From Thermodesulfatator indicus DSM 15286 (GTDB lineage Bacteria > Desulfobacterota > Thermodesulfobacteria > Thermodesulfobacteriales > Thermodesulfatatoraceae), in contig NC_015681.1 in NCBI RefSeq assembly GCF_000217795.1, positions 1,355,244 through 1,419,243 of the forward strand: a stretch of 64,000 nucleotides of DNA, given 5' to 3'. The notes under the pieces were generated by a model that was given only the letters and a program-made list of their open reading frames with translations, made no database searches and was not told where the DNA came from. Positions 1-64,000 of the stretch are shown here, piece after piece (the first letter of the stretch is position 1; each line of letters starts with the position of its first letter). The position numbers were made by a program, and so were the translations under genes.

Positions 1-990
1 TGCAGCATCAGCAATGGCATCTTGTTCTTTGAGATACATAAATAATTCAAATTTATCCACCGGAAGAATTATTCCGTGAGGAAGATGGCCGCGAATATTT
101 TTCTTCAATGAGTCAGCTTCGCGTTCAATTTGAACCAGATCCGTATAAATTTTGTGGCAAGCTTCTAAATTTTTTTGAAAGAATACTTCAAGGGCTTTGG
201 GGAGCATATTCACGCAGCGAATAACCAGTCGGGCATGTTCTTCAAGTAAATCAAAGAGATCTTTCTTCTCTATAACCTCTTTTCGTTTCGAAATTTCAAA
301 TTTTTCCTCTTTGATTTCGCTTATATAAGACTCACAAATTTCTGTATGTCTAATTATGCGACCTTCTACAAGAAAAACTACCTCTTCGGAAATGTTTGTG
401 GCTAAATCTGCTACTCTTTCAAGATTCTGGATAGCAATAATATAATCAACACCCATATCTATTATTTGGGGGTTAGATTTCATACACTCAATAACTTGGC
501 CAATAAGAACATTTTGAAAATCATCAACTTTCCCGTCTCTAAGACAAACAGCACAAGCCTTTTCAGGATCTTGAGTCACAAAGGCTTCTAAGGCTCCGTC
601 GAGCATCCCTAAGGCCTCTTTGGCCATATCACTTAAATCTACCGGGCAGGTAAAAACTCCTCTTTTGACGATATCTTCTACTCTTTCGGCGATATTTACT
701 GCCTGGTCTCCTAAGCGTTCTAAGTCACGTATCATGCTCATGGCGGAAGTTATAAAACGCAAATCTCTAGCCAGGGGATGATGAAGAGCCAGTATTTTCA
801 TACAAAAAACAAGAATTTCATTTTCTATGGCGTCTATTTTGTGGTCTTGCTTTATAACCCGTTTGGCTAGTTCAGGGTCTCTTTCTTCAAAGGCCTTTAC
901 CGCCGTACGTACAGACTCAGAAACTAGACGACACATTTCTAAGAGATAACGTTTAAGTTCTTGTAGATCTTTTTGAAGATGAATATTCAT
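1..990 (-). CDS. phoU: PhoU-like phosphate regulator fused to DUF47 domain (partial, 3' end outside window)
   Basis: At least 330 residues are encoded, open through the window edge. Residues 1 to about 215 form the two-repeat helical PhoU fold, with the metal-binding ExxxD motifs ERLGD (91-95) and ERVAD (191-195). PhoU normally ends near residue 220. Here the chain continues into a region around 250-330 with an IEREADSLKKNIRGHLP segment that closely matches the DUF47/Pit-accessory family, itself PhoU-related. A GGAGG Shine-Dalgarno lies 7 bases before the ATG. It is the first-named partner of the pst genes, which lie upstream of it on the same strand, so it probably restrains PstSCAB uptake or PhoR signalling. 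The DUF47 extension is the odd feature. The C-terminus cannot be seen. Confidence 0.88.
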   Translation of the reverse strand, partial: MNIHLQKDLQELKRYLLEMCRLVSESVRTAVKAFEERDPELAKRVIKQDHKIDAIENEILVFCMKILALHHPLARDLRFITSAMSMIRDLERLGDQAVNIAERVEDIVKRGVFTCPVDLSDMAKEALGMLDGALEAFVTQDPEKACAVCLRDGKVDDFQNVLIGQVIECMKSNPQIIDMGVDYIIAIQNLERVADLATNISEEVVFLVEGRIIRHTEICESYISEIKEEKFEISKRKEVIEKKDLFDLLEEHARLVIRCVNMLPKALEVFFQKNLEACHKIYTDLVQIEREADSLKKNIRGHLPHGIILPVDKFELFMYLKEQDAIADAA

Positions 991-1035
991 AAAAGGCCTC
1001 CAATTTAGGCTTATAAAATTCCATTTTATGATTAT

Positions 1036-1800
1036 TTAGCTAAATTTTCCAGTTAAATATTCTTCGGTGCGTGGGTCTTTCGGATTAGTAAACATCTCCG
1101 CTGTAGGGCCAAACTCTACTAGTTCTCCTAAATAGAAAAAGGCTGAATAGTCTGACACTCGTCCAGCTTGGGGCATATTATGGGTTACGATGACGATAGT
1201 TACTGATTTTTTTAGCTCAACGATTAAGTTCTCTATTTGTAGGGTGGCTTTAGGGTCAAGGGCAGAGGTGGGCTCATCCATGAGCAGGACTTCTGGGTTT
1301 ACGGCTAAAGCACGAGCAATACATAAGCGTTGCTGCTGTCCACCAGAGAGAAAAGTCCCTCGTCTATGAAGAATATCCTTTACTTCATCCCACAAAGCGG
1401 CTTTGCGTAAGGCCTCTTCGCAAATACGGTCAGCTTCTTCTTTTTTGAGGCGGATCCCCAGGAGTTTGTATCCGGCCAGCACATTGTCATAAATAGTCAT
1501 AGTGGGGAAAGGATTAGGCTTTTGAAAAACCATTCCTACTTTACGTCTTACGAGAATAGGATCCATCTCAAGGATATCCTGATCTCTTAAAAATATTTTT
1601 CCTGAGTACCAGGCTCCAGGGGTGAGCTCGTGGAGACGATTAAAACACCGCAAAATGGTGGTCTTGCCGCAGCCAGAAGGCCCCATGAAAGCGGTAACTT
1701 TTTTTTCAGGTATAGACATAGATACATGTTTAACGGCCATAAAATCGCCATAGTAGGCACAGAGATCTTCCACACGAAAGATGGGGTTTTCAATGCTCAT
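1036..1800 (-). CDS. pstB: Phosphate ABC transporter ATP-binding protein PstB
   Basis: This 254-residue cytoplasmic ATPase powers high-affinity phosphate import through PstA/PstC. The sequence shows Walker [10 protein letters not shown] (40-48), the Q-loop (about 93), the ABC signature LSGGQQQR (151-158) and Walker B VLLMDEP (171-177) followed by the D-loop SALD. Length and the [14 protein letters not shown] segment are typical of PstB rather than of other ABC families. A strong AGGAGG precedes the ATG. It lies between pstA (8-base gap) and phoU on the same strand, so it is part of a pstC-pstA-pstB-phoU operon. No PstS binding-protein gene adjoins the operon in this window. Confidence 0.97.
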
Positions 1801-1808
1801 TTCGCCTC

Positions 1809-2669
1809 CTATTTTTCACCCGCTACCCGACGGGCCAATATTCTTGATGCGATATTTAGCAGAAGAACGATAGTGATTAGGACAATTGAAGCTCCCCAGG
1901 CCTGTTGCCACCAGTCTTCATACGGACTCATAGAATAATTGAATATGAGCAAAGGCAACGCATTCATCGGTTCCAGAGGGTTATAAGTCATAAAAGGATT
2001 ACCAAAGGCGGTAAAAAGTAGAGGGGCTGTTTCTCCAGCAATACGCGCTACAGCTATCAATACTCCTGTGGTTACGCCAACCATGCCAGTTGGCAAAACC
2101 ACCTTTAAAACTGTGCGCCAGTAAGGCACTCCCAGAGCGAGGGAAGCCTCCCTCAAAATATTTGGAACCAGGCGTAAAACCTCTTCAGTAGTGCGCACTA
2201 CTACCGGAATCATCATAATGGCGAGAGCCACTGAACCTGATAAAGCAGAAAACTTGCCCATAGGTTTAACTACCCAGGCGTAAGCAATGATACCGATAAC
2301 GATAGATGGAACTCCTTGGAAAATATCCGCACACATTCTAACCAGGTGGGCAAATTTGGATTCCTTGCCGTACTCGGAAAGATAAATGCCTGCCATTATG
2401 GAAAGAGGAACTCCCATAAGAGAGGCCAGGCCAACAATAATGAAAGTACCCACAATGGCGTTTTTGATACCGCCGCCTGGCTCTCCAGGAGGGGCCGGAA
2501 GATTGAGAAAAAAGTCAATGCTTAGACTGCTTATGCCTTTTTGAAAGAGCTGAAAAAGTATTATGAAAAGGGGAATAGCTGGAATTATGGCCAAAATGGC
2601 TATAGTAGCCAGAATTATTTGATTTTTAGTCTTTCGCCACTGGTATTTAACATTGTTAACGTTGTTCAT
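1809..2669 (-). CDS. pstA: Phosphate ABC transporter permease PstA
   Basis: A 286-residue inner-membrane permease with about six transmembrane helices, the first at roughly 18-40. The cytoplasmic EAA coupling loop, [21 protein letters not shown], sits near 173-193 and is where PstB docks. The [17 protein letters not shown] stretch (about 208-224) is typical of PstA. It is packed 2 bases from pstC and 8 bases from pstB, which indicates co-transcription. It forms the phosphate channel with PstC. Confidence 0.96.
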
Positions 2670-2671
2670 GT

Positions 2672-3562
2672 TTACACCCTAGTTTTAATAATAAAGACAC
2701 GAGCAATAAGATTTACTAAAACCGTGATGATAAAAAGAAGAAGCCCTATTTCTACAAGCACAGCCAGGTGTAGCCCTTGTGCTTCGTTAAACTCATTGGC
2801 AATAACACTGGCCATAGTGTTTCCTAAATCCCAGATACTTGAAGGGATAGTTGACTTGTTTCCGATTACCATGGTAACAGCCATGGTTTCCCCAAGGGCT
2901 CTTCCTAGGGCCAGTACAATGCCTGCTACTATGCCTGACTTGGCGTATGGAAGGATAACGCCTCTAATTGTTTCCCAGCGAGTGGCTCCCAGACCATAAG
3001 CGGCTTCTTTTAAATCATTAGGACAAAGTTTTATTACATCGCGAGCCACTGAAAGGGCATAAGGCAAAATCATAATGGCCAAAACCAAAGAAGCCGTAAA
3101 AATTCCAAGGCCGTAAGGAGGAGCACCAATTTTCATTTCGAGTTTTCTGATTATGGGGACGAGGAAGAAAAGGGCCCAGAGACCGTAAATTACTGAAGGA
3201 ATTCCGGCTAGAAGTTCCATTATGAAAGAAACTGGTTCAGCTATTTTTTTAGGGGCTAGTTCTCCCAAAAATATTGCTCCGGCGAGAGCAAAAGGGGCGG
3301 CTATAAGCAAGGCTAGAAACGAGGTGAGTAGAGTCCCTACGATAAAAGGTAAAGCGCCATACTTGTTGGCTAGAGGGTTCCAGTCAGTACTCCAGATAAA
3401 ACTTAAACCATAATGTTTAATGGCCGGCCAGGACTGGATTATCAATGTTATTAAAGAAGCAATAATCAACAAAATAACTATAAGCCCTGACCCAATGGCC
3501 AAATACCTAAATACATCATCCCAGATTTTTAATGGTGGAGATAGATTTTTATCGTTCATCAT
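2672..3562 (-). CDS. pstC: Phosphate ABC transporter permease PstC
   Basis: A 296-residue permease with a first transmembrane helix at about 22-43, followed by five more. The EAA loop KEAAYGLGATRWETIRGVILP covers about 185-205, and GRALGETMAVTMVIGN is the characteristic PstC motif. It is the first gene of the minus-strand operon. Upstream is a 67-bp gap to a divergent DUF362 gene, so the operon promoter must lie there or inside that gap. Two adjacent ATG codons exist at the start, and the Shine-Dalgarno is weak. The usual first gene, pstS, is absent here and must lie elsewhere. Confidence 0.96.
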   Translation of the reverse strand: MMNDKNLSPPLKIWDDVFRYLAIGSGLIVILLIIASLITLIIQSWPAIKHYGLSFIWSTDWNPLANKYGALPFIVGTLLTSFLALLIAAPFALAGAIFLGELAPKKIAEPVSFIMELLAGIPSVIYGLWALFFLVPIIRKLEMKIGAPPYGLGIFTASLVLAIMILPYALSVARDVIKLCPNDLKEAAYGLGATRWETIRGVILPYAKSGIVAGIVLALGRALGETMAVTMVIGNKSTIPSSIWDLGNTMASVIANEFNEAQGLHLAVLVEIGLLLFIITVLVNLIARVFIIKTRV

Positions 3563-3629
3563 GGTCCATAATATAAATAAAAAGCTAGGTTTAGTTGTTA
3601 CAAAAATTTGACAATTTGGAGGTTTTCTG

Positions 3630-4742
3630 ATGGCAACTAAAGTTTATTTTACGGACTTAAAAGTAGATAATAAAAAGAGCCTGCTGGAAAAAATTCCCAA
3701 ACTTTTAGAACCTTTTAATTTAGCCGAACGTTTTCGCCAAAATTCTTTAGTGGCGGTAAAACTTCACTTTGGTGAATGGGGAAATCTGGCCCATCTTCGA
3801 CCCCAGTGGGCTAGAAAAGTGGTTGAAGTCCTTAAAGGCCTTTCAGTTAAGCCTTTTCTTACGGATACCAACACCCTTTACAAAGGTAGCCGCTCTGACG
3901 CCGTCTCTCATATTGAGACCGCTATTGCCAATGGATTTGATTTTGCGGTAGTAAAGGCTCCAGTGATTATTGCGGACGGTTTACGGGGTAATTCTTACGA
4001 ACTGATAAAGCTTGATCTTCCGGTCTTGAAAGAATTTTACATAGCCAAAGAAATTTACCGGGCCGATGGTCTAGTGGTGCTTACTCATTTTAAAGGTCAC
4101 GAGCTTTCTGGCTTTGGAGGCACTATAAAAAACCTGGCTATGGGAGGAGCGGCCCGTAAAGGCAAACTTCAGCAACATTCAACTCTTACTCCCAAAGTTA
4201 ATAAACGTTTGTGCGCAGGTTGTGGCACTTGCCTTGAATTTTGTCCGGTAGAGGCGCCAGAGCTGGCCGTGGGAGCCAAAAAGAAACGTTTCCGCATTAA
4301 CCCTAAAAAATGTATTGGCTGCGGGGAATGTATCGCCGTATGTCCTAAAGGAGCCATTAAAGTACAATGGAATGAACAGGCCGTGCCTTTTATGAAGAAA
4401 ATGGCCGAATACGCCTATGCTGTTCTTTCTAATAAACAGGGGCGAGCGGTTTTTTTGAATTTTATCATGGATGTTTCTCCTGCCTGTGATTGCCATCACT
4501 ACAACGACTATCCGGTGGTGAGAAATATCGGTATTTTGGCCTCTGATGATCCGGTAGCCATTGATCAGGCTTCAGTGGAGCTGGTAAACGCCGAGCCTTC
4601 TCTTCCTGGAGCAAAGATATGCGCCGATCCAGGAGAAGATAAGTTTAAGAGTTTATACCCTAAAGTAGATTGGGAAATTCAGCTAGCTCATGCCGAAGAA
4701 ATAGGTTTGGGAACGAGAGATTACGAACTCGTGAGAGTATGA
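3630..4742 (+). CDS. DUF362 domain protein with two 4Fe-4S clusters
   Basis: This 370-residue protein has an N-terminal DUF362 domain (about 1-180) and a bacterial ferredoxin insert with two complete CxxCxxCxxxCP motifs at Cys195/198/201/205 and Cys228/231/234/238. DUF362 resumes after it, with the ILASDDPVAIDQASVELV segment. No signal peptide is seen, so it is probably cytoplasmic. The clusters suggest an electron-transfer role, but the substrate of DUF362 proteins is not established. It is divergent from pstC and overlaps the following Mut7-C gene by ATGA, so the two are translationally coupled. GGAGG sits before the ATG. Confidence 0.9.
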   Translation: MATKVYFTDLKVDNKKSLLEKIPKLLEPFNLAERFRQNSLVAVKLHFGEWGNLAHLRPQWARKVVEVLKGLSVKPFLTDTNTLYKGSRSDAVSHIETAIANGFDFAVVKAPVIIADGLRGNSYELIKLDLPVLKEFYIAKEIYRADGLVVLTHFKGHELSGFGGTIKNLAMGGAARKGKLQQHSTLTPKVNKRLCAGCGTCLEFCPVEAPELAVGAKKKRFRINPKKCIGCGECIAVCPKGAIKVQWNEQAVPFMKKMAEYAYAVLSNKQGRAVFLNFIMDVSPACDCHHYNDYPVVRNIGILASDDPVAIDQASVELVNAEPSLPGAKICADPGEDKFKSLYPKVDWEIQLAHAEEIGLGTRDYELVRV

Positions 4743-5188
4743 AAAAACTCATTGCCGATAAAACCGTTGGTAAGCTTGCCAAGTGGTTGCGCATTTTAGG
4801 TATCCCTTGTGAAATGCAAGAAATTAAGAGCTTAAAGGAAATTCCGAAAGAAGCTATTTTATTTACCCGTTCAAGGCGGATTGCCTCTTCCCAAACAATC
4901 TTGCTGGAAAGCGATAAAGTGGAAGAACAGCTTAAATTTGTTTTTGAAAAACTTCCTGAACTTAAAGGTCAAATCAAGCCTTTTAGCCTTTGTCTCAGGT
5001 GTAACCAAAAGCTTGAGCCAGTTTCTAAAGAAGAAGTCTTCGGCCTGGTGCCTGACTATATCTATGAAACCTTTGGGTACTTTAAACGTTGCCCGCTATG
5101 TGGGCGTATTTACTGGCCAGGTAGTCATCAAAAGCGTATGTCATCTGCGCTTAAGTCTATTCTTGCGGTGAAGGAGGCTCAGGAGTAA
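4739..5188 (+). CDS. Mut7-C RNase domain protein (PIN-like)
   Basis: The ATG overlaps the DUF362 stop codon (ATGA) and gives a 149-residue protein; an in-frame upstream extension inside DUF362 is not convincing. The N-terminus ADKTVGKLAKWLRILGI matches the Mut7-C family, which has a PIN-like RNase core, and Asp7 is in the expected acidic position. A C-terminal zinc ribbon uses Cys85/88 and Cys118/121. In many relatives the middle motif reads TRDRR; here it is TRSRR (43-47), so one expected acidic residue is Ser45. Activity is therefore uncertain. Its 3' end overlaps the convergent DUF4198 gene by 32 bases. Confidence 0.82.
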   Translation: MKKLIADKTVGKLAKWLRILGIPCEMQEIKSLKEIPKEAILFTRSRRIASSQTILLESDKVEEQLKFVFEKLPELKGQIKPFSLCLRCNQKLEPVSKEEVFGLVPDYIYETFGYFKRCPLCGRIYWPGSHQKRMSSALKSILAVKEAQE

Positions 5189-6002
5189 GAACAGGTGCTT
5201 TTTCGGGAAGTTTGAAAGGTTTGCCTACGTAAAGCCAGAAAGAAGTTCTCAAAAATAAGGGATAGCTAGTATTTCCTATCATGTGTTTCCCGTAAGGTAT
5301 TTTGGCGGTTATTAGCCACCAGCCATCTTGAGGAAAGCCTATACTGAACTCGCCGTTCTCATCCGTATAAAGAGAAAAATACATCCGCGGGGTATCCCTT
5401 TTACCAAATTTATCTTTGGGGAGTTTATCAGGAGAAAGATAAACGCCGTTAAACCGAACGACCTGTACAAACACTTTGGGGGCGGGTTTCCCCTCAAACA
5501 AGATTTGGCCTCTAAAGATCTGGCCAACAGAAAGCCCGTAAGGGCGGGTCATGGGTACTATTTCAAATTTTTGCTCGAGAATTTGCCCCCAGCCCTTTTC
5601 TTCTTCTACGTGTAATGGAACTTTAACTATCTCCTGCCACACTTCACCGATAGCGGGCATAAGAGTTGGCTGAGTGATGAATAAGAAATAATAATCCCCT
5701 GCCAGAGTGGGGACATATTTGACTTTCCAGGCAAAACGCTTTTTCCCGGTGGAAAAATCCTTGAACATTACCCGCACAAAAGCCAGGGGTTCTGTTTTTT
5801 TGTCCGGTCTAAAGACTTTACCCTTGGGGGCTTTGAGGTCATAGACTATTCCCTGGAAGGGCTCTGTTCGCAGGACAAAAAACTGTATCTCCTGGCCCTT
5901 TAAGGCATATCCCTGGCCTTTAGGGTCAAACACCGTAAGAAAATAGCCCCAACTCGAGCTTACCCAGCAGAATACTAAAAGAAAAACAATGAGTGTGCGC
6001 AT
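5157..6002 (-). CDS. Exported DUF4198-like protein
   Basis: A 281-residue protein with a clear N-terminal signal peptide (about residues 1-19, ending SSSWG). The rest is beta-rich, and the TDENGEFSIGFPQDGWWLITAKI segment is typical of DUF4198 proteins, some of which are linked to metal uptake. Its likely place is the periplasm. No transporter is adjacent, so substrate and function are unknown. It converges on the Mut7-C gene with a 32-base overlap, and upstream lies a short repeat-containing gap before the serine-hydrolase gene. The family call rests on general resemblance and is moderate. Confidence 0.65.
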   Translation of the reverse strand: MRTLIVFLLVFCWVSSSWGYFLTVFDPKGQGYALKGQEIQFFVLRTEPFQGIVYDLKAPKGKVFRPDKKTEPLAFVRVMFKDFSTGKKRFAWKVKYVPTLAGDYYFLFITQPTLMPAIGEVWQEIVKVPLHVEEEKGWGQILEQKFEIVPMTRPYGLSVGQIFRGQILFEGKPAPKVFVQVVRFNGVYLSPDKLPKDKFGKRDTPRMYFSLYTDENGEFSIGFPQDGWWLITAKIPYGKHMIGNTSYPLFLRTSFWLYVGKPFKLPEKAPVLTPEPPSPQE

Positions 6003-6028
6003 CCTTTTATCCTCTTTTTCTTACAAAA

Positions 6029-6093
6029 AGAATACTTCGCTCGTGTCAGCACATAGCGACAACTAGAGAAAGCCATTACGAGCGAAGTATTCT
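6029..6093. repeat. Inverted repeat, 16-bp perfect arms
   Basis: The arms AGAATACTTCGCTCGT (6029-6044) and its exact reverse complement (6078-6093) enclose 33 bases. It lies between two minus-strand genes. The arm sequence resembles the dispersed GCTTCGCTCGCAGTGA-type repeats seen elsewhere in the window, so it is probably a diverged copy of that palindromic family. Confidence 0.8.
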
Positions 6094-6138
6094 CGCAAGG
6101 CCCAAACCTCGCTATGGCAATTTTAACTATCTTATATC

Positions 6139-7221
6139 TTAAACGGCTGAACCGACAATTTTCTTAAAGATTAAATCATGTAAGGCGGGTCGGAAAACCT
6201 TAAGTTTATTAGGCTGGCGGTGGGGATGCACCCGGTTGCTCAAAAGAAGGACGATCAACTCGTTTTCAAAGTCAATCCAGAAAGAAGTGCCGGTAAAACC
6301 AAGGTGCCCCAAGGCTTTCCTTGAGATAAATTCTCCGGCACTTGAACCTTGAGGGCTTGGTCGGTCAAAGGCTAAAGCCCAGGTGCCCGCCTCTGAGTGC
6401 CAGTTCCAGAAAAGGGAAACTATTTTTTGGGTCAAAAAATTGCGGTTTTCTCGGCCCAAATAGGCATTTAGCAAAAACAAAAGGAGCCTGAGTATTTCTT
6501 TTGCCTTACCAAATAATCCGGCGTGGCCAGCTACGCCACCTAGTACCCAGGCGTTTTCGTCGTGCACCTCGCCTTTTATGAGCTTCCCCCGCCAGGGGCA
6601 AACCTCAGTAGCGGCCGCCTGTTCTTTATCTTTAGGCCTAAAAAGAATACCCTTTGAAGAAAGCCCAAGCATTTTTAATGTGTCTTCAAAGAATTCTTCT
6701 AGAGTTTTTCCGCTAACTATTTCTATGATTCCTCCCAGAAGAATAAAGCCCAGGTCACTATAGATATGCTTTTTCCCCACCGGATAAGCCAGGGGTTCTT
6801 TAAGAATCCAGGTGATAACCAAGTCTTTACGTTTTTCTGGAGGATAAGTGATGAGTTTAACAAAATAAGGCCTGTGAGCGGGAAGGCCGGCGCTATGACT
6901 TAACAAGTTAGCTGTGGTTACTTCTTTAAACCAAAATGGCACGGAGAAAAACTCATAAAGCCTTTGGCCAAGTTCTATCTTTCCTTCAGCTAAAAGCCTC
7001 ATCAAGCAAAGGCCGGTGGCCAGAGGTTTGCTAAGAGAAGCAAGGTCATAGTACGTTTCAAGGCTAGCCTGGCGAGGGACAGGCAAAATTTCTTGCCAGC
7101 CAAAAGCTTCCATGTAAACTTCGCCAGCGTGCCACACCGCCAGTACTGCTCCGGGAAAGACCTTTTCTTTTACGCCCCGGCGCATCATTTCGGCAATTTC
7201 TTGAGGGAAGGGCTTAGGCAT
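6139..7221 (-). CDS. Beta-lactamase-family serine hydrolase (class C/esterase type)
   Basis: A 360-residue protein of the class C beta-lactamase/penicillin-binding-protein fold. The catalytic SxxK motif is Ser62-Leu-Ser-Lys65, in DLASLSKPLAT, and a YxN-like YSD lies near 155 in HIYSDLGFILLGG. The GFTGTSFWIDFENELIVLLLSNRVHP segment is typical of the C-terminal half. No signal peptide is visible, so it may act in the cytoplasm as an esterase or peptidase; the substrate is unknown. Its start overlaps the 3' end of hslO by 8 bases, so it is the last gene of a proC-hslO-hydrolase unit. Confidence 0.87.
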   Translation of the reverse strand: MPKPFPQEIAEMMRRGVKEKVFPGAVLAVWHAGEVYMEAFGWQEILPVPRQASLETYYDLASLSKPLATGLCLMRLLAEGKIELGQRLYEFFSVPFWFKEVTTANLLSHSAGLPAHRPYFVKLITYPPEKRKDLVITWILKEPLAYPVGKKHIYSDLGFILLGGIIEIVSGKTLEEFFEDTLKMLGLSSKGILFRPKDKEQAAATEVCPWRGKLIKGEVHDENAWVLGGVAGHAGLFGKAKEILRLLLFLLNAYLGRENRNFLTQKIVSLFWNWHSEAGTWALAFDRPSPQGSSAGEFISRKALGHLGFTGTSFWIDFENELIVLLLSNRVHPHRQPNKLKVFRPALHDLIFKKIVGSAV

Positions 7222-8113
7222 CTAGTTCGCGGCGGCTCTTTTCCTCAATTTGTGAAAGGAGCTTTTCAAGCTCTTCAACGGTGAAAATATATTCTCGGTT
7301 GCAGAAATCGCAGGTTATGCGGGCAGGTTCATTCTTCTTGATAAGTTCTTCTATTTCTTCAGGCCCAAGGGCGATGAGGGCCCTTTCTACCCGATCGCGA
7401 GAGCAGCGGCAGCGGTAGGCAAGGGGCCTTTTTTCTAAAATTTCCACATTATCCCGGCCAAAAATGCGATAAAGTATCTCTTCAGGGCTTAGCTCTTCTT
7501 CGCGCAATAGGCTCGTTACTGGAGGCAGTTTTTTGAGTACTTCTTCGATGTTGGCAATTTGTTCGTCAGTGGCCGCGGGAAGGGTTTGAATCAAAAAGCC
7601 GCCAGCAGCTTTTACCTGGTTGTCTGTGTCCACAAAAACACCAAGCCCCACCGCAGAGGGAATTTGCTCAGAAACTGTAAGATAGTAGCTAACGTCTTCG
7701 GCAATCTCGCCGGAAATAAGCTTGGTAGAGCCCTGGTAAGGCTCTTTTAAACCCAAATCGCGGGTCACGGAAATAAAGCCGTCTCTCCCTACGGCCTGGC
7801 CTACCAGGAGTTTCCCCTTTTGCGGGGTCAGGTGGATATTTGGTTTTTGTACCAAACCGCGTACGCTTCCTTGGGCATCAGCTTCTGCAAGCACCTCGCC
7901 TATCGGGCCACCTCCGTTTATCTGGATCATGACGCGCCCGGTTTTTAAGTCTAAGCCAAGGAGGGCAGCGGCGGTAAGGGCGCGCCCAAGAACCGCCGTG
8001 GCTGTAGGGGAAGTGCCGTGGATCTTTCTGGCTTCTTCTACAATGTCTTTGGTGTCAGCAGCAAATATACGAAAAGCCCCGTCTTTGGTCATTCCGCGAA
8101 CAGCGTAACTCAT
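7214..8113 (-). CDS. hslO: Redox-regulated chaperone Hsp33
   Basis: A 299-residue protein. The zinc-binding redox switch is complete: Cys235 and Cys237 (CRC), then Cys268 and Cys271 (CDFC) about 30 residues later. In the family these cysteines hold zinc when reduced and form disulfides on oxidative stress, activating holdase function. The N-terminal domain contains the conserved INGGGPIGEVLAEAD motif (65-79). The ATG overlaps the proC stop (TAATG), so translation is coupled to proC. Confidence 0.96.
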   Translation of the reverse strand: MSYAVRGMTKDGAFRIFAADTKDIVEEARKIHGTSPTATAVLGRALTAAALLGLDLKTGRVMIQINGGGPIGEVLAEADAQGSVRGLVQKPNIHLTPQKGKLLVGQAVGRDGFISVTRDLGLKEPYQGSTKLISGEIAEDVSYYLTVSEQIPSAVGLGVFVDTDNQVKAAGGFLIQTLPAATDEQIANIEEVLKKLPPVTSLLREEELSPEEILYRIFGRDNVEILEKRPLAYRCRCSRDRVERALIALGPEEIEELIKKNEPARITCDFCNREYIFTVEELEKLLSQIEEKSRRELDA

Positions 8114-8955
8114 TAGTTTTCCTCCTTGAGGGCTAAAAGAGTGAGTTCTTTAGAGCGATTGGCAGACTCTTCTACTGCGTCCATTACTGTGGCCTTAAAA
8201 GCGCCTTCTTCCAAAGCTTTTAAGCCACAAATGGTAGTACCACCAGGCGAGGTTACCATGCTTTTTAACTCGTATGGATTTTTGCCTGTCCCCTGCATTA
8301 ATTTCAGAGTTCCAAGTATTGTTTCTTGGGCAAGAATTTCAGCTACCGGCCGGGGAAGGCCAACTTTTACGCCGCCGTCTATCAAGGCCTCCACAAAAGC
8401 GGCTACATAAGCCGGCCCACTTCCTGAAAGCCCGGTTACCGCGTCAAAATATGTTTCAGGAAGTTCTATGGCTTTACCAAAGGCTTCCAAGAATTCTCGG
8501 GCGAGAGCCAGGTCTTCTGACGAGGTGTAGCGCCCGCCGGTGTAAACAGAAATCCCTGCCTGGACTAAGGCCGGGGTGTTGGGCATAACCCTGACCACTT
8601 TGATTTTTTCTGGAAGATGGGCTTCAAGGAGAGCTATAGGAATGCCGGCGGCAATGGAAATAATTAGATGACGCGAAGTATCCACACAAAGAGTAATCTC
8701 TTTTAAAACTTCTTTGATAATTTGTGGTTTTACCGCCAGAACTATTAAATCAGCTTCTTTTACCAGGGCACAGTTATCAAAAATAATTTTTATTCCCGGG
8801 AAGGTGTTTTTCAGGTATTCGCGGCGTTCAGGAGAAGGCTCTGAAACGATGATATTTTCTGGCAAAGCTGCCTTAGAGTCAATTAGGCCTTTGATTATGG
8901 CTGAGGCCATCTGGCCGCCACCTATAAAACCAATTTTTAAACCTTTAAGAGACAT
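8113..8955 (-). CDS. proC: Pyrroline-5-carboxylate reductase
   Basis: A 280-residue enzyme for the last step of proline synthesis, NAD(P)H-dependent reduction of pyrroline-5-carboxylate. The Rossmann glycine-rich loop is IGFIGGGQMASAI (about 8-20), and VRVMPNTPALVQAGISVY, TGLSGSGPAYV and MVTSPGGTTICGL are the family signatures. It is the first gene of the proC-hslO-serine hydrolase unit and is divergent from argH across about 80 bp. Length is normal. Confidence 0.96.
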   Translation of the reverse strand: MSLKGLKIGFIGGGQMASAIIKGLIDSKAALPENIIVSEPSPERREYLKNTFPGIKIIFDNCALVKEADLIVLAVKPQIIKEVLKEITLCVDTSRHLIISIAAGIPIALLEAHLPEKIKVVRVMPNTPALVQAGISVYTGGRYTSSEDLALAREFLEAFGKAIELPETYFDAVTGLSGSGPAYVAAFVEALIDGGVKVGLPRPVAEILAQETILGTLKLMQGTGKNPYELKSMVTSPGGTTICGLKALEEGAFKATVMDAVEESANRSKELTLLALKEEN

Positions 8956-9036
8956 AGGCCCTCCTCTTGTTTTGTGTTATTTCTTATCACTTTAAGAAAA
9001 CTTTGTTAACAACCAAAAATTTACGTGGAGGACAAA

Positions 9037-10416
9037 ATGGCCCAAAAGCCCTGGGGAGGACGTTTTTCCGAAGAAACAGATAAACTGGTAGAGGAGTTCA
9101 CCGCCTCGGTTCACTACGATAAAAGACTTGCCCTTTACGACATTCGCGGAAGCATAGCTCACGCCCGCATGCTGGGAAAAACGGGCATTATTCCCTTAGA
9201 AGACGCCGAAAAAATAATAGCTGGTCTTAAAGAAATTGAAAAAGACATAAAAGAAGGCCGTTTTAAGTGGCGCAAAGATTTAGAAGACGTGCACATGAAC
9301 ATAGAGGCCGCCCTTTACGAAAAGATTGGCCCGGTGGCGGGAAAGCTTCACACCGCCCGCAGCCGGAACGACCAGGTGGCCACAGACGTAAGGCTTTTTC
9401 TGCGAGACGTTATAGACGAAACCTTAAGCCGCTTAAAAGACTTGAGAAAAGCCCTGGTAGAAAAGGCCAAAGAGAACCTGGAAGTAATTCTTCCCGGTTT
9501 CACCCATCTCCAACACGCCCAGCCGGTACTTCTGGCCCACCACCTTATGGCTTATTACGAGATGTTTACCCGTGATGCCAAACGTTTTGCCTTTGTCCGC
9601 CAGGAGACAAACGTTTGTCCGTTGGGAAGTGCCGCCCTTGCAGGAACACCCTTTCCTGTGGATCGTGAGATGGTGGCCCAGGAACTTGGCTTTGCAGGCA
9701 TTACCAGAAACAGTATGGACGCCGTTTCTGATAGGGACTTTATCGTCTCCTTCCTTGCGGCCGCGTCTCTCGCTTTTGTTCATCTTTCGCGCCTTTCAGA
9801 AGAACTAATTCTCTGGATAAGCCAGGAGTTCGGTTTTATAGACCTGCCGGATAAACTTTGCACCGGTAGCTCTATTATGCCCCAGAAAAAAAATCCCGAC
9901 GTGGCGGAGCTCATCAGAGGAAAAAGCGGCCGCGTTTTTGGAAATCTCTTCACTCTTTTAACGGTGTTAAAAGGCCTTCCAATGACCTATAACCGTGACC
10001 TCCAGGAAGACAAAGAGCCTCTTTTTGATACGGTAGATACCCTTTTGGCGGTCCTGGCTCTGGCCAAAGAATTGATAGTGGGCCTTAAAGTGAACCGGGA
10101 GCGCATGCGCAAGGCCTGCGAGGAAGGGCATCTCACGGCTACAGATCTGGCTGATTACCTGGTTACTAAAGGGCTACCCTTTCGCGAGGCCCACCACGTG
10201 GTAGGCCGTCTGGTGGCCTATTGTGAAGAAAAGGGCCAAAAGCTCTGGGAGTTGCCAATTGAAAAGCTAAAAGAGTTTTCCGAGCTAATCGGAGAAGATG
10301 TTTATGAGTGGCTTACCCTTGAAGGTTCGGTGTCCAGGCGTAAAGTAGTGGGGGGCACGGCCCCAGAGCAAGTGGAAAAAGCCATTTATCAGGCGGAAAA
10401 AGAACTGGAGGCTTAA
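9037..10416 (+). CDS. argH: Argininosuccinate lyase
   Basis: The ATG at 9037 is preferred over the upstream in-frame GTG at 9025 because the latter lies within the GGAGG Shine-Dalgarno and family members begin at about MAQKPWGGRF. The product is 459 residues. It splits argininosuccinate into arginine and fumarate. The fumarase/aspartase signature GSSIMPQKKNPD is near 277-288, and HTARSRNDQVATD and HLQHAQPVLLAHH are both present. It is followed 4 bases later by hisS. No other arg genes are in the window. Confidence 0.97.
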   Translation: MAQKPWGGRFSEETDKLVEEFTASVHYDKRLALYDIRGSIAHARMLGKTGIIPLEDAEKIIAGLKEIEKDIKEGRFKWRKDLEDVHMNIEAALYEKIGPVAGKLHTARSRNDQVATDVRLFLRDVIDETLSRLKDLRKALVEKAKENLEVILPGFTHLQHAQPVLLAHHLMAYYEMFTRDAKRFAFVRQETNVCPLGSAALAGTPFPVDREMVAQELGFAGITRNSMDAVSDRDFIVSFLAAASLAFVHLSRLSEELILWISQEFGFIDLPDKLCTGSSIMPQKKNPDVAELIRGKSGRVFGNLFTLLTVLKGLPMTYNRDLQEDKEPLFDTVDTLLAVLALAKELIVGLKVNRERMRKACEEGHLTATDLADYLVTKGLPFREAHHVVGRLVAYCEEKGQKLWELPIEKLKEFSELIGEDVYEWLTLEGSVSRRKVVGGTAPEQVEKAIYQAEKELEA

Positions 10417-10420
10417 AAGA

Positions 10421-11671
10421 ATGATTAAGGCTGTTCGCGGATTTAAAGACATTTTGCCTGGAGAGACGGGAAAATGGGTTTATCTTGAGGGATTAGCCAG
10501 AAGATTGTTTAACGCCTACGGTTTTCGCGAAATTCGCACGCCCATTCTTGAAAAGACCGAGCTCTTTGCCCGAAGCATTGGTGAAGCTACGGATATCGTT
10601 GAAAAAGAAATGTATACCTTTCTTGACCGCAACAAAGAGAGTGTGACTTTGCGCCCTGAAGCCACGGCAGGCATTTGCCGGGCGGTAATTGAGCACGGCC
10701 TTTACGCTAAGGCCAAAGTGCTCAAGCTCTTTACCATGGGGCCTATGTTTCGTCATGAGCGGCCGCAAAAGGGCCGTCTGCGACAATTTCATCAGTTTAA
10801 CGCCGAGGTCTTCGGAAGCCATACTCCGGGGACAGACGCCGAAGTTATTGCCCTGGCCATGGATATTCTTGAAGCCGGAGGGGCTAAGGACCTGCGTCTG
10901 GAGATAAATTCTTTGGGCTGTCCAGAGTGTCGTCCGGACTTTAGAGAAAATTTGCGAAAGTTTCTAAGAGATAATGCTGATAAACTTTGTGAAGACTGTA
11001 AGCGGCGCACGGAGAGGAACCCGTTACGGGCTTTGGATTGCAAAAAAGAGAGCTGTCAGGCCGTTTATGTAAATGCCCCCCTTATAGAAGAATTCTGGTG
11101 TGAAGACTGCCGCAAGCATTTTGCTAGAGTTTTAGAAGAACTTGAGCTTTTAGGCCTTGATTATGTTAAAAATCCACGCCTGGTGCGAGGTCTTGATTAC
11201 TACGTGCGTACTACTTTTGAAATAAAAGCCAGAGGTCTAGGAGCCCAGGACACCGTGGCTGCTGGTGGCCGTTATGATGGCTTGCTCAAAGCCCTGGGTG
11301 GGCCGGATATTCCCGGAGTTGGTTTTGCCATTGGGGTAGAAAGGTTTCTCCTGGTGGCTAATTTGCCCGAAGGACTTGAGCGCGGGCTTGATCTCTTTGT
11401 AGCGGCCCTGGGAGAAGAGGCCAAGCGAAAAATCTTGTCTCTAGTTAGATCTCTGCGCCAAAACGGATTTTCTGTTGATCTTGATCATGAAGGAAGGAGC
11501 TTAAAGGCCCAGCTCAAAACGGCCAACCGCCTTAAGGCCCGCTATACTTTGATTCTCGGTGAAAATGAACTCAAAGAAAAAGTAGCCCTTTTGAGGGATA
11601 TGGCCACAGGAGAACAAGAAACGCTTTCTTTGGCTGGCCTTGAAAAAGAACTGATTAAACGCCTTTCGTAA
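10421..11671 (+). CDS. hisS: Histidine--tRNA ligase
   Basis: A 416-residue class II synthetase. The N-terminal IKAVRGFKDILPGE is the family hallmark. Motif 2, MFRHERPQKGRLRQFHQ, is near 108-125, LVRGLDYYVRTTFE is the histidine-A motif, and motif 3, GVGFAIGVERFLL, is near 298-310. The C-terminal anticodon-binding domain follows (about 325-416). It starts 4 bases after argH and its stop overlaps the next ATG (TAATG). Length is typical. Confidence 0.97.
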   Translation: MIKAVRGFKDILPGETGKWVYLEGLARRLFNAYGFREIRTPILEKTELFARSIGEATDIVEKEMYTFLDRNKESVTLRPEATAGICRAVIEHGLYAKAKVLKLFTMGPMFRHERPQKGRLRQFHQFNAEVFGSHTPGTDAEVIALAMDILEAGGAKDLRLEINSLGCPECRPDFRENLRKFLRDNADKLCEDCKRRTERNPLRALDCKKESCQAVYVNAPLIEEFWCEDCRKHFARVLEELELLGLDYVKNPRLVRGLDYYVRTTFEIKARGLGAQDTVAAGGRYDGLLKALGGPDIPGVGFAIGVERFLLVANLPEGLERGLDLFVAALGEEAKRKILSLVRSLRQNGFSVDLDHEGRSLKAQLKTANRLKARYTLILGENELKEKVALLRDMATGEQETLSLAGLEKELIKRLS

Positions 11672-12393
11672 TGGGGCTCTACGAAATAGCGGTTATTTTT
11701 TTAGCGGCCTTTATTTACGGGGTGGCTGGTTTTGCCTTTGCCCTCCTGGCTGTACCGCTCCTTTCTTTTGCCTGGCCATTGAAACACATAGTGCCCCTGG
11801 TAGCCCTTCTGGCCACTTCTTTAAACGGGCTCATGTTATTCAAATTAAGGAAGAGCTTTGCTTTCAAGCGCGTTATGCCCCTGTTATTGGGAGGGTTGCC
11901 TGGGGTTTTAGTAGGGGCCTATTTTCTGCGGCATTATGATAACGCTTTTTTGCGTGTTATTCTGGGCCTGGTGCTGGTTCTTTATGGTCTATGGGGCCTT
12001 AAGAATCCCAAAAGACCTTTTATTATTGGTGACAACTGGGGTTATCTCTTTGGCTTTTTAGCAGGTTTTCTCGGCGGAGCTTTAAATACACCAGGGCCTC
12101 CAGTAATAATCTACCTTACTCTTAAAGATTGGGGTAAAGATGAAATTAAAAGCACGCTTCAGGGATTTTTCTTTTTGTTGGCCATTTTTGTAATTTTTTC
12201 TCACTGGCGAATGGGGCTTATTACGCCTGAGATTTTAAAAAATTATCTGATAGCCTTTCCCGTAATTCTTATAGGGCTTTTTTCAGGCCACCGTCTATAT
12301 GGCCGATTAAGTTTAAAGGTGTATCAAAAAATACTTTACGGCTTATTAGTAATCATGGGGCTTTTATCTTTCCCGTGGAAAATTGGAGGCTGA
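11671..12393 (+). CDS. TSUP/TauE-SafE family membrane transporter
   Basis: A 240-residue integral membrane protein with about eight hydrophobic helices. GVAGFAFALLAVPLLSF near the N-terminus and LAGFLGGALNTPGPPVIIYLTLKDWGKDEIKSTLQG in the middle are the paired TSUP repeats (the second given here only as a landmark near 125-165). The family exports or imports sulfite, sulfonates and related anions. The substrate here is not evident. It is translationally coupled to hisS, which may be only positional. Confidence 0.85.
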   Translation: MGLYEIAVIFLAAFIYGVAGFAFALLAVPLLSFAWPLKHIVPLVALLATSLNGLMLFKLRKSFAFKRVMPLLLGGLPGVLVGAYFLRHYDNAFLRVILGLVLVLYGLWGLKNPKRPFIIGDNWGYLFGFLAGFLGGALNTPGPPVIIYLTLKDWGKDEIKSTLQGFFFLLAIFVIFSHWRMGLITPEILKNYLIAFPVILIGLFSGHRLYGRLSLKVYQKILYGLLVIMGLLSFPWKIGG

Positions 12394-12394
12394 A

Positions 12395-12727
12395 ATGGAA
12401 AAGAGAAAATGTGAGCGGATAAGACACGTCTTTCGCGTTGATTACAGTACCCCTGAGGCCCTTTTCAACGAATTTGCTGAAAACATTAGTGAAGGTGGTT
12501 TATTTATTCAAACCAATAATCCTCTAGAAATTGGCACAGAAATAGTTATTGAATTTATGCTTCCTTTCATGGATGAGCCTATCAAAGTTAAGGGTCGGGT
12601 AGAGTGGCACACCAATCTCCCTGGAGTCAATAAAAATCCGCCTGGGATGGGCGTAAGTTTTCAAAAGCTTTCTACAGAAGACAAGGAAAAAATTAATGAA
12701 GTGGTGAGAAAGTTAAAGGCTCTTTAA
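12395..12727 (+). CDS. PilZ-domain protein
   Basis: An ATG at 12395 with GGAGG (12385-12389) gives 110 residues; an upstream in-frame TTG is less likely because it overlaps the Shine-Dalgarno. The FVDYST-type N-terminal RxxxR-like region (RKCERIRHVFRVDY) and the ENISEGGLFIQTNNPLEIGTEI segment fit the PilZ fold of the short TIGR02266-like type, which in other proteins binds cyclic di-GMP. A stand-alone PilZ protein could respond to the REC-GGDEF protein at 22970, but that link is a guess. Confidence 0.82.
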   Translation: MEKRKCERIRHVFRVDYSTPEALFNEFAENISEGGLFIQTNNPLEIGTEIVIEFMLPFMDEPIKVKGRVEWHTNLPGVNKNPPGMGVSFQKLSTEDKEKINEVVRKLKAL

Positions 12728-12822
12728 GGCTTTCTACCTTTTGTTTTCTCTATTTCCCTTTTTTTATCAGTGGTATTTGGAAATTGACTCTTGCCCTCCC
12801 CTGTGCTAAGGAAAAGGCGTTT

Positions 12823-13068
12823 ATGAAAGAGGGGATGCGTTATTTTTTGAGCCTGCTTGGCGACTTTTTAACGGTAGGCCTGGCCGTAGGCGGGTCTGTA
12901 GCCGCAGGCGTGATTACCGGTTGGTTTATCGACGAAAAAATTTTTGATGGCCGAACTTCTCCCTGGTTTACTATGATTTTTGCAGCCTTTGGTATAGCAG
13001 GGGGAATAAAAAATATTTTTGTTATGACCAAAAGAAGATTCAAGAACGAGAGAAATGATAAGGCTTGA
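12823..13068 (+). CDS. atpZ: AtpZ/AtpI-type ATP synthase accessory protein
   Basis: The ATG at 12823, preceded by AAGGAAAAGG, gives an 81-residue protein with two transmembrane helices (about 14-37 and 50-70). The helix-GWFIDEKIF-loop-SPWFTMIFAAFGIAGGIKNI pattern is that of AtpZ, which together with AtpI forms a small membrane complex found near F-type ATPase genes. Its end overlaps atpI by 14 bases. It heads the a/c half of the split ATP synthase locus. A possible promoter with TTGACT at 12784 is weak in its -10 region. Confidence 0.78.
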   Translation: MKEGMRYFLSLLGDFLTVGLAVGGSVAAGVITGWFIDEKIFDGRTSPWFTMIFAAFGIAGGIKNIFVMTKRRFKNERNDKA

Positions 13069-13477
13069 AACTAACGAAGAATTTTTAAAACGTTTTAAAA
13101 TTTGGACAGGTATCTTACTGCTGGGTATAGCTGTTTTGTTTTACTTAGTCACTGCTTCCTGGGCGCAAGGGCTAAGTGTTTTAGTAGGGGGAGCTATAGC
13201 TCTCTTGAATTTTCAATCTCTTCATAAAGATGTTAAGGCTATCGCTCAAAGTGTGGCCTTAGGGCACCAGACAGCCTCGCGAGCTACTAGGGTCTATCTT
13301 TTCAAATATTATCTCAGGCTGATAGCTACCGCGATTGTGCTATTTTTTGTGATAAAAGTTCAAATCATTAAACCTTTGCCGTTTATAGTGGGTATTTCGG
13401 TTATTATCATGAATATTTTACTTTGCTTTTTTAGGGAAATAGGGCGTAATTTCTGGCTAAAATTTAAGGAGGGCTAG
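13055..13477 (+). CDS. atpI: ATP synthase subunit I (AtpI)
   Basis: A 140-residue membrane protein with four hydrophobic segments (about 18-35, 40-58, 85-105 and 108-128). The GLSVLVGGAIALLNFQSLHK segment is typical of the ATP synthase I family, which helps c-ring assembly. It starts inside atpZ and ends 3 bases before atpB, so all three are translated from one transcript. Confidence 0.82.
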   Translation: MIRLETNEEFLKRFKIWTGILLLGIAVLFYLVTASWAQGLSVLVGGAIALLNFQSLHKDVKAIAQSVALGHQTASRATRVYLFKYYLRLIATAIVLFFVIKVQIIKPLPFIVGISVIIMNILLCFFREIGRNFWLKFKEG

Positions 13478-13480
13478 GTT

Positions 13481-14227
13481 ATGGAACATCCGTTACTGTT
13501 CCTGTGCTTTTTGTTGGAACTTTTAGGAATTCCTTCAGGCTGGCATTATTACGAGCATGCCGATCAATACGGTATTCTTGCCCAAATTTTCGCTCCTCAT
13601 ATGGTTCACAGCTATTTCGTCTGTATTTTGATCATAGTTCTTATTATTACGGGGCTTAAAAAGCGAGAATTTATTCCTAAAGGCGCTCAGAACTTTTGGG
13701 AATTTGTGCTTGAATCTCTTTATGAGTATACCAAGAGTAATGTTCCTTCTTCTGGCAAGCTCAATTTAGTACCTTATGTGTTCCCGTTGATTGTTTGCTT
13801 TGCCGTTTATATCCTTTTTTGTAACTACATTGGTATAATCCCTGGTTTTATGGCTCCTACGGCCAATATTAACGTTACTTTAGGTTTAACTTTGATAACC
13901 ATTGTTTACTATCACTTTTTGGGTCTTCGTTTCCAAGGGCTTAAATATTTCAAACAATTTTTGGGGCCCATTCCCTATTTGATCCCGCTAATCGCTCCAG
14001 CCGAAATTTTTGGACATATTGGTCGTATTATTTCTCTTTCCGTACGACTTTTCGCCAACATGATGGCTAAAGAACTTTTGATCGGAATATTGCTCTTTTT
14101 GGCTGGGCCGTTTTTTGCGCCCCTGCCTATTCTTTTACTAGGTGTGCTGGTTGCTTTTATCCAGATGCTCATTTTTATCACTCTTTCTTTAGCTTACTTT
14201 GCTGGAGCTGTTGAAGAGCATCATTAA
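13481..14227 (+). CDS. atpB: ATP synthase subunit a
   Basis: A 248-residue membrane subunit of F0 that forms the proton half-channels beside the c-ring. The essential arginine is Arg189 in SVRLFANMMAKELL. ITLSLAYFAGAVEEHH forms the last helix and tail. It follows atpI after 3 bases and precedes atpE by 84 bases. Length is normal. Confidence 0.97.
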   Translation: MEHPLLFLCFLLELLGIPSGWHYYEHADQYGILAQIFAPHMVHSYFVCILIIVLIITGLKKREFIPKGAQNFWEFVLESLYEYTKSNVPSSGKLNLVPYVFPLIVCFAVYILFCNYIGIIPGFMAPTANINVTLGLTLITIVYYHFLGLRFQGLKYFKQFLGPIPYLIPLIAPAEIFGHIGRIISLSVRLFANMMAKELLIGILLFLAGPFFAPLPILLLGVLVAFIQMLIFITLSLAYFAGAVEEHH

Positions 14228-14311
14228 TAGAGAGATATAACGGGGTGCGGAGAGGCCCTTTGCATCCCAAAAAAAGAAAAATATAAAATTTTTAAAAGGA
14301 GGGAGTAGGTT

Positions 14312-14662
14312 ATGAAAAAAGTTTTAGGTCTTGCGGTTCTTTTCCTTCTTACCGGAGTAACTATGGCCTTTGCTGCGGAAGGTACACAGGCTGCTCTTGG
14401 TAATGGTTTCTTAGGCATGGTAGTTCTTGGTTCTTGCTTGGGCATCGGTGTAGCCGCTAGTGGTTGTGGTGTTGGCATGGGTCACTGCGTACGCGGTGCT
14501 TGTGAAGGTATTGCTCGTAACCCAGAACTTTCTGGTAAGCTTACTGTTACCATGATCTTGGGTCTTGCTTTTATCGAAGCTTTGACCCTCTATGCTCTCG
14601 TGTTGAGCTTTTACCTCGTATTCGCTAAGCTTCCTGGTTACATGGCCCTTATTGGCGCCTAA
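14312..14662 (+). CDS. atpE: ATP synthase subunit c, with N-terminal signal-like extension
   Basis: A 116-residue proteolipid. Residues 1-22 look like a cleavable signal peptide (MKKVLGLAVLFLL... AFAAEG), followed by two helices (about 32-60 and 78-106). The ion-binding carboxylate is Glu89 in FIEALTLYALV, a pattern like chloroplast/cyanobacterial c subunits. The glutamine expected for sodium binding in helix 1 is not present (GVGMGH), so proton coupling is favoured. Helix 1 is rich in cysteine: Cys42, 52, 59 and 64. A GGAGGGAG Shine-Dalgarno precedes the ATG, and a terminator follows. Confidence 0.96.
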   Translation: MKKVLGLAVLFLLTGVTMAFAAEGTQAALGNGFLGMVVLGSCLGIGVAASGCGVGMGHCVRGACEGIARNPELSGKLTVTMILGLAFIEALTLYALVLSFYLVFAKLPGYMALIGA

Positions 14663-14683
14663 TAGCTTTTTGCTTTTGTATAT

Positions 14684-14717
14684 AAAAGCCGTGGGGGGAA
14701 CTCCTTCACGGCTTTTT
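14684..14717 (+). terminator. Rho-independent terminator after atpE
   Basis: The stem AAAAGCCGTG (14684-14693) pairs with CACGGCTTTT (14707-14716) around a 13-base loop and runs into a T tract. It ends the atpZ-I-B-E operon. Confidence 0.9.
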
Positions 14718-14788
14718 ATAATGGCGCAGGTTTTCGAGTATTAATTTTGACTCTTGACGCTGCCCCTATAGCCAGATAGAAGTATGAT

Positions 14789-15625
14789 ATGCCAATAAGA
14801 AAACTTCTTCCGCTTTTTTTTATAGGGTTTCTTTTAACAAGTTGTGCCACTAATCAACAGGATATTCAGGTCTTAAATAGCCAGCTTTATAATCTCAGTT
14901 CTCGATTGGATTCTTTAGAATCCCGTTTGAGTGCTGTTGAAAAAGAAGTAGCTCGCCTTAGCCAAAATCAGGCCAAGTGGCAAAAGAAAATAGAAAATCT
15001 TGCCCTTGACAGGCAAGAAAAGCTTGCTGAACGTCAGGCAGAGCTTAGTTCAGAGATAGACAAACTCCAAGCAGAACAACTCCGCTTAAACGGCCAGATA
15101 GAACAGCTACTTTATCTCCAACAGCAAGACCGTGAAAATTTACAAGATTTTCAAAATAAAATATTAGCCAGGCTACAAAAACTTGAGGAAAAACTTTCTT
15201 CTTCAACCGTAACAACCAATAAAAAAGAAAAAGAAGAAAAAGTAGTTTCTCAAGAGGATCTTTATCAAAAAGGCCTAGATCTTTTCAAGAAACGTCTTTA
15301 TGAAGATGCCCAGGCAGCTTTTGAAGAGTACTTAAAAAAATATCCCAAGGGGAAACGGGCTCCTAATGCTTTGTTCTGGATCGGAGAATGTCTTTATAAA
15401 CGAAAGCTCTATGAAGAAGCTATTTTACAGTACCAGAAGGTTATAGACCAGTTTCCTAAAAGCCCTAAAGTGCCAGCTGCTCTTTTAAAGCAGGGGCTCG
15501 CCTTTTTGCGTTTAGGTGATACCGAAGCCGCAGCTATTGTTTTCAAAAAACTTGTAAGACAATATCCACGTACTGAACAAGCCCGCATAGCTAGGAAGTA
15601 TCTTGCAAAGCTTGGTAAAAATTAA
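14789..15625 (+). CDS. CpoB/YbgF-like lipoprotein with coiled coil and TPRs
   Basis: A 278-residue protein. A lipoprotein signal ends at the lipobox LLTSC, with Cys19 as the acylated residue. A long coiled coil covers about 24-150 with many Q, L, E and R heptads, followed by TPR-type helices (about 160-275: DLFKKRLYEDAQAAFEEYLKKYP and similar). This is the layout of YbgF/CpoB, which in E. coli links Tol-Pal action with peptidoglycan synthesis. No tol or pal genes are adjacent, so the name is structural. It overlaps the next gene by about 20 bases. Confidence 0.82.
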   Translation: MPIRKLLPLFFIGFLLTSCATNQQDIQVLNSQLYNLSSRLDSLESRLSAVEKEVARLSQNQAKWQKKIENLALDRQEKLAERQAELSSEIDKLQAEQLRLNGQIEQLLYLQQQDRENLQDFQNKILARLQKLEEKLSSSTVTTNKKEKEEKVVSQEDLYQKGLDLFKKRLYEDAQAAFEEYLKKYPKGKRAPNALFWIGECLYKRKLYEEAILQYQKVIDQFPKSPKVPAALLKQGLAFLRLGDTEAAAIVFKKLVRQYPRTEQARIARKYLAKLGKN

Positions 15626-16736
15626 ACTACAAATCTTTATTTTTGCGTTTACTTTCCTTTTTTTGGCTCAAACAGCCGCTTGGGCTGCCTTAAAGATAGG
15701 TGTTGTACTACCTCTATCAGGAGAACAAGCACATTTTGGGAATCAATTAAAATTGTGGCTAGAAGAAGTAAACCAAACTTTAGCTCGCCAAGGAGTTTCT
15801 TTTGATCTCGTATATCTTGATTCACGAGGTTCTCCTTCGAATATTAGAAAAGTAGTAGAAGATGCTCTCTGGCAAAAAGTAAATGTGTTAATAGGCCCTC
15901 TAATGCCTACTTGTGCTGATGTTTTAGTTAGAGAGGCGCGTCTTTATGGTCTTCCTGTTATTGTTACTTCTGGAGAAATAAATCCCATTAAATATTTAAG
16001 AAATCCTCCGGGGCCAGTTTTTAGAACAGGTATTTCTACACGCCTTGCCGTAAAGGCCCTTTACCACTGCCTTAAAAACAGGGGGATACATAAAATAGGC
16101 CTCCTTCTTACTCGTGATCCTTTTGGCCGAGAGGGAGAAAAATGGCTTTACGCTTACGCTACAGAGTTTGCTCTAAAGATAGTTAAAAAGCGCTATTTTG
16201 GTGTTTTTGATACGGATGTTACCCAGCATCTTGAAGATATGCTTGATTGTGATGCCATTATTTGTTGGGCTCCAGCCAGATCAAGTCTCCAGGTGCTAAA
16301 AAATATCCATAGAACCAGCTATGCTATACCGGTGTATTTTTCTCACATTGTTGATGATGAAATTTTTCTTAAAGAAACCTCTTTTAATATGCCCTTTGTA
16401 GGACCGGCTTTTTTTTACCAGGGCAAAAATTTTCCAGGGGATAAGAATCTTTTAAATGTATGGCTCACTTATAAGCAACAATATGATCTTCCTGATAATA
16501 TTTACTTTGGCGCTTTTGCTGATGCCTTAATTTTTTTGAAAGAGGCTATTAAAAAGGGAGGATATAACCACTGGCTTAAATCTATGGATAGGTTAAGGGT
16601 TGTTAAAGGGCTTACGGGGATTTATTTTCTATCTCCAGATGACCATTATGGATTAATATCAGCTAGCTTAGGTGTTTTTCAATATAATGGGTTTAATTTT
16701 GAACCCATTTGTAAACCCCAAAAGGGTGTTTTTTAA
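15603..16736 (+). CDS. Periplasmic LivJ/LpoA-like ligand-binding protein
   Basis: Up to 377 residues from a TTG at 15603 that lies inside the end of the upstream gene; the true start is uncertain because no better ATG precedes the signal peptide. A hydrophobic signal segment (about 8-28, ending AAWA) is followed by LKIGVVLPLSGEQAHFGNQLKLWLEEV, the start of a type I periplasmic-binding fold. VNVLIGPLMPTCADVLV and RTGISTRLAVKALY support this. Relatives are annotated as amino-acid-binding proteins or penicillin-binding-protein activators. No ABC permease is nearby, so the second role, in the envelope, is slightly favoured. Confidence 0.72.
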   Translation: MQSLVKIKLQIFIFAFTFLFLAQTAAWAALKIGVVLPLSGEQAHFGNQLKLWLEEVNQTLARQGVSFDLVYLDSRGSPSNIRKVVEDALWQKVNVLIGPLMPTCADVLVREARLYGLPVIVTSGEINPIKYLRNPPGPVFRTGISTRLAVKALYHCLKNRGIHKIGLLLTRDPFGREGEKWLYAYATEFALKIVKKRYFGVFDTDVTQHLEDMLDCDAIICWAPARSSLQVLKNIHRTSYAIPVYFSHIVDDEIFLKETSFNMPFVGPAFFYQGKNFPGDKNLLNVWLTYKQQYDLPDNIYFGAFADALIFLKEAIKKGGYNHWLKSMDRLRVVKGLTGIYFLSPDDHYGLISASLGVFQYNGFNFEPICKPQKGVF

Positions 16737-16748
16737 CCGGGGGTTATT

Positions 16749-17153
16749 ATGGGAGTTATAAGGATTCTTTGGAGTGACGGTCTTGGCCAACTTTATAAGC
16801 AAAAGTTTGCTTATTTAGCCGAAATATTTTTATTTCAAATGACTTGCTTGCCTAAAGGGAAAGGCTGGCAACCTCCGGTAGATATATTTGAGATACCGCA
16901 GGGTTTGATAGTTACAGTTAATTGCCCTGGAGCCGATAGAAATCTTTTTGAAATTCGTCTGGACGGAACTTTTCTTTATATACGAGGCTATCGAAGTGTT
17001 CCTTTAAAACAGGGCCGAGTTTATCAGCTAGAAGGAGAATATGGGCCTTTCGAAAGGCTTATTCGTCTTCCTTTCTCAGTAACAGATGAAGGTGCAGAAG
17101 CCGTTTTTGAAGACGGATTATTAAAAATCTTCCTTCCCAAACAAAGACACTAA
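16749..17153 (+). CDS. Hsp20/alpha-crystallin family small heat-shock protein
   Basis: A 134-residue protein with an alpha-crystallin domain at about 45-130: PVDIFEIPQGLIVTVNCPGADRNLFEIRLDGTFL (first strands), then FERLIRLPFSV and EDGLLKIFLPKQ. These are typical strand motifs. The C-terminal IxI-like motif is partly kept (KIFLP), while the usual flexible tail is missing. The stop codon TAA (17151-17153) coincides with the first bases of a MITE-like element, which may have replaced the original tail. Confidence 0.85.
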   Translation: MGVIRILWSDGLGQLYKQKFAYLAEIFLFQMTCLPKGKGWQPPVDIFEIPQGLIVTVNCPGADRNLFEIRLDGTFLYIRGYRSVPLKQGRVYQLEGEYGPFERLIRLPFSVTDEGAEAVFEDGLLKIFLPKQRH

Positions 17154-17330
17154 ATTGAGATCTTTGCAAAATTAAGGAAAATAAATATAGATTGATCGCC
17201 ACAGCGCTTAGCGACAGGGATTGCTTCGGCTGCTGGCGCAGCCTCGCAATGACTCTCTCAGGTGTCACTGCGAGCCTGTATGGGCGAAGCAGTCTCTTGA
17301 ATAAGATATTTTGCAAAGGTCTCTAAATTA
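17151..17330. mobile_element. MITE-like element with about 22-bp imperfect terminal inverted repeats
   Basis: Left end TAAATTGAGATCTTTGCAAA (from 17151) and right end, in reverse complement, TAATTTAGAGACCTTTGCAA (to 17330) form imperfect terminal inverted repeats enclosing about 135 bases. There is no transposase. The interior carries two copies of the dispersed GCTTCG/CTCGCAATGA-type motif. The element sits exactly between two convergent genes and supplies the stop codon of each: TAA for hsp20 and TAG for waaC. Confidence 0.72.
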
Positions 17331-18318
17331 TTTTTTGAGCAGCAGTCCAAACTTCTTCTGGAGTAATATTTTTCATACATGTTTTATTTTCACACTCTTT
17401 AAGGAAACAGGGACTACAATTTAATTTTTTGTATAACACCTGATGCTTATCTCCAAGAGGGCCTGTGCGCCAAGGAGCAGTAGGTCCAAAAAGGGCTATT
17501 ACTGGTGTTTTTAAAGCCGCAGCCAGGTGCAAGGGGCCGGTATCAACAGAAACCACCAATTTTGCCCCAGCAAGCACTGAGGCTAGTTCTTGCAAGTCTG
17601 TTTTTCCACAAAGGGATACCCCGTGGCTCCCATTTATCAAGCTATTTACGTAATCTTGGTCGTTTTTTGAGCCAACAAATACAGGTAAGAGCCCGTGGCT
17701 TTCAAAAGTCTCACTTAGCTTTACCCAGCCTCTTTTAGTCCAATATTTAGTAGACCATCGAGTACAAGGAATAAACACTACGTAGTTTGTAGGTAAATTA
17801 AATTTTTCACGCAGAGGTTTTAAAGGAGGTAAAGGAGGAAAAGAAAATTCTATTTTTTCTATCGGCTGCCCCATGTATTTTAAAACTTTTAAATAGCGCC
17901 AAATAGCATGTTCATCGGGATCATAAGGCGGTAACTTGAAGTTATAAAAAAATGGACTTCCTTCGCGATGGTTAGCAAATCCTAGCTTACATCTCCCTCT
18001 TGCCAATCCTACGATAATCCCACTTTTTAAAAGCCCTTGTAAGTCTATAACCACATCATAATGTTTAGTTCTGAGCTCTTTTATTAGGTTTTTCCATAAA
18101 TAGAGATTGGCAAAATTTTTTTGTCTTAGCTCTCTTAAAATGCGTTTGCGAGGCCAGACCAATAAGCGGTCAATATAGGGATGACCTTCAAGAAGACGTG
18201 AAAACTCTTCCTCTACTATCCAATCTACTTCAGCTCCGTTTTTTTTAAGTGCTGAAAGCACAGGAAGAGCATGAACAATATCTCCGAGAGAGGATAGTTT
18301 AACTATTAAAATTTTCAT
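17323..18318 (-). CDS. waaC: LPS heptosyltransferase I (glycosyltransferase family 9)
   Basis: A 331-residue cytoplasmic/peripheral enzyme that adds the first heptose to Kdo of the LPS inner core. MKILIVKLSSLGDIVHALP at the N-terminus and VSVDTGPLHLAAALKTPVIALFGPTAP (about 255-280) are the family 9 signatures. The 5' end overlaps gmhB by 20 bases. The stop codon lies within the adjacent MITE-like element, so the extreme C-terminus (AAQKII) may be slightly altered. Assignment to type I over II is based on the N-terminal motif and gene order. Confidence 0.85.
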   Translation of the reverse strand: MKILIVKLSSLGDIVHALPVLSALKKNGAEVDWIVEEEFSRLLEGHPYIDRLLVWPRKRILRELRQKNFANLYLWKNLIKELRTKHYDVVIDLQGLLKSGIIVGLARGRCKLGFANHREGSPFFYNFKLPPYDPDEHAIWRYLKVLKYMGQPIEKIEFSFPPLPPLKPLREKFNLPTNYVVFIPCTRWSTKYWTKRGWVKLSETFESHGLLPVFVGSKNDQDYVNSLINGSHGVSLCGKTDLQELASVLAGAKLVVSVDTGPLHLAAALKTPVIALFGPTAPWRTGPLGDKHQVLYKKLNCSPCFLKECENKTCMKNITPEEVWTAAQKII

Positions 18319-18862
18319 ATTTTAAGATTTTTTTGGCTGCTTCTAAGAGGTCTTTGGCTATCAGGTCTGGTTTGATACCAAGTTTTGGCAGGGTTTGCAA
18401 TAGTTCCTGTTCCCCATATCCGGTAAGCACCAGAACACTTTTGGCTCCGATGTTTTTAGCTAGCAATATGTCTGTATCGCGATCGCCTATAACGTAAGCC
18501 CGGGATAAGTCCAGCTTCAATTCTTGAGAAGCCTTTTTAATTAAGCCGGGCTTTGGTTTACGACACTCACAATTTTCTTCTGGATGGTGAGGACAAAAAT
18601 ATATTCCATCAATAGTGGCCCCGCGTGTAGAAAGCTCTTTAAGCATTTTCTGATGAATAGCCTGAAGAGTATCAGGAGAAAAATAGCCTCTAGCTAGGCC
18701 ACTCTGGTTAGTTATTACCAGCACGGCAAAGCCTGCTTTCTTAAAAAGACGAATGGCTTCAGGGACTCCTGGTAACAAACGAAAGTCTTTAGGGTTGCGT
18801 AAATAATTGACTTCTTCGTTTATAGTCCCGTCCCTATCAAGAAAAACTACGGGTTGTTTCAT
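18299..18862 (-). CDS. gmhB: D-glycero-beta-D-manno-heptose-1,7-bisphosphate 7-phosphatase
   Basis: A 187-residue HAD phosphatase in ADP-heptose synthesis. The nucleophile and acid are Asp9 and Asp11 in FLDRDGTIN, the zinc site is Cys90-x-His92 with Cys98 and Cys100 (CPHHPEENCEC), and motif IV is GDRDTDI. It lies between waaF and waaC with overlaps at both ends (4 and 20 bases), fitting a heptose core operon. Confidence 0.93.
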   Translation of the reverse strand: MKQPVVFLDRDGTINEEVNYLRNPKDFRLLPGVPEAIRLFKKAGFAVLVITNQSGLARGYFSPDTLQAIHQKMLKELSTRGATIDGIYFCPHHPEENCECRKPKPGLIKKASQELKLDLSRAYVIGDRDTDILLAKNIGAKSVLVLTGYGEQELLQTLPKLGIKPDLIAKDLLEAAKKILKYENFNS

Positions 18863-19881
18863 GTTTGGGTTACCTCTTGGCAGGCTTCAAGAACCTGGGT
18901 TACAGAAATCTTTTCAAAACAAATATATCCTTTATCACAGGAGCGGGAAAAACAGGGGCTACAGGGCACTTCTTTATAAACCACTTTAGCACGGGGGTTA
19001 ATAGGGCCACTTACTAGCGGACTAGTAGAACCGAAAATGGCCACCTGGGGTACCCCTAAAGCTGCAGCTACATGCATAAGTCCTGAATCATTGCTAACAA
19101 AAAGATTAAGACGGGCAATTATGCCTGCCGAAGTAGCCAGGTCTAGAAGTCCGCAGAGGTTTCTTGCTCTGGGAAGGTCTTTTACGATTTCGTCCCCTAC
19201 AGACTTTTCTTTTTCACCACCTAAAACCAGTATCGAATAACCCAAACGCCTTAGGTGATAAGCCAGAGCTCGATAACGGGCTTGAGGCCACTGTTTAGCC
19301 GGGCCAAAAGCGGCTCCAGGGGCAAGCCCCGCCCAGGGCTTGGGTAAATTGGTCAAAAAACGCAGTGCCTTTTCGTAGGCATCTTCTTTCAAAAAGAGTT
19401 TTAGTTCGCGAAATTTAACTTCAAAACCAAGTTGGGCTAAAAGATTCAAGTAGTAATCTCGCTGATGCATTGTTCCTTTAGGTTTGGCTATTCCATGGGT
19501 TAGCAAAAAGCCTCTTCCATCGGTACGGTAACCGGCCCGTGCCTTAACTCCTGCCAGATAAAAATTTAGGGCGGAAGAAAAAGAATTTGGAAGTAAGATA
19601 CCGACTTTATATTTGTTTTTTATTTTCTTGGCCAGCAGCCATATGTCTTTTTGAGAAGACCTTATTTCATAAAGATTACCTAGCTTAGGAAAACCTTTAA
19701 ACAGTTCTAGTATGTGGGGCCGGGCTATAAGGGAGATTTCTTCAAAATAAGTGGCCAGATTCACTAAAACCGGCGAGGCCATAACAGCATCGCCAATCCA
19801 GTTTGGCAAGCGAACTAATAACCGGCCTTCTTTAGGAAATGGTTTAGGCATAGGGAAAAGATACAGCTCTTTGGAAGTCAA
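18859..19881 (-). CDS. waaF: LPS heptosyltransferase II (glycosyltransferase family 9)
   Basis: Up to 340 residues from a TTG at 19881; an ATG ten codons later (19851) is an alternative, and neither has a clear Shine-Dalgarno. It transfers the second heptose of the inner core. LVRLPNWIGDAVMASPVL near the N-terminus, LAPGAAFGPAKQWP in the middle and SNDSGLMHVAAALGVPQVAIFGSTSP near 265-290 are WaaF hallmarks. It overlaps gmhB by 4 bases. Confidence 0.9.
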   Translation of the reverse strand: MTSKELYLFPMPKPFPKEGRLLVRLPNWIGDAVMASPVLVNLATYFEEISLIARPHILELFKGFPKLGNLYEIRSSQKDIWLLAKKIKNKYKVGILLPNSFSSALNFYLAGVKARAGYRTDGRGFLLTHGIAKPKGTMHQRDYYLNLLAQLGFEVKFRELKLFLKEDAYEKALRFLTNLPKPWAGLAPGAAFGPAKQWPQARYRALAYHLRRLGYSILVLGGEKEKSVGDEIVKDLPRARNLCGLLDLATSAGIIARLNLFVSNDSGLMHVAAALGVPQVAIFGSTSPLVSGPINPRAKVVYKEVPCSPCFSRSCDKGYICFEKISVTQVLEACQEVTQT

Positions 19882-19886
19882 TCAAG

Positions 19887-19973
19887 TTATTTTCGAGCTC
19901 TCCACTCAAGATATGCCCATAAAAGCCCAACAAATATTGTAATTCCCAGCATTTCCAATAAAAAATCGCTCAT
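19887..19973 (-). CDS. Possible 28-residue single-pass membrane protein
   Basis: An ATG-initiated small frame encodes 28 residues: MSDFLLEMLG, then the hydrophobic ITIFVGLLWA, then a charged tail YLEWRARK. One transmembrane helix with a positive C-terminus is plausible. It stops 5 bases before waaF on the same strand. There is no homology I recognise and no strong Shine-Dalgarno. A similar-sized membrane peptide follows gltX (28347-28436), which makes this one a little more believable. Confidence 0.4.
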   Translation of the reverse strand: MSDFLLEMLGITIFVGLLWAYLEWRARK

Positions 19974-20095
19974 ATTCCTATTTTATTTCTTGGCTCCAAA
20001 AGGTTCAACTTGGGTTTGAAAATTTTATCGACTTGATAGAGTTTCCCATGAAAAAATTTTTGTTAGTAAAGATAAGCCAACCAATCTTTCTACCG

Positions 20096-20178
20096 AGATT
20101 CCCGCTTAAGCCTTGGAGACGAAGCCCCAACGGGTAGAGACTTATTCAGAGGTCTCATTTCTACTTAACCGGGAATCT
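20096..20178. repeat. Inverted repeat in hisA leader, part of a dispersed motif
   Basis: The arms AGATTCCCGCTTAAG (20096-20110) and, inverted, AGATTCCCGGTTAAG (20164-20178) match at 14 of 15 positions around a 53-base interior, which holds its own small GAGAC/GTCTC pair. The same TAAGCGGnAATCTAG-like half-site recurs near 27713-27730 and 43246-43270. The remaining 19974-20243 region has no gene that I can see. Confidence 0.7.
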
Positions 20179-20243
20179 AGGTTTGAAATTTTTCCTAAAT
20201 GAGGGTAAGCCTTAACCATCAAATAAAGGTTAAGGAGTACTGA

Positions 20244-20975
20244 ATGCTTGTGGTTCCGGCTATTGATCTAAAAGACAACCGTTGTGTAAGGCTATACCAG
20301 GGTGATTATCAGAGAGAAACGGTCTTTAGTGACGATCCCGTGGCCGTAGCCCGAGGCTTTCAAGAAACAGGGGCTGAACTTATCCACGTGATTGACCTTT
20401 CCGGCGCCAAGGAAGGCAAGGCTGTTCATCGTCAATTAATAAAAAAGATTTTGGCCGCCATAGAGGTACCGATAGAAGTTGGTGGCGGGATAAGAGACAT
20501 AAAGACCATTGAAGATTATTTAGCCGACGGGGTTGACCGGGTTATTCTTGGTACCATCGCCTGTCGAAAACCTGAGCTGGTGCGAGAAGCCGCTCGGCTT
20601 TTTCCACAAAAAATCGTAGTCAGCCTTGATGTGCGCGGGGACTTTGTAGCTGTTGAGGGCTGGACCACCGAAAGCGAGATACATTATCTAGACCTTGCCA
20701 AAATGCTCGAAGATGCAGGGCTTCGAGCCATTATTTTTACTGATATTACCAGAGATGGAACAGAAGAAGGAGTTAATTTAAAAAGAGTTGTACCTTTACT
20801 TGAAGCTGTAAGTTTACCAGTTTATCTTGCGGGAGGTGTTTCAACCATTGAAGACATCAAAAAGCTTTTACCCTTAGAAGAAAAAGGCCTTGAGGGAGTA
20901 ATTACTGGACGGGCTATTTACACCGGTTCCCTCGATTTAAAAGAGGCAATAAAGCTGGCCAAAGGTGACCTGTGA
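20244..20975 (+). CDS. hisA: Phosphoribosylformimino-5-aminoimidazole carboxamide ribotide isomerase
   Basis: A 243-residue TIM-barrel enzyme of histidine synthesis that isomerises ProFAR to PRFAR. Catalytic Asp8 is in VVPAIDLKDNRCVRL, and the second acid is in FTDITRDGTEEGVNL (about 170-182). EVGGGIRDIKTIEDYL is a phosphate-binding strand. AAGGAG precedes the ATG by 8 bases. Its stop overlaps the RNase gene by 4 bases. It stands apart from other his genes. Confidence 0.95.
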   Translation: MLVVPAIDLKDNRCVRLYQGDYQRETVFSDDPVAVARGFQETGAELIHVIDLSGAKEGKAVHRQLIKKILAAIEVPIEVGGGIRDIKTIEDYLADGVDRVILGTIACRKPELVREAARLFPQKIVVSLDVRGDFVAVEGWTTESEIHYLDLAKMLEDAGLRAIIFTDITRDGTEEGVNLKRVVPLLEAVSLPVYLAGGVSTIEDIKKLLPLEEKGLEGVITGRAIYTGSLDLKEAIKLAKGDL

Positions 20976-22957
20976 AAGAAAAAGATTATTCTGGACATTT
21001 AATAGAGTTTGCCGAACAGGGACGCACCCAAACGGCCTATTGTCTTGGCCAAAAAGACCGTCGTTTAAGGGTGCTTTTGCCTACAGGTCGCGAAGAACTC
21101 CTTCCCCGTACTCGGGTCCTGCATATTTCTAAAAGGGCCTATCGGGCCCCTCATCGTCAAGAACAGCTGGAAATTATAAAAGAAGCAGATAACCGTCGAG
21201 AAGCTTTAAAACAGGAGATAGACCTGGAAACTCTCTGGGAACTGGTGGTAGATGACACTGAAGAGATGTCCCCTGAAGAGCTTGCCGAGATTTACTTTGG
21301 TGAGGGGGCTGATGATGATCACGCCGCGGCTATCATAAGGGCTGTACTAGAAGACCGCCTTTATTTTCGTTTTAAGGAGGGAAATATCTACATTCCTTCT
21401 CGCGAAGAAGTAAGCCGTTTAAAAGAAGCAAAAAGAAAAGAAGCGGAACGTCTGGCTCGTCGTGAACAGGGAGCGGCCTGGCTCAAATCTCTTTTGACTA
21501 AAGAAACCTACGATGTAGAAGACAATATAAAAAACTACTGGCTAAAAGCCTTGAAAGAATACCTGCTCTTTGGCGATGAGGCCCAAAATGCCAAAGAAAC
21601 CAAAGAGCTCTTGAAAAGGGTAGGGGCCGATAGGCCCGGAAAAGTTTTTGAAATTTTAGTCTCAACCGGAATCTTCACGGAAGACGAAAATCTTGAGCTT
21701 TTACGCTTTGACGTCAAAGAAGCCTTTCCCGAAGAAGTAGAAAAAGCCGCTCAAGAAATTGTAGCTCAAGGTTTTAGCCGGGAAGACCGTGAAGACCTGA
21801 CTGAACTTTTGCCTGTCACTATAGATGGCCCAGAGACCAGAGACTTTGACGATGCAATCCATTTTGTTCAACATGATGACGCACTTGAAGTAGGAATTCA
21901 TATTGCCGATGTTTCGGCCTTTGTGCCTAAAGAGTCCCCCATATTCCGTGAGGCCTTAAACCGAGGGTCAACTATTTATTTGCCTGACCGGATTATCCCT
22001 ATGCTTCCGCGGGTAATTTCCGAAGAAGCAGCTAGTTTAATAGCCGGAAAAGAACGCCCGGCACTATCTTTTATCATAAAGCTTTCTCCTGACGGCGAAA
22101 TAAAAGAGTTTCGCCTGGTGCGTTCAGTCATAAAAGTGGCCAAAAGGCTTACCTATGACGAAGCCGACGCTTTCCTTGAGTCAGACTTCAAGCCCCTTTA
22201 TAAAATGGCTGAAAAACTTTTTAACAGGCGTCTTGCAGCCGGGGCCTTGCCTGTTTATCTGCCAGAGATAAACCTTAGGGTAGAAGATGGTCACATTATC
22301 CTTGAACGCATTGAGATTACCGGCGCAAGATTTTTAATTTCTGAATACATGATCCTTGCCAATTATGTAGCGGCTCTCTTTTTAAAAGAAAACCAGATTC
22401 CGGCTATTTATCGCAGCCAGCCTAAACCTAAAGAACGTTTAATTTCTGGAGGAGAACAGGACATTTTCCTTAATTTTATGCAATTAAGGCAGCTTTCCCG
22501 TGGTGAAATGCTACTTTCACCAGAGTTTCATCATGGCCTGGGCCTCCCCTGTTATACGACGGTGACTTCTCCTATACGTCGGGTTATAGACCTAATCATG
22601 GAACATCAACTCTGTCATTTCCTAAAAACAGGTAAACCTTGTTTTAGTTTGGAAGAAATAGAGGAATTTGCCAAAGAAATATCCCGCGCCTTAGAAGTGG
22701 TTAATACCATTAAAAACAAGACTTATCGCTATTGGCTACTCAAATATCTAAAGCAAAACGCTCGCAACCGACCTTTAGACGCTTTAGTCATAGATATCCA
22801 TCAACGTAAAGCCAAAGTATTATTGCTAGATTTTATGCTAACAGTTGATGTGCCTCTCCCTCCGAGTTTGAGACTCCAGCCAGGAGAAAAGGTCAAAGTA
22901 ATACTTAAAGGTATTCAACCTCGCGAAGAAACCATTAGGGCCTTTTTAGCCCACTAA
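20972..22957 (+). CDS. RNB-domain exoribonuclease (RNase R/II family)
   Basis: A 661-residue 3'-5' exoribonuclease. The catalytic RNB signature TIDGPETRDFDDAIHF lies near 285-300 and holds the metal-binding aspartates. GSTIYLPDRIIPMLP and TVTSPIRRVIDLIMEHQL are the other conserved RNB blocks. The N-terminal part (about 1-270) is unlike the cold-shock domains of E. coli RNase R and is similar to shorter bacterial RNB proteins. A short S1-like tail is possible at the C-terminus (KVKVILKGIQPREE). It is translationally coupled to hisA. Confidence 0.88.
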   Translation: MKEKDYSGHLIEFAEQGRTQTAYCLGQKDRRLRVLLPTGREELLPRTRVLHISKRAYRAPHRQEQLEIIKEADNRREALKQEIDLETLWELVVDDTEEMSPEELAEIYFGEGADDDHAAAIIRAVLEDRLYFRFKEGNIYIPSREEVSRLKEAKRKEAERLARREQGAAWLKSLLTKETYDVEDNIKNYWLKALKEYLLFGDEAQNAKETKELLKRVGADRPGKVFEILVSTGIFTEDENLELLRFDVKEAFPEEVEKAAQEIVAQGFSREDREDLTELLPVTIDGPETRDFDDAIHFVQHDDALEVGIHIADVSAFVPKESPIFREALNRGSTIYLPDRIIPMLPRVISEEAASLIAGKERPALSFIIKLSPDGEIKEFRLVRSVIKVAKRLTYDEADAFLESDFKPLYKMAEKLFNRRLAAGALPVYLPEINLRVEDGHIILERIEITGARFLISEYMILANYVAALFLKENQIPAIYRSQPKPKERLISGGEQDIFLNFMQLRQLSRGEMLLSPEFHHGLGLPCYTTVTSPIRRVIDLIMEHQLCHFLKTGKPCFSLEEIEEFAKEISRALEVVNTIKNKTYRYWLLKYLKQNARNRPLDALVIDIHQRKAKVLLLDFMLTVDVPLPPSLRLQPGEKVKVILKGIQPREETIRAFLAH

Positions 22958-22969
22958 TTTTCAGAATTT

Positions 22970-23929
22970 TCAGACAGAATTTACAGAATTTTGAGAAGAT
23001 AATTGAAGGGTTAGCGGATCAACGATTAGAGTGTTACCTCCCTTTTTTTTGGCCTCATATAAAGCTTCGTCAGCTCGAAGGATTAAGTCATCTATACTTT
23101 CGGAAAAAGGACGGTCTTCATAGTGTATGAATCGAGCTATTCCTGCAGAAAGGCTAGCTGGAACAGTATCTTTTTGATTGAAACGTTCGATAATGCGATG
23201 GGTTATTTTACTGGCCACTTTGGTGTCACACTGAGGCAAAATTAAAGCAAATTCATCCCCTCCGTAACGGAAAGGAAGGTCCACATAACGCCTGGTGGAA
23301 GAAACCATTATATGGGCCAAAAGTCTTAAAAGTTTATCTCCGGCCTGGTGACCAAACGAATCATTGTATTGTTTGAACATATCCATATCAAACAAGGTAA
23401 GATGCAAGGGGTATTTTTGGCGCCAGGCTTTATGGCACTCTTTTTCAAGTTTTTCTTCAAAATAACGGCGGTTAAATATGCCGGTAAGGGGGTCCTGTTT
23501 GGTCAAAAGTTCTAGCCTGGCCCTTAACTCCCTTTCGCGCAGGATGCGTTTAATTTTGGCCTCGAGTTCGTCTAGCTCAAAAGGCTTGCGAATAAAGTCA
23601 CTGGCTCCGGCCTCTATTACATCTTTGTATTTGATTTTTTGGCCATAAGCCGTAATGACAATAATGTCTATATTTGGGTTTATTTCTTTGACTTTCTTTA
23701 TCAAGGTTAAACCGTCTATCCTGGGCATGAAGATATCGGTGATGATTACGGTATAACTACCTTTTTCCTTAACTAATTTAAGGGCTTCCTCTCCATTCGA
23801 AGCCGTATCACAGGGGCAATCGTGTAGAGATAAAAAGGAGGCAATCTGCTCTCTGGCCAGAGGATCATCGTCAACAACGAGGAATCTTTTTTTTGCAGGC
23901 CTTTCCAGGCAAAAATTCGCTTTTTCCAT
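22970..23929 (-). CDS. REC-GGDEF response regulator (diguanylate cyclase)
   Basis: A 319-residue two-domain protein. The REC domain (about 14-128) has the acidic pocket VVDDD (18-22), phospho-acceptor Asp65 in ITDIFMP and the conserved Lys of RKPFE. The GGDEF domain (about 140-305) has GGDEF at 223-227 and an inhibitory I-site RYVD at 214-217, exactly five residues upstream. An active, feedback-inhibited c-di-GMP synthase is therefore expected. Its 5' end overlaps the Nudix gene by 59 bases, so a later start may be used. No partner histidine kinase is adjacent. Confidence 0.92.
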
Positions 23930-24365
23930 GCTTCCAGTTTATGTAATCGGCAATAATGTTTCCATGGTCAAAGACTAACTCATTAAAGGGGATTTCGTCC
24001 AGAGAAAAAAGCCTGGCCAAGGCTGCGTCATCAGCCCCTTCAGGCTCTCCCCGGGCTTTGGCTATGTAAACCGTGGTTATCGTGTGAAACCGTGGGTCTC
24101 TACCAGGTGCAGAGTAAGTGTAAAACTGACAAACCAGTTCTACTTCTAGGCCAGTTTCTTCTCTGGCCTCACGTATAGCGGCTTCTTCCAGGCTTTCTCC
24201 ATAATCTACAAAGCCGCCAGGAAGGGCCCAACCCAAAGGGGGATTTTTTCGTTTTATAAGAACAATTTTTTCTTCTACCTCAATGATAATATCCACCGTC
24301 GGGAAGGGATTTTTATAGATCTCTATGGTTTCACCACATTTGGGACAGGTTCTTTCTTTTTTCAT
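23871..24365 (-). CDS. Nudix hydrolase
   Basis: A 164-residue protein with an N-terminal CPKCGE half zinc ribbon and a complete Nudix box, [28 protein letters not shown] (about 50-77; the REAREETG core is diagnostic). Short-chain ADP-ribose pyrophosphatase-like or NADH-pyrophosphatase-like activity is possible; the substrate is unknown. It overlaps suhB by 4 bases and the REC-GGDEF gene by 59 bases. Confidence 0.9.
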
Positions 24366-25129
24366 GGTACATATTTGGAGGCAATTTTGGTCATTTCTTC
24401 GTGTATAAGGCCATTTGAGGCTACAATATGATTTTGGAAAGGATCGTATGGCTCACCAAGATAATTGGTCACTTTACCGCCGGCTTCCTCTACCAGCAAT
24501 ATACCCGCGGCTGTATCCCAGGGTTTGAGATAAGGCTCCCAGAAGCCATCTAAGCGGCCGCAGGCTACGTAAGCCAGGTCAAGGGCAGCGGCGCCAGCAC
24601 GCCTTACTCCCTGGGCCTTTACCAGGAAATCATGAAAAGCCCCTACCACCTTTACCGGGTCTTCATGGATTTGATAAGGAAAACCAGTAGCCAAAACCGC
24701 ATTGTTGAGATCGTTGATTTGGGAAACTTTAAGTCTCTTTCCATTTAAATAGGCTCCCTGACCTCGTTCAGCCCAGAAGAGCTCATCAAGCATAACGTGG
24801 TAAATTACCCCTAATATCGGTTGTTTGTCTTCCATAAGGGCAATGCTTGGCGCAAACCAGGGAAACCGATGTGCATAGTTAGTAGTGCCGTCTAGCGGGT
24901 CAACCAGCCAGTAGCGCCCAACAGGCTCAGTCCTGGCTTCTTCTTCTCCTAAAACGGGAATACCTGAGCTTTTTAAGATATCTACGATTAGCTTTTCACT
25001 TTTTATATCTATTTCGGTTACCAGGTCAATTTCGCCCTTGTGACGAACCTCAACCTCTTTATCAAAAAATTCTCGCTGAAGCCTTCCTGCTGCCAGAGCT
25101 GAAGCCTTAGCGAGGGCCAATAAGTCCAT
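24362..25129 (-). CDS. suhB: Inositol monophosphatase family protein
   Basis: A 255-residue lithium-sensitive-type phosphatase. The metal-binding motifs are GEEEARTEP (about 61-69), [14 protein letters not shown] (about 78-91) and [15 protein letters not shown] (about 204-218). The usual products are inositol from its 1-phosphate, or sugar bisphosphates in some relatives. It is 2 bases from mtnA and overlaps the Nudix gene by ATGA. Confidence 0.92.
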
Positions 25130-25131
25130 TC

Positions 25132-26196
25132 TTACACCTCAAAAAGGGATTTAAGGCCTTTTGTATAAGGCGCACGGACCACGCTTTTTTCCGTGATGAT
25201 GGCTGAAATATATGGAGAAGGCGTTATATCAAAGGCCGGGTTTAGGGCTGAGACCCCTTTGGGAGCAATTCTTCTCTTAGCACAGCATAAAACCTCTTTG
25301 GGGTCACGCCATTCAATGGGTATCTCCTGGCCGCCTGGAGTGGCGAGATCAATAGTGGAAAGAGGCGCGGCTACGTAAAAAGGTATGTTATTTTCTTTAG
25401 CAAGCACAGCCAAAGAATAGGTGCCGATTTTATTAGCTACATCACCATTGACGGCTATGCGGTCAGCTCCTACGACTATGACCTGGATTTTCCCCTGAGC
25501 CATAAGAAAGCCTGCGGCTACGTCAGGGATAACTTCTACCGGAATATCTACTTTTTTTAGTTCCCAGGCGGTAAGGCGTGCTCCCTGAAGCCAGGGGCGC
25601 GTCTCATCGGCCAGAACCTTTATTTTTTTACCGGCTTCGTGGGCCGCTCTTATGACTCCTATAGCCGTGCCGTAACCTCCAGTGGCCAAGGCCCCGGCAT
25701 TACAATGGGTAAGTATGGTGGCTTCGTCGGGTATAAGTTCTGCTCCCAGACGCCCCATGGCCTTGTTGGCTTCAATGTCTTCTTCCCAGATTTTTAAGGC
25801 CTCGGCACGCAAAACTTCTACTATTTCGTCTTGAGACACGTCAGCTTCGTTGGCTTTTTGGAGCAGGCGGTCAATGGCCCAGGAAAGATTTACCGCGGTG
25901 GGACGGGCTTTTTTAAGACTTTCGCCTATTCTTTTAAGCTTGGCTAAAAAATCTCGCTTGCTTCTGGCCTTTATCTTTTCTGCCCCCAGCACTAAACCTA
26001 TGGCTCCGGTAATACCTATGGCCGGAGCCCCTCTGACCACCATGTCTTTTATGGCCTTTTTTACCTCCCGAGGAGTGCGCAGGCGCAAATATTTTTCTCG
26101 CCAGGGAAGAAGGCGCTGGTCAAGCAAACGCAGCCCACGACTATCCCATAAAATGGGCCGAATTATATCAAGATTAGGTGGAAGATACTCAGGCAT
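25132..26196 (-). CDS. mtnA: S-methyl-5-thioribose-1-phosphate isomerase
   Basis: A 354-residue enzyme of methionine salvage, converting methylthioribose-1-phosphate to methylthioribulose-1-phosphate. LTHCNAGALATGGYGTAIGVIRAA (catalytic Cys in THCNAG) and VGADRIAVNGDVANKIGTYSLA (catalytic Asp) are the two diagnostic blocks. It sits 1 base after gatB, in a gatB-mtnA-suhB-nudix-GGDEF run. No other mtn gene is in the window. Confidence 0.95.
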   Translation of the reverse strand: MPEYLPPNLDIIRPILWDSRGLRLLDQRLLPWREKYLRLRTPREVKKAIKDMVVRGAPAIGITGAIGLVLGAEKIKARSKRDFLAKLKRIGESLKKARPTAVNLSWAIDRLLQKANEADVSQDEIVEVLRAEALKIWEEDIEANKAMGRLGAELIPDEATILTHCNAGALATGGYGTAIGVIRAAHEAGKKIKVLADETRPWLQGARLTAWELKKVDIPVEVIPDVAAGFLMAQGKIQVIVVGADRIAVNGDVANKIGTYSLAVLAKENNIPFYVAAPLSTIDLATPGGQEIPIEWRDPKEVLCCAKRRIAPKGVSALNPAFDITPSPYISAIITEKSVVRAPYTKGLKSLFEV

Positions 26197-26197
26197 G

Positions 26198-27625
26198 CTA
26201 TTGCTCCAGTAAGCGGGTAAGTATCTGGTTCACCACCTTGGGATTGGCCTTGCCTTTCGTCTCCCTCATAACCTGGCCCACAAAAAAGCCGATGACGTTC
26301 TTTTTGCCCTGACGATATTTTTCTACTTCTTTGGGATTGGCTTCAAGTATCTTCTGGCAGATGGCTTCTAGGGCGGCTTCATCACTTTCCTGTTTAAGGC
26401 CCTTTTCTTCAACTATTTTTTGCGGGTCAGCTCCTTTGTACACCTCGGGGAATATCTTTTTAGCCACCGGGGAGCTTATTACACCCTCATCAAGGAGCTT
26501 TAAAAGCTTGACGAAATTCTCCGGAGTAAGCGCTGTTTCGTCTATCTCTTTGCCTTCTTTATTTAGTTCTCTTAAGACTTCAGTCATTATCCAGTTGCTT
26601 ACGAGTTTGGGCTTGGGAAAAGCTTTAACGCAGGCTTCGTAGAACTCAGCTAACTTTCGCGAAGAGGTAATAATTTCGGCGTCATACTCTGGCAGGTTGT
26701 ATTCTTTAATAAAGCGCTCTTTTTTGGCGTCGGGAAGCTCGGGTAAGGTTTCAGCAATTTCTTCTATCCAGCTTTCGGTAATCTCAATGGGCACTAAGTC
26801 TGGATCAGGGAAATAGCGGTAATCATGGGCCTCTTCTTTGCCCCTCATGGATTGAGTGATTCCACGGGAAACGTCAAAGAGCCTTGTTTCCTGAACTACC
26901 TCTTTGCCGTCAAGGATTAAGGCAATCTGGCGCTTTATTTCATATTCAAGGGCTTTTTGCACATGTTTAAAGGAGTTCATGTTTTTAAGCTCAACTTTGG
27001 TGCCAAAGGTATCACTACCCTTGGGGCGTACCGAGATATTGGCGTCACAGCGAAGGCTGCCTTCTTCCATGTTGCCATCGCATATTTCAAGATAGCGGAG
27101 AATAGAACGAAGCTTTTTAAGATAGGCCACGGCCTCTTCTGGTGAGCGCATATCAGGCTCACTTACAATCTCAAGTAGAGGCACGCCGGTGCGGTTTAAG
27201 TCAACATAGGAAACAGGGCGTGTTTCATCGTGGATTAATTTGCCGGCGTCTTCTTCCATGTGAATGCGCACTAAGCCAATCTTTTTTTTAGAGCCGTTAA
27301 CTTCTATCTCTATGTAACCACCTTCAGCCAGCGGCAGTTCATACTGGGAAATCTGGTAACCTTTGGGTAGATCTGGATAAAAATAGTTTTTGCGGGCAAA
27401 AACAGAGACTGGATTTATCCTGGCGTTGGTGGCTAGAGCCAATTTTATGGCAAAATCTACCACTCGTTTATTCAACACCGGCAAAGTTCCAGGCATGCCG
27501 CAACAAACGGGGCAGACGTGAGAGTTCGGGGCTGCCCCGAACTCCGTGGAACAGGTACAAAAAATCTTGCTTTTAGTAAGAAGCTGGGCGTGTACTTCTA
27601 GGCCAATTACGGCTTCAAAATCCAT
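26198..27625 (-). CDS. gatB: Asp-tRNA(Asn)/Glu-tRNA(Gln) amidotransferase subunit B
   Basis: A 475-residue protein. It starts with [23 protein letters not shown], carries a zinc site [21 protein letters not shown], and has [15 protein letters not shown], all GatB hallmarks. The C-terminal YqeY-like helical tail (about 330-475) is present. Together with GatA/GatC (not in the window) it amidates Glu-tRNA(Gln). GGAGGCGCGTT precedes the ATG. Confidence 0.97.
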
Positions 27626-27845
27626 AACGCGCCTCCTTTAGAGGATAAAAAGAACATATCTCTTGAAAATTAATTGTCAACGTTTAGGGCCTGATACTTT
27701 TCAAGATCCCTACATAAGCGGAAATCTAGGAAAAACGAAAAATTTATTTAAGTTAGAATAACTAAAAATTAAAGAAAAAAGCTAGTAAAAGCCGAAACAT
27801 TTAATAGGTATCTGGGTATCGGGGCGGGTTTTATAGGAGGCCAAG

Positions 27846-28235
27846 ATGGAAGCCATATTATGGAAGCCCTGTTATTGTGTCGGTCATTGTCTAATTGACA
27901 GGCAGCACCAAGAATTAGTTCATCTTGTCAATTTTATGATTCAGAAAGTCTCTGAGCAGTGTCCTAAGCCGGTCATTGACGCTATTTTGATTAAATTGAT
28001 TAATTATGCTGAAAGGCATTTTACAGATGAAGAAGAAGTAATGCGAACAATTAATTATCCTGAGCTTGAGGCTCACCAAAAAGAACACGAACGATTGGTC
28101 ATGGAAGTATTCAACTTCAAAGATGCCTTTGATAAAGGAAAAGTTACTAAGTTTGACTTGCTTGAGTTTTTAAAAGATTGGCTCCTGGATCATGTTATTA
28201 ACGAAGACTTAAGGCTTAAAAAATATTTCTTATGA
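27846..28235 (+). CDS. Bacteriohemerythrin
   Basis: A 129-residue single-domain four-helix protein. All seven di-iron ligands can be placed: His21, His58, Glu62, His77, His81, His116 and Asp121. Such proteins bind or sense oxygen, often in anaerobes and microaerophiles. It is a single gene with AGGAGG before the ATG. The 220-bp upstream gap contains a copy of the TAAGCGGAAATCTAGG motif (about 27713-27730). No chemotaxis domain is fused. Confidence 0.95.
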   Translation: MEAILWKPCYCVGHCLIDRQHQELVHLVNFMIQKVSEQCPKPVIDAILIKLINYAERHFTDEEEVMRTINYPELEAHQKEHERLVMEVFNFKDAFDKGKVTKFDLLEFLKDWLLDHVINEDLRLKKYFL

Positions 28236-28257
28236 TTTTTACAAAATGCATTAATTA

Positions 28258-28295
28258 AGAGATAGCTTCGTCTGTATGAGCTCGCAGTGACAAAA
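28258..28295. repeat. Dispersed GAGAnnGCTTCG...CTCGCAGTGACA repeat
   Basis: GAGATAGCTTCG, a 10-base gap, and CTCGCAGTGACAAAAT match the dispersed family found again at 54781-54807, 58841-58880, 59074-59120 and 59144-59185. The copy lies between convergent genes. Confidence 0.7.
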
Positions 28296-28346
28296 TTATT
28301 TTTTATTTTTTGATTCTCGCTTATCAAGCGAACAGGAAGGCGATAT

Positions 28347-28436
28347 TCATGTTAGCACTCCTAATTTAGGAAGTATAACTCTGTTAATAACTATCCAGGC
28401 TACTATTACCAAAACAATTGCAATAATCTCGCCCAT
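28347..28436 (-). CDS. 29-residue membrane peptide coupled to gltX
   Basis: The ATG (28434-28436) overlaps the gltX stop as TAATG. It encodes 29 residues, MGEIIAIVLV-IVAWIVINRV-ILPKLGVLT, almost entirely a single transmembrane helix with two basic residues and no charged residues in the core. The tight coupling and clean hydrophobic composition support a real small protein. No family is recognised. The stop is TGA at 28347-28349. Confidence 0.6.
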   Translation of the reverse strand: MGEIIAIVLVIVAWIVINRVILPKLGVLT

Positions 28437-29845
28437 TAAGAAGCCTCCCGTATATGTTGTAAGGCTTTTTCAAGCCTTTTGATAACGGTTTCTTTTCCTA
28501 AAATATCCATTATTTCAAAAAGGCCTGGGCTCACTGTGCGTCCGGTAAGGGCTACTCTTACTGGCTGGGCCACGTGTTTTAACTTGAGCTGGTGTTTTTC
28601 GGCAAGGCCTCGGAAAAGGTCTTCTAAGGCCTTTTCTTCAAAAGCAGGCATATTTTTAAGGGCATCAAGAAGCTCCTCAAGCACTGGAAGAATATCTGGT
28701 TTCAGGAACTTCCGAGCAGCTTTTTCTTCATATTCTACCTCAGGGACGAAATAAAATGCCATCATTTCAGCCATTTCTTTTAAGGTTCGAGCGCGGGGTT
28801 TAACTGATTCAACAGCTTTTAAGAATTTTTCGTCTTTCGGATTATCAATTTTTATGCCCAAACGGAGGAGAAAGGGTAACACCATCTCCGCTAGGCGCTC
28901 AGTATCTTCCTGACGAATATAGTGGGCGTTTAAGGCTAGTAGTTTGTCAGGGTCAAAGCGGGCTGGAGACTTGGAGACTCGAGAAAGATCAAATTTTTCA
29001 ATCATTTCTTCAAGAGTGAAAATTTCCTGGTCACCATAGGACCAGCCAAGGCGGACCAGATAATTGCGCATGGCCTGGGCTAGATATCCTTCATCGCGAT
29101 AGGCCAAAATTGAAAGTGCTCCGTGGCGTTTAGAAAGCCTGCTACCGTCTGGGCCAAGAATCATAGGTACATGGGCATACTTGGGAGGCGTGGCCCCTAA
29201 GGCTTCAAAGAGAAGGATTTGCTTTGGAGTATTTGAAAGATGATCATCTCCCCTAATTACATGGGTTATACCCATGGTCAGGTCGTCAATAACAACGGCA
29301 AACTGATAGGTGGGGATGCCATCGGGGCGAACCAAGACAAAATCATCAAGTTCTTGGTTTTCAAAGGCTACAGCCCCTCGAATAAGGTCTTCCACTACGG
29401 TGGTGCCTGTCTGGGGGCACTTAAAGCGCAGTACCCTGCCGGGGCCGGGCCCCAACCCTTTTTCACGACATGTGCCGTCATATTTAGGTTTACGCCCTTC
29501 AGCTAGGGCCTTTTTTCTTTTTTCTTCGAGCACTTCAGGCGAGCATTCACAGTAATAGGCCTTACCTTCTTTGAATAATTTTTGTGCGTAATCGGCATAT
29601 ATCTCTAAACGCTGAGTTTGAAAATAAGGCCCTTCATCCCAAAAAAGTTCCAGCCACTCAAGGGCCTCTTTTATGGAATCAACATATTCCTGCTTAGATC
29701 TCTCGCGGTCAGTATCTTCGAAGCGGAGGAGAAAAGCCCCTCCATGATGTTTGGCAAAAAGCCAGTTAAAAAGAGCTGTTCTTGCTCCGCCAAGATGAAG
29801 ATGCCCTGTAGGACTGGGAGGAAACCTGGTTTTTACTGCACTCAT
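28436..29845 (-). CDS. gltX: Glutamate--tRNA ligase
   Basis: A 469-residue class I synthetase. The HIGH motif appears as PPSPTGHLHLGGART (about 7-21) and the KMSKS-like motif as LSKRHGA (about 237-243). A CxC...C zinc segment, CECSPEVLEEKRKKALAEGRK, is near 97-120. Together with GatB in the window it fits the indirect Gln-tRNA pathway, so it may be a non-discriminating enzyme. That is an inference. Confidence 0.96.
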   Translation of the reverse strand: MSAVKTRFPPSPTGHLHLGGARTALFNWLFAKHHGGAFLLRFEDTDRERSKQEYVDSIKEALEWLELFWDEGPYFQTQRLEIYADYAQKLFKEGKAYYCECSPEVLEEKRKKALAEGRKPKYDGTCREKGLGPGPGRVLRFKCPQTGTTVVEDLIRGAVAFENQELDDFVLVRPDGIPTYQFAVVIDDLTMGITHVIRGDDHLSNTPKQILLFEALGATPPKYAHVPMILGPDGSRLSKRHGALSILAYRDEGYLAQAMRNYLVRLGWSYGDQEIFTLEEMIEKFDLSRVSKSPARFDPDKLLALNAHYIRQEDTERLAEMVLPFLLRLGIKIDNPKDEKFLKAVESVKPRARTLKEMAEMMAFYFVPEVEYEEKAARKFLKPDILPVLEELLDALKNMPAFEEKALEDLFRGLAEKHQLKLKHVAQPVRVALTGRTVSPGLFEIMDILGKETVIKRLEKALQHIREAS

Positions 29846-29874
29846 TAAGAGCCCCCGTTTTTTGTGGCTCTATT

Positions 29875-30678
29875 TTAACGTATAATGAGTCCAGCGTAAC
29901 CTACTACCTGATAAAAATCTCCTGATATTTCTCCAGAAGTAGCATATTTTACAAGTTCGGCTCCTTTGGCTCCCAATGCCCTTGCAGCTATCAAGCTTGT
30001 TGCCGTAGGAAATACCCCACACATGCTGATTTTTTCTCTGGTTACTACCTCTATAAGTCCCACGGCGTCCAATTCGATAATTTTTTCTATGGCCAGAGCA
30101 TCTTTTTGTTTAGCAACTTCTAAAGGTACATAATGACTCATGTCTGTGCTAGCTACTATAAGAACAGGACCTCCGTAAGCGGCAATACCTTTGGCTACGG
30201 CCAATCCTATGTCTTCTAAAGCTTCATAAGGTAGATGGGAGAGACAGATAGGTACAATAGCGACATTAGGATTCAAATACTGAAGAAAGGGTACCTGAAC
30301 TTCTAAAGAATGTTCGTACAGGTGGGCCTCTACGTCATGAGAAAGAACCTGGCTTTCTTGCAGAATAAAAGCGGCTAATTTTTCTTCTATGGGCACGGTC
30401 CCAAAAGGCATTTGCCACGCACCTTTTGCCATGATAGCTGCCGGATGGCCGAGTCCTGTGTGGTTTGGCCCGAGAATTACTACCGTGTCAGGAATTATAA
30501 GTCGGCTGTACACAGCACCAGCCACGTGTCCTGAAAACATATAACCAGCATGGGGACAAACAGCGCCAATAGCGGGTTCCTTGGGCGCTGTAGGATCTAA
30601 ATAAGCTTCTATTTCTTTACGTAAAAGTTCGGGATTGGCTTCGTAGAAGCGGCCAGCTACTGCGGGCATTCTAATCAT
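29875..30678 (-). CDS. amrB: AmmeMemoRadiSam system protein B (Memo family)
   Basis: A 267-residue protein of the MEMO1 family, with conserved histidines in VCPHAGYMFSGHVAGAVY (about 40-57), LGPNHTGLG and VASTDMSHYVP. Relatives resemble extradiol dioxygenases in fold. In bacteria and archaea it is associated with AMMECR1 and a radical-SAM partner; neither is adjacent here. Function remains undefined. A GGAGG precedes the ATG. Confidence 0.92.
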   Translation of the reverse strand: MIRMPAVAGRFYEANPELLRKEIEAYLDPTAPKEPAIGAVCPHAGYMFSGHVAGAVYSRLIIPDTVVILGPNHTGLGHPAAIMAKGAWQMPFGTVPIEEKLAAFILQESQVLSHDVEAHLYEHSLEVQVPFLQYLNPNVAIVPICLSHLPYEALEDIGLAVAKGIAAYGGPVLIVASTDMSHYVPLEVAKQKDALAIEKIIELDAVGLIEVVTREKISMCGVFPTATSLIAARALGAKGAELVKYATSGEISGDFYQVVGYAGLIIR

Positions 30679-30787
30679 AAAAGGCCTCCTTTTATTTTTT
30701 CCCTATCCAGGAAAATAAGAGACCCTTCCTTGTCAGTAAAGGGGCAATTTGGTAACTTGAAGGCAAAATTTGAGAGGGGTTTTGTGA

Positions 30788-31819
<1,032 letters not shown>

Positions 31820-31822
31820 TCG

Positions 31823-32674
31823 GTGTTTTCAAGATATTTTTTGTCCAAAATCACTCGTATCTTATTTTTTCTGCTCTTAGTAGTGGTTGGACTATTTTTG
31901 CTTTTTGGTGGCTTAAAAGACCTCAAAAAGCTTTCTTACGGAGAACGTCTGGCGCTAAAGATTGGCGGTCCTGTTAGTAAAAGTGCAGCTTTCAGTGGTT
32001 TGGGTTTGCGTCGATTGCTTGATCATTATCTCTTTTTAGTAGGAGTTGAAAAAGAAAATGAACTTTTGCGTCAAAGAGTAGCTTACCTTGAAGCTGAACT
32101 TGCCAAGGCTCAGGAAGCGCGTCTCGAAAATGAACGTCTGAGAAAGCTTTCAGGCATTCTTAATCAATTTGAAACCTCTTCACCCGTAGTTGCTAGAGTT
32201 ATAGGACGGCCAATAAGTAGCTGGCAAGGAGTAATTATTATTGACCAGGGGCTTAAGGCCGGGATACTTCCAGAAATGCCAGTCCTTGGGAAAACCCCTT
32301 TTGGGCCAGCTGGAGTGGTAGGGCAGGTTATAGGGGTTGAGGAAAATTATGCCAAAGTTTTGCTTATTACTGATCCCTCTTCAGCCGTAGATGCTCTAAT
32401 CCAGCGATCTAGAGAAAGAGGCCTTTTGCGAGGCCGAGGAAAAGGAAAGTGTTTTTTAGATTATGTTTCTGCCGAAGCTGACGTACGCAAAAACGATGTA
32501 GTGATTACTTCTGGGTTTGATGCCTTATTCCCCAAAGGATTACTGTTGGGGTATGTGAGTCGCATAAGAGTAGGGCGAAGTAAAGGTCTATTTAAACCCA
32601 TAGAAGTAAAACCCGCAGTGAATTTAGAAAAAATAGAAGAAGTTATAGTACTTAGAAAAGTTAAGCTAAAATGA
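31823..32674 (+). CDS. mreC: Rod shape-determining protein MreC
   Basis: A 283-residue protein starting at a GTG at 31823. A transmembrane helix (about 11-30) anchors a periplasmic coiled coil (about 68-110) and a double beta-barrel domain with VIGRPISSWQGVIIIDQGLKAGI and VITSGFDALFPKGLLLGYVS, typical of MreC. It is 3 bases from mreB and overlaps mreD by 4 bases. Confidence 0.94.
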   Translation: MFSRYFLSKITRILFFLLLVVVGLFLLFGGLKDLKKLSYGERLALKIGGPVSKSAAFSGLGLRRLLDHYLFLVGVEKENELLRQRVAYLEAELAKAQEARLENERLRKLSGILNQFETSSPVVARVIGRPISSWQGVIIIDQGLKAGILPEMPVLGKTPFGPAGVVGQVIGVEENYAKVLLITDPSSAVDALIQRSRERGLLRGRGKGKCFLDYVSAEADVRKNDVVITSGFDALFPKGLLLGYVSRIRVGRSKGLFKPIEVKPAVNLEKIEEVIVLRKVKLK

Positions 32675-33174
32675 GAACTTTTATTTTTTATATCACTATT
32701 TTAGGCCTTCTCTGGCTTTACCAGTTTTTTAGTTTTATGGGAATAACTATCCCTTTTGATCCTTTCCTCCCAGTACTTTTAGGCTTTTATTTTTGGAAAA
32801 TTAAACCAGGCTATTATTGGTTTGGAGTGTTTTTAACGGCTCTTTTTTTGGATGTTTTTTCTAGTGTAGTGCCTGGTCCCACGGTCTTTTCCTATTTTTT
32901 AGCCCTTTTTTGTTTTTTACAATTTTACAGGAAGCTCGCTTTAAGGGGGTTTTTACCAGCCTTTTTATCTCTAATTGTAGTGGTAATCTTAGGAGAAGGG
33001 GCAAGGCTTCTTCTTTTCCCAGCTTTATTTGAAGTCCCTTTGCCAGAAGGATACTGGCTGGTTATTTTAAAATATGTTTTTGGTACTCTAATTTGGGGAA
33101 TTTTTTGTTGGAGTTTTTGTCAGGTTTCTTTTGTGAAAAATGTTTTTGAACTATCAACCCATTCAAAGTCCTGA
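32671..33174 (+). CDS. mreD: Rod shape-determining protein MreD (putative)
   Basis: A 167-residue hydrophobic protein with about five transmembrane helices. Sequence identity to MreD is weak, as is usual for this family, but the order mreB-mreC-X-mrdA is decisive. It overlaps the PBP2 gene by 35 bases at its 3' end. Confidence 0.8.
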   Translation: MRTFIFYITILGLLWLYQFFSFMGITIPFDPFLPVLLGFYFWKIKPGYYWFGVFLTALFLDVFSSVVPGPTVFSYFLALFCFLQFYRKLALRGFLPAFLSLIVVVILGEGARLLLFPALFEVPLPEGYWLVILKYVFGTLIWGIFCWSFCQVSFVKNVFELSTHSKS

Positions 33175-34978
33175 AGAAGATCCCTTTAACAAGCGGATTC
33201 GTATCGTCACTCTATTAGTAGGGTTCTTTTTCCTTATCTTACTTTTGAAACTCTTTTTTTTACAAGTCATTAAAGGCGATTATTACAGAAAAGTAGCCCT
33301 TAAAAGAAGTTTGAAGGTTATCACCTTAAAAGCCCCTAGGGGAAATATTTATGACCGACGAGGTGTCCTTTTAGCAGGAAATATACCTTCTTACACCCTT
33401 TTGCTTGATAGAAAGCTAGTTAGAGGCCCTGAAGGAGATAAAATCTTAAAGAAATTGGCCCAAATCATGGGAGAAGATTTTCCCTCTTTAAAACAAAACT
33501 ATATAATTGCTTGCAAAAAATATCCAGCTGAAAAAGTTCCTTTAAAGACCGATCTTGATCGAAACTTGGTAGCCCGTATCGAGGCCAGAGAATATTTTCT
33601 CCCTGGAGTTGAAATTCAGGTGGAGCCCAAGCGCTATTATCCCCTAGGAGAGAAAGCTTTCCACTTGATAGGTTATGTTTCTCGACTAAATGCGATGGAT
33701 CTAAAAAAACTAGCCTCTAAAGGTTACGAGGCCGATGATTTTATTGGAAGAGCTGGTATCGAAGCCCAATACGAAGATATCCTTAGGGGTAAAAAAGGTC
33801 GGGAGCTAGTAGAAGTAGATGCCAAAGGCCGTATAAAAAAGATTGTAGCCGTAGAAGAACCTACTATCGGAGAAAGCCTTGTCCTTACGGTAGATAGCAC
33901 TTTTTTGGAAGTAGCTTATGATTTACTTAAAGGAAAATCAGGAGCCATAGTAGTTTTTAATCCTCGTGATGGCAGGCTACTTGCCATGACCAGTGCTCCA
34001 GGTGTTGACCCTAATAAATTTATTGAGGGTTTTTCCTCTAAAGAATGGCAAAAGATTACTAAAAATATTCATCATCCCTTGCTCAATAAGGCAGTTTTGT
34101 CTTATCATCCAGGTTCTACTTTTAAGATTTTGACGGCCATGGCAGGCCTTGAAGAAAAAGTCATAACTCCTCAAGAAACGGTTTTTTGTCCTGGGTATTA
34201 TCGTCTGGGGCGAAGAATTTTCAGGTGTTGGCGTTCCTGGGGCCATGGCAAAGTAGATCTACTCAAGGCTATTGAAGTTTCCTGTGACGTTTATTTTTAC
34301 AAGCTGGGCGAAGAACTTGGTATCGAGAACATAGCTAGATATGCCAGAGCCGCAGGCTTTGGTAAGCGAACAGGCCTAGGTTTTCCAGGAGAAAAGTCAG
34401 GCCTTGTGCCTGATAAAGCCTGGAAACTCAAGGTTTTTAAAGTTCCATGGCAAAAAGGTGAGACTTTAAACGTAGCTATAGGTCAGGGAGCTTTAAGAGT
34501 GACCCCCCTGCAACTGGGTAAATTTTTGACTTCAGTAGTTGATGGAGGAGTTATTTATAGACCTTGGTATGTGTCTCAAATTTTGGATCCATATGGAGAA
34601 GTTTTGAAAGAATTTTCACCGGTTATCGAGGGGAAGCTTCCGGCTAAAAAGCGAACTCTGAAATTACTGAAAGAAGGAATGGTATTAGCAGTAAATGGTA
34701 AAGAAGCCACTGGAAAAGCATCCAAATTAAAAGATGTTACTGTTGGAGGAAAAACGGGAACTGCTCAAGTTATCGGCATGAAAAAACGAGTAAAGAGTGA
34801 GGATTTGTCTTACCTTAAAAGAGATCATGCCTGGTTTATGGCTTTTGCTCCAGCCAAAAATCCCGAGATAGTTATCGTAGTTTTTGTAGAACACGGAGGG
34901 CATGGAGGCAGCGCCGCTGCGCCTATAGCCGGGAAATTTTTGAAATTTTATTTTGAAGGGAAATGGCCTACAACATGA
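33140..34978 (+). CDS. mrdA: Penicillin-binding protein 2
   Basis: A 612-residue class B transpeptidase. One transmembrane helix near 22-42 is followed by the pedestal (RGNIYDRRGVLLA, about 68-80) and the transpeptidase domain, with SxxK in HPGSTFKIL (Ser about 327), SxN as SCD (about 382) and KTGTAQ (about 537). It cross-links peptidoglycan during elongation with RodA, whose gene overlaps by 16 bases. Confidence 0.96.
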   Translation: MFLNYQPIQSPEEDPFNKRIRIVTLLVGFFFLILLLKLFFLQVIKGDYYRKVALKRSLKVITLKAPRGNIYDRRGVLLAGNIPSYTLLLDRKLVRGPEGDKILKKLAQIMGEDFPSLKQNYIIACKKYPAEKVPLKTDLDRNLVARIEAREYFLPGVEIQVEPKRYYPLGEKAFHLIGYVSRLNAMDLKKLASKGYEADDFIGRAGIEAQYEDILRGKKGRELVEVDAKGRIKKIVAVEEPTIGESLVLTVDSTFLEVAYDLLKGKSGAIVVFNPRDGRLLAMTSAPGVDPNKFIEGFSSKEWQKITKNIHHPLLNKAVLSYHPGSTFKILTAMAGLEEKVITPQETVFCPGYYRLGRRIFRCWRSWGHGKVDLLKAIEVSCDVYFYKLGEELGIENIARYARAAGFGKRTGLGFPGEKSGLVPDKAWKLKVFKVPWQKGETLNVAIGQGALRVTPLQLGKFLTSVVDGGVIYRPWYVSQILDPYGEVLKEFSPVIEGKLPAKKRTLKLLKEGMVLAVNGKEATGKASKLKDVTVGGKTGTAQVIGMKKRVKSEDLSYLKRDHAWFMAFAPAKNPEIVIVVFVEHGGHGGSAAAPIAGKFLKFYFEGKWPTT

Positions 34979-36051
34979 AAAATCAAGCCTTTAAAGGTCT
35001 CTATTGGCCTCTGATATTAACGACTTTGTTTTTAGTTGAGGCTGGTGTGCTTAATCAGGCTAGTGCTTCTTCTGGAATTATGTTTAAAAAGCAATTACTA
35101 TGGTTTAGCTTGGGATGGATTATTCTTTTTGGCCTGGCTTTAAGCGATTATCAAAAAATCCTTTCGGAAAAAATTATACTAGCTTTTTATATAGTGGTGG
35201 CGGGATTATTACTCTTCCTGGCTTTTCATCATCACCAACGCTGGCTGAAATTAAAATTTTTTAGCCTTCAGCCTTCAGAATTTGCCAAACTTGCTTTGAT
35301 ATTTATATCTGCTTCTATTTTGCATAAGTATGACAAACTGAACTTAGACCTGAAAACATTTGGATGGCTTACTTTTTTTGCCTGTCCCTTGATTCTTTTA
35401 GTGGCTGTGGGAGACCTTGATCAGGGATTAATCTTGTCATCTATTTACATTTCTTTTGTTCTGGTTGCCGGAGTGCCTAAACGCCTCCTGATTTTTGGGG
35501 CAGCTTTGGCCATAGCCCTTGGAATAATAGTTGGCCCACATCTTTGGAACCTTTTAAAACCATACCAGAGGGCAAGAGTCGAAGCCTTTATTAATCCGGA
35601 AGCCTTCGCCCTTAGTCGAGGTTATCAGGTTATTCAGGCTCTTATAGCCGTTGGTTCTGGAGGAATTAAGGGCCTTGGCTTTAAAGAAGGTCTTTCAAGT
35701 CGTCTAAATTATCTCCCAGAGAAACATACCGATTTGGCCTTTGCTGTTTGGGCTGAAGAATGGGGGTTTATCGGTGCTTCCTTAGTGGTCATAGCTTTTG
35801 GAATTTTAGTTTGCCAAGTTCTTAAAATTGCCACTCAAGTGAGGGATTCTTTTGGAAAATACTTGTGTTACGGTATAGGTATAATGTTTTTTTTGGAGGC
35901 TTTAATTAATATCGGTGGAATTATACATATTTTGCCTATAGCCAGTGTGCCTTTGCCTTTTTTAAGCTACGGTGGTTCTTCGATCTTGGTAAACATGGCA
36001 GCTCTTGGGATAGTGTTAAGTGCCTCGCGCAAGCGTTATTCGTTTCGATAA
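34963..36051 (+). CDS. rodA: Peptidoglycan glycosyltransferase RodA
   Basis: A 362-residue SEDS membrane protein with about ten transmembrane helices. YLPEKHTDLAFAVWAEEWGFIG (about 243-264) and LPIASVPLPFLSYGGSSIL (about 324-342) are the SEDS signatures, and QPSEFAKLALI is the first conserved loop. It polymerises glycan strands together with PBP2. It is the last gene of the mreBCD-mrdA-rodA run. Confidence 0.96.
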   Translation: MAYNMKNQAFKGLYWPLILTTLFLVEAGVLNQASASSGIMFKKQLLWFSLGWIILFGLALSDYQKILSEKIILAFYIVVAGLLLFLAFHHHQRWLKLKFFSLQPSEFAKLALIFISASILHKYDKLNLDLKTFGWLTFFACPLILLVAVGDLDQGLILSSIYISFVLVAGVPKRLLIFGAALAIALGIIVGPHLWNLLKPYQRARVEAFINPEAFALSRGYQVIQALIAVGSGGIKGLGFKEGLSSRLNYLPEKHTDLAFAVWAEEWGFIGASLVVIAFGILVCQVLKIATQVRDSFGKYLCYGIGIMFFLEALINIGGIIHILPIASVPLPFLSYGGSSILVNMAALGIVLSASRKRYSFR

Positions 36052-36116
36052 GGAATTTTAGCCTTAATTTTTCAAATATTTGCCTAGAATCGCCGTCTTT
36101 AACCTGTAAAAAAGGT

Positions 36117-36145
36117 TTGACACCAAAAATGAAATGATGTAAAAG
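36117..36145 (+). promoter_or_regulatory. Candidate sigma-70 promoter for the ATP synthase F1 operon
   Basis: A perfect TTGACA (36117-36122), a 17-base spacer and TAAAAG (36140-36145) lie 46 bases before the atpF' start and after rodA. Spacing is ideal and the -10 matches four of six consensus bases. Confidence 0.55.
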
Positions 36146-36190
36146 CGCCAACATGAATGAGATAAAAATCACGGAAAAGGGGTTTGGTCG

Positions 36191-36616
36191 ATGCTAAAGT
36201 TCGATATCACGCTTTTTATTCAGATAGTAGAAGCGCTGATTTTGACGGCTATTTTGAATGTTATCTTTATCAAACCTGTAATGCAGATTTTCAAAGAACG
36301 TAAAGAAAAGTTTGACGGTTTACGTTCTGATATAGAACGTTTTACCAAGGGAGCCGAAGAGGCTCTCAAGCAATATCAACAGCGTCTCCAGGAAGCCCGT
36401 CTTGAGGCTAATCGCAAAAAAGAGGAGCTCAAGCAACTGGCTAAAGCTGAAGAAAAGAAGATTTTGGAAGCAGCTAATAAAGAAGCCGAAGAACTCAAAC
36501 AAAAGACTCTTTCTCAGCTGGCCCAGCAGCTTCAACAAGTGCGTCAAGCTTTGCAATCTCAGGTAGAAACTTTTGCGGTAGCTATTGCTCAGAAACTTTT
36601 AGGGAGGTCTTTATAA
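36191..36616 (+). CDS. ATP synthase subunit b'
   Basis: A 141-residue protein with one N-terminal transmembrane helix (about 7-28) and a long charged coiled coil to the C-terminus. Two b-type genes occur in tandem here; the first, shorter one is taken as b'. It is part of the peripheral stator linking F0 to F1. The stop overlaps the next start by one base. Confidence 0.87.
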   Translation: MLKFDITLFIQIVEALILTAILNVIFIKPVMQIFKERKEKFDGLRSDIERFTKGAEEALKQYQQRLQEARLEANRKKEELKQLAKAEEKKILEAANKEAEELKQKTLSQLAQQLQQVRQALQSQVETFAVAIAQKLLGRSL

Positions 36617-37263
36617 TGCGCCGGATCTGGCCTGTTTTATTTTTACTTTTCTTTTTTGTAGGGGTAGCGAGTCCGGTTTGGGCTGTAGAAGAAGGCCACA
36701 ATGCTCCAACTACTCATGAAGTAGCAGCTCAGGGAGAAGCAGGTGGTCATGGGGCGGTTTCTCACGAGGTTAAGCCTCATGTTACCAGCCGTCAGTTGAA
36801 GGATCTTCTTTGGTGGACAGTCAACTTTATTGCTCTTGTTATTATTTTGGTTAAGTTTGGGCGTGAGCCTATAGTGAATATGTTTCGCTCTCGCCGTGAG
36901 CGTATTGAGGGTGAATATAAAGAACTTACAGATAAGAGGGCAGAGGCCGAGCGTAAGTACAAAGAATATGAAGCTAAACTTGCTACGCTAGAAGAAGAGG
37001 CCAGAAAAATTATGGAAGCCTTTATCGAGCAAGGAGAGAAAGAAAAAGAGAGGATTATTAAAGAGGCTTACGAGACCGCGGAGCGTATTAAGCAACAGGC
37101 TGAGTTTTATGTTCAACAGGAACTTGAAAAGGCTCGTGAGGAGCTGCGTAAGGAAGTAGCTGAGCTTTCCGTTAAAATGGCTGAGCAAATCATCAGGGAA
37201 AAAATTACCCCTGAAGATCAAAAACGCTTAGTTAAAGAATTTATTGAAAGGGTGGTGCACTAG
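36616..37263 (+). CDS. atpF: ATP synthase subunit b, with signal-like N-terminus
   Basis: A 215-residue protein. Residues 1-24 look like a signal peptide ending in VWAVEEG, followed by a His/Gly/Ala-rich linker (about 25-56), the transmembrane helix LLWWTVNFIALVIILVKFG (about 69-87) and a coiled coil. The extra N-terminal signal resembles that of atpE in the other operon. Its start overlaps the b' stop by one base, and its stop overlaps the atpH start in the same way. Confidence 0.92.
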   Translation: MRRIWPVLFLLFFFVGVASPVWAVEEGHNAPTTHEVAAQGEAGGHGAVSHEVKPHVTSRQLKDLLWWTVNFIALVIILVKFGREPIVNMFRSRRERIEGEYKELTDKRAEAERKYKEYEAKLATLEEEARKIMEAFIEQGEKEKERIIKEAYETAERIKQQAEFYVQQELEKAREELRKEVAELSVKMAEQIIREKITPEDQKRLVKEFIERVVH

Positions 37264-37814
37264 TGCTTAGGACAATAGTAGCCTTAAAGTATGCACGGGG
37301 TTTGTTTGCGGCGGCTAAGGATCTTGGGAAGGTCAAAGAATATGGCGAAGAATTAAAAAAAGTAGCTGACTTTTTGGCCTCCCAGCCGGACATTTTAGAG
37401 GCTTTAGAAAGCCCCATTTATCCGCCAGACCTTAAGATGGAAGTTATAGAAGAGATTATTAAAGGTTTGGCCGTTGATGAAGGGGTGGCCAAATTTTTGA
37501 GGCTATTGGTGGAAAAACGCCGTATTCACTTTATTCAGGATATTGTAAAGACTTATCAGCAACTTCTAGATGAAGAAATGGGTATTGCCAGAGCAGAAGT
37601 GCGAGTAGCCACGGAGCTTGATGAAGAGATGCAAAAGGCCTTGGCGGAGGCACTGTCTAAAAAGATTGGCCGTCAAGTAATATTGAATGTGGTTCAAGAC
37701 CCTGAAATCTTGGGAGGTGTTAGGGTTCGGGTAGGAGACCTGGTGCTCGACGGAACTGTTCGGGCCCAGTTAGAAAAATTTAAAGAATCCATTATAAGGG
37801 GTGAGGTGTCCTAA
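37263..37814 (+). CDS. atpH: ATP synthase subunit delta
   Basis: A 183-residue F1 subunit (OSCP type). The [21 protein letters not shown] start and the conserved C-terminal [23 protein letters not shown] are diagnostic. It uses a GTG start overlapping the atpF stop. It bridges the stator and the alpha/beta hexamer. Confidence 0.95.
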
Positions 37815-37815
37815 C

Positions 37816-39357
37816 ATGCAAGGGATAAGAGTAGAAGAAATCAGCGATCTTATTAAAAAACGCATTGAAGAGTATGAGAAAAAAGTAGACCTTGACGAGA
37901 TGGGGGTAGTTATCTCCATCGGTGACGGTATTGCCCGTGTTTACGGCTTGCGTAATTGCCAGGCCATGGAACTTATCGAGTTTCCCGGTGGGGAAATGGG
38001 AATCGCCCTTAACTTGGAGTTCGATAACGTGGGTGTGCCTATTATGGGTGACGCCAGTAAGATTAAAGAGGGCGATATTGCTAAACGTACGGGCCGAATT
38101 GCGGAAGTTCCTGTTGGTGAAGCTGTTCTTGGCCGCGTGGTAGATCCACTTGGTCGTCCTTTAGATGGTAAGGGGCCCATTCAGTCTAAAGAATTCCGCC
38201 GCATAGAAGTCAAGGCCCCAGGTATTATTGCGCGTAAGCCGGTGCATGAGCCTATGTATACCGGGCTTAAGGCAATTGACGCTATGACCCCTATTGGCCG
38301 CGGTCAGCGTGAGCTTATCATCGGTGACCGTCAGACTGGTAAGACAGCCATTGGTATCGACGCTATTATCAACCAGAAAGACAGTGATATTTACTGTATC
38401 TACGTAGCTTCTGGTTTGAAAAAAGCTGCGGTGGCCCAAACAGTTGAAGTTCTTCGTCGTTACGGGGCTATGGAATATACTACCGTAGTAGCGGCCTGTG
38501 CCTCTGACCCTGCTACTCTTCAATATATTGCTCCTTACGCCGGTTGCGCTATGGGAGAATATTTTAGAGATAGTGGGCGTCACGCATTGATTGTTTATGA
38601 CGACCTTTCCAAACAGGCTAACGCCTATCGTGAAGTGTCCTTGCTTCTTCGTCGTCCTCCTGGACGTGAGGCTTATCCTGGTGACATCTTTTATAACCAC
38701 TCTCGTTTGCTTGAGCGTGCGGCTAAGCTTCATGACAATTATGGAGCGGGTTCTCTTACCGCTTTGCCTATTATTGAAACGCTTCAGGGTGACGTGTCGG
38801 CTTATATTCCTACTAACGTTATCTCTATTACTGATGGCCAGGTTTATCTTGAACCGAGCCTTTTCTTTGCCGGTATTCGTCCGGCTATTAACGTAGGTCT
38901 TTCGGTTTCTCGCGTTGGTGGTGCCGCTCAGATTAAAGCCATGAAACAGGTGGCTGGTAGGCTTCGTCTAGAACTTGCCCAGTATCGTGAGCTGGCGGCT
39001 TTTGCCCAGTTTGGTTCTGAGCTTGACCGTGCTACCCAGCGAATTCTTCATCGTGGTGCTCGTTTGACAGAAATCCTTAAACAACCTCAATATCAACCAC
39101 TACCGGTAGAAAAACAAGTTTGCATACTTTTTGCTGGAACACGAGGCTTTTTAGATGAAATGCCACTTGATGTTCTGCCTGATTATGAGCGTGAGCTCTA
39201 TGAATTCATAGAATCAAGATATCCTGAGATTTATACGGAAATCAAAGAGAAGAAAGAAATTAGTCCTGAACTTGAAGAAAAAATGAAAGCAGCGTTTAAA
39301 GAATTTAACGAAGAATTTAAGACTCGTCATAACGTTGAACCTGTACCGGTACCGTAA
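37816..39357 (+). CDS. atpA: ATP synthase subunit alpha
   Basis: The ATG at 37816 is chosen because it follows the atpH stop by one base and gives the usual N-terminus ([13 protein letters not shown]); a GTG five codons earlier is unlikely. The product is 513 residues. The Walker A motif [11 protein letters not shown] is near 169-179, and the arginine finger is in the conserved [10 protein letters not shown] block (about 370). It forms the non-catalytic nucleotide sites of F1. Confidence 0.98.
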
Positions 39358-39382
39358 AGATATAGATAGAAGGTGAGGAGAG

Positions 39383-40267
39383 ATGCCTAACTTAAGGGAT
39401 ATCAAGAGAAAGATAGAAGCGGTTAAAAAGATTGGCCAGATTACCAAGGCCATGAACATGGTGGCGGCGGCTAAATTACGTGGAGCGCAAGAAAGAGTAG
39501 AGCAGTTTCGTCCGTACGCCACCAAATTTCAAGAGGTTATTACTGACCTGGCTTCTTCAGGAGCGGTTAATCCGGCCCAATTTGAATTAATGCAGGTTCG
39601 TGAGGTTAAAAAGGTAGAAATTATTTTAGTGACGGCGGATAGAGGTCTTTGTGGGGCTTTTAATGCCAACCTTATCAATGCTTGTGAAAAGCTGATTCGG
39701 GAACAGAAAGCAAAAGGGAGAGAAATCTCGCTTATTTGTGTGGGTAAAAAAGGCTCGCAATATTTTAGTAAGACTGGCTTGGTTAGACAGGCTTATGAAG
39801 ATATTATGGGCCGGGTAGAGATGTTTAATGCACGAGCCGTGGCCCGTGATGCTATGCAGGCTTTTATAGATAAAGCTGTTGACGAAACTTATATTATTTA
39901 CGGCTATTTTGTAAATGTAGTCAGGCAAATTCCAAAAACTGAACGTCTCTTGCCCATAGCCGTAGAAAAAGAAGAAGCAGTTGAAACAGAGGCCCCTAAA
40001 ATTAGTGGTTCTTATATATATGAGCCCGAGCCTGAAGAATTATTTGCACAGATCTTGCCGCTTTATATTAACACTCGCGTAATGGCTGCTATGCTTGAGA
40101 CGGCAGTGAGTGAGCAGGCTGCTCGTATGACTGCTATGGACAATGCTAACCGTGCTTGTGGAGATATGGTTCAGAGTCTTACTCTTCTTTTCAACAAGAC
40201 TCGTCAGGCAGCTATTACCAAAGAACTTATGGATATAGTGGGCGGTGCAGAAGCCCTTAAAGGATAA
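39383..40267 (+). CDS. atpG: ATP synthase subunit gamma
   Basis: A 294-residue central stalk subunit. LRDIKRKIEAVKKIGQITKAMNMVAAAKL at the N-terminus and the C-terminal AARMTAMDNANRACGDMVQSLTLLFNKTRQAAITKEL helix are the canonical ends of the coiled-coil shaft. It lies between alpha and beta as usual. Confidence 0.97.
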   Translation: MPNLRDIKRKIEAVKKIGQITKAMNMVAAAKLRGAQERVEQFRPYATKFQEVITDLASSGAVNPAQFELMQVREVKKVEIILVTADRGLCGAFNANLINACEKLIREQKAKGREISLICVGKKGSQYFSKTGLVRQAYEDIMGRVEMFNARAVARDAMQAFIDKAVDETYIIYGYFVNVVRQIPKTERLLPIAVEKEEAVETEAPKISGSYIYEPEPEELFAQILPLYINTRVMAAMLETAVSEQAARMTAMDNANRACGDMVQSLTLLFNKTRQAAITKELMDIVGGAEALKG

Positions 40268-40292
40268 ATATAGCAAGCAAAGTTTAGCCTAA

Positions 40293-41732
<1,440 letters not shown>

Positions 41733-41734
41733 TA

Positions 41735-42157
41735 ATGGCACGCATTTTACTGGAGATAGTAACGCCTAACCGTTTGGTGGTTAGCGAGGAGGTAGATATA
41801 GTTACTGCTCCCGGTGTAGCAGGTGAGTTTGGTGTTATGGCTCACCATGCTCCCATGGTGGCGGCTATAAAAATCGGTGAGCTTCGCTACCGTGTTGATG
41901 AGCGTCAGGAATTTCTAGCGGTTAGTGAAGGCTTTTGCGAAGTAAGCGGTAATAAAATTACTTTCCTTTGCGAAGCTGCTGAAAAGGCTGAAGAAATTGA
42001 TGTAGAAAGGGCTCTTAAGGCTAAAGAGCGAGCCGAAAAGCGTCTTCAGGAAGCAGCGGCTAAAGCTGAAAAAATAGACATTGCCAGAGCCCAAGCGGCT
42101 TTGGCTAGAGCACTGGTACGTTTACGAGTAGCTGAAAAGGCTAAGATGGCTAAGTAA
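41735..42157 (+). CDS. atpC: ATP synthase subunit epsilon
   Basis: A 140-residue protein with an N-terminal beta sandwich (TPNRLVVSEEVDIVTAPGVAGEFGVMAHHAP) and a two-helix C-terminus rich in A, E, K and R. It caps the F1 rotor and ends the operon, followed by a strong terminator. Confidence 0.95.
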   Translation: MARILLEIVTPNRLVVSEEVDIVTAPGVAGEFGVMAHHAPMVAAIKIGELRYRVDERQEFLAVSEGFCEVSGNKITFLCEAAEKAEEIDVERALKAKERAEKRLQEAAAKAEKIDIARAQAALARALVRLRVAEKAKMAK

Positions 42158-42176
42158 TTTAAACTTCTGCTTTTTA

Positions 42177-42205
42177 AAGGGGAGGCGAAAGCCTCCCCTT
42201 TTTTA
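42177..42205 (+). terminator. Rho-independent terminator after atpC
   Basis: The stem AAGGGGAGGC (42177-42186), a GAAA tetraloop, and GCCTCCCCTT (42191-42200) are followed by a T run. A ten-pair stem makes this a strong terminator. Confidence 0.95.
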
Positions 42206-42241
42206 TTTGTTTTTCTTTTATTTGTTTTTCAGGGGGGTACA

Positions 42242-43207
42242 ATGTCGCTTTCGGTTATAGTTTTAGCGGCCGGTAAGGGCACGCGCATGAAGTCTCCCCT
42301 TCCTAAAGTTTTGCATTTGTTAGCAGGAGAGCCTCTAATAATCCATGTTTTAGAGACAGTTTTTCCTTTGAAGCCAGCTCAAATAGCAGTGGTAATAGGT
42401 TATAAAAAGGAAAGGGTTAAAGAAATTCTTTCCTCCTACGCAGTAGAGATTGCCGTGCAAGCGGAACAATTGGGTACGGGTCATGCGGTGGCAATTACGG
42501 AACAAATTTTTTCTAATTTTGAAGGTGATGTTCTGGTCTTATGTGGAGATACTCCACTTTTGCGACTGGATACTATTGTCTCTTTGGTTGAATTACATCA
42601 AAGGAATAATGCCGTAGCCACTGTGCTTACTGCTGATTTTCCTGAACCAAGAGGTTATGGGCGCATTGTAAGAGATGAAATGGGAATGTTAGCTGCTATA
42701 GTGGAAGAGAAAGACGCCTCTCCGGCGGAAAAGAATATTAGAGAAATTAATAGCGGTACATATATCTTTAAAAAAGATTTTCTTTTTGAGGCCCTTAAGC
42801 AGGTAAAAAATGACAATGCTCAGGGAGAATATTATTTGACCGACGTTATAAAAATTGCCCGGACTAAAGGTCTTCCTGTAGCCGCGCTTAAAACGAACGA
42901 TTTTGAAGATGTACTGGGAGTTAATAGCCAGTTTGAATTGGCCAGAGCTGAAGCTATATTCCAACGTCGGTTGCGAGAAAAATTTATGGCTAACGGAGTT
43001 TCTTTCATTTTCCCGGATCATGTCTATATAGAACGGCAGGTAAAGATTGCCCCAGGCGTGGTTATTTATCCCTTTGTAAGCTTGCGTGGAAAAACCTTTA
43101 TTGAGGCTGAGGCTATTATAGAAAGCCATTGTGATTTAAAAGATGTAAGGGTTTTGCCAGGAACCCGTGTCAAAAGCGGTACAATTTTAGAAAATGCTAT
43201 CATATAG
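42242..43207 (+). CDS. Short GlmU-type N-acetylglucosamine-1-phosphate uridylyltransferase
   Basis: A 321-residue protein. The nucleotidyltransferase domain (about 1-230) is complete: LAAGKGTRMKSPLPKVLH (8-25), QLGTGHAVA, CGDTPLL and EINSGTYIF. Full GlmU has about 450 residues and a left-handed beta-helix acetyltransferase half. Here only about three hexapeptide turns follow (250-321), and the acetyltransferase active site is absent. No frameshifted continuation is visible downstream, so this is a naturally short protein. A separate acetyltransferase would be needed to complete UDP-GlcNAc synthesis. Confidence 0.85.
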   Translation: MSLSVIVLAAGKGTRMKSPLPKVLHLLAGEPLIIHVLETVFPLKPAQIAVVIGYKKERVKEILSSYAVEIAVQAEQLGTGHAVAITEQIFSNFEGDVLVLCGDTPLLRLDTIVSLVELHQRNNAVATVLTADFPEPRGYGRIVRDEMGMLAAIVEEKDASPAEKNIREINSGTYIFKKDFLFEALKQVKNDNAQGEYYLTDVIKIARTKGLPVAALKTNDFEDVLGVNSQFELARAEAIFQRRLREKFMANGVSFIFPDHVYIERQVKIAPGVVIYPFVSLRGKTFIEAEAIIESHCDLKDVRVLPGTRVKSGTILENAII

Positions 43208-43245
43208 TTAAGAGTTTCTTGGTCTTGCAAAGCCTTTTCACCAAA

Positions 43246-43265
43246 ATTACCGCTTAAGCGGTAAT
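43246..43265. repeat. Perfect 20-bp palindrome
   Basis: ATTACCGCTTAAGCGGTAAT is its own reverse complement. It shares CCGCTTAAG and GCGGnAATCT with sites at 20096-20178 and about 27713-27730. It might form a small hairpin after the GlmU-type gene or be a mobile palindromic remnant. Confidence 0.75.
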
Positions 43266-43363
43266 CTTAGTGTTTAAAATAGTTTATCGTAAGGATTTAA
43301 ACTCACTTATTTGGAGGAGAATAAAACGGAAACCTAATATTAGAATTAAGCCTATAGGCAACG

Positions 43364-43415
43364 GGGGGCTTGGGAGCTAAGCCCCCAATGCTTAAAGGAA
43401 ATTAGTCCTTTTTAT
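43364..43415 (+). promoter_or_regulatory. Two consecutive hairpins before the SpoU gene (possible attenuator or sRNA end)
   Basis: GGGGGCTT (43364-43371) pairs with AAGCCCCC (43379-43386) around a 7-base loop. Immediately after, AAAGGA (43394-43399) pairs with TCCTTT (43406-43411), followed by TTTAT. The downstream ATG at 43434 has no clear Shine-Dalgarno. No known riboswitch was recognised. The rest of 43208-43433 has no gene that I can see. Confidence 0.45.
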
Positions 43416-43433
43416 AAAACTTAGCATGATAGC

Positions 43434-44054
43434 ATGAGAAATGGTCTTTTTTATCAGTGTCTAAGTTGTCGTCTCCGCTTCCCTTCTCTTGAAAAATTAA
43501 CCAGTTGTCCGGCCTGTGGTAGCCAATTAATCCTAAAGACCACCCGTCCTCTTGAAACCGATAATTTTGAAACTTTACCTCAAAAGATAGAGCCTTCTTG
43601 TGTAGCCATTCTTGAAAATGTGCGTAGTGCCTGGAACGTAGGTTCTATTTTGCGCACTGGTGAAGCGGCTGGTTTTTCTCATTTTTATATATGCGGCATT
43701 ACCCCAACGCCTGAACATAAAGGGGTGGCTAAAACCGCCCTTGGCGCTGAAAAAAAGCTTTCCTGGAGTTATGAGCCTGATGCCCTGGCCTTAGTGCGCC
43801 GTTTGAAAGAGGAAGGGTTTGTTTTATGGGGCCTTGAAACTGAAGGTAGCACTCTCTGGCATCCAGACATAGAGATACCAGAAGCTCCCTTGGTCCTCGT
43901 AATTGGTAATGAACTTTGCGGTGTGGACCCTGAGCTCCTTAAAGAGTGCGACCTGGTGCTCAGGCTTCCTATGCGTGGTGGTAAGTGTTCCTTAAACGTG
44001 AGCGTGGCCTTTGGGGCAATAGCCCTCTGGCTTTCAGCTAAAAAAATTAAATAG
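43434..44054 (+). CDS. SpoU/TrmH-family RNA 2'-O-methyltransferase with zinc ribbon
   Basis: A 206-residue protein. An N-terminal zinc ribbon (CLSC at about 9-12, CPAC at about 29-32) precedes a SPOUT methyltransferase domain with NVRSAWNVGSILRTGEAAGF (motif 1), VLVIGNELCGVDPELL (motif 2) and LRLPMRGGKCSLNVSVAFG (motif 3). It would methylate a ribose in tRNA or rRNA using S-adenosylmethionine; the target is unknown. Its last bases overlap the convergent AAA ATPase gene. Confidence 0.9.
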   Translation: MRNGLFYQCLSCRLRFPSLEKLTSCPACGSQLILKTTRPLETDNFETLPQKIEPSCVAILENVRSAWNVGSILRTGEAAGFSHFYICGITPTPEHKGVAKTALGAEKKLSWSYEPDALALVRRLKEEGFVLWGLETEGSTLWHPDIEIPEAPLVLVIGNELCGVDPELLKECDLVLRLPMRGGKCSLNVSVAFGAIALWLSAKKIK

Positions 44055-45264
44055 CGGTAACCGGTAGGGCGAAGAAGTTCTTTCCCAGAGGAAAGGGTTT
44101 TTCAACAAGGCAAACCAGAGCCCCAGAACCAATATTTTTGAAATATTTTTTTAAGGCGTAAACACCACGGAGCATATCTTTTTTAGGGCGCATGCTTAGT
44201 TTGATTTCTATAGGATAAAGCTTTCCTTGTTCTTCTATTAATAAATCTACTTCTTGGCCGTCTTTAGTGCGCCAGAAGTAAATAGCTGGTTCTTTTCCGC
44301 GATTGAAATAACTTTTAAGTATTTCTACAAGAACATAGTTTTCAAATAAAGCTCCCGACATGGCACCTTCAAAAGCGGTTTTAGGATCTCGCCATCCGGC
44401 TAGATAGCAAGCAAGACCCGTGTCCCAAAAATAAAGCTTGGGTGTTTTTATCTGACGTTTGGAAATATTGCGGTAATAAGGGGATAAAAGAAAAAGCTGA
44501 TTTGAAGCTACTAAAGTGTTTATCCATTCTTTGGCTGTAGAAACAGATATTCCCGCATCTCTTGCCAAATCAGAATAATTTAAAAGCTGGCCTATACGTG
44601 CCGCACAGAGCTTTAAAAAACGCTCAAATTCTATCAATTTGGCTATATTTGATATCTGCCTTATATCCCTTTCAATGTAAGTTTGAAGGTAAGAAGAATA
44701 AAAAATTTCCAGATGAATTTCTCTAGAAGTTGCCAGAGCAGGGAAACAACCCCTTACTAAACGTTCAAATACTTCAAGGGGCCTTATGGGGATTAAAGTA
44801 TTTTTAAAACCAATTTCAGGTAAAAAAGGTCCTGGCCTTAAGGTTTTAAATTCTTCTTCCTGAGATAGGCCTAGAAGATTTAATATTCCCACTCTTCCAG
44901 CAAGGCTTTCTGAAATGCCTTTCATAAGTGAAAAATACTGAGAACCAGTAAGCCAGAATGCCCCGGGCTTTCTTTTCTGGTCAACCAGCACTTTTATTCT
45001 TTCAAAAAGTTGCGGTGCGTATTGAACCTCATCAATGGCCACTGGTGGTGGGTATCGTTCCAAAAACAGGTCAGGGTCTTCTATGGCTAGAGCCCTTGCT
45101 CCAAATTCATCAAGTGATACATAGTTTCTTTTAAGGCCTTCTTTTTCTAATAAGTGTTTTATAAGAGTAGTTTTTCCAACCTGCCTGGCCCCGGTTAAAA
45201 GAATTACGGGAAAGAAACCGGAAGCCCTTTCAAATACCTCTTCCAACAACCGCGGAATATACAT
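44047..45264 (-). CDS. AAA ATPase with DUF4143 domain (copy 1)
   Basis: A 405-residue protein. Walker A is GARQVGKTTLIKH (about 25-37) and the Walker B-like acid is in VAIDEVQYAPQL. The C-terminal DUF4143 domain (about 200-405) contains a PD-(D/E)xK-like core: EVDLLIEEQGKLYPIEIK. Such proteins are common near mobile and defence regions; their role is not established. A paralogue with the same layout lies at 59210-60469, on the other side of the Cmr genes and array. Confidence 0.88.
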   Translation of the reverse strand: MYIPRLLEEVFERASGFFPVILLTGARQVGKTTLIKHLLEKEGLKRNYVSLDEFGARALAIEDPDLFLERYPPPVAIDEVQYAPQLFERIKVLVDQKRKPGAFWLTGSQYFSLMKGISESLAGRVGILNLLGLSQEEEFKTLRPGPFLPEIGFKNTLIPIRPLEVFERLVRGCFPALATSREIHLEIFYSSYLQTYIERDIRQISNIAKLIEFERFLKLCAARIGQLLNYSDLARDAGISVSTAKEWINTLVASNQLFLLSPYYRNISKRQIKTPKLYFWDTGLACYLAGWRDPKTAFEGAMSGALFENYVLVEILKSYFNRGKEPAIYFWRTKDGQEVDLLIEEQGKLYPIEIKLSMRPKKDMLRGVYALKKYFKNIGSGALVCLVEKPFPLGKNFFALPVTAI

Positions 45265-45344
45265 ACGACTAATTTACGGTGGCGGCATAAATTAGTCAAG
45301 AATTTTGAATAGTATGAATCTCAAAGCCTGTTCCTTCTAGTTTA

Positions 45345-45388
45345 GCGGGCCGGGTGATAGTAGATGGCAGATGGCTAGTGGCAAATGG
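45345..45388. repeat. Dispersed GCGGGCCGGG-type repeat with TAGATGGCAGATGGC
   Basis: GCGGGCCGGGTGATAGTAGA and ATGGCAGATGGC are related to ACGGGCCGGCAGTATGGTAGATGGCTGATGG-like stretches at 58811-58841 and 59045-59075. The gap 45265-45445 otherwise holds no gene. Confidence 0.6.
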
Positions 45389-45445
45389 TTATGCTTGTAA
45401 CAGCATTTGTTCCTCGTTATTTTATAGTAGGTTATGATAATGAAA

Positions 45446-46711
45446 TTACTGATCCCAAGAAAAAATAAGTTGTTGATAAGTTTTTTCAAAGTTATCAAAA
45501 TGTTTTTGACACAAATCGAAAATTTTTTCCCATAATTTTTCCACAGTCTCTTTTTCAATAGGTTTTAAACCATGAGCTAAAATAGAATTGTTTCTTTGAG
45601 CTAATAAGGTTTTAAAAGATTCTAGTTCTTTCCTAACATTATGTCCCAAATCATTCAATAATTCATAGACTTTTCTAGCACCTATCTTGACTTTATTGTC
45701 AGTAGGATCTCTTTGTAAGAGACTTGTCCACTTTTCAAACTTACTTCCCAATAAATTCCTAATTTTGTCTAAATCTAGATCAGAACTATTCAGGCCATAC
45801 TTTGAAAATAGTATAGTTTGGCCAACTAATTCGAAAATTCTATACAATCTAGCCATGGCATCATCGTATTTTCCTTCTTTTATTCTTCTTTTGGCGTTTG
45901 CTAATAGATCAGCAATGATAATTTTGTCTTTCTTGTTTTGATAAATGAAATTTCCCAAAATTTTTAGACTTTTAAGAGTTTTCTTTTCTGGAAAAAGAGA
46001 AATAAATTCGTTTTTTTCTAGTTTTTTAAAAGCAGTTTCTGCTTTAGAAAAATATTTTTCTGCTTCATGATGTTTAAATAAATCCCATGAATGATATGCC
46101 TTTATAATATTTTCTAAATAATCTAGTTCATTTTTTCGATTTTCTGATAGCAAGTCTCTAAACTCTTGACATTCTGTTATAATAGAACTAGCAGTATCAA
46201 ACTGATATATTTTTAAGCTTTTGTAGGCTTCGTTAATATTTGAGTAAATTTTAGAAATTATCGGTTTAAAGGACATAACTTGTTCTGTTCCTTTTTTTAC
46301 AATACCTTTTATTCGTTCCCCTTGAACATAGCTTAAAGAACCAATATTTCTTTGGAAAGCAACTAAAACAATAGCAGATGACATAGGTTTCGTTCCAGAT
46401 GTAAAATCAGCTATAATCTGATGAGAAGAAAGATTTTGTTTTAAAAGCCAATCAACAGCCTCGTTTGTTTTTTTGACACATTTATCTAAATCATTTGGAT
46501 TTGATATTTCAAAAAAGTTGTAATGCTTTTTATCTATTCCCAAGTTTTCACACACAATTTGGGCATTTTTCTTAGATTTATCCGAGACGATAAAAGCAAT
46601 AAAATTGGGATTCCTTTCAGAAATAGAAAGAGAAATGGCATTTAAAATACTTTCAGGAGTATCTCCAACTCCCGTACCAATTGAAATTAATAGCCCCTTT
46701 TTAAGAGCCAT
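45446..46711 (-). CDS. CARF-HEPN CRISPR effector (Cas02710/TIGR02710-like)
   Basis: The ATG at 46711 is preferred, because GGGAGG lies 7 bases upstream inside the end of cmr6; a TTG two codons earlier is less likely. The product is 421 residues. The CARF domain (about 1-140) has GLLISIGTGVGDTPESI and the ligand-loop motif DFTSGTKPMS (about 102-111). A helical middle is followed by a HEPN motif in QRNNSILAHG, with Arg373 and His380. In this family CARF senses cyclic oligoadenylate made by Cas10 and switches on a HEPN ribonuclease. Position at the end of the cmr operon supports that role; substrate and activator size are unknown. Confidence 0.87.
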   Translation of the reverse strand: MALKKGLLISIGTGVGDTPESILNAISLSISERNPNFIAFIVSDKSKKNAQIVCENLGIDKKHYNFFEISNPNDLDKCVKKTNEAVDWLLKQNLSSHQIIADFTSGTKPMSSAIVLVAFQRNIGSLSYVQGERIKGIVKKGTEQVMSFKPIISKIYSNINEAYKSLKIYQFDTASSIITECQEFRDLLSENRKNELDYLENIIKAYHSWDLFKHHEAEKYFSKAETAFKKLEKNEFISLFPEKKTLKSLKILGNFIYQNKKDKIIIADLLANAKRRIKEGKYDDAMARLYRIFELVGQTILFSKYGLNSSDLDLDKIRNLLGSKFEKWTSLLQRDPTDNKVKIGARKVYELLNDLGHNVRKELESFKTLLAQRNNSILAHGLKPIEKETVEKLWEKIFDLCQKHFDNFEKTYQQLIFSWDQ

Positions 46712-47639
46712 AAACAAACCTCCCGTGTCCCAGGGCCGTCTTGGCGCCGAAGCCGTGTTCGGCGAGGGCAGCGTGAAAGGCCTTCAAAAGTTTTTCTTTG
46801 GCCTTGTCTCCCAATGATTCGTGCATAAGCAAAACAAAGCGAAACTTTGCTCCCGTCGCCACGGCCAGAAAGGGAAGGGGATTTGGGTTTTGATCTTCCG
46901 TAGGGCCGCGCTTGCCACCGTAATAGTCAGAGTAGTGGCAAGTGGTGATCTCCAAGGTAAGCTGCGGGGGTTCAACAGGTAAGGCGTCAAAAAAGATCAC
47001 TTTGCCTCTCCGAGCCCTTTTCCCATCCTTTTCTTCCCGGCCAAAAGGCTTGGCCAGGTATTCCCAGAATCTTTCGTCTTCTTCAGCCCAGTGTTCAAAA
47101 AAGTCTGGCTCTTCTTGGGCTTTATTTACCAGATAAGCCAGGCGCACCACGCCTTTTATGCTTTCAGCAGGGAGGTAAGGGATGCCCAGGGTCCAGTGAA
47201 AGGTGAATCCGCGCTCGGTAGGATGGGCGTTACCCAGGCCGATAATTAAAGATGTCTGGAGTGTATAAGTTTTCGATACTCGCTCATAGCCTAACATCTG
47301 AAAAGCCTTGCAGATGTTCTCAATCTCTTTCTGTTTTTTTGCAATGAGAGATTTAACCCCTTTTGAGGCTTTCTCGTAGTAGTTAAGAACTATTTTAGCC
47401 TGTCCACTAGCCTGAAATTGATATTCCGGAAACTTAAAATTATTCCTGGTTTTCCACTCCGTAAAAAGCCACTTATTGAAATAAAGCCCAAAATTGAAAC
47501 TATCGCCGAGATTTTGAATTATTCCTACATGATCTGCCGATAAAGGGCTAAAGTACTTAGGAATTGATTGTTTTCTTTTCCGGCCTTGTTCTCCGTGTTT
47601 CGGCTTCTTCCCCCAATCAGGCACTTTTTTCCTCCACAA
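46701..47639 (-). CDS. cmr6: Type III-B RAMP protein Cmr6
   Basis: A 312-residue RAMP. The conserved SLIIGLGNAHPTERGFTFHWTLGIPYLPAESIKGVVR-like block (about 130-167) with its L-x-G-x-G turn, and the C-terminal glycine-rich loop FGAKTALGHGRF (about 296-307), mark Cmr6. It caps the crRNA-binding filament in the Cmr complex. It overlaps cmr5 by 23 bases and the CARF-HEPN gene by 11 bases. Confidence 0.92.
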   Translation of the reverse strand: MWRKKVPDWGKKPKHGEQGRKRKQSIPKYFSPLSADHVGIIQNLGDSFNFGLYFNKWLFTEWKTRNNFKFPEYQFQASGQAKIVLNYYEKASKGVKSLIAKKQKEIENICKAFQMLGYERVSKTYTLQTSLIIGLGNAHPTERGFTFHWTLGIPYLPAESIKGVVRLAYLVNKAQEEPDFFEHWAEEDERFWEYLAKPFGREEKDGKRARRGKVIFFDALPVEPPQLTLEITTCHYSDYYGGKRGPTEDQNPNPLPFLAVATGAKFRFVLLMHESLGDKAKEKLLKAFHAALAEHGFGAKTALGHGRFVYGS

Positions 47640-48042
47640 ACATTTTGGTCATGACCTTGAACCACTCCAGAAACCGCAGGGCCTCCTCTTGAAGAGCCAG
47701 ATACTCAAGGGCTCTCTTCCGGGTGAGCTCGTGTATAGTTTGGGCTGGGTTGTCAGGGTCGTAATTAAGAAGATCTTGTTTTTTAAGCCATTCAGCCAGA
47801 GCCTCAAAAGCAAGCCAATATTTGGCCTCTTTACCGGTTTTTTTATATTTACTCTCTTTTTGATTTGCCGCCTTGGCCAGGAGAAAACACAGTGTGTGCC
47901 CAAGGCCGTTTTGCAAGATCATGGCCGGAAGCCCGGAGACAAAGCTCGAGAATTCCTTGGCCGACCCTTTGCCTAATATCTCAAGGGCCTCTTTTACCTT
48001 TTCATAGGCAAACTTCGCTCTTTCTTGTGCTTTGGTCTTCAT
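47617..48042 (-). CDS. cmr5: Type III-B small subunit Cmr5
   Basis: A 141-residue all-helical protein. AKFAYEKVKEALE and FASFVSGLPAMILQNGLGHTLCFLLAKA-like segments (about 8-65) are typical of Cmr5. Several copies line the target-RNA channel of the complex. It overlaps cmr4 by 4 bases and cmr6 by 23. Confidence 0.93.
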   Translation of the reverse strand: MKTKAQERAKFAYEKVKEALEILGKGSAKEFSSFVSGLPAMILQNGLGHTLCFLLAKAANQKESKYKKTGKEAKYWLAFEALAEWLKKQDLLNYDPDNPAQTIHELTRKRALEYLALQEEALRFLEWFKVMTKMFVEEKSA

Positions 48043-48926
48043 TTAGCGCCTCCCTGAGAATCTTTGGGAGCTATCCATTTCACCTTGCAAATTCCTTTAC
48101 CCAAAGTGAAATCGCCGCCTATCTGGAGGTGAGTGGTTACTCCGTGTTCAGTAACGAGCTGAGCTATTTCTTGAGCAGATTTAAATTGGTCTCTTTTGCT
48201 TCTCTCGTCTGAGAAAAAGGCGAGAAAATAGAGCACTGTATCTGCTGGAAGATATTCCTGATAGCGCAAAGAACCGTCTTCGGCTGTGCCGGTATCGTCT
48301 TTAATGGCAATATGGGCCTGCACTTCTGTGGCTGTGCGTACGAGGTAACCAAATACCTCGTCGGAGACCAGAAGGATCTTTTCGGCCTCAGGGATGTTAT
48401 TTGGAAGCCAATTTGTCTTTTCTTGCGTTTGCTTTGGCTTTACCACCATGTCTTCCAGAACAATTTCGCCGGAAATCCCGCCCTTAAGCACTATGTATTC
48501 CTCTTCACCTACGGAATAATTTTCAGACAATTTGTCCTGCAATCCCAGAAGAGACAGTTCTTCCCTCAGCCGCTTGAGCACTGCCGGGCAAGTAACGTGC
48601 ACAAATGGGGCTACGTTTGAACGTACGGGAAAGAGAAGGAGCCTGGCGTCGGTCACCGTGACCGCCCCGGCCCAGCTCCCTCCCTCTTCTCCAGCGCGGC
48701 CGAAGATATACTTCACTAGGTCTTTATCTATGCCGTTATTCTCCCAGGCCTTCTCGCACCAATCACGCAAGGTCCCTTTTACTCCCGAGGCCTGTACCAT
48801 AGGCCAGGCGGTGTGGCGCTCGCGCTGAATGGGCAGATCCACCGCCTTCAAGGCCTGGCCTGCTCCGGCATGAATCGGCGTGAGGGCATATAAGAGACAG
48901 AGCCTTTTTTCATCTCCCCAAAGCAT
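48039..48926 (-). CDS. cmr4: Type III-B backbone RAMP Cmr4
   Basis: A 295-residue Cas7-like subunit that cuts target RNA at 6-nt intervals. The N-terminus reads ALTPIHAGAGQ, then AVDLPIQRERHTAWPMVQASGVKGTLRDW; Asp30 corresponds to the known catalytic aspartate of Cmr4 proteins. The start is preceded by AGGAGGACAAATT, identical to the sequence before the DUF433 gene (see repeats). Confidence 0.95.
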   Translation of the reverse strand: MLWGDEKRLCLLYALTPIHAGAGQALKAVDLPIQRERHTAWPMVQASGVKGTLRDWCEKAWENNGIDKDLVKYIFGRAGEEGGSWAGAVTVTDARLLLFPVRSNVAPFVHVTCPAVLKRLREELSLLGLQDKLSENYSVGEEEYIVLKGGISGEIVLEDMVVKPKQTQEKTNWLPNNIPEAEKILLVSDEVFGYLVRTATEVQAHIAIKDDTGTAEDGSLRYQEYLPADTVLYFLAFFSDERSKRDQFKSAQEIAQLVTEHGVTTHLQIGGDFTLGKGICKVKWIAPKDSQGGAK

Positions 48927-48939
48927 AATTTGTCCTCCT
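48924..48939. repeat. 16-bp direct repeat, right copy in transcription sense (cmr4 RBS/start)
   Basis: CATAATTTGTCCTCCT on the plus strand, read on the minus strand as AGGAGGACAAATTATG: the ribosome-binding site and start of cmr4. An exact copy lies at 49537-49552. The flanking bases differ on both sides. Confidence 0.95.
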
Positions 48940-49303
48940 AATTTAAAGGTAAAATCCTTATTCGTGTCTTTCTTTCATCTAATACAATGAGAGCCCCCTG
49001 TGTTAGGTATTTCTCATACGTGTTTAGCAAATATAGGATCTTAGGAAGCAAGATATGAGGCCTTACATCTAAAGTTCTAACTTGGATAACGCTAGGGAAG
49101 TCTGCTTCAGTTGCAGCTAAAATAGCACCAAAATCTAAATCGTGAGTCAAAACGATGAATTTATTTTTTTTAGCCCAATTAAAGATTTCTTCGTCTTTTG
49201 CAGATAAATTTCCAATTTCGCTCCAATGAAGCGCTTCAAAGTTTTTCTCTTTTATAAGTAATGCCAGCTGAGGTGATAGATTGACATCCACTAATATCTT
49301 CAT
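48938..49303 (-). CDS. DUF5615 PIN-like protein (probable toxin)
   Basis: A 121-residue protein. Acidic residues in the expected places of a PIN-like RNase are Asp5 in KILVDVNLSPQ, Glu44-type residues in AKDEEIFNWAK and Asp in LTHDLDFGAIL. The family is usually found downstream of DUF433 proteins as a toxin-antitoxin pair. It overlaps the DUF433 gene by ATGA and ends 11 bases before cmr4. Finding it inside a cmr operon is unusual. Confidence 0.85.
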   Translation of the reverse strand: MKILVDVNLSPQLALLIKEKNFEALHWSEIGNLSAKDEEIFNWAKKNKFIVLTHDLDFGAILAATEADFPSVIQVRTLDVRPHILLPKILYLLNTYEKYLTQGALIVLDERKTRIRILPLN

Positions 49304-49539
49304 GCGACTTTTTTACTTTCAACTTCTGAAATTTCTATTTCTTCAGCTCGCCAAGCAGCATAAGCTAAAGCCTGATCTATATCTTCCGGTTCTAAATACG
49401 GATAAAGTTTTAAAATTTCTTCTTTGTTAACCCCAGAGGCAATAAGGCCCACTATCATTCCAACAGTTATTCTCATACCTCTGATACAAGGTTTGCCCCC
49501 CATAACCAAAGGGTCAAAGGTGATTCTATCAAACTTCAT
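49300..49539 (-). CDS. DUF433 protein (probable antitoxin)
   Basis: A 79-residue protein of the DUF433 family: ITFDPLVMGGKPCIRGMRITVGMIVGLIASG (helix-turn-helix-like region, about 5-35) and the acidic EEILKLYPYLEPEDIDQALAYAAWRAEE block. It lies 12 bases after cmr3 and overlaps the DUF5615 gene by four bases. Its RBS/start is the second copy of the 16-bp direct repeat. Confidence 0.87.
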   Translation of the reverse strand: MKFDRITFDPLVMGGKPCIRGMRITVGMIVGLIASGVNKEEILKLYPYLEPEDIDQALAYAAWRAEEIEISEVESKKVA

Positions 49540-49552
49540 AATTTGTCCTCCT
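49537..49552. repeat. 16-bp direct repeat, left copy in transcription sense (DUF433 RBS/start)
   Basis: This is identical to 48924-48939. It lies between the cmr3 stop and the DUF433 start codon. The two copies exactly bracket the toxin-antitoxin cassette. Confidence 0.95.
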
Positions 49553-50592
49553 CAAAAAGGTATCAGTTCGCAAAGCCCTGGGTCTTTATCGGCAAAGAAT
49601 ACAGTCCCCACGGGGAAGAAAGTCCGTGCAGGTTTATGGAACCCGGAGTTCAGATCAAAGCCTCCAACCCGCAGGAGTTTTCCTGAAGCATAAGGACCGG
49701 CCAGATTACTTGCTGACCGGGCTCTACTGAAAGAAAGCAGAGAAACCGCCAGCCATCGGCCGTTATTTTTCTGCGGAAGCTGAGGTTTATCTTTTATCAG
49801 ATGATAGCGGACCAGTCGCCCTTCACCTCCAAACTGAAACAGGCCTTTCTCGTTTAAATGTGAAGGGCAAAGAGCTTTATCAAGGCCAACCACAAGAGAA
49901 ACACCTTTAGCCAGGCGCAGGTGGTGGGTGGCGTAGAGATGGCCAGTCCTAACCATTCTAAGACGGTTATCTCTGGCAATACCCACCCTTTGTTCGGTTT
50001 TCAATAAAAGTTCAACCGGCACCGCTAGAGCTTTTTCTTCAGAAATGTCCGTGATAGATTCGGCTACCTCAAGAGAAAATTTTTCCTGGTTTTCCAGGGC
50101 TTTCCTGTTTACCCAGAACCCTAGTGAAAGACGCTCCATATCTTGTGGAGGGTTTTCCACCCAGAGTGCTTTATTAAAAGGGAGTTTGACGCTTACAGTT
50201 TTTTTATCCGGCCGGGCTTCATAAATGACGAAACGGGTTGGTTCCCATCCAGGTTGAGAATAAAACCAATTGGCTGGGGCGGGAAATAACACTATCCCGT
50301 TAGCCTTAAGAAGAGGGCCAGCAATTCTGAAACCGGGACGGGCAGGCGATCCCCAAAAAGGAAGGTTTTCCAGGTCTAAATCCTGCTCTTTTCCGAGTTT
50401 TTTTACGACCGCTAGGTCTATGCCCTTTTGCCCTAAAATAGCGGTGCGTAAAGCGCCAATAATTGTATCCGGTGCCGGCGGGAAAATGGGTCTTCCCGCT
50501 TCGTGAGTTTCCCCGGCCTCCATAGGCTCTCCGCCGCGGAAAAAAAGCGTGTCAAGTGGTTTTATTTCAAGCCACTGTTCAATTAAACCCAT
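49552..50592 (-). CDS. cmr3: Type III-B RAMP protein Cmr3
   Basis: A 346-residue Cas5-like subunit. KPLDTLFFRGGEPMEAGE at the N-terminus and PAPDTIIGALRTAIL (about 37-51) are diagnostic of Cmr3, which binds the 5' handle of crRNA next to Cas10. SFSRARSASNLAGPYASGKLLRVGGFDLNSG is its C-terminal glycine-rich region. It overlaps cas10 by 14 bases. Confidence 0.93.
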   Translation of the reverse strand: MGLIEQWLEIKPLDTLFFRGGEPMEAGETHEAGRPIFPPAPDTIIGALRTAILGQKGIDLAVVKKLGKEQDLDLENLPFWGSPARPGFRIAGPLLKANGIVLFPAPANWFYSQPGWEPTRFVIYEARPDKKTVSVKLPFNKALWVENPPQDMERLSLGFWVNRKALENQEKFSLEVAESITDISEEKALAVPVELLLKTEQRVGIARDNRLRMVRTGHLYATHHLRLAKGVSLVVGLDKALCPSHLNEKGLFQFGGEGRLVRYHLIKDKPQLPQKNNGRWLAVSLLSFSRARSASNLAGPYASGKLLRVGGFDLNSGFHKPARTFFPVGTVFFADKDPGLCELIPF

Positions 50593-53389
50593 GACGACGC
50601 CAGGCCTCTCCTAAAAATCTGGCAATTTCCAGGGCTTCAAAGGCTAAAGTGCCCCTCCGGTCTCCCAGGAGCACGGTGGCTACCCAGGAAGAAATTTCTT
50701 CGTAAAGAGATGAGTTTTCTTTTTTCCCTGTCTTTATCTGGGCAAGAATAAAGCGAGCCATTTCGTCAGGATTATCACTTAACACTTCCAGGCCTTCTGC
50801 TAGTTCTTTCGGCCTGTAGGCAAAAGAGGAGCTAAGTTTTCGGGAAGCAAAGGCCTTGTTTAGTGCCTCAAAAGCGTCCCAGACTGAAACTTCATTTTCG
50901 TTAAAACTAATTTTTTCTTTGAAACCAGCAACGAAAGTGCGCTGTTCGCCCGCGCGGCGCTGCAGTTCAAGGGCCAGAGCCCTCCGGCCGGGATCTTTAG
51001 CTATTTCCAGCAAGCTGTGGGCACGCTCAAGGGCTGCGCGAAGAGGCCATTTGTGATGAATAAATAAAAGTCCACCTGAAATGGAAATCTCCTCACCCGG
51101 GCCCAGATGAAGAAGCAGAAGGTCTTGCGAAAGCAAATCTTCGGCTTTTGAAACTTCTCCAGTCAGGAATTCATTATCTACTATTTTTCCGTCTCGTTTT
51201 ACCACCGTTCGCCTCTGTCCATATCTTACAAAAGCCCAGTTATAGGCGTGGGCTATTTCTCGTGCCGCTTTTAGCGCACTGGAGATGGGAAAGACGGCGC
51301 AAACATCGTCTCCTCCGGCGTAAATCAAGCGTCCCCGATATCTTGCCACAATAGAGGGCACGGTATAAAGAGCAAAGTCAGATAATGCTTTGGAGATGGC
51401 CGCGTGGACGGCCGGGGAAATTAGACGCTTGCAGTTGAGAAAGTCTAGCCAGAAGGTCTTAAAATTTGAGCCAATTTCGCCGTTTTCAAGACGCCTTATA
51501 ATTTCCGGATGAAGAACATCCCGCCAGCGAGCGGCAAAACCACCGGAAAGGAGCCTCCCCATCCGGTCACCGTCCATAACGAGAATGGCATAATAACGGT
51601 CGTAGGTGGTTGGTTCGTCATTTTTTTCTTTACGGCGCTTAAGGAGCTTCAAAACTTTTTTATGTATTTCTTGTTCTTGCTTTGAAATGTCTTTAATTTC
51701 GTACTTGTTGTTTGTTTCCTTCTGGTGAAGGATTTCGGCTATATCTTTGTGGGAAAGGCCGAGTTCAGCTATATCTTTTTCAGCGCGCTCAAGCCAATCT
51801 TTCAGGGCTATTTCGGTGGTGGAAGGGAAGCTCTCGGCCCTTTGAAAGAAAGAGTAAAGCGGATGGTTTTTATCTACCGCCCGGGAGGCCAAGCGTTTGA
51901 TAAGCCCTAGAGCTGAAAGACGTTCGGTTTCTTTAAATTCTGACTTAGAGAATTCTTTACGAATTTTTTGCCAGCATGGGTCACGGCTTGGTCTAGGATT
52001 GGAGTCTGGCCCTCGGCCTGAATTCAGTTCACAGCTTTTCCCATCATTTTTACATTCCAGACAGGAAAACCTTAAAGCTTCAAAGTCCGTATGGAGATGA
52101 CACTTAATACCGGGTTCTTCCGGTCTAATTTCCCTCGGAGAGAGTTTTTCCGCGGCAAGACCGCGCCCCGCAAAATCGTAAGAAGCCGGGTAAAAAAACT
52201 TTTCGGTGAAGCTCAGATATGGAAAATTTATCTGGCGAGCTTCTTCCAGATAAGTTTCAAGTTTTTGGACGATATTTTTAGGAAGAAAGGGCCTGTTCTG
52301 GTTTAAAAGATGTTCGTCAAGTAAAGATACGGCTGTCCAGTGGAATTCCCAGAAGTTAGTCGCCTGACGGTCAAAAATATAGTCAAAACTTTTCAGGCAA
52401 GCTTCTGATACCCCACTAAAACATTCCTTCTTGACCAGGTCTTTTACTTTTTTGGCCAGTTCCTTCCAGGATTCTTCTATGTGTTTCTCAATAAGCTCAG
52501 CAATTTCTTTTTCCTGGCCTGCCGGGCTAAGAAACAAAAACTTATTGGGAAGGGTGGCTGCTCTGGCTTCAAGGTGATAGCGAGCCGTCCAGTGGCTAAA
52601 GCCACAAGTTTTGTCTAGCTTTGCTTCTATTAAGGCCTGGCCTATTGGTGCAGGATAGATAATATGGTCTGAACCGTAGCGAGAGATGACCACCCAGAGA
52701 CCTTCTGAGGCTAGCCAGGATAGGATCAATGAGGCGGTCCAGTAGTCGCGAAGTTTGCGTGAGCGGGCAATGAAGTCCTGAACAGGAGTAAGGCTAAAGA
52801 CCATAAGACTTGCTTGTGTGTCGGGCGACTCCCGGTAGCAGGAGTAGAGGGCTGAAGTCAGCGCGCAGTGTTGCCAGATGGAATGGTCCGGCAAACGGGT
52901 GTCTGCTGGAAGCCCCCACCAGTGCCAGGCAAGGTTGCCTACATTTGTTTGGGCCAGACGCCACGGGAGCACGTGCCGAAAATAGTGAAAAAGGGCAAAA
53001 GAATAATAGTGTTTTGGGAAATTGTTACTGTCCTGTGCTATTAATATCTCAATTTGGCTTAAAATATTTTGAAGATTGAAATTACTAAAAGGGCCCAGGT
53101 TAAAAGGGCTGGTTTTACCCGTAGGGTGGGTAATAACGGGATATTCTGGAAATTTTATTTCGCCCCCGCTTTCTCTTTCGGGTAAAAAAGTGCGGTCAAG
53201 CCCTGAGGCTACCTGGTCAGCCCTGGAGAGCAAATTTTCATCGGCGGAAACATAGATTTTTTCCCGCAGTTTTTCAGCTCGTTTGACATGACCCCAGATA
53301 GAAAGAGCTTTGTCAGGCGGGTCGTGCAGAAAAGCGGCCAGTTTTTCACGCCAGTAGTTTTCGTCTTTGCGAATTTTACAGGCAGTCAT
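50579..53389 (-). CDS. cas10: Type III-B Cas10 (Cmr2)
   Basis: A 936-residue large subunit. An N-terminal HD motif, FLHDPPDK (about 20-27), suggests an intact DNase site. A palm domain starts near 598 with YAILVMDGDRMGRLLSG, and the cyclase/polymerase motif GGDD is at about 692-695 (YAGGDDVCAVF). A Cys-rich zinc region (CLECKNDGKSC) is near 440-455. The intact GGDD implies cyclic oligoadenylate synthesis, matching the CARF-HEPN effector at the end of the operon. It overlaps cmr1 and cmr3 by 14 bases each. Confidence 0.95.
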   Translation of the reverse strand: MTACKIRKDENYWREKLAAFLHDPPDKALSIWGHVKRAEKLREKIYVSADENLLSRADQVASGLDRTFLPERESGGEIKFPEYPVITHPTGKTSPFNLGPFSNFNLQNILSQIEILIAQDSNNFPKHYYSFALFHYFRHVLPWRLAQTNVGNLAWHWWGLPADTRLPDHSIWQHCALTSALYSCYRESPDTQASLMVFSLTPVQDFIARSRKLRDYWTASLILSWLASEGLWVVISRYGSDHIIYPAPIGQALIEAKLDKTCGFSHWTARYHLEARAATLPNKFLFLSPAGQEKEIAELIEKHIEESWKELAKKVKDLVKKECFSGVSEACLKSFDYIFDRQATNFWEFHWTAVSLLDEHLLNQNRPFLPKNIVQKLETYLEEARQINFPYLSFTEKFFYPASYDFAGRGLAAEKLSPREIRPEEPGIKCHLHTDFEALRFSCLECKNDGKSCELNSGRGPDSNPRPSRDPCWQKIRKEFSKSEFKETERLSALGLIKRLASRAVDKNHPLYSFFQRAESFPSTTEIALKDWLERAEKDIAELGLSHKDIAEILHQKETNNKYEIKDISKQEQEIHKKVLKLLKRRKEKNDEPTTYDRYYAILVMDGDRMGRLLSGGFAARWRDVLHPEIIRRLENGEIGSNFKTFWLDFLNCKRLISPAVHAAISKALSDFALYTVPSIVARYRGRLIYAGGDDVCAVFPISSALKAAREIAHAYNWAFVRYGQRRTVVKRDGKIVDNEFLTGEVSKAEDLLSQDLLLLHLGPGEEISISGGLLFIHHKWPLRAALERAHSLLEIAKDPGRRALALELQRRAGEQRTFVAGFKEKISFNENEVSVWDAFEALNKAFASRKLSSSFAYRPKELAEGLEVLSDNPDEMARFILAQIKTGKKENSSLYEEISSWVATVLLGDRRGTLAFEALEIARFLGEAWRRHGFN

Positions 53390-54485
53390 TTATGTTTGCC
53401 CTCTGCATAGCCTGGTCCAAACGCTGATGAACCTTTTGCCAGATTTTAAATTGTTTATCAGGAGTAAAAAATTCTTTTCGAGCGGCGTTTTTGCGCATCT
53501 CCTTGCTTATCCCAAAGGGGAGATGAAGAACAAAACCCTGATAACCGGTTTTCTTTTTACGCACGAACAAACGCAGAGGTGAGGCATGTCTGGCATTTTT
53601 TCCCCAATTAGGGGCATCAAAGGCATAATGATTTGTCAATGGAAAACCAAGGAGGTGACGTTCATCAATGTCTTTTGTTCCATCTGGAGATAGAGAGGTT
53701 CTTACCGAGATGTAAACCTCGGCTAGTTCTTTCATGACCTCTTCCCAGTTCTTACGTAGATTTTTGGTCTTCCAAACTAAAGCTTTTATAAGGTTTTCTT
53801 CTTTTTGGGCTGCTAAAGTAAAAGGATAGTCTTTTTGGAATAGCCCTTTTCCCCATAAAGAATATTTAATTTTGGCCGTAATGGGGGGGTCTATTTTCTC
53901 CACCTGAAAGCTTCCCCAGCCGTTGCGAGAGCGAGAGCCTATGGCCCCAAAGGCGCACAGATAAAGGAGAGCGGTTTTGAAATATTCATCTTCCAGAAAA
54001 GAGGCCGGCAGAGTGAGCTTGAGGGTAAAGGTTTCTTTGGGGGCGAGGTAGAAGCGCGTGTATTTTGATCCTTTATCCCAGGTAACCGGCCCATAGCCCA
54101 GGTAAAGAAGAGGATTTACCGGACGACCAGCTTCAGGATGAAAGACATTTCTAACTCTCGGCAGACGTTGGTCAGTTATGATTTTAGGCTTTCCCTCCAA
54201 CTCCACGGTGACCAGACTCTTTTGCGCCTTTTCACCCCCGCCGCCAAAAATTTTGGTTTCTTCCGTCAGTAGTTCTACAGGGTCTTTTAAATTTCTCCCC
54301 GCGGCCACACGCCACCAGTAGCGCAAAAGCCCTTTAAACGGCGCCGGGCGCAGCGACGCCTTTTGTTCGGCGTCACCTAAAAACATAGGAGTGATGATTC
54401 GGCAGTGAAATTTGACGGTAACGAGCTTTTCAAATCTCTGGCGCAAGTTTTCAAGTCTATCCTGCTTATTCATAGTAAATAGCAA
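53376..54485 (-). CDS. cmr1: Type III-B RAMP protein Cmr1
   Basis: Up to 369 residues from a TTG at 54485 with GGAG just upstream; an ATG four codons later (54473) is an alternative. FHCRIITPMFLGDAEQKASLRPAPFKGLLRYWWR (about 28-60) is the hallmark of Cmr1, and AIGSRSRNGWGSFQV is its glycine-rich loop. It binds the 3' end of crRNA and helps target-RNA loading. It is the first gene of the minus-strand cmr operon. Confidence 0.93.
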   Translation of the reverse strand: MLFTMNKQDRLENLRQRFEKLVTVKFHCRIITPMFLGDAEQKASLRPAPFKGLLRYWWRVAAGRNLKDPVELLTEETKIFGGGGEKAQKSLVTVELEGKPKIITDQRLPRVRNVFHPEAGRPVNPLLYLGYGPVTWDKGSKYTRFYLAPKETFTLKLTLPASFLEDEYFKTALLYLCAFGAIGSRSRNGWGSFQVEKIDPPITAKIKYSLWGKGLFQKDYPFTLAAQKEENLIKALVWKTKNLRKNWEEVMKELAEVYISVRTSLSPDGTKDIDERHLLGFPLTNHYAFDAPNWGKNARHASPLRLFVRKKKTGYQGFVLHLPFGISKEMRKNAARKEFFTPDKQFKIWQKVHQRLDQAMQRANINDCL

Positions 54486-54516
54486 CCAACTCCACCCTCT
54501 GAAACTTTCTAAAGGT

Positions 54517-54543
54517 CTTATAAATTTTTCATGTTTTTGTCAA
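54517..54543 (-). promoter_or_regulatory. Candidate promoter of the cmr operon
   Basis: On the minus strand a perfect TTGACA (54538-54543) and TATAAG (54517-54522) are separated by 15 bases, about 30 bases upstream of the cmr1 start. The spacer is shorter than ideal. Confidence 0.5.
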
Positions 54544-54702
54544 GAAATTTTGTTGGGTGTTAGCGTGGCCTCCAATCTTTCTTTCAGTGTTCACTACTAG
54601 CCGTATCAGGGGCGAAACAGACTCTTAATTAAAGCTTTTCCTAAAGGGCTTAATAATGAAAAAAATCTTGATAAAAAAGCTAATTTGAGAGAAACTAAAA
54701 GT

Positions 54703-54717
54703 GCTCTTTGAAAATTG
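54703..54717 (+). promoter_or_regulatory. boxA-like antitermination element in the CRISPR leader
   Basis: GCTCTTTGAAAATTG, within a GTGCTCTTTGAAAATTGAAT context, strongly resembles bacterial rRNA boxA sequences (GCTCTTTA/GAAAA type). It lies on the array's transcription strand about 390 bases before the first repeat. BoxA elements upstream of CRISPR arrays are known in some bacteria and prevent Rho-dependent termination in long arrays. Confidence 0.6.
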
Positions 54718-54780
54718 AATAGGGTAATAGGTGCTGCAATTAATTGGCCACTAATTATTCTTGCGAGTTTCTTTTTTTGG

Positions 54781-54807
54781 TCATTGCGAGCGGAGCGAAG
54801 CAATCTC
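54781..54807. repeat. Dispersed TCATTGCGAGCGGAGCGAAGC repeat copy
   Basis: This is one copy, in inverted orientation, of the GCTTCGCTCGCAGTGA-type dispersed repeat, here inside the CRISPR leader. Confidence 0.75.
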
Positions 54808-55108
54808 CATCTCCCGCGCTACAAAGAGTTTCGCCAGGCCGAGAAGCAAACTTGACCAAAACCCCTGGCCTTTCCGGTCAGGGGTACCCCATTTTCACGC
54901 AAATTTATAACTTCCCTATTTATCGTTATTTTTGGAAAGGCTTATTTTGAACCCTGACCGTTTTCGGAATTCGTTGGCTTTCAATGGTTTCAAGTGGTTC
55001 TTGAGCAAAATAGTAGAGTTTAAAGGGTGCTGTTTGGAGAATTTTCGCTGACCCTTGACCTGAGCTGTCTTCTAAGTTTCTTAGATAACGCCACTTTTAG
55101 AGCCTGCT

Positions 55109-58100
55109 GTGAGAAAACCTTGCCTGATTAAGAAGGCATTACGACATTATCAGAGTAATATGTATACTGTTTTCTGAAGCCAACTGTGAGAAAACCTTGC
55201 CTGATTAAGAAGGCATTACGACACATAAGCCCGCTCTCTTCGACCTCCTCGAGATACTCCTCGTGAGAAAACCTTGCCTGATTAAGAAGGCATTACGACT
55301 GCCTCTCCTTCCTCAATCCAGAGTTCGAGGCTTCCGCCATGTGAGAAAACCTTGCCTGATTAAGAAGGCATTACGACAATTTAACTTTTGCCAAATACTC
55401 TTTTTTCTTTTCCATCGTGAGAAAACCTTGCCTGATTAAGAAGGCATTACGACCCACTCAATGAGAGCGGATGGCTTGTCGGAGACGACTTTTGTGAGAA
55501 AACCTTGCCTGATTAAGAAGGCATTACGACTCAATGAGAGCTGGTAATTTAACAAATAAATTATTTCTTGTGAGAAAACCTTGCCTGATTAAGAAGGCAT
55601 TACGACCCCTGGCACAGTCGGGACAAACGTTCATATAGTGACCTATTATGTGAGAAAACCTTGCCTGATTAAGAAGGCATTACGACAGTCGTGCCCGATG
55701 AACAAAACCACACCTCAATAGAGCCACCAGTGAGAAAACCTTGCCTGATTAAGAAGGCATTACGACCCCGTAGTTACGGGCTGCTATAGCCAGAGTACTC
55801 GGGTTTGGTGAGAAAACCTTGCCTGATTAAGAAGGCATTACGACATTACTTCCATTTCTTTACCTCCCTTTTCTTATTTTACTGTGAGAAAACCTTGCCT
55901 GATTAAGAAGGCATTACGACGGACTCACAAAGAGAGGTCCTTTGAAAATCCTCGGCCCCGTTGTGAGAAAACCTTGCCTGATTAAGAAGGCATTACGACT
56001 CTTAAGAAAGGAAGCTGTTGCTTCTTTTATTTTTTCTCGTGAGAAAACCTTGCCTGATTAAGAAGGCATTACGACTTCTTTTCCATCTCTCTTTACCTCC
56101 CTTTTCTTATTTTACTTGTGAGAAAACCTTGCCTGATTAAGAAGGCATTACGACTTTTTCCATAGCGCTGCTCCCCTTTTTTTGCTTAACTTACTAGTGA
56201 GAAAACCTTGCCTGATTAAGAAGGCATTACGACTCTATAAAATAAAATTGAAGCTCTGCCTTTCCATTTCGTGAGAAAACCTTGCCTGATTAAGAAGGCA
56301 TTACGACCCCCGCTCTCCCTTCTTTCCTTGTCCTTACGCTACATTGTAAGGTGAGAAAACCTTGCCTGATTAAGAAGGCATTACGACTTGGAGACACTCG
56401 GGGCATGCATAACTAAAAGAAAGGTGTGAGAAAACCTTGCCTGATTAAGAAGGCATTACGACGTTGATTACTATTAATACTATTTTTTTCATTTTTTCCT
56501 GTGAGAAAACCTTGCCTGATTAAGAAGGCATTACGACTATAACCATTGTTTTCTAATACCTTATTAATGACACTAGGTGAGAAAACCTTGCCTGATTAAG
56601 AAGGCATTACGACAGTCCTGAGGCCTTCGGTAAGAACAAGAAACAAAAAAAGCGTGAGAAAACCTTGCCTGATTAAGAAGGCATTACGACGAGACGACCT
56701 TTACGGTCGTCCCGGATACATCAAACCACGTGAGAAAACCTTGCCTGATTAAGAAGGCATTACGACGTCTCACAAAGAGAGGCCCTTTGAAAATCCTCGG
56801 CCCTGTGTGAGAAAACCTTGCCTGATTAAGAAGGCATTACGACCAGACAAGCTGGCTCTCAAAATACGCCGTTTGGCGGAGATGTGAGAAAACCTTGCCT
56901 GATTAAGAAGGCATTACGACCCTTAGCAGGCCTCCAGGCCTTGTCAGGAAACCTCAGGACCGTGAGAAAACCTTGCCTGATTAAGAAGGCATTACGACTC
57001 AACATCAGATAAATAACACTTCACTATGTATTCCCTGTGAGAAAACCTTGCCTGATTAAGAAGGCATTACGACCACACAAGACCATCATTCATTCCAGCC
57101 ACATAGGTCTGGGTGAGAAAACCTTGCCTGATTAAGAAGGCATTACGACTGGCAATAGGTAAGAGTCCAGTTGCTGTGGCCAGTAAGCTGTGAGAAAACC
57201 TTGCCTGATTAAGAAGGCATTACGACAAACCACAACACAACTGTACTGTTCCTTAGCCTCTCAATACGTGAGAAAACCTTGCCTGATTAAGAAGGCATTA
57301 CGACACTATCAGCCAATTTAACTTTTGCCAAATACTCTTTTTGTGAGAAAACCTTGCCTGATTAAGAAGGCATTACGACAACTGTGTATTCCACATTGTC
57401 TTCTAACCTAACTGCTGGTGAGAAAACCTTGCCTGATTAAGAAGGCATTACGACGTAGCATGGTGATTTACTCGAAATATTACTTTGCCCAGCCAGGACG
57501 TGAGAAAACCTTGCCTGATTAAGAAGGCATTACGACTATACTCTTCAAACTCGCCATAGAGCTGCTTCAGCTCTATGGTGAGAAAACCTTGCCTGATTAA
57601 GAAGGCATTACGACAGGTCATCTTCTATAGAAAAACTGTAAAAAAGTTTAAAACAGTGAGAAAACCTTGCCTGATTAAGAAGGCATTACGACCACTTCTT
57701 CTTCCCAAGGACATTCGACTCCTGCAGGCTTCTCGTGAGAAAACCTTGCCTGATTAAGAAGGCATTACGACTGCGTTGCAGGGTGGTAAAAAACGAGCCA
57801 TTCTGAGCCCTGTGAGAAAACCTTGCCTGATTAAGAAGGCATTACGACAGTTGTCGCAGGTCCATAGGACGGCTGATTCCCAACCGTGGTGAGAAAACCT
57901 TGCCTGATTAAGAAGGCATTACGACTCTCTCTTCTCGCTCCTGCAACGTAATGCCGTTAAGGTGTTCGGTGAGAAAACCTTGCCTGATTAAGAAGGCATT
58001 ACGACTTGGTCCAAGGGAACACGAAATACTTAAGTCTTCCTCAATAACGTGAGAAAACCTTGCCTGATTAAGAAGGCATTACGACTCAATGAGCCAATCT

Positions 58101-58774
58101 ATTATTTCTTGGCGGGAGAGCATCGTGAGAAAACCTTGCCTGATTAAGAAGGCATTACGACTAATTACCCTCAACGACCAGGACTCCGCCGTCCTGGTCA
58201 AACGTGAGAAAACCTTGCCTGATTAAGAAGGCATTACGACCCAGTTATGTCCACAACTTCTTTGTCTATCTTGTCTATCAGTGAGAAAACCTTGCCTGAT
58301 TAAGAAGGCATTACGACCCAAGGCTAGCCCAAGGGCCTTTCTATTCTTCGTATGCATGTGAGAAAACCTTGCCTGATTAAGAAGGCATTACGACCGACTT
58401 CGTCTCTCATGGAAAGCTTATGCTTTCCAACAAACCGTGAGAAAACCTTGCCTGATTAAGAAGGCATTACGACAGAGATATTGTCCTGTCCAGCCAGGAC
58501 GGTGTCGTCCTGGAGTGAGAAAACCTTGCCTGATTAAGAAGGCATTACGACAAAACACCATATTGTTTATTTATAAATAAATTAACTCGTGAGAAAACCT
58601 TGCCTGATTAAGAAGGCATTACGACATGCCGACACAACCAAAACAAATTCATCGGTGGCAATCTTGTGAGAAAACCTTGCCTGATTAAGAAGGCATTACG
58701 ACACCTCCTTTTATTTTTGATTTATTCCCGGAAGTTTCCAGAGGGTGAGAAAACCTTGCCTGATTAAGAAGGCA
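55109..58774 (+). CRISPR. CRISPR array, 48 repeats and 47 spacers
   Basis: The repeat is 37 bases, beginning GTGAGAAAACCTTGCCTGAT and ending GAAGGCATTACGAC. I located 48 copies, the first at 55109-55145. All but the last look identical; the last (58745-58774) is truncated after GGCA, marking the distal end. Spacers are about 37-45 bases and average near 40. The repeat resembles the type III-associated CCTTGCCTGATT...GATTAAGAC class in the same orientation, which agrees with plus-strand transcription from a leader on the left. Its core can form a short CCTT/AAGG stem. The adjacent Cmr genes and the cas1-cas2 operon are its likely partners. No cas6 is seen. Confidence 0.97.
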
Positions 58775-58841
58775 AAGGGACAGGCCCCCTGGCCTGTCCC
58801 TTCCAAATTGACGGGCCGGCAGTATGGTAGATGGCTGATGG
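58754..58841. repeat. 88-bp direct repeat, copy A (contains truncated CRISPR repeat end and palindrome)
   Basis: This starts within the last CRISPR repeat (CCTTGCCTGATT...), continues through a perfect palindrome, AAGGGACAGGCC (58775-58786)-CCCT-GGCCTGTCCCTT (58791-58802), and ends with GGGCCGGCAGTATGGTAGAT-GGCTGATGG. Copy B at 58988-59075 differs at one position. The 12-pair hairpin could end array transcription, though no T run follows. Confidence 0.92.
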
Positions 58842-59209
58842 AGATAGACTGCTTCGCTTTGCTCGCAGTGACAGAATGGTTGATGCCAGATTGCTGATGG
58901 TAAAAGCCTACGCCCCTACTTTGTTCACACTCACAGTTTTTTCAGTTTTTTTACCATCCCCTATTCACTATTCACCGCGAAGCAATGCCTTGCCTGATTA
59001 AGAAGGCAAAGGGACAGGCCCCCTGGCCTGTCCCTTCCGAATTGACGGGCCGGCAGTATGGTAGATGGCTGATGGTGAGAGACTGCTTCGCTTCGCTCGC
59101 AGTGACAGGATGGTTGCTGGCAGATGGCTGATGGCAGATGGCAGAGACTGCTTGGCTTAGCTCGCATTGCCAGAATGATAGATGGCTGATAGCAGAGGGC
59201 TGCAAAAAT
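58775..59209. other. Repeat-rich non-coding region after the array
   Basis: No credible gene exists in these 435 bases. They consist of two copies of the 88-bp direct repeat, two copies of the AAGGGACAGGCC palindrome, three copies of the AGACTGCTTCGCT...CTCGCAGTGACA repeat, and many TGGCAGA/TGGCTGA heptamer-like units. Short open frames here are translations of these repeats. Confidence 0.85.
58988..59075. repeat. 88-bp direct repeat, copy B
   Basis: This is the second copy of 58754-58841, again with the 3' two-thirds of a CRISPR repeat (CCTTGCCTGATTAAGAAGGC) fused to the palindrome (59009-59036). It is an isolated partial CRISPR repeat outside the array. Confidence 0.92.
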
Positions 59210-60469
59210 TCAGATTATATATTTCCAGGGCACCAGCGCTATATTCGGAGCTATTTTGACGAATTCTTTACCCTGATAAACAACCAGGCCAAAAGGGGCT
59301 TTTTCCTTAAAGTCTTTTAAAAACTGTTTTAAACCGGCCATTTTTTTAAGGGAAACCGTGGCTGAAGCTTTTATCTCGATAGGGATTAGTTTCTCGCCAA
59401 TTTCAATTACCAGGTCAACTTCTGCGCCAGCGTGAGTTCGGTAATAAAAAAGACGAGCTTGAGGTTCAAAATAGGCCAGGAGTTTAGCTATTTCTTCCAC
59501 TAAAAAAGTTTCTACTAAAGCAGGATAACAGGGGTGAGTTGCAAGCTCGTTATCCTTTGTGGCTATGGCCATAAGAGTTAAAGCAAGCCCTGTGTCCCGA
59601 AAGAGGAGCTTAGGAGCTTTGGTTAAACGCTTTCCCAGATGGGCAAAATAAGGCGGCAGACGCCTTATTTGAAAGGAAATTTCAAGTAACTGGAGGTAGT
59701 TTCTGGTAGTGGAAACAGCAAGCCCTGCATCTCTTGCCAGTTCGGAAACGTTGAGTACTTGGGCTGTTCTCAAAGCAGCAAGCCCCATGAGCCGACGAAA
59801 ATCTCCCAGAGAGGCAACCTGAGAAAGTTCCCTTAAGTCTCTTTCAAGGTAGGTGGCTATGTAGTTTTCAAACCATAGACGGCGTAAATCATCATCAGGG
59901 GCCAAAACTGCGGGCGGAAGACTCCCGCGACAGATTAGAGTTTCCAGCTTTGGCTTAGCGTAAGCCTTTTCCGGAGCACTGGGAAGCGAATTTTCTCTTA
60001 AGCACTGTTTTAAAAACTCAGGAGGAGGATAATTTCCGGCTTCGGTGACGGCAAAGCCCGGTAGCTCAAAAATAGCTATTCTTCCGGCCAGGGTTTCTGA
60101 AACCTTTTTGAGCAACAAAAAATTGGCTGAACTGGTTAGTAGAAAACGGCCAGGCTCGCGCTGTTCATCAACCAGAGATTTCAAACTCTCAAATATGGCA
60201 GGCACTTTCTGGACTTCGTCAAGAGTTAGAGGATCTTCCTGGGCGGAAATAAAGCCGTGTGGGTCGCTTTCAAGTAAGGCTCTCACTTCGGGGGAGTCCA
60301 GAGAAAAGTATTTTCTTTTCGGAAATTCGTGTTTGACCAAAGTGGTTTTCCCCGTTTGACGGGCCCCTACAATGGCTACCACAGGAAAGAAACTCAAAGC
60401 CCTTTTTATTCGTTCGGTTAGAAGGCGTTTTTTGTACATGGCTTGAAAATTAGCAAAACATGTTGTCAA
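59210..60469 (-). CDS. AAA ATPase with DUF4143 domain (copy 2)
   Basis: A 419-residue protein with Walker A GARQTGKTTLVKH (about 36-48), a Walker B-like LTLDEVQKVPAIF and a C-terminal DUF4143/PD-(D/E)xK-like core, AEVDLVIEIGEKLIPIEIK (about 352-370). It is a clear paralogue of 44047-45264. Its position between the array tail and the adaptation operon, on the opposite strand to both, suggests insertion or a bracket around the CRISPR module rather than an operon role. Confidence 0.88.
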   Translation of the reverse strand: MTTCFANFQAMYKKRLLTERIKRALSFFPVVAIVGARQTGKTTLVKHEFPKRKYFSLDSPEVRALLESDPHGFISAQEDPLTLDEVQKVPAIFESLKSLVDEQREPGRFLLTSSANFLLLKKVSETLAGRIAIFELPGFAVTEAGNYPPPEFLKQCLRENSLPSAPEKAYAKPKLETLICRGSLPPAVLAPDDDLRRLWFENYIATYLERDLRELSQVASLGDFRRLMGLAALRTAQVLNVSELARDAGLAVSTTRNYLQLLEISFQIRRLPPYFAHLGKRLTKAPKLLFRDTGLALTLMAIATKDNELATHPCYPALVETFLVEEIAKLLAYFEPQARLFYYRTHAGAEVDLVIEIGEKLIPIEIKASATVSLKKMAGLKQFLKDFKEKAPFGLVVYQGKEFVKIAPNIALVPWKYII

Positions 60470-60674
60470 TTTTCAAGCGAAACGTTTGCTTGAAGTAATT
60501 TCGTCGTTATCCAAACGGGGCCACTAGGACTGACGAGATTGCTTCTTTCCCCTAGCAGTGACAGGTTTTTTACCATTCACTACTCGCCATTTCCCATTTG
60601 CCATTCCCCAAAAAATTCTTGCCTTTTCTCCAAAAATTAGGCTAAAAATTCTAAAAAAGGGATGGGGGTAAGCC

Positions 60675-60962
60675 TTGAAGGCCACTCACTATCTCGTCTC
60701 CTACGACATTGCCGATGACAAGCGCCTGCGCAAGGTGGCCAGAATTATGGAAGACTTTGGCGAGCGGGTGCTTTATAGCGTGTTTGAATGCCATCTAACA
60801 CCGGTTCAGCTAGAGGCTTTGCGCCGCTCGGTGGAGCCAATACTTGATCCCCTTGAAGACAGTGTACGCTACTACCCCATATGTGAGCGCTGTGAAAAAC
60901 ATATTGAACACCTGGGGCGAGACAAAAAATTCTTGCGTCGTAAGGAGTTTGAAATACTTTGA
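60675..60962 (+). CDS. cas2: Cas2 (first copy)
   Basis: A 95-residue Cas2 with a TTG start preceded by GGGGGTAAG. HYLVSYDIADDKRLRKVARIM has the conserved Asp at about 11 of the ferredoxin fold, and SVFECHLTPVQLEAL is typical. Cas2 forms the dimer core of the Cas1-Cas2 integrase. Its stop overlaps the CAPP start by 4 bases. A second, different Cas2 follows cas1. The 205-bp gap before it holds a weak copy of the dispersed repeat (about 60534-60570) and no gene. Confidence 0.93.
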   Translation: MKATHYLVSYDIADDKRLRKVARIMEDFGERVLYSVFECHLTPVQLEALRRSVEPILDPLEDSVRYYPICERCEKHIEHLGRDKKFLRRKEFEIL

Positions 60963-62674
60963 ATCATCTTTTTACGGCTGAAGAATTGCTGGCTCGCGGT
61001 GAAGAGGAAAAAGCCAGAAACTTGGTTCTGCGCTATCGTCTGTGGCCAGGCCAGAGGGCTTCTGAATACTTGCGCTGGGGTGCCCTTTGCGAAGACCTGG
61101 CTCTTCCCAAACAGGCCATGGAATGCTACCGAAAAGCACTGGAGGTTTCCAGAGACTATCCCCAGGCCATCTGGGCGCTGGCCAAGCTCTGTTATGAACT
61201 CGGAGACCTTGACGCCGCCAAGAGATTGACCAGACGTTTCTTACAAAAAGAGCCTGATAATTCCTCTGCCCGCGAACTTCTGGCCAGGATTTATCAGGAA
61301 CTTGGTGAAGTTGGTTCGTATGCCGTTATAACTCAGGAAAAAGACGAAAAGCCCCATGGCCCGCGTTATTTTCCGCCGTCTTTAGGAAAGAAAGACCTTG
61401 AGCCTTTTGATATTTTTCTTGAAGGTCGCAGGGCCCACGGAGAGCTGATTTTGAGCCAGAATACCGGCTCTCCCATGTTTCTTTATCGTGAGGCCGCGCT
61501 TAATTTAGACGAACTTAAAGAACACCTTGAAGGCAAACGCTATTTTGCCGTTTATCCCATTGACGAAGATAAACGCACCAGGGTGGCTTTTATCTCTATT
61601 CAGATTCCTGAACGGGAACGGGCCCGTCATGCGCGACTAAAAAGCTGGCTTTATCTGAAATCTCAGATAGTTAAGGATATAGCCCTTTCAGCCTACAAAA
61701 GAGTTAACCAGGAAAACCTGCCCGCTGCCCTTGAGGCCGTGTCTCCTTATTATTTCAGGCTGTGGTTCTTTTTTGCTGAGCCTATTCATTTTCTCTGGGC
61801 CAAAAGGTTTTTGAAGGCTTTGACAAACAAACTACCCTATCCCGAAGAGGGAATTATTTATCGGGATTGGAATCTTACCAGGCCGGTTGGCCTTGGCTGG
61901 CGGGAGCAGGCGGTATTTTTGCCTTTAGGGCTTAACCCTGTTAACAGAACACGGGCCATGTTTATGGACGAATACGGAGAACCGCAACCTGAGCAACTCA
62001 CCTTTTTCAAAAAATTACGCCATTTAACCTTTTCTGAAATAAAAACATTCTGCCGTGGTGGGGAACTGCGCTTTGAAGTGCGCACGGCAAGGTTATTTGA
62101 TGAATTGCTTTCTCGATTATGTGAAAGCTGTGCCTTAATCAAGGCTTTGGTGCAGAAGGCCCAGGCCGGAAGGCTACTTTCGCGCGAGGAAAAACTGGCC
62201 CTTTTCCTCACCATTGGCTTGCTTGACCAGGACGGCCGCTTGCTTCACGAAGTGCTTTATCCGTGCCCTGATTATCGCTTTGCAAAAATAGAACGCCAGC
62301 GCCGAGGCCTGCCTAAAAACCCCGTTAGCTGTTACAAACTTAGAGCCTGGTTTCCTGCGCTTGCGGCCTCTTTGCCGTGCCACTGTGTATTTGAAAATGC
62401 GCAAGAAAGATACCCCTCTCCTTTGCTTCACGTTTCACCCATTCTGGTGCCACCTGAGGAAGAGACTCTTACCCTTGAGTACAGGACTCCTAAAGAGCTT
62501 GCTCGGCGCTACTGCTTTTATCTCAACGAAAAAGAAAGGCTTGAACGCAAAATAGCCAGAGCTGAACGGGAACTTACTGAGTATCTGAGGGCCAGGCCAG
62601 GCAAAAAGATAAAACTCTCTGAAAACGCCTTTCTTACTTACGAAGACGGAAAGCTCAAAGTGGAGCAGAACTAA
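60959..62674 (+). CDS. TPR-fused CRISPR-associated primase-polymerase (CAPP), apparently catalytically degenerate
   Basis: A 571-residue protein. Residues 1-125 are TPR-like repeats. Residues about 140-360 match an archaeo-eukaryotic primase/Prim-Pol domain as found in CRISPR-associated primase-polymerases. The usual hhhDhD motif aligns with AFISIQI (210-216), so both acids are missing. The usual GxHhW motif aligns with YYFRLW (264-269), with Arg267 replacing His. LPLGLN (321-326) and FMDEYG (335-340) keep the later part of the fold. Four cysteines (436, 458, 474 and 476) form a probable C-terminal metal site, then a coiled coil (about 520-545). Tight overlaps with cas2 and cas1 show it belongs to the adaptation operon. 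Confidence 0.78.
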   Translation: MNHLFTAEELLARGEEEKARNLVLRYRLWPGQRASEYLRWGALCEDLALPKQAMECYRKALEVSRDYPQAIWALAKLCYELGDLDAAKRLTRRFLQKEPDNSSARELLARIYQELGEVGSYAVITQEKDEKPHGPRYFPPSLGKKDLEPFDIFLEGRRAHGELILSQNTGSPMFLYREAALNLDELKEHLEGKRYFAVYPIDEDKRTRVAFISIQIPERERARHARLKSWLYLKSQIVKDIALSAYKRVNQENLPAALEAVSPYYFRLWFFFAEPIHFLWAKRFLKALTNKLPYPEEGIIYRDWNLTRPVGLGWREQAVFLPLGLNPVNRTRAMFMDEYGEPQPEQLTFFKKLRHLTFSEIKTFCRGGELRFEVRTARLFDELLSRLCESCALIKALVQKAQAGRLLSREEKLALFLTIGLLDQDGRLLHEVLYPCPDYRFAKIERQRRGLPKNPVSCYKLRAWFPALAASLPCHCVFENAQERYPSPLLHVSPILVPPEEETLTLEYRTPKELARRYCFYLNEKERLERKIARAERELTEYLRARPGKKIKLSENAFLTYEDGKLKVEQN

Positions 62675-63690
62675 TGGCCTTATACATTACCGAGCAAGGT
62701 TTAAAAGTCAGGAAGGAGGGCCAGCGCCTTCAATTTTACAAAGAGAAAAACGTTGTTCGTGAGTTTAGGCTTGATGATCTTGACGAAATCTATGTCTTCG
62801 GGCGATTGAACTTTTCGGCAGCAGCCCTTCAGGCCCTTCTTAAACACGAAATAAAAGTGCACTTTCTTACCGCTTCAGGTAAATATCTGGGGCGCCTGGC
62901 TCCACCTCGCGGCAAAAACGTAGAGCTAAGGCTTGCTCAATTCAGGGCCTTTGATAACGAAAAACGCCGTCTTGAGATAGCAAGAGCCGTTATTGCCGGG
63001 AAAATCAGAAACCAGAAAAACTTCTTGCGCCGCCAGAACCGTAAATTGAAAAACGAAAAAATAGGCCAGGCTATCTTAAAATTGCGTCACAAAATTAAAG
63101 AGGCCGAAGATGCCCAGAGCCTGGAATCTTTAAGGGGGATAGAAGGTCAGGCCGCCCAGGTCTATTTTGATGTTTTTGGTAAGCTTTTTCAGGTAGAGGG
63201 GTTAAAGTTTCCGGGCCGCATTAGAAGGCCGCCGCCTGACCCGATAAATGCTCTGCTTTCTTTAGGCTACACCCTTCTTTTTGCCCAGATATGGAGCGTT
63301 GCTGAAAGTACCGGCTTTGACCCTTATCTTGGTTTTTTGCACGTGCCTGAGTACGGCCGTCCTTCATTGGTTTTAGACCTCGCTGAGGAGTGGCGCCCTC
63401 TAATAGTGGATTCTCTAGTAGTGAGGCTTTTTAACTGGAAGGCCGTAAAGCCTGAGGACTTTACCGAAGAGCCCTGGGATGATGAGGAAGACTTTACTTC
63501 TTTTAAGCTTACGCCTGACGGCCTGCGAAAGTTTCTCGCCAAATTTCGCGAGCGTTTGGACGAAGAGGCCTTGTATGCTCCGCTTAACAAGCGTCTAAGC
63601 TATCGCTACATCATGCAACAGCAGGTGTGGCATCTGGCCCGGGTGCTTGATGGCCGAGAAGAAAAATACCAGGCTTTCTCATTAGAATGA
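62674..63690 (+). CDS. cas1: Cas1 integrase
   Basis: A 338-residue protein. The metal-binding residues can be placed: Glu157 in RGIEGQAAQVYF, His223 in LGFLHVPEYGRPSL, and Asp235/Glu238 in LDLAEEWRPLIVD. The N-terminal beta domain (about 1-85) is followed by the helical catalytic domain. The start shares a base with the CAPP stop (TAATG), and cas2 copy 2 begins 4 bases later. It integrates new spacers at the leader end of the array. Confidence 0.97.
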   Translation: MALYITEQGLKVRKEGQRLQFYKEKNVVREFRLDDLDEIYVFGRLNFSAAALQALLKHEIKVHFLTASGKYLGRLAPPRGKNVELRLAQFRAFDNEKRRLEIARAVIAGKIRNQKNFLRRQNRKLKNEKIGQAILKLRHKIKEAEDAQSLESLRGIEGQAAQVYFDVFGKLFQVEGLKFPGRIRRPPPDPINALLSLGYTLLFAQIWSVAESTGFDPYLGFLHVPEYGRPSLVLDLAEEWRPLIVDSLVVRLFNWKAVKPEDFTEEPWDDEEDFTSFKLTPDGLRKFLAKFRERLDEEALYAPLNKRLSYRYIMQQQVWHLARVLDGREEKYQAFSLE

Positions 63691-63694
63691 GCCC

Positions 63695-63985
63695 ATGGCC
63701 AAGAGGCAGTTTTACATAGTTTCTTATGATATATCTGACGAAAAGCGCCTGCGCGAAATACACAAATTCATGAAAGACTTTGGCGAATGGAAACAAAAAA
63801 GCGTATTTGAGTGCTGGCTTACACCAGAAGCTTACGAAAACATGAAAGCTGGCCTTAAAAAGCTTTTTAAGCCCCGAGAAGACCGGGTGCGTATTTACCG
63901 CCTCTGTAAGACCTGCCGTGAAAGGGCCTTTTCCTACGGCTGGGGCGAACTTCCTGAAGAGTTTGAAGAAGATGTGATTTTATAG
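63695..63985 (+). CDS. cas2: Cas2 (second copy)
   Basis: A 96-residue Cas2. FYIVSYDISDEKRLREIHKFMKDFGEW carries the conserved Asp at about 12, and SVFECWLTPEAYENM is the second block. It is clearly homologous to but distinct from the 60675 copy. It is the last complete gene in the window; the operon may continue to the right. Confidence 0.94.
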   Translation: MAKRQFYIVSYDISDEKRLREIHKFMKDFGEWKQKSVFECWLTPEAYENMKAGLKKLFKPREDRVRIYRLCKTCRERAFSYGWGELPEEFEEDVIL

Positions 63986-64000
63986 TGGCCGAAGCCGAAG

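Follow-up and report, generated by a model that had tools for sequence, protein, structure and literature searches.

A clade of CRISPR-associated primase-polymerases that has lost its catalytic residues and is linked to two Cas2 lineages

Thermodesulfatator indicus DSM 15286 encodes, beside cas1, a CRISPR-associated primase-polymerase (CAPP) that is predicted to keep the fold of its family and in which the residues for binding both catalytic metals are missing. This protein, referred to here as pseudo-CAPP, is probably a pseudo-primase-polymerase that serves the CRISPR adaptation complex as a subunit without catalytic function. Because CAPPs synthesize DNA, a part in the formation of CRISPR memory has been proposed for them. 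We analyzed a window of 64,000 nucleotides around the gene (positions 1,355,244 to 1,419,243 of NC_015681.1, forward strand), taken from a genome that consists of a single contig of 2,322,224 bases.

Results

Almost the whole of pseudo-CAPP was matched by the NCBIfam model NF040561 (CRISPR-associated primase-polymerase type A1), at 445.6 bits against a curated cut-off of 200 bits, and the relatives L013-L017 scored 263-576 bits. A Pfam scan returned AEP-TOTE and TPR repeats. The protein has the architecture of TPR-type CAPP_A proteins, with an N-terminal TPR domain, a Prim-Pol domain and a C-terminal domain (CTD), and it also has their setting, an operon with cas1 and cas2 and a type III system. 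A Pfam scan of the whole protein sequence found no match to the PriL profile at E≤1. The features of the locus are collected in Table 1.

Table 1 Features of the pseudo-CAPP locus in the window, with residue numbers of pseudo-CAPP.
Feature	Position	Strand	Remarks
Type III-B effector module	45449..54485	-	CARF protein (TIGR02710), cmr6, cmr5, cmr4, cmr3, cas10/cmr2, cmr1; NCBIfam scan
CRISPR array	55109..58781	+	48 repeats of 37 nt; 47 spacers, all distinct; mean spacer 40.4 nt
cas2-beta (divergent, second Cas2 lineage)	60675..60962	+	Pfam/TIGR cas2 matches; beta clade support 95/86
Pseudo-CAPP gene (TPR-type CAPP, catalytic centre erased)	60959..62674	+	571 aa; TTG start overlaps cas2-beta 3' end
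TPR domain, residues 1-125	60959..61333	+	Pfam TPR matches; helical repeats in model
Prim-Pol (AEP) fold, residues 141-369	61379..62065	+	VIA-align against 7nqf/7nqe/7p9j
D202-E203-D204	61562..61570	+	D204 ancestral, common to active CAPPs
Motif I position, S213-I-Q215 in place of D-h-D	61595..61603	+	Alignment to Marinitoga CAPP and 60-locus alignment
Motif II position, R267 in place of catalytic His	61757..61759	+	Arg in 25/26 dead loci
Motif III position, R302 in place of Glu	61862..61864	+	Glu retained in 13/26 dead loci
Clade-specific loop T307-x3-G311-x-G313-W314-x-E316	61877..61906	+	In place of the FPKQ...GKGxGN loop of active CAPPs; near-invariant in dead clade
C-terminal domain, conserved C391, C458, C474, C476	62090..62593	+	Putative metal site
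cas1	62674..63690	+	TIGR00287 305 bits; active-site E, H, D present
cas2-alpha	63695..63985	+	Pfam/TIGR cas2 matches; alpha clade support 98/91
cas6, 3' end only in window	63934..64000	-	Runs on past window end (L003:5178-6122); TIGR01877 40.0 bits, below the 58.65-bit cut-off

The operon runs in the order cas2-beta, CAPP, cas1 and cas2-alpha. Upstream of it lie the CRISPR array and the type III-B module, which includes Cas10 and a CARF protein. Within that module, the Cmr3 match was slightly under its NCBIfam cut-off. Between the array and the operon, at 58754-59200 of the window, lie direct repeats (about 147 and 58 nt) that have diverged. The genome also carries a second CRISPR system with cas4, cas1b and a 30-nt repeat; because this module is tied to a different repeat, it is unlikely to stand in for the adaptation genes of the 37-nt arrays. 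Its own array (L004:11341-15183) has 58 repeats; of its 57 spacers, 52 are distinct, and several recur in identical copies. Elsewhere in the T. indicus genome, we found neither a second, active CAPP nor a match to another AEP-TOTE primase.

We gathered relatives from 457 genomes of the same phylum and from a collection of 84,980 species genomes, which gave 60 scorable CAPP loci, nearly all from that phylum. When pseudo-CAPP was aligned to the solved Prim-Pol domain of Marinitoga CAPP, AYDIDI fell on FISIQI (residues 211-216) and GYHIW on YFRLW (265-269), which aligns S213 and Q215 with the D-x-D pair and R267 with the histidine of motif II; the 60-locus alignment concurred. The open reading frame, these two strings and the landmarks FLPLG (320-324) and FMDEYG (335-340) were as the preliminary description had reported, and the loss of the acidic pair and the histidine that it claimed is borne out by both alignments. 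Its account of the extent was nevertheless too modest, as the glutamate of motif III is gone too: in the alignment of the dead clade with active relatives, ExFPKQ is replaced by R302-D-W-N-L-T, with both the lysine of FPKQ and the GKG loop lost as well. The T. indicus protein therefore departs from all three motifs of catalytic AEP or Prim-Pol proteins, namely motif I (hhhDhD/E; an aspartate in 0 of the 26 clade members), motif II (sxH) and motif III (hD/E). Judged from sequence, pseudo-CAPP is a CAPP by family score and architecture that lacks the motifs defining catalytic Prim-Pols.

These motifs have been defined in a review, according to which mutations in the motif I/III triad ablate activity by blocking metal binding, and motif II is among the conserved motifs with metal- and nucleotide-contacting residues (PMC10345425). 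In MpCAPP and DbCAPP, exchange of D-x-D for A-x-A abolishes polymerase activity, and the MpCAPP mutant loses priming too (PMC8211822). The residues needed for both primase and polymerase activity are thus missing from pseudo-CAPP, and we infer that the protein would show neither activity in vitro.

The 60 loci fell into two classes. Aspartate, aspartate, histidine and glutamate are kept at all four positions in 34, and the other 26 lack aspartate at both motif I positions, with Arg at the motif II position in 25 of them and Tyr in one. No intermediates occurred among the scored loci, and a split this clean makes chance or alignment error a very unlikely source of the pattern. Weak metal binding is possible for some members, since 13 of the 26 keep the motif III glutamate and one, L132, has E-x-E at motif I. 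In a maximum-likelihood tree, the dead proteins (25 rows from 24 loci) were set apart together by a branch supported at 100/100; the inactive clade for which the preliminary description had suggested such a tree does exist. Its members come mostly from families of the same phylum, with two MAGs labelled Myxococcota and Deferribacterota, and the sequence closest to pseudo-CAPP is that of the sister species Thermodesulfatator autotrophicus (L042). On this phylogeny, the catalytic loss is ancestral to the whole clade and is not a single-gene event, so the earlier view of a loss confined to one gene has to be given up: the clade as a whole shares it, together with a near-invariant exchange of His for Arg and newly conserved residues. 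A mobile-element origin was discarded, as no relative was confirmed in viral contigs or plasmids.

The acidic D202-E203-D204 stretch had been put forward as a possible replacement for the lost site. It is quite improbable that pseudo-CAPP is still a polymerase in which these acids or E259 form a relocated metal site, even though D204 is near-invariant in the clade and E259 is conserved. Position 204 carries Asp in 23 of the 27 rows for the clade and in 30 of the 34 for active enzymes, which marks D204 as ancestral, and both D204 and E259 are equally conserved in active enzymes; as they stand there beside an intact DxD, they are not replacements. The other two acids are not conserved, with mostly Arg at position 202 and a variable residue at 203, and the absence of the motif II histidine, the FPKQ lysine and the GKG loop also speaks against a working site.

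We then compared conservation across the 221 Prim-Pol columns of the dead clade. The columns that once held the aspartate pair come only at ranks 175 and 201, and the top of the list includes G311 (rank 3), R267 (5), E316 (12), T307 (18) and W314 (19), all of which differ from the residues of active enzymes. Variable DxD columns together with conserved new residues are the pattern expected when one function has been lost and another selected. Compared with the sister species, the whole CAPP gene gave dN 0.19 and dS 1.38 (dN/dS about 0.14), the Prim-Pol domain alone dN 0.21 and dS 1.15, and cas1 dN 0.13 and dS 2.37, values that make for rough ratios because dS is near saturation. As far as these comparisons of sequences go, the dead clade is under purifying selection.

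These data bear on the idea that the gene is a decaying pseudogene or a dispensable passenger of the cas1-cas2 operon. Some members are indeed broken (L135 is in pieces, and L098 and L101 are split), and one CAPP-less genome, G018, retains only a Cas2-beta relic. Most of the 26 loci are nevertheless full-length and spread across many families, the gene adjoins cas1 wherever the flank is readable, and neither the near-invariant clade-specific residues nor the low dN/dS, approximate as it is with dS so high, fits decay, which we therefore regard as very improbable. At L135 (Thermosulfurimonas dismutans, the same as L048), cas1 and both cas2 genes are still present beside the fragmented CAPP gene. 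At L096 (3907-6021), a single 705-aa open reading frame runs from the dead CAPP into the middle of cas1, with the CAPP C-terminus and the Cas1 N-terminus missing, for which a fusion, a deletion and a fault of the assembly are the candidate causes. At L134 (4612-5573), the dead CAPP gene and cas1 are separated by a CRISPR array with 13 repeats.

We utilized AlphaFold2 to predict the structure of pseudo-CAPP, with the dead clade's own alignment as input, and obtained a model with a mean pLDDT of 89. Marinitoga CAPP (7nqf/7nqe/7p9j) was the top match in both Foldseek and VIA-align searches with the whole model, which covered residues 1-366. The VIA-align superposition had a Z of 23.8 and an rmsd of 2.6-2.8 over 215 residues at 18-19% identity; the next structural family followed at Z 12, and the model of an active relative, used as a control, reached Z 29.7. 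The predicted structure thus indicates that the Prim-Pol fold is kept despite the lost catalytic residues, as the preliminary description had proposed. Its suggestion of a non-catalytic role linked to Cas1-Cas2, whether as scaffold, selector or regulator, is likewise supported, by this match, by the inactivity of the AxA mutants of homologues and by the existence of the inactive clade. In the same searches, PDB 2atz (Helicobacter pylori HP0184) matched residues 137-375 of pseudo-CAPP, at Z 11-13 with both CAPP models, and HP0184 may possibly be an unannotated Prim-Pol-like fold.

Beyond the Prim-Pol domain, four cysteines of the CTD (C391, C458, C474 and C476) are conserved across the dead clade and the nearest active group, which suggests that they probably form a metal site. 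The net charge of the Prim-Pol domain and CTD is somewhat lower and stays positive; an altered charge was accordingly dropped as a sign of lost DNA binding.

Two divergent cas2 genes flank the pseudo-CAPP and cas1 genes of T. indicus, a feature absent from the preliminary description. Among loci with long enough flanks, all 21 with a dead CAPP have two cas2 genes, and all 31 with an active CAPP have one within the stretch read. Cas2 proteins from dead loci group into an alpha clade (support 98/91) and a beta clade (95/86), with one member of each at every readable locus. Three gene orders occur: CAPP-cas1-alpha-beta in most loci, beta-CAPP-cas1-alpha in T. indicus and alpha-beta-CAPP-cas1 in L132. 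When 395 genomes of the phylum were searched with a Cas2-beta profile, the scores showed a gap between 124 and 113 bits, above which only dead-CAPP genomes were found, except G018. In G018, an open reading frame with the Cas2-beta relic (L169:4896-5423) lies upstream of an argB-like gene among unrelated neighbours, apparently as the remnant of a lost adaptation module. Since the dead clade arose once, its linkage to the Cas2 pair is a single event that has long been maintained, and not many independent ones; the p-value of a Fisher test on these loci therefore carries no independent weight.

A Cas2 pair is not a hallmark of dead CAPPs alone. Four CAPP-less type III cas1 loci (L170, L171, L172 and L173) have two tandem divergent cas2 genes of further lineages, several of them beside CARF-like genes, so that pairing is not specific to pseudo-CAPPs.

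The active sites of Cas1 are intact by inspection of their residues, and arrays with distinct spacers adjoin the dead-CAPP modules. Taken together, these observations indicate that adaptation functions without catalysis by CAPP, or did so until recently. Spacer lengths of dead-CAPP modules overlap those of active modules, so a distinctive spacer size was rejected as a mark left by the dead module.

Discussion

Our analysis places pseudo-CAPP close to the TPR-type CAPP_A proteins of Marinitoga (MpCAPP/MsCAPP; PDB 7nqd, 7nqe, 7nqf and 7p9j), with which it shares the order of TPR, Prim-Pol and C-terminal domains, the Prim-Pol fold, the cas1-cas2 operon and the type III system. It differs from them in lacking the catalytic triad, the motif II histidine and the FPKQ loop, and its operon has two cas2 genes and no Argonaute gene. 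By analogy only, pseudo-CAPP can be compared with the non-catalytic primase subunits PriL/Pri2 and PriX, as a protein descended from primases that could aid a catalytic partner without catalysis of its own. PriX resembles the CTD of Pri2 (PMC10345425) and not a dead Prim-Pol, and the partner of pseudo-CAPP would be an integrase.

An inactive Prim-Pol domain has a published precedent in CART-CAPPs, fusions of a reverse transcriptase (RT) to a CAPP found, for example, in Caloramator, in which the Prim-Pol is inactive by assay and the RT domain synthesizes (PMC10415136). Pseudo-CAPP would share the inactive Prim-Pol domain, as judged from its sequence. The same explanation, that Prim-Pol fell silent because an RT took over synthesis, is extremely improbable here, although it has been published for CART-CAPPs (PMC10415136). 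The Pfam scan found no RT domain in pseudo-CAPP, and the T. indicus genome has no RVT_1 match, so that, barring an unrecognized RT, the published reason does not apply. Moreover, 15 of the 21 dead-CAPP genomes searched gave no RVT_1 match, and the RTs of the other six lie on other contigs or at a distance.

A TPR and Prim-Pol shape that is kept when catalysis is dropped agrees with a component for holding Cas1 and DNA. MpCas1 binds MpCAPP lacking its CTD, and Marinitoga CAPP, Cas1, Cas2 and Ago assemble into one complex (PMC8211822). By extension, we infer that pseudo-CAPP acts as a subunit of a Cas1-Cas2-alpha-Cas2-beta integrase. Its TPR/Prim-Pol part would hold Cas1, as in the Marinitoga CAPP, and the basic Prim-Pol domain, with R267 and the T307-G311-W314-E316 loop in place of the nucleotide site, would hold DNA ends together with the four-cysteine CTD. 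The bound ends may belong to a prespacer or an integration intermediate, which the complex would load or position on the Cas1-Cas2 integrase, with a host polymerase filling the gaps. Cas2-alpha and Cas2-beta may pair as a heterodimer within this integrase.

Pseudo-CAPP could instead be a regulator and not an adaptor, in which case the dead Prim-Pol would sense nucleotides or single-stranded DNA, or cap Cas1, and so limit spacer acquisition. R267 stands where the histidine of a metal- and nucleotide-contacting motif was (PMC10345425), and the positive net charge is compatible with such a role. The data do not separate positive from negative control, however, and the obligate-looking co-inheritance with cas2-alpha and cas2-beta fits a complex subunit at least equally well; we consider a regulator rather unlikely.

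The Cas1-Cas2 integrase is usually symmetric. More tentatively than the general role of a non-catalytic adaptation subunit, we propose as a possibility a distinct adaptation machine in which Cas1 and an obligate Cas2-alpha/Cas2-beta heterodimer form an asymmetric integrase, and the former polymerase, docked on one face, sets which prespacer end or repeat side is used. We found no mention of a Cas2 heterodimer or a duplicated cas2 in the open-access literature, nor any report there of a stand-alone inactive CAPP clade; the clade and its Cas2 pair are thus apparently unreported in that literature.

The NF040561 model scores the dead CAPPs far over its cut-off and labels them primase-polymerase, so that a public family model gives this name to catalytically dead proteins. 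The clade is large and selected, and its modules, which have neither the catalytic residues nor an RT, stand next to long arrays whose spacers are distinct. For the family, this sets a structural role of CAPPs apart from DNA synthesis and opens that role to direct tests. The strict association of the clade with two Cas2 lineages suggests an asymmetric integrase, and such an integrase would have implications for how the orientation of new spacers is decided.
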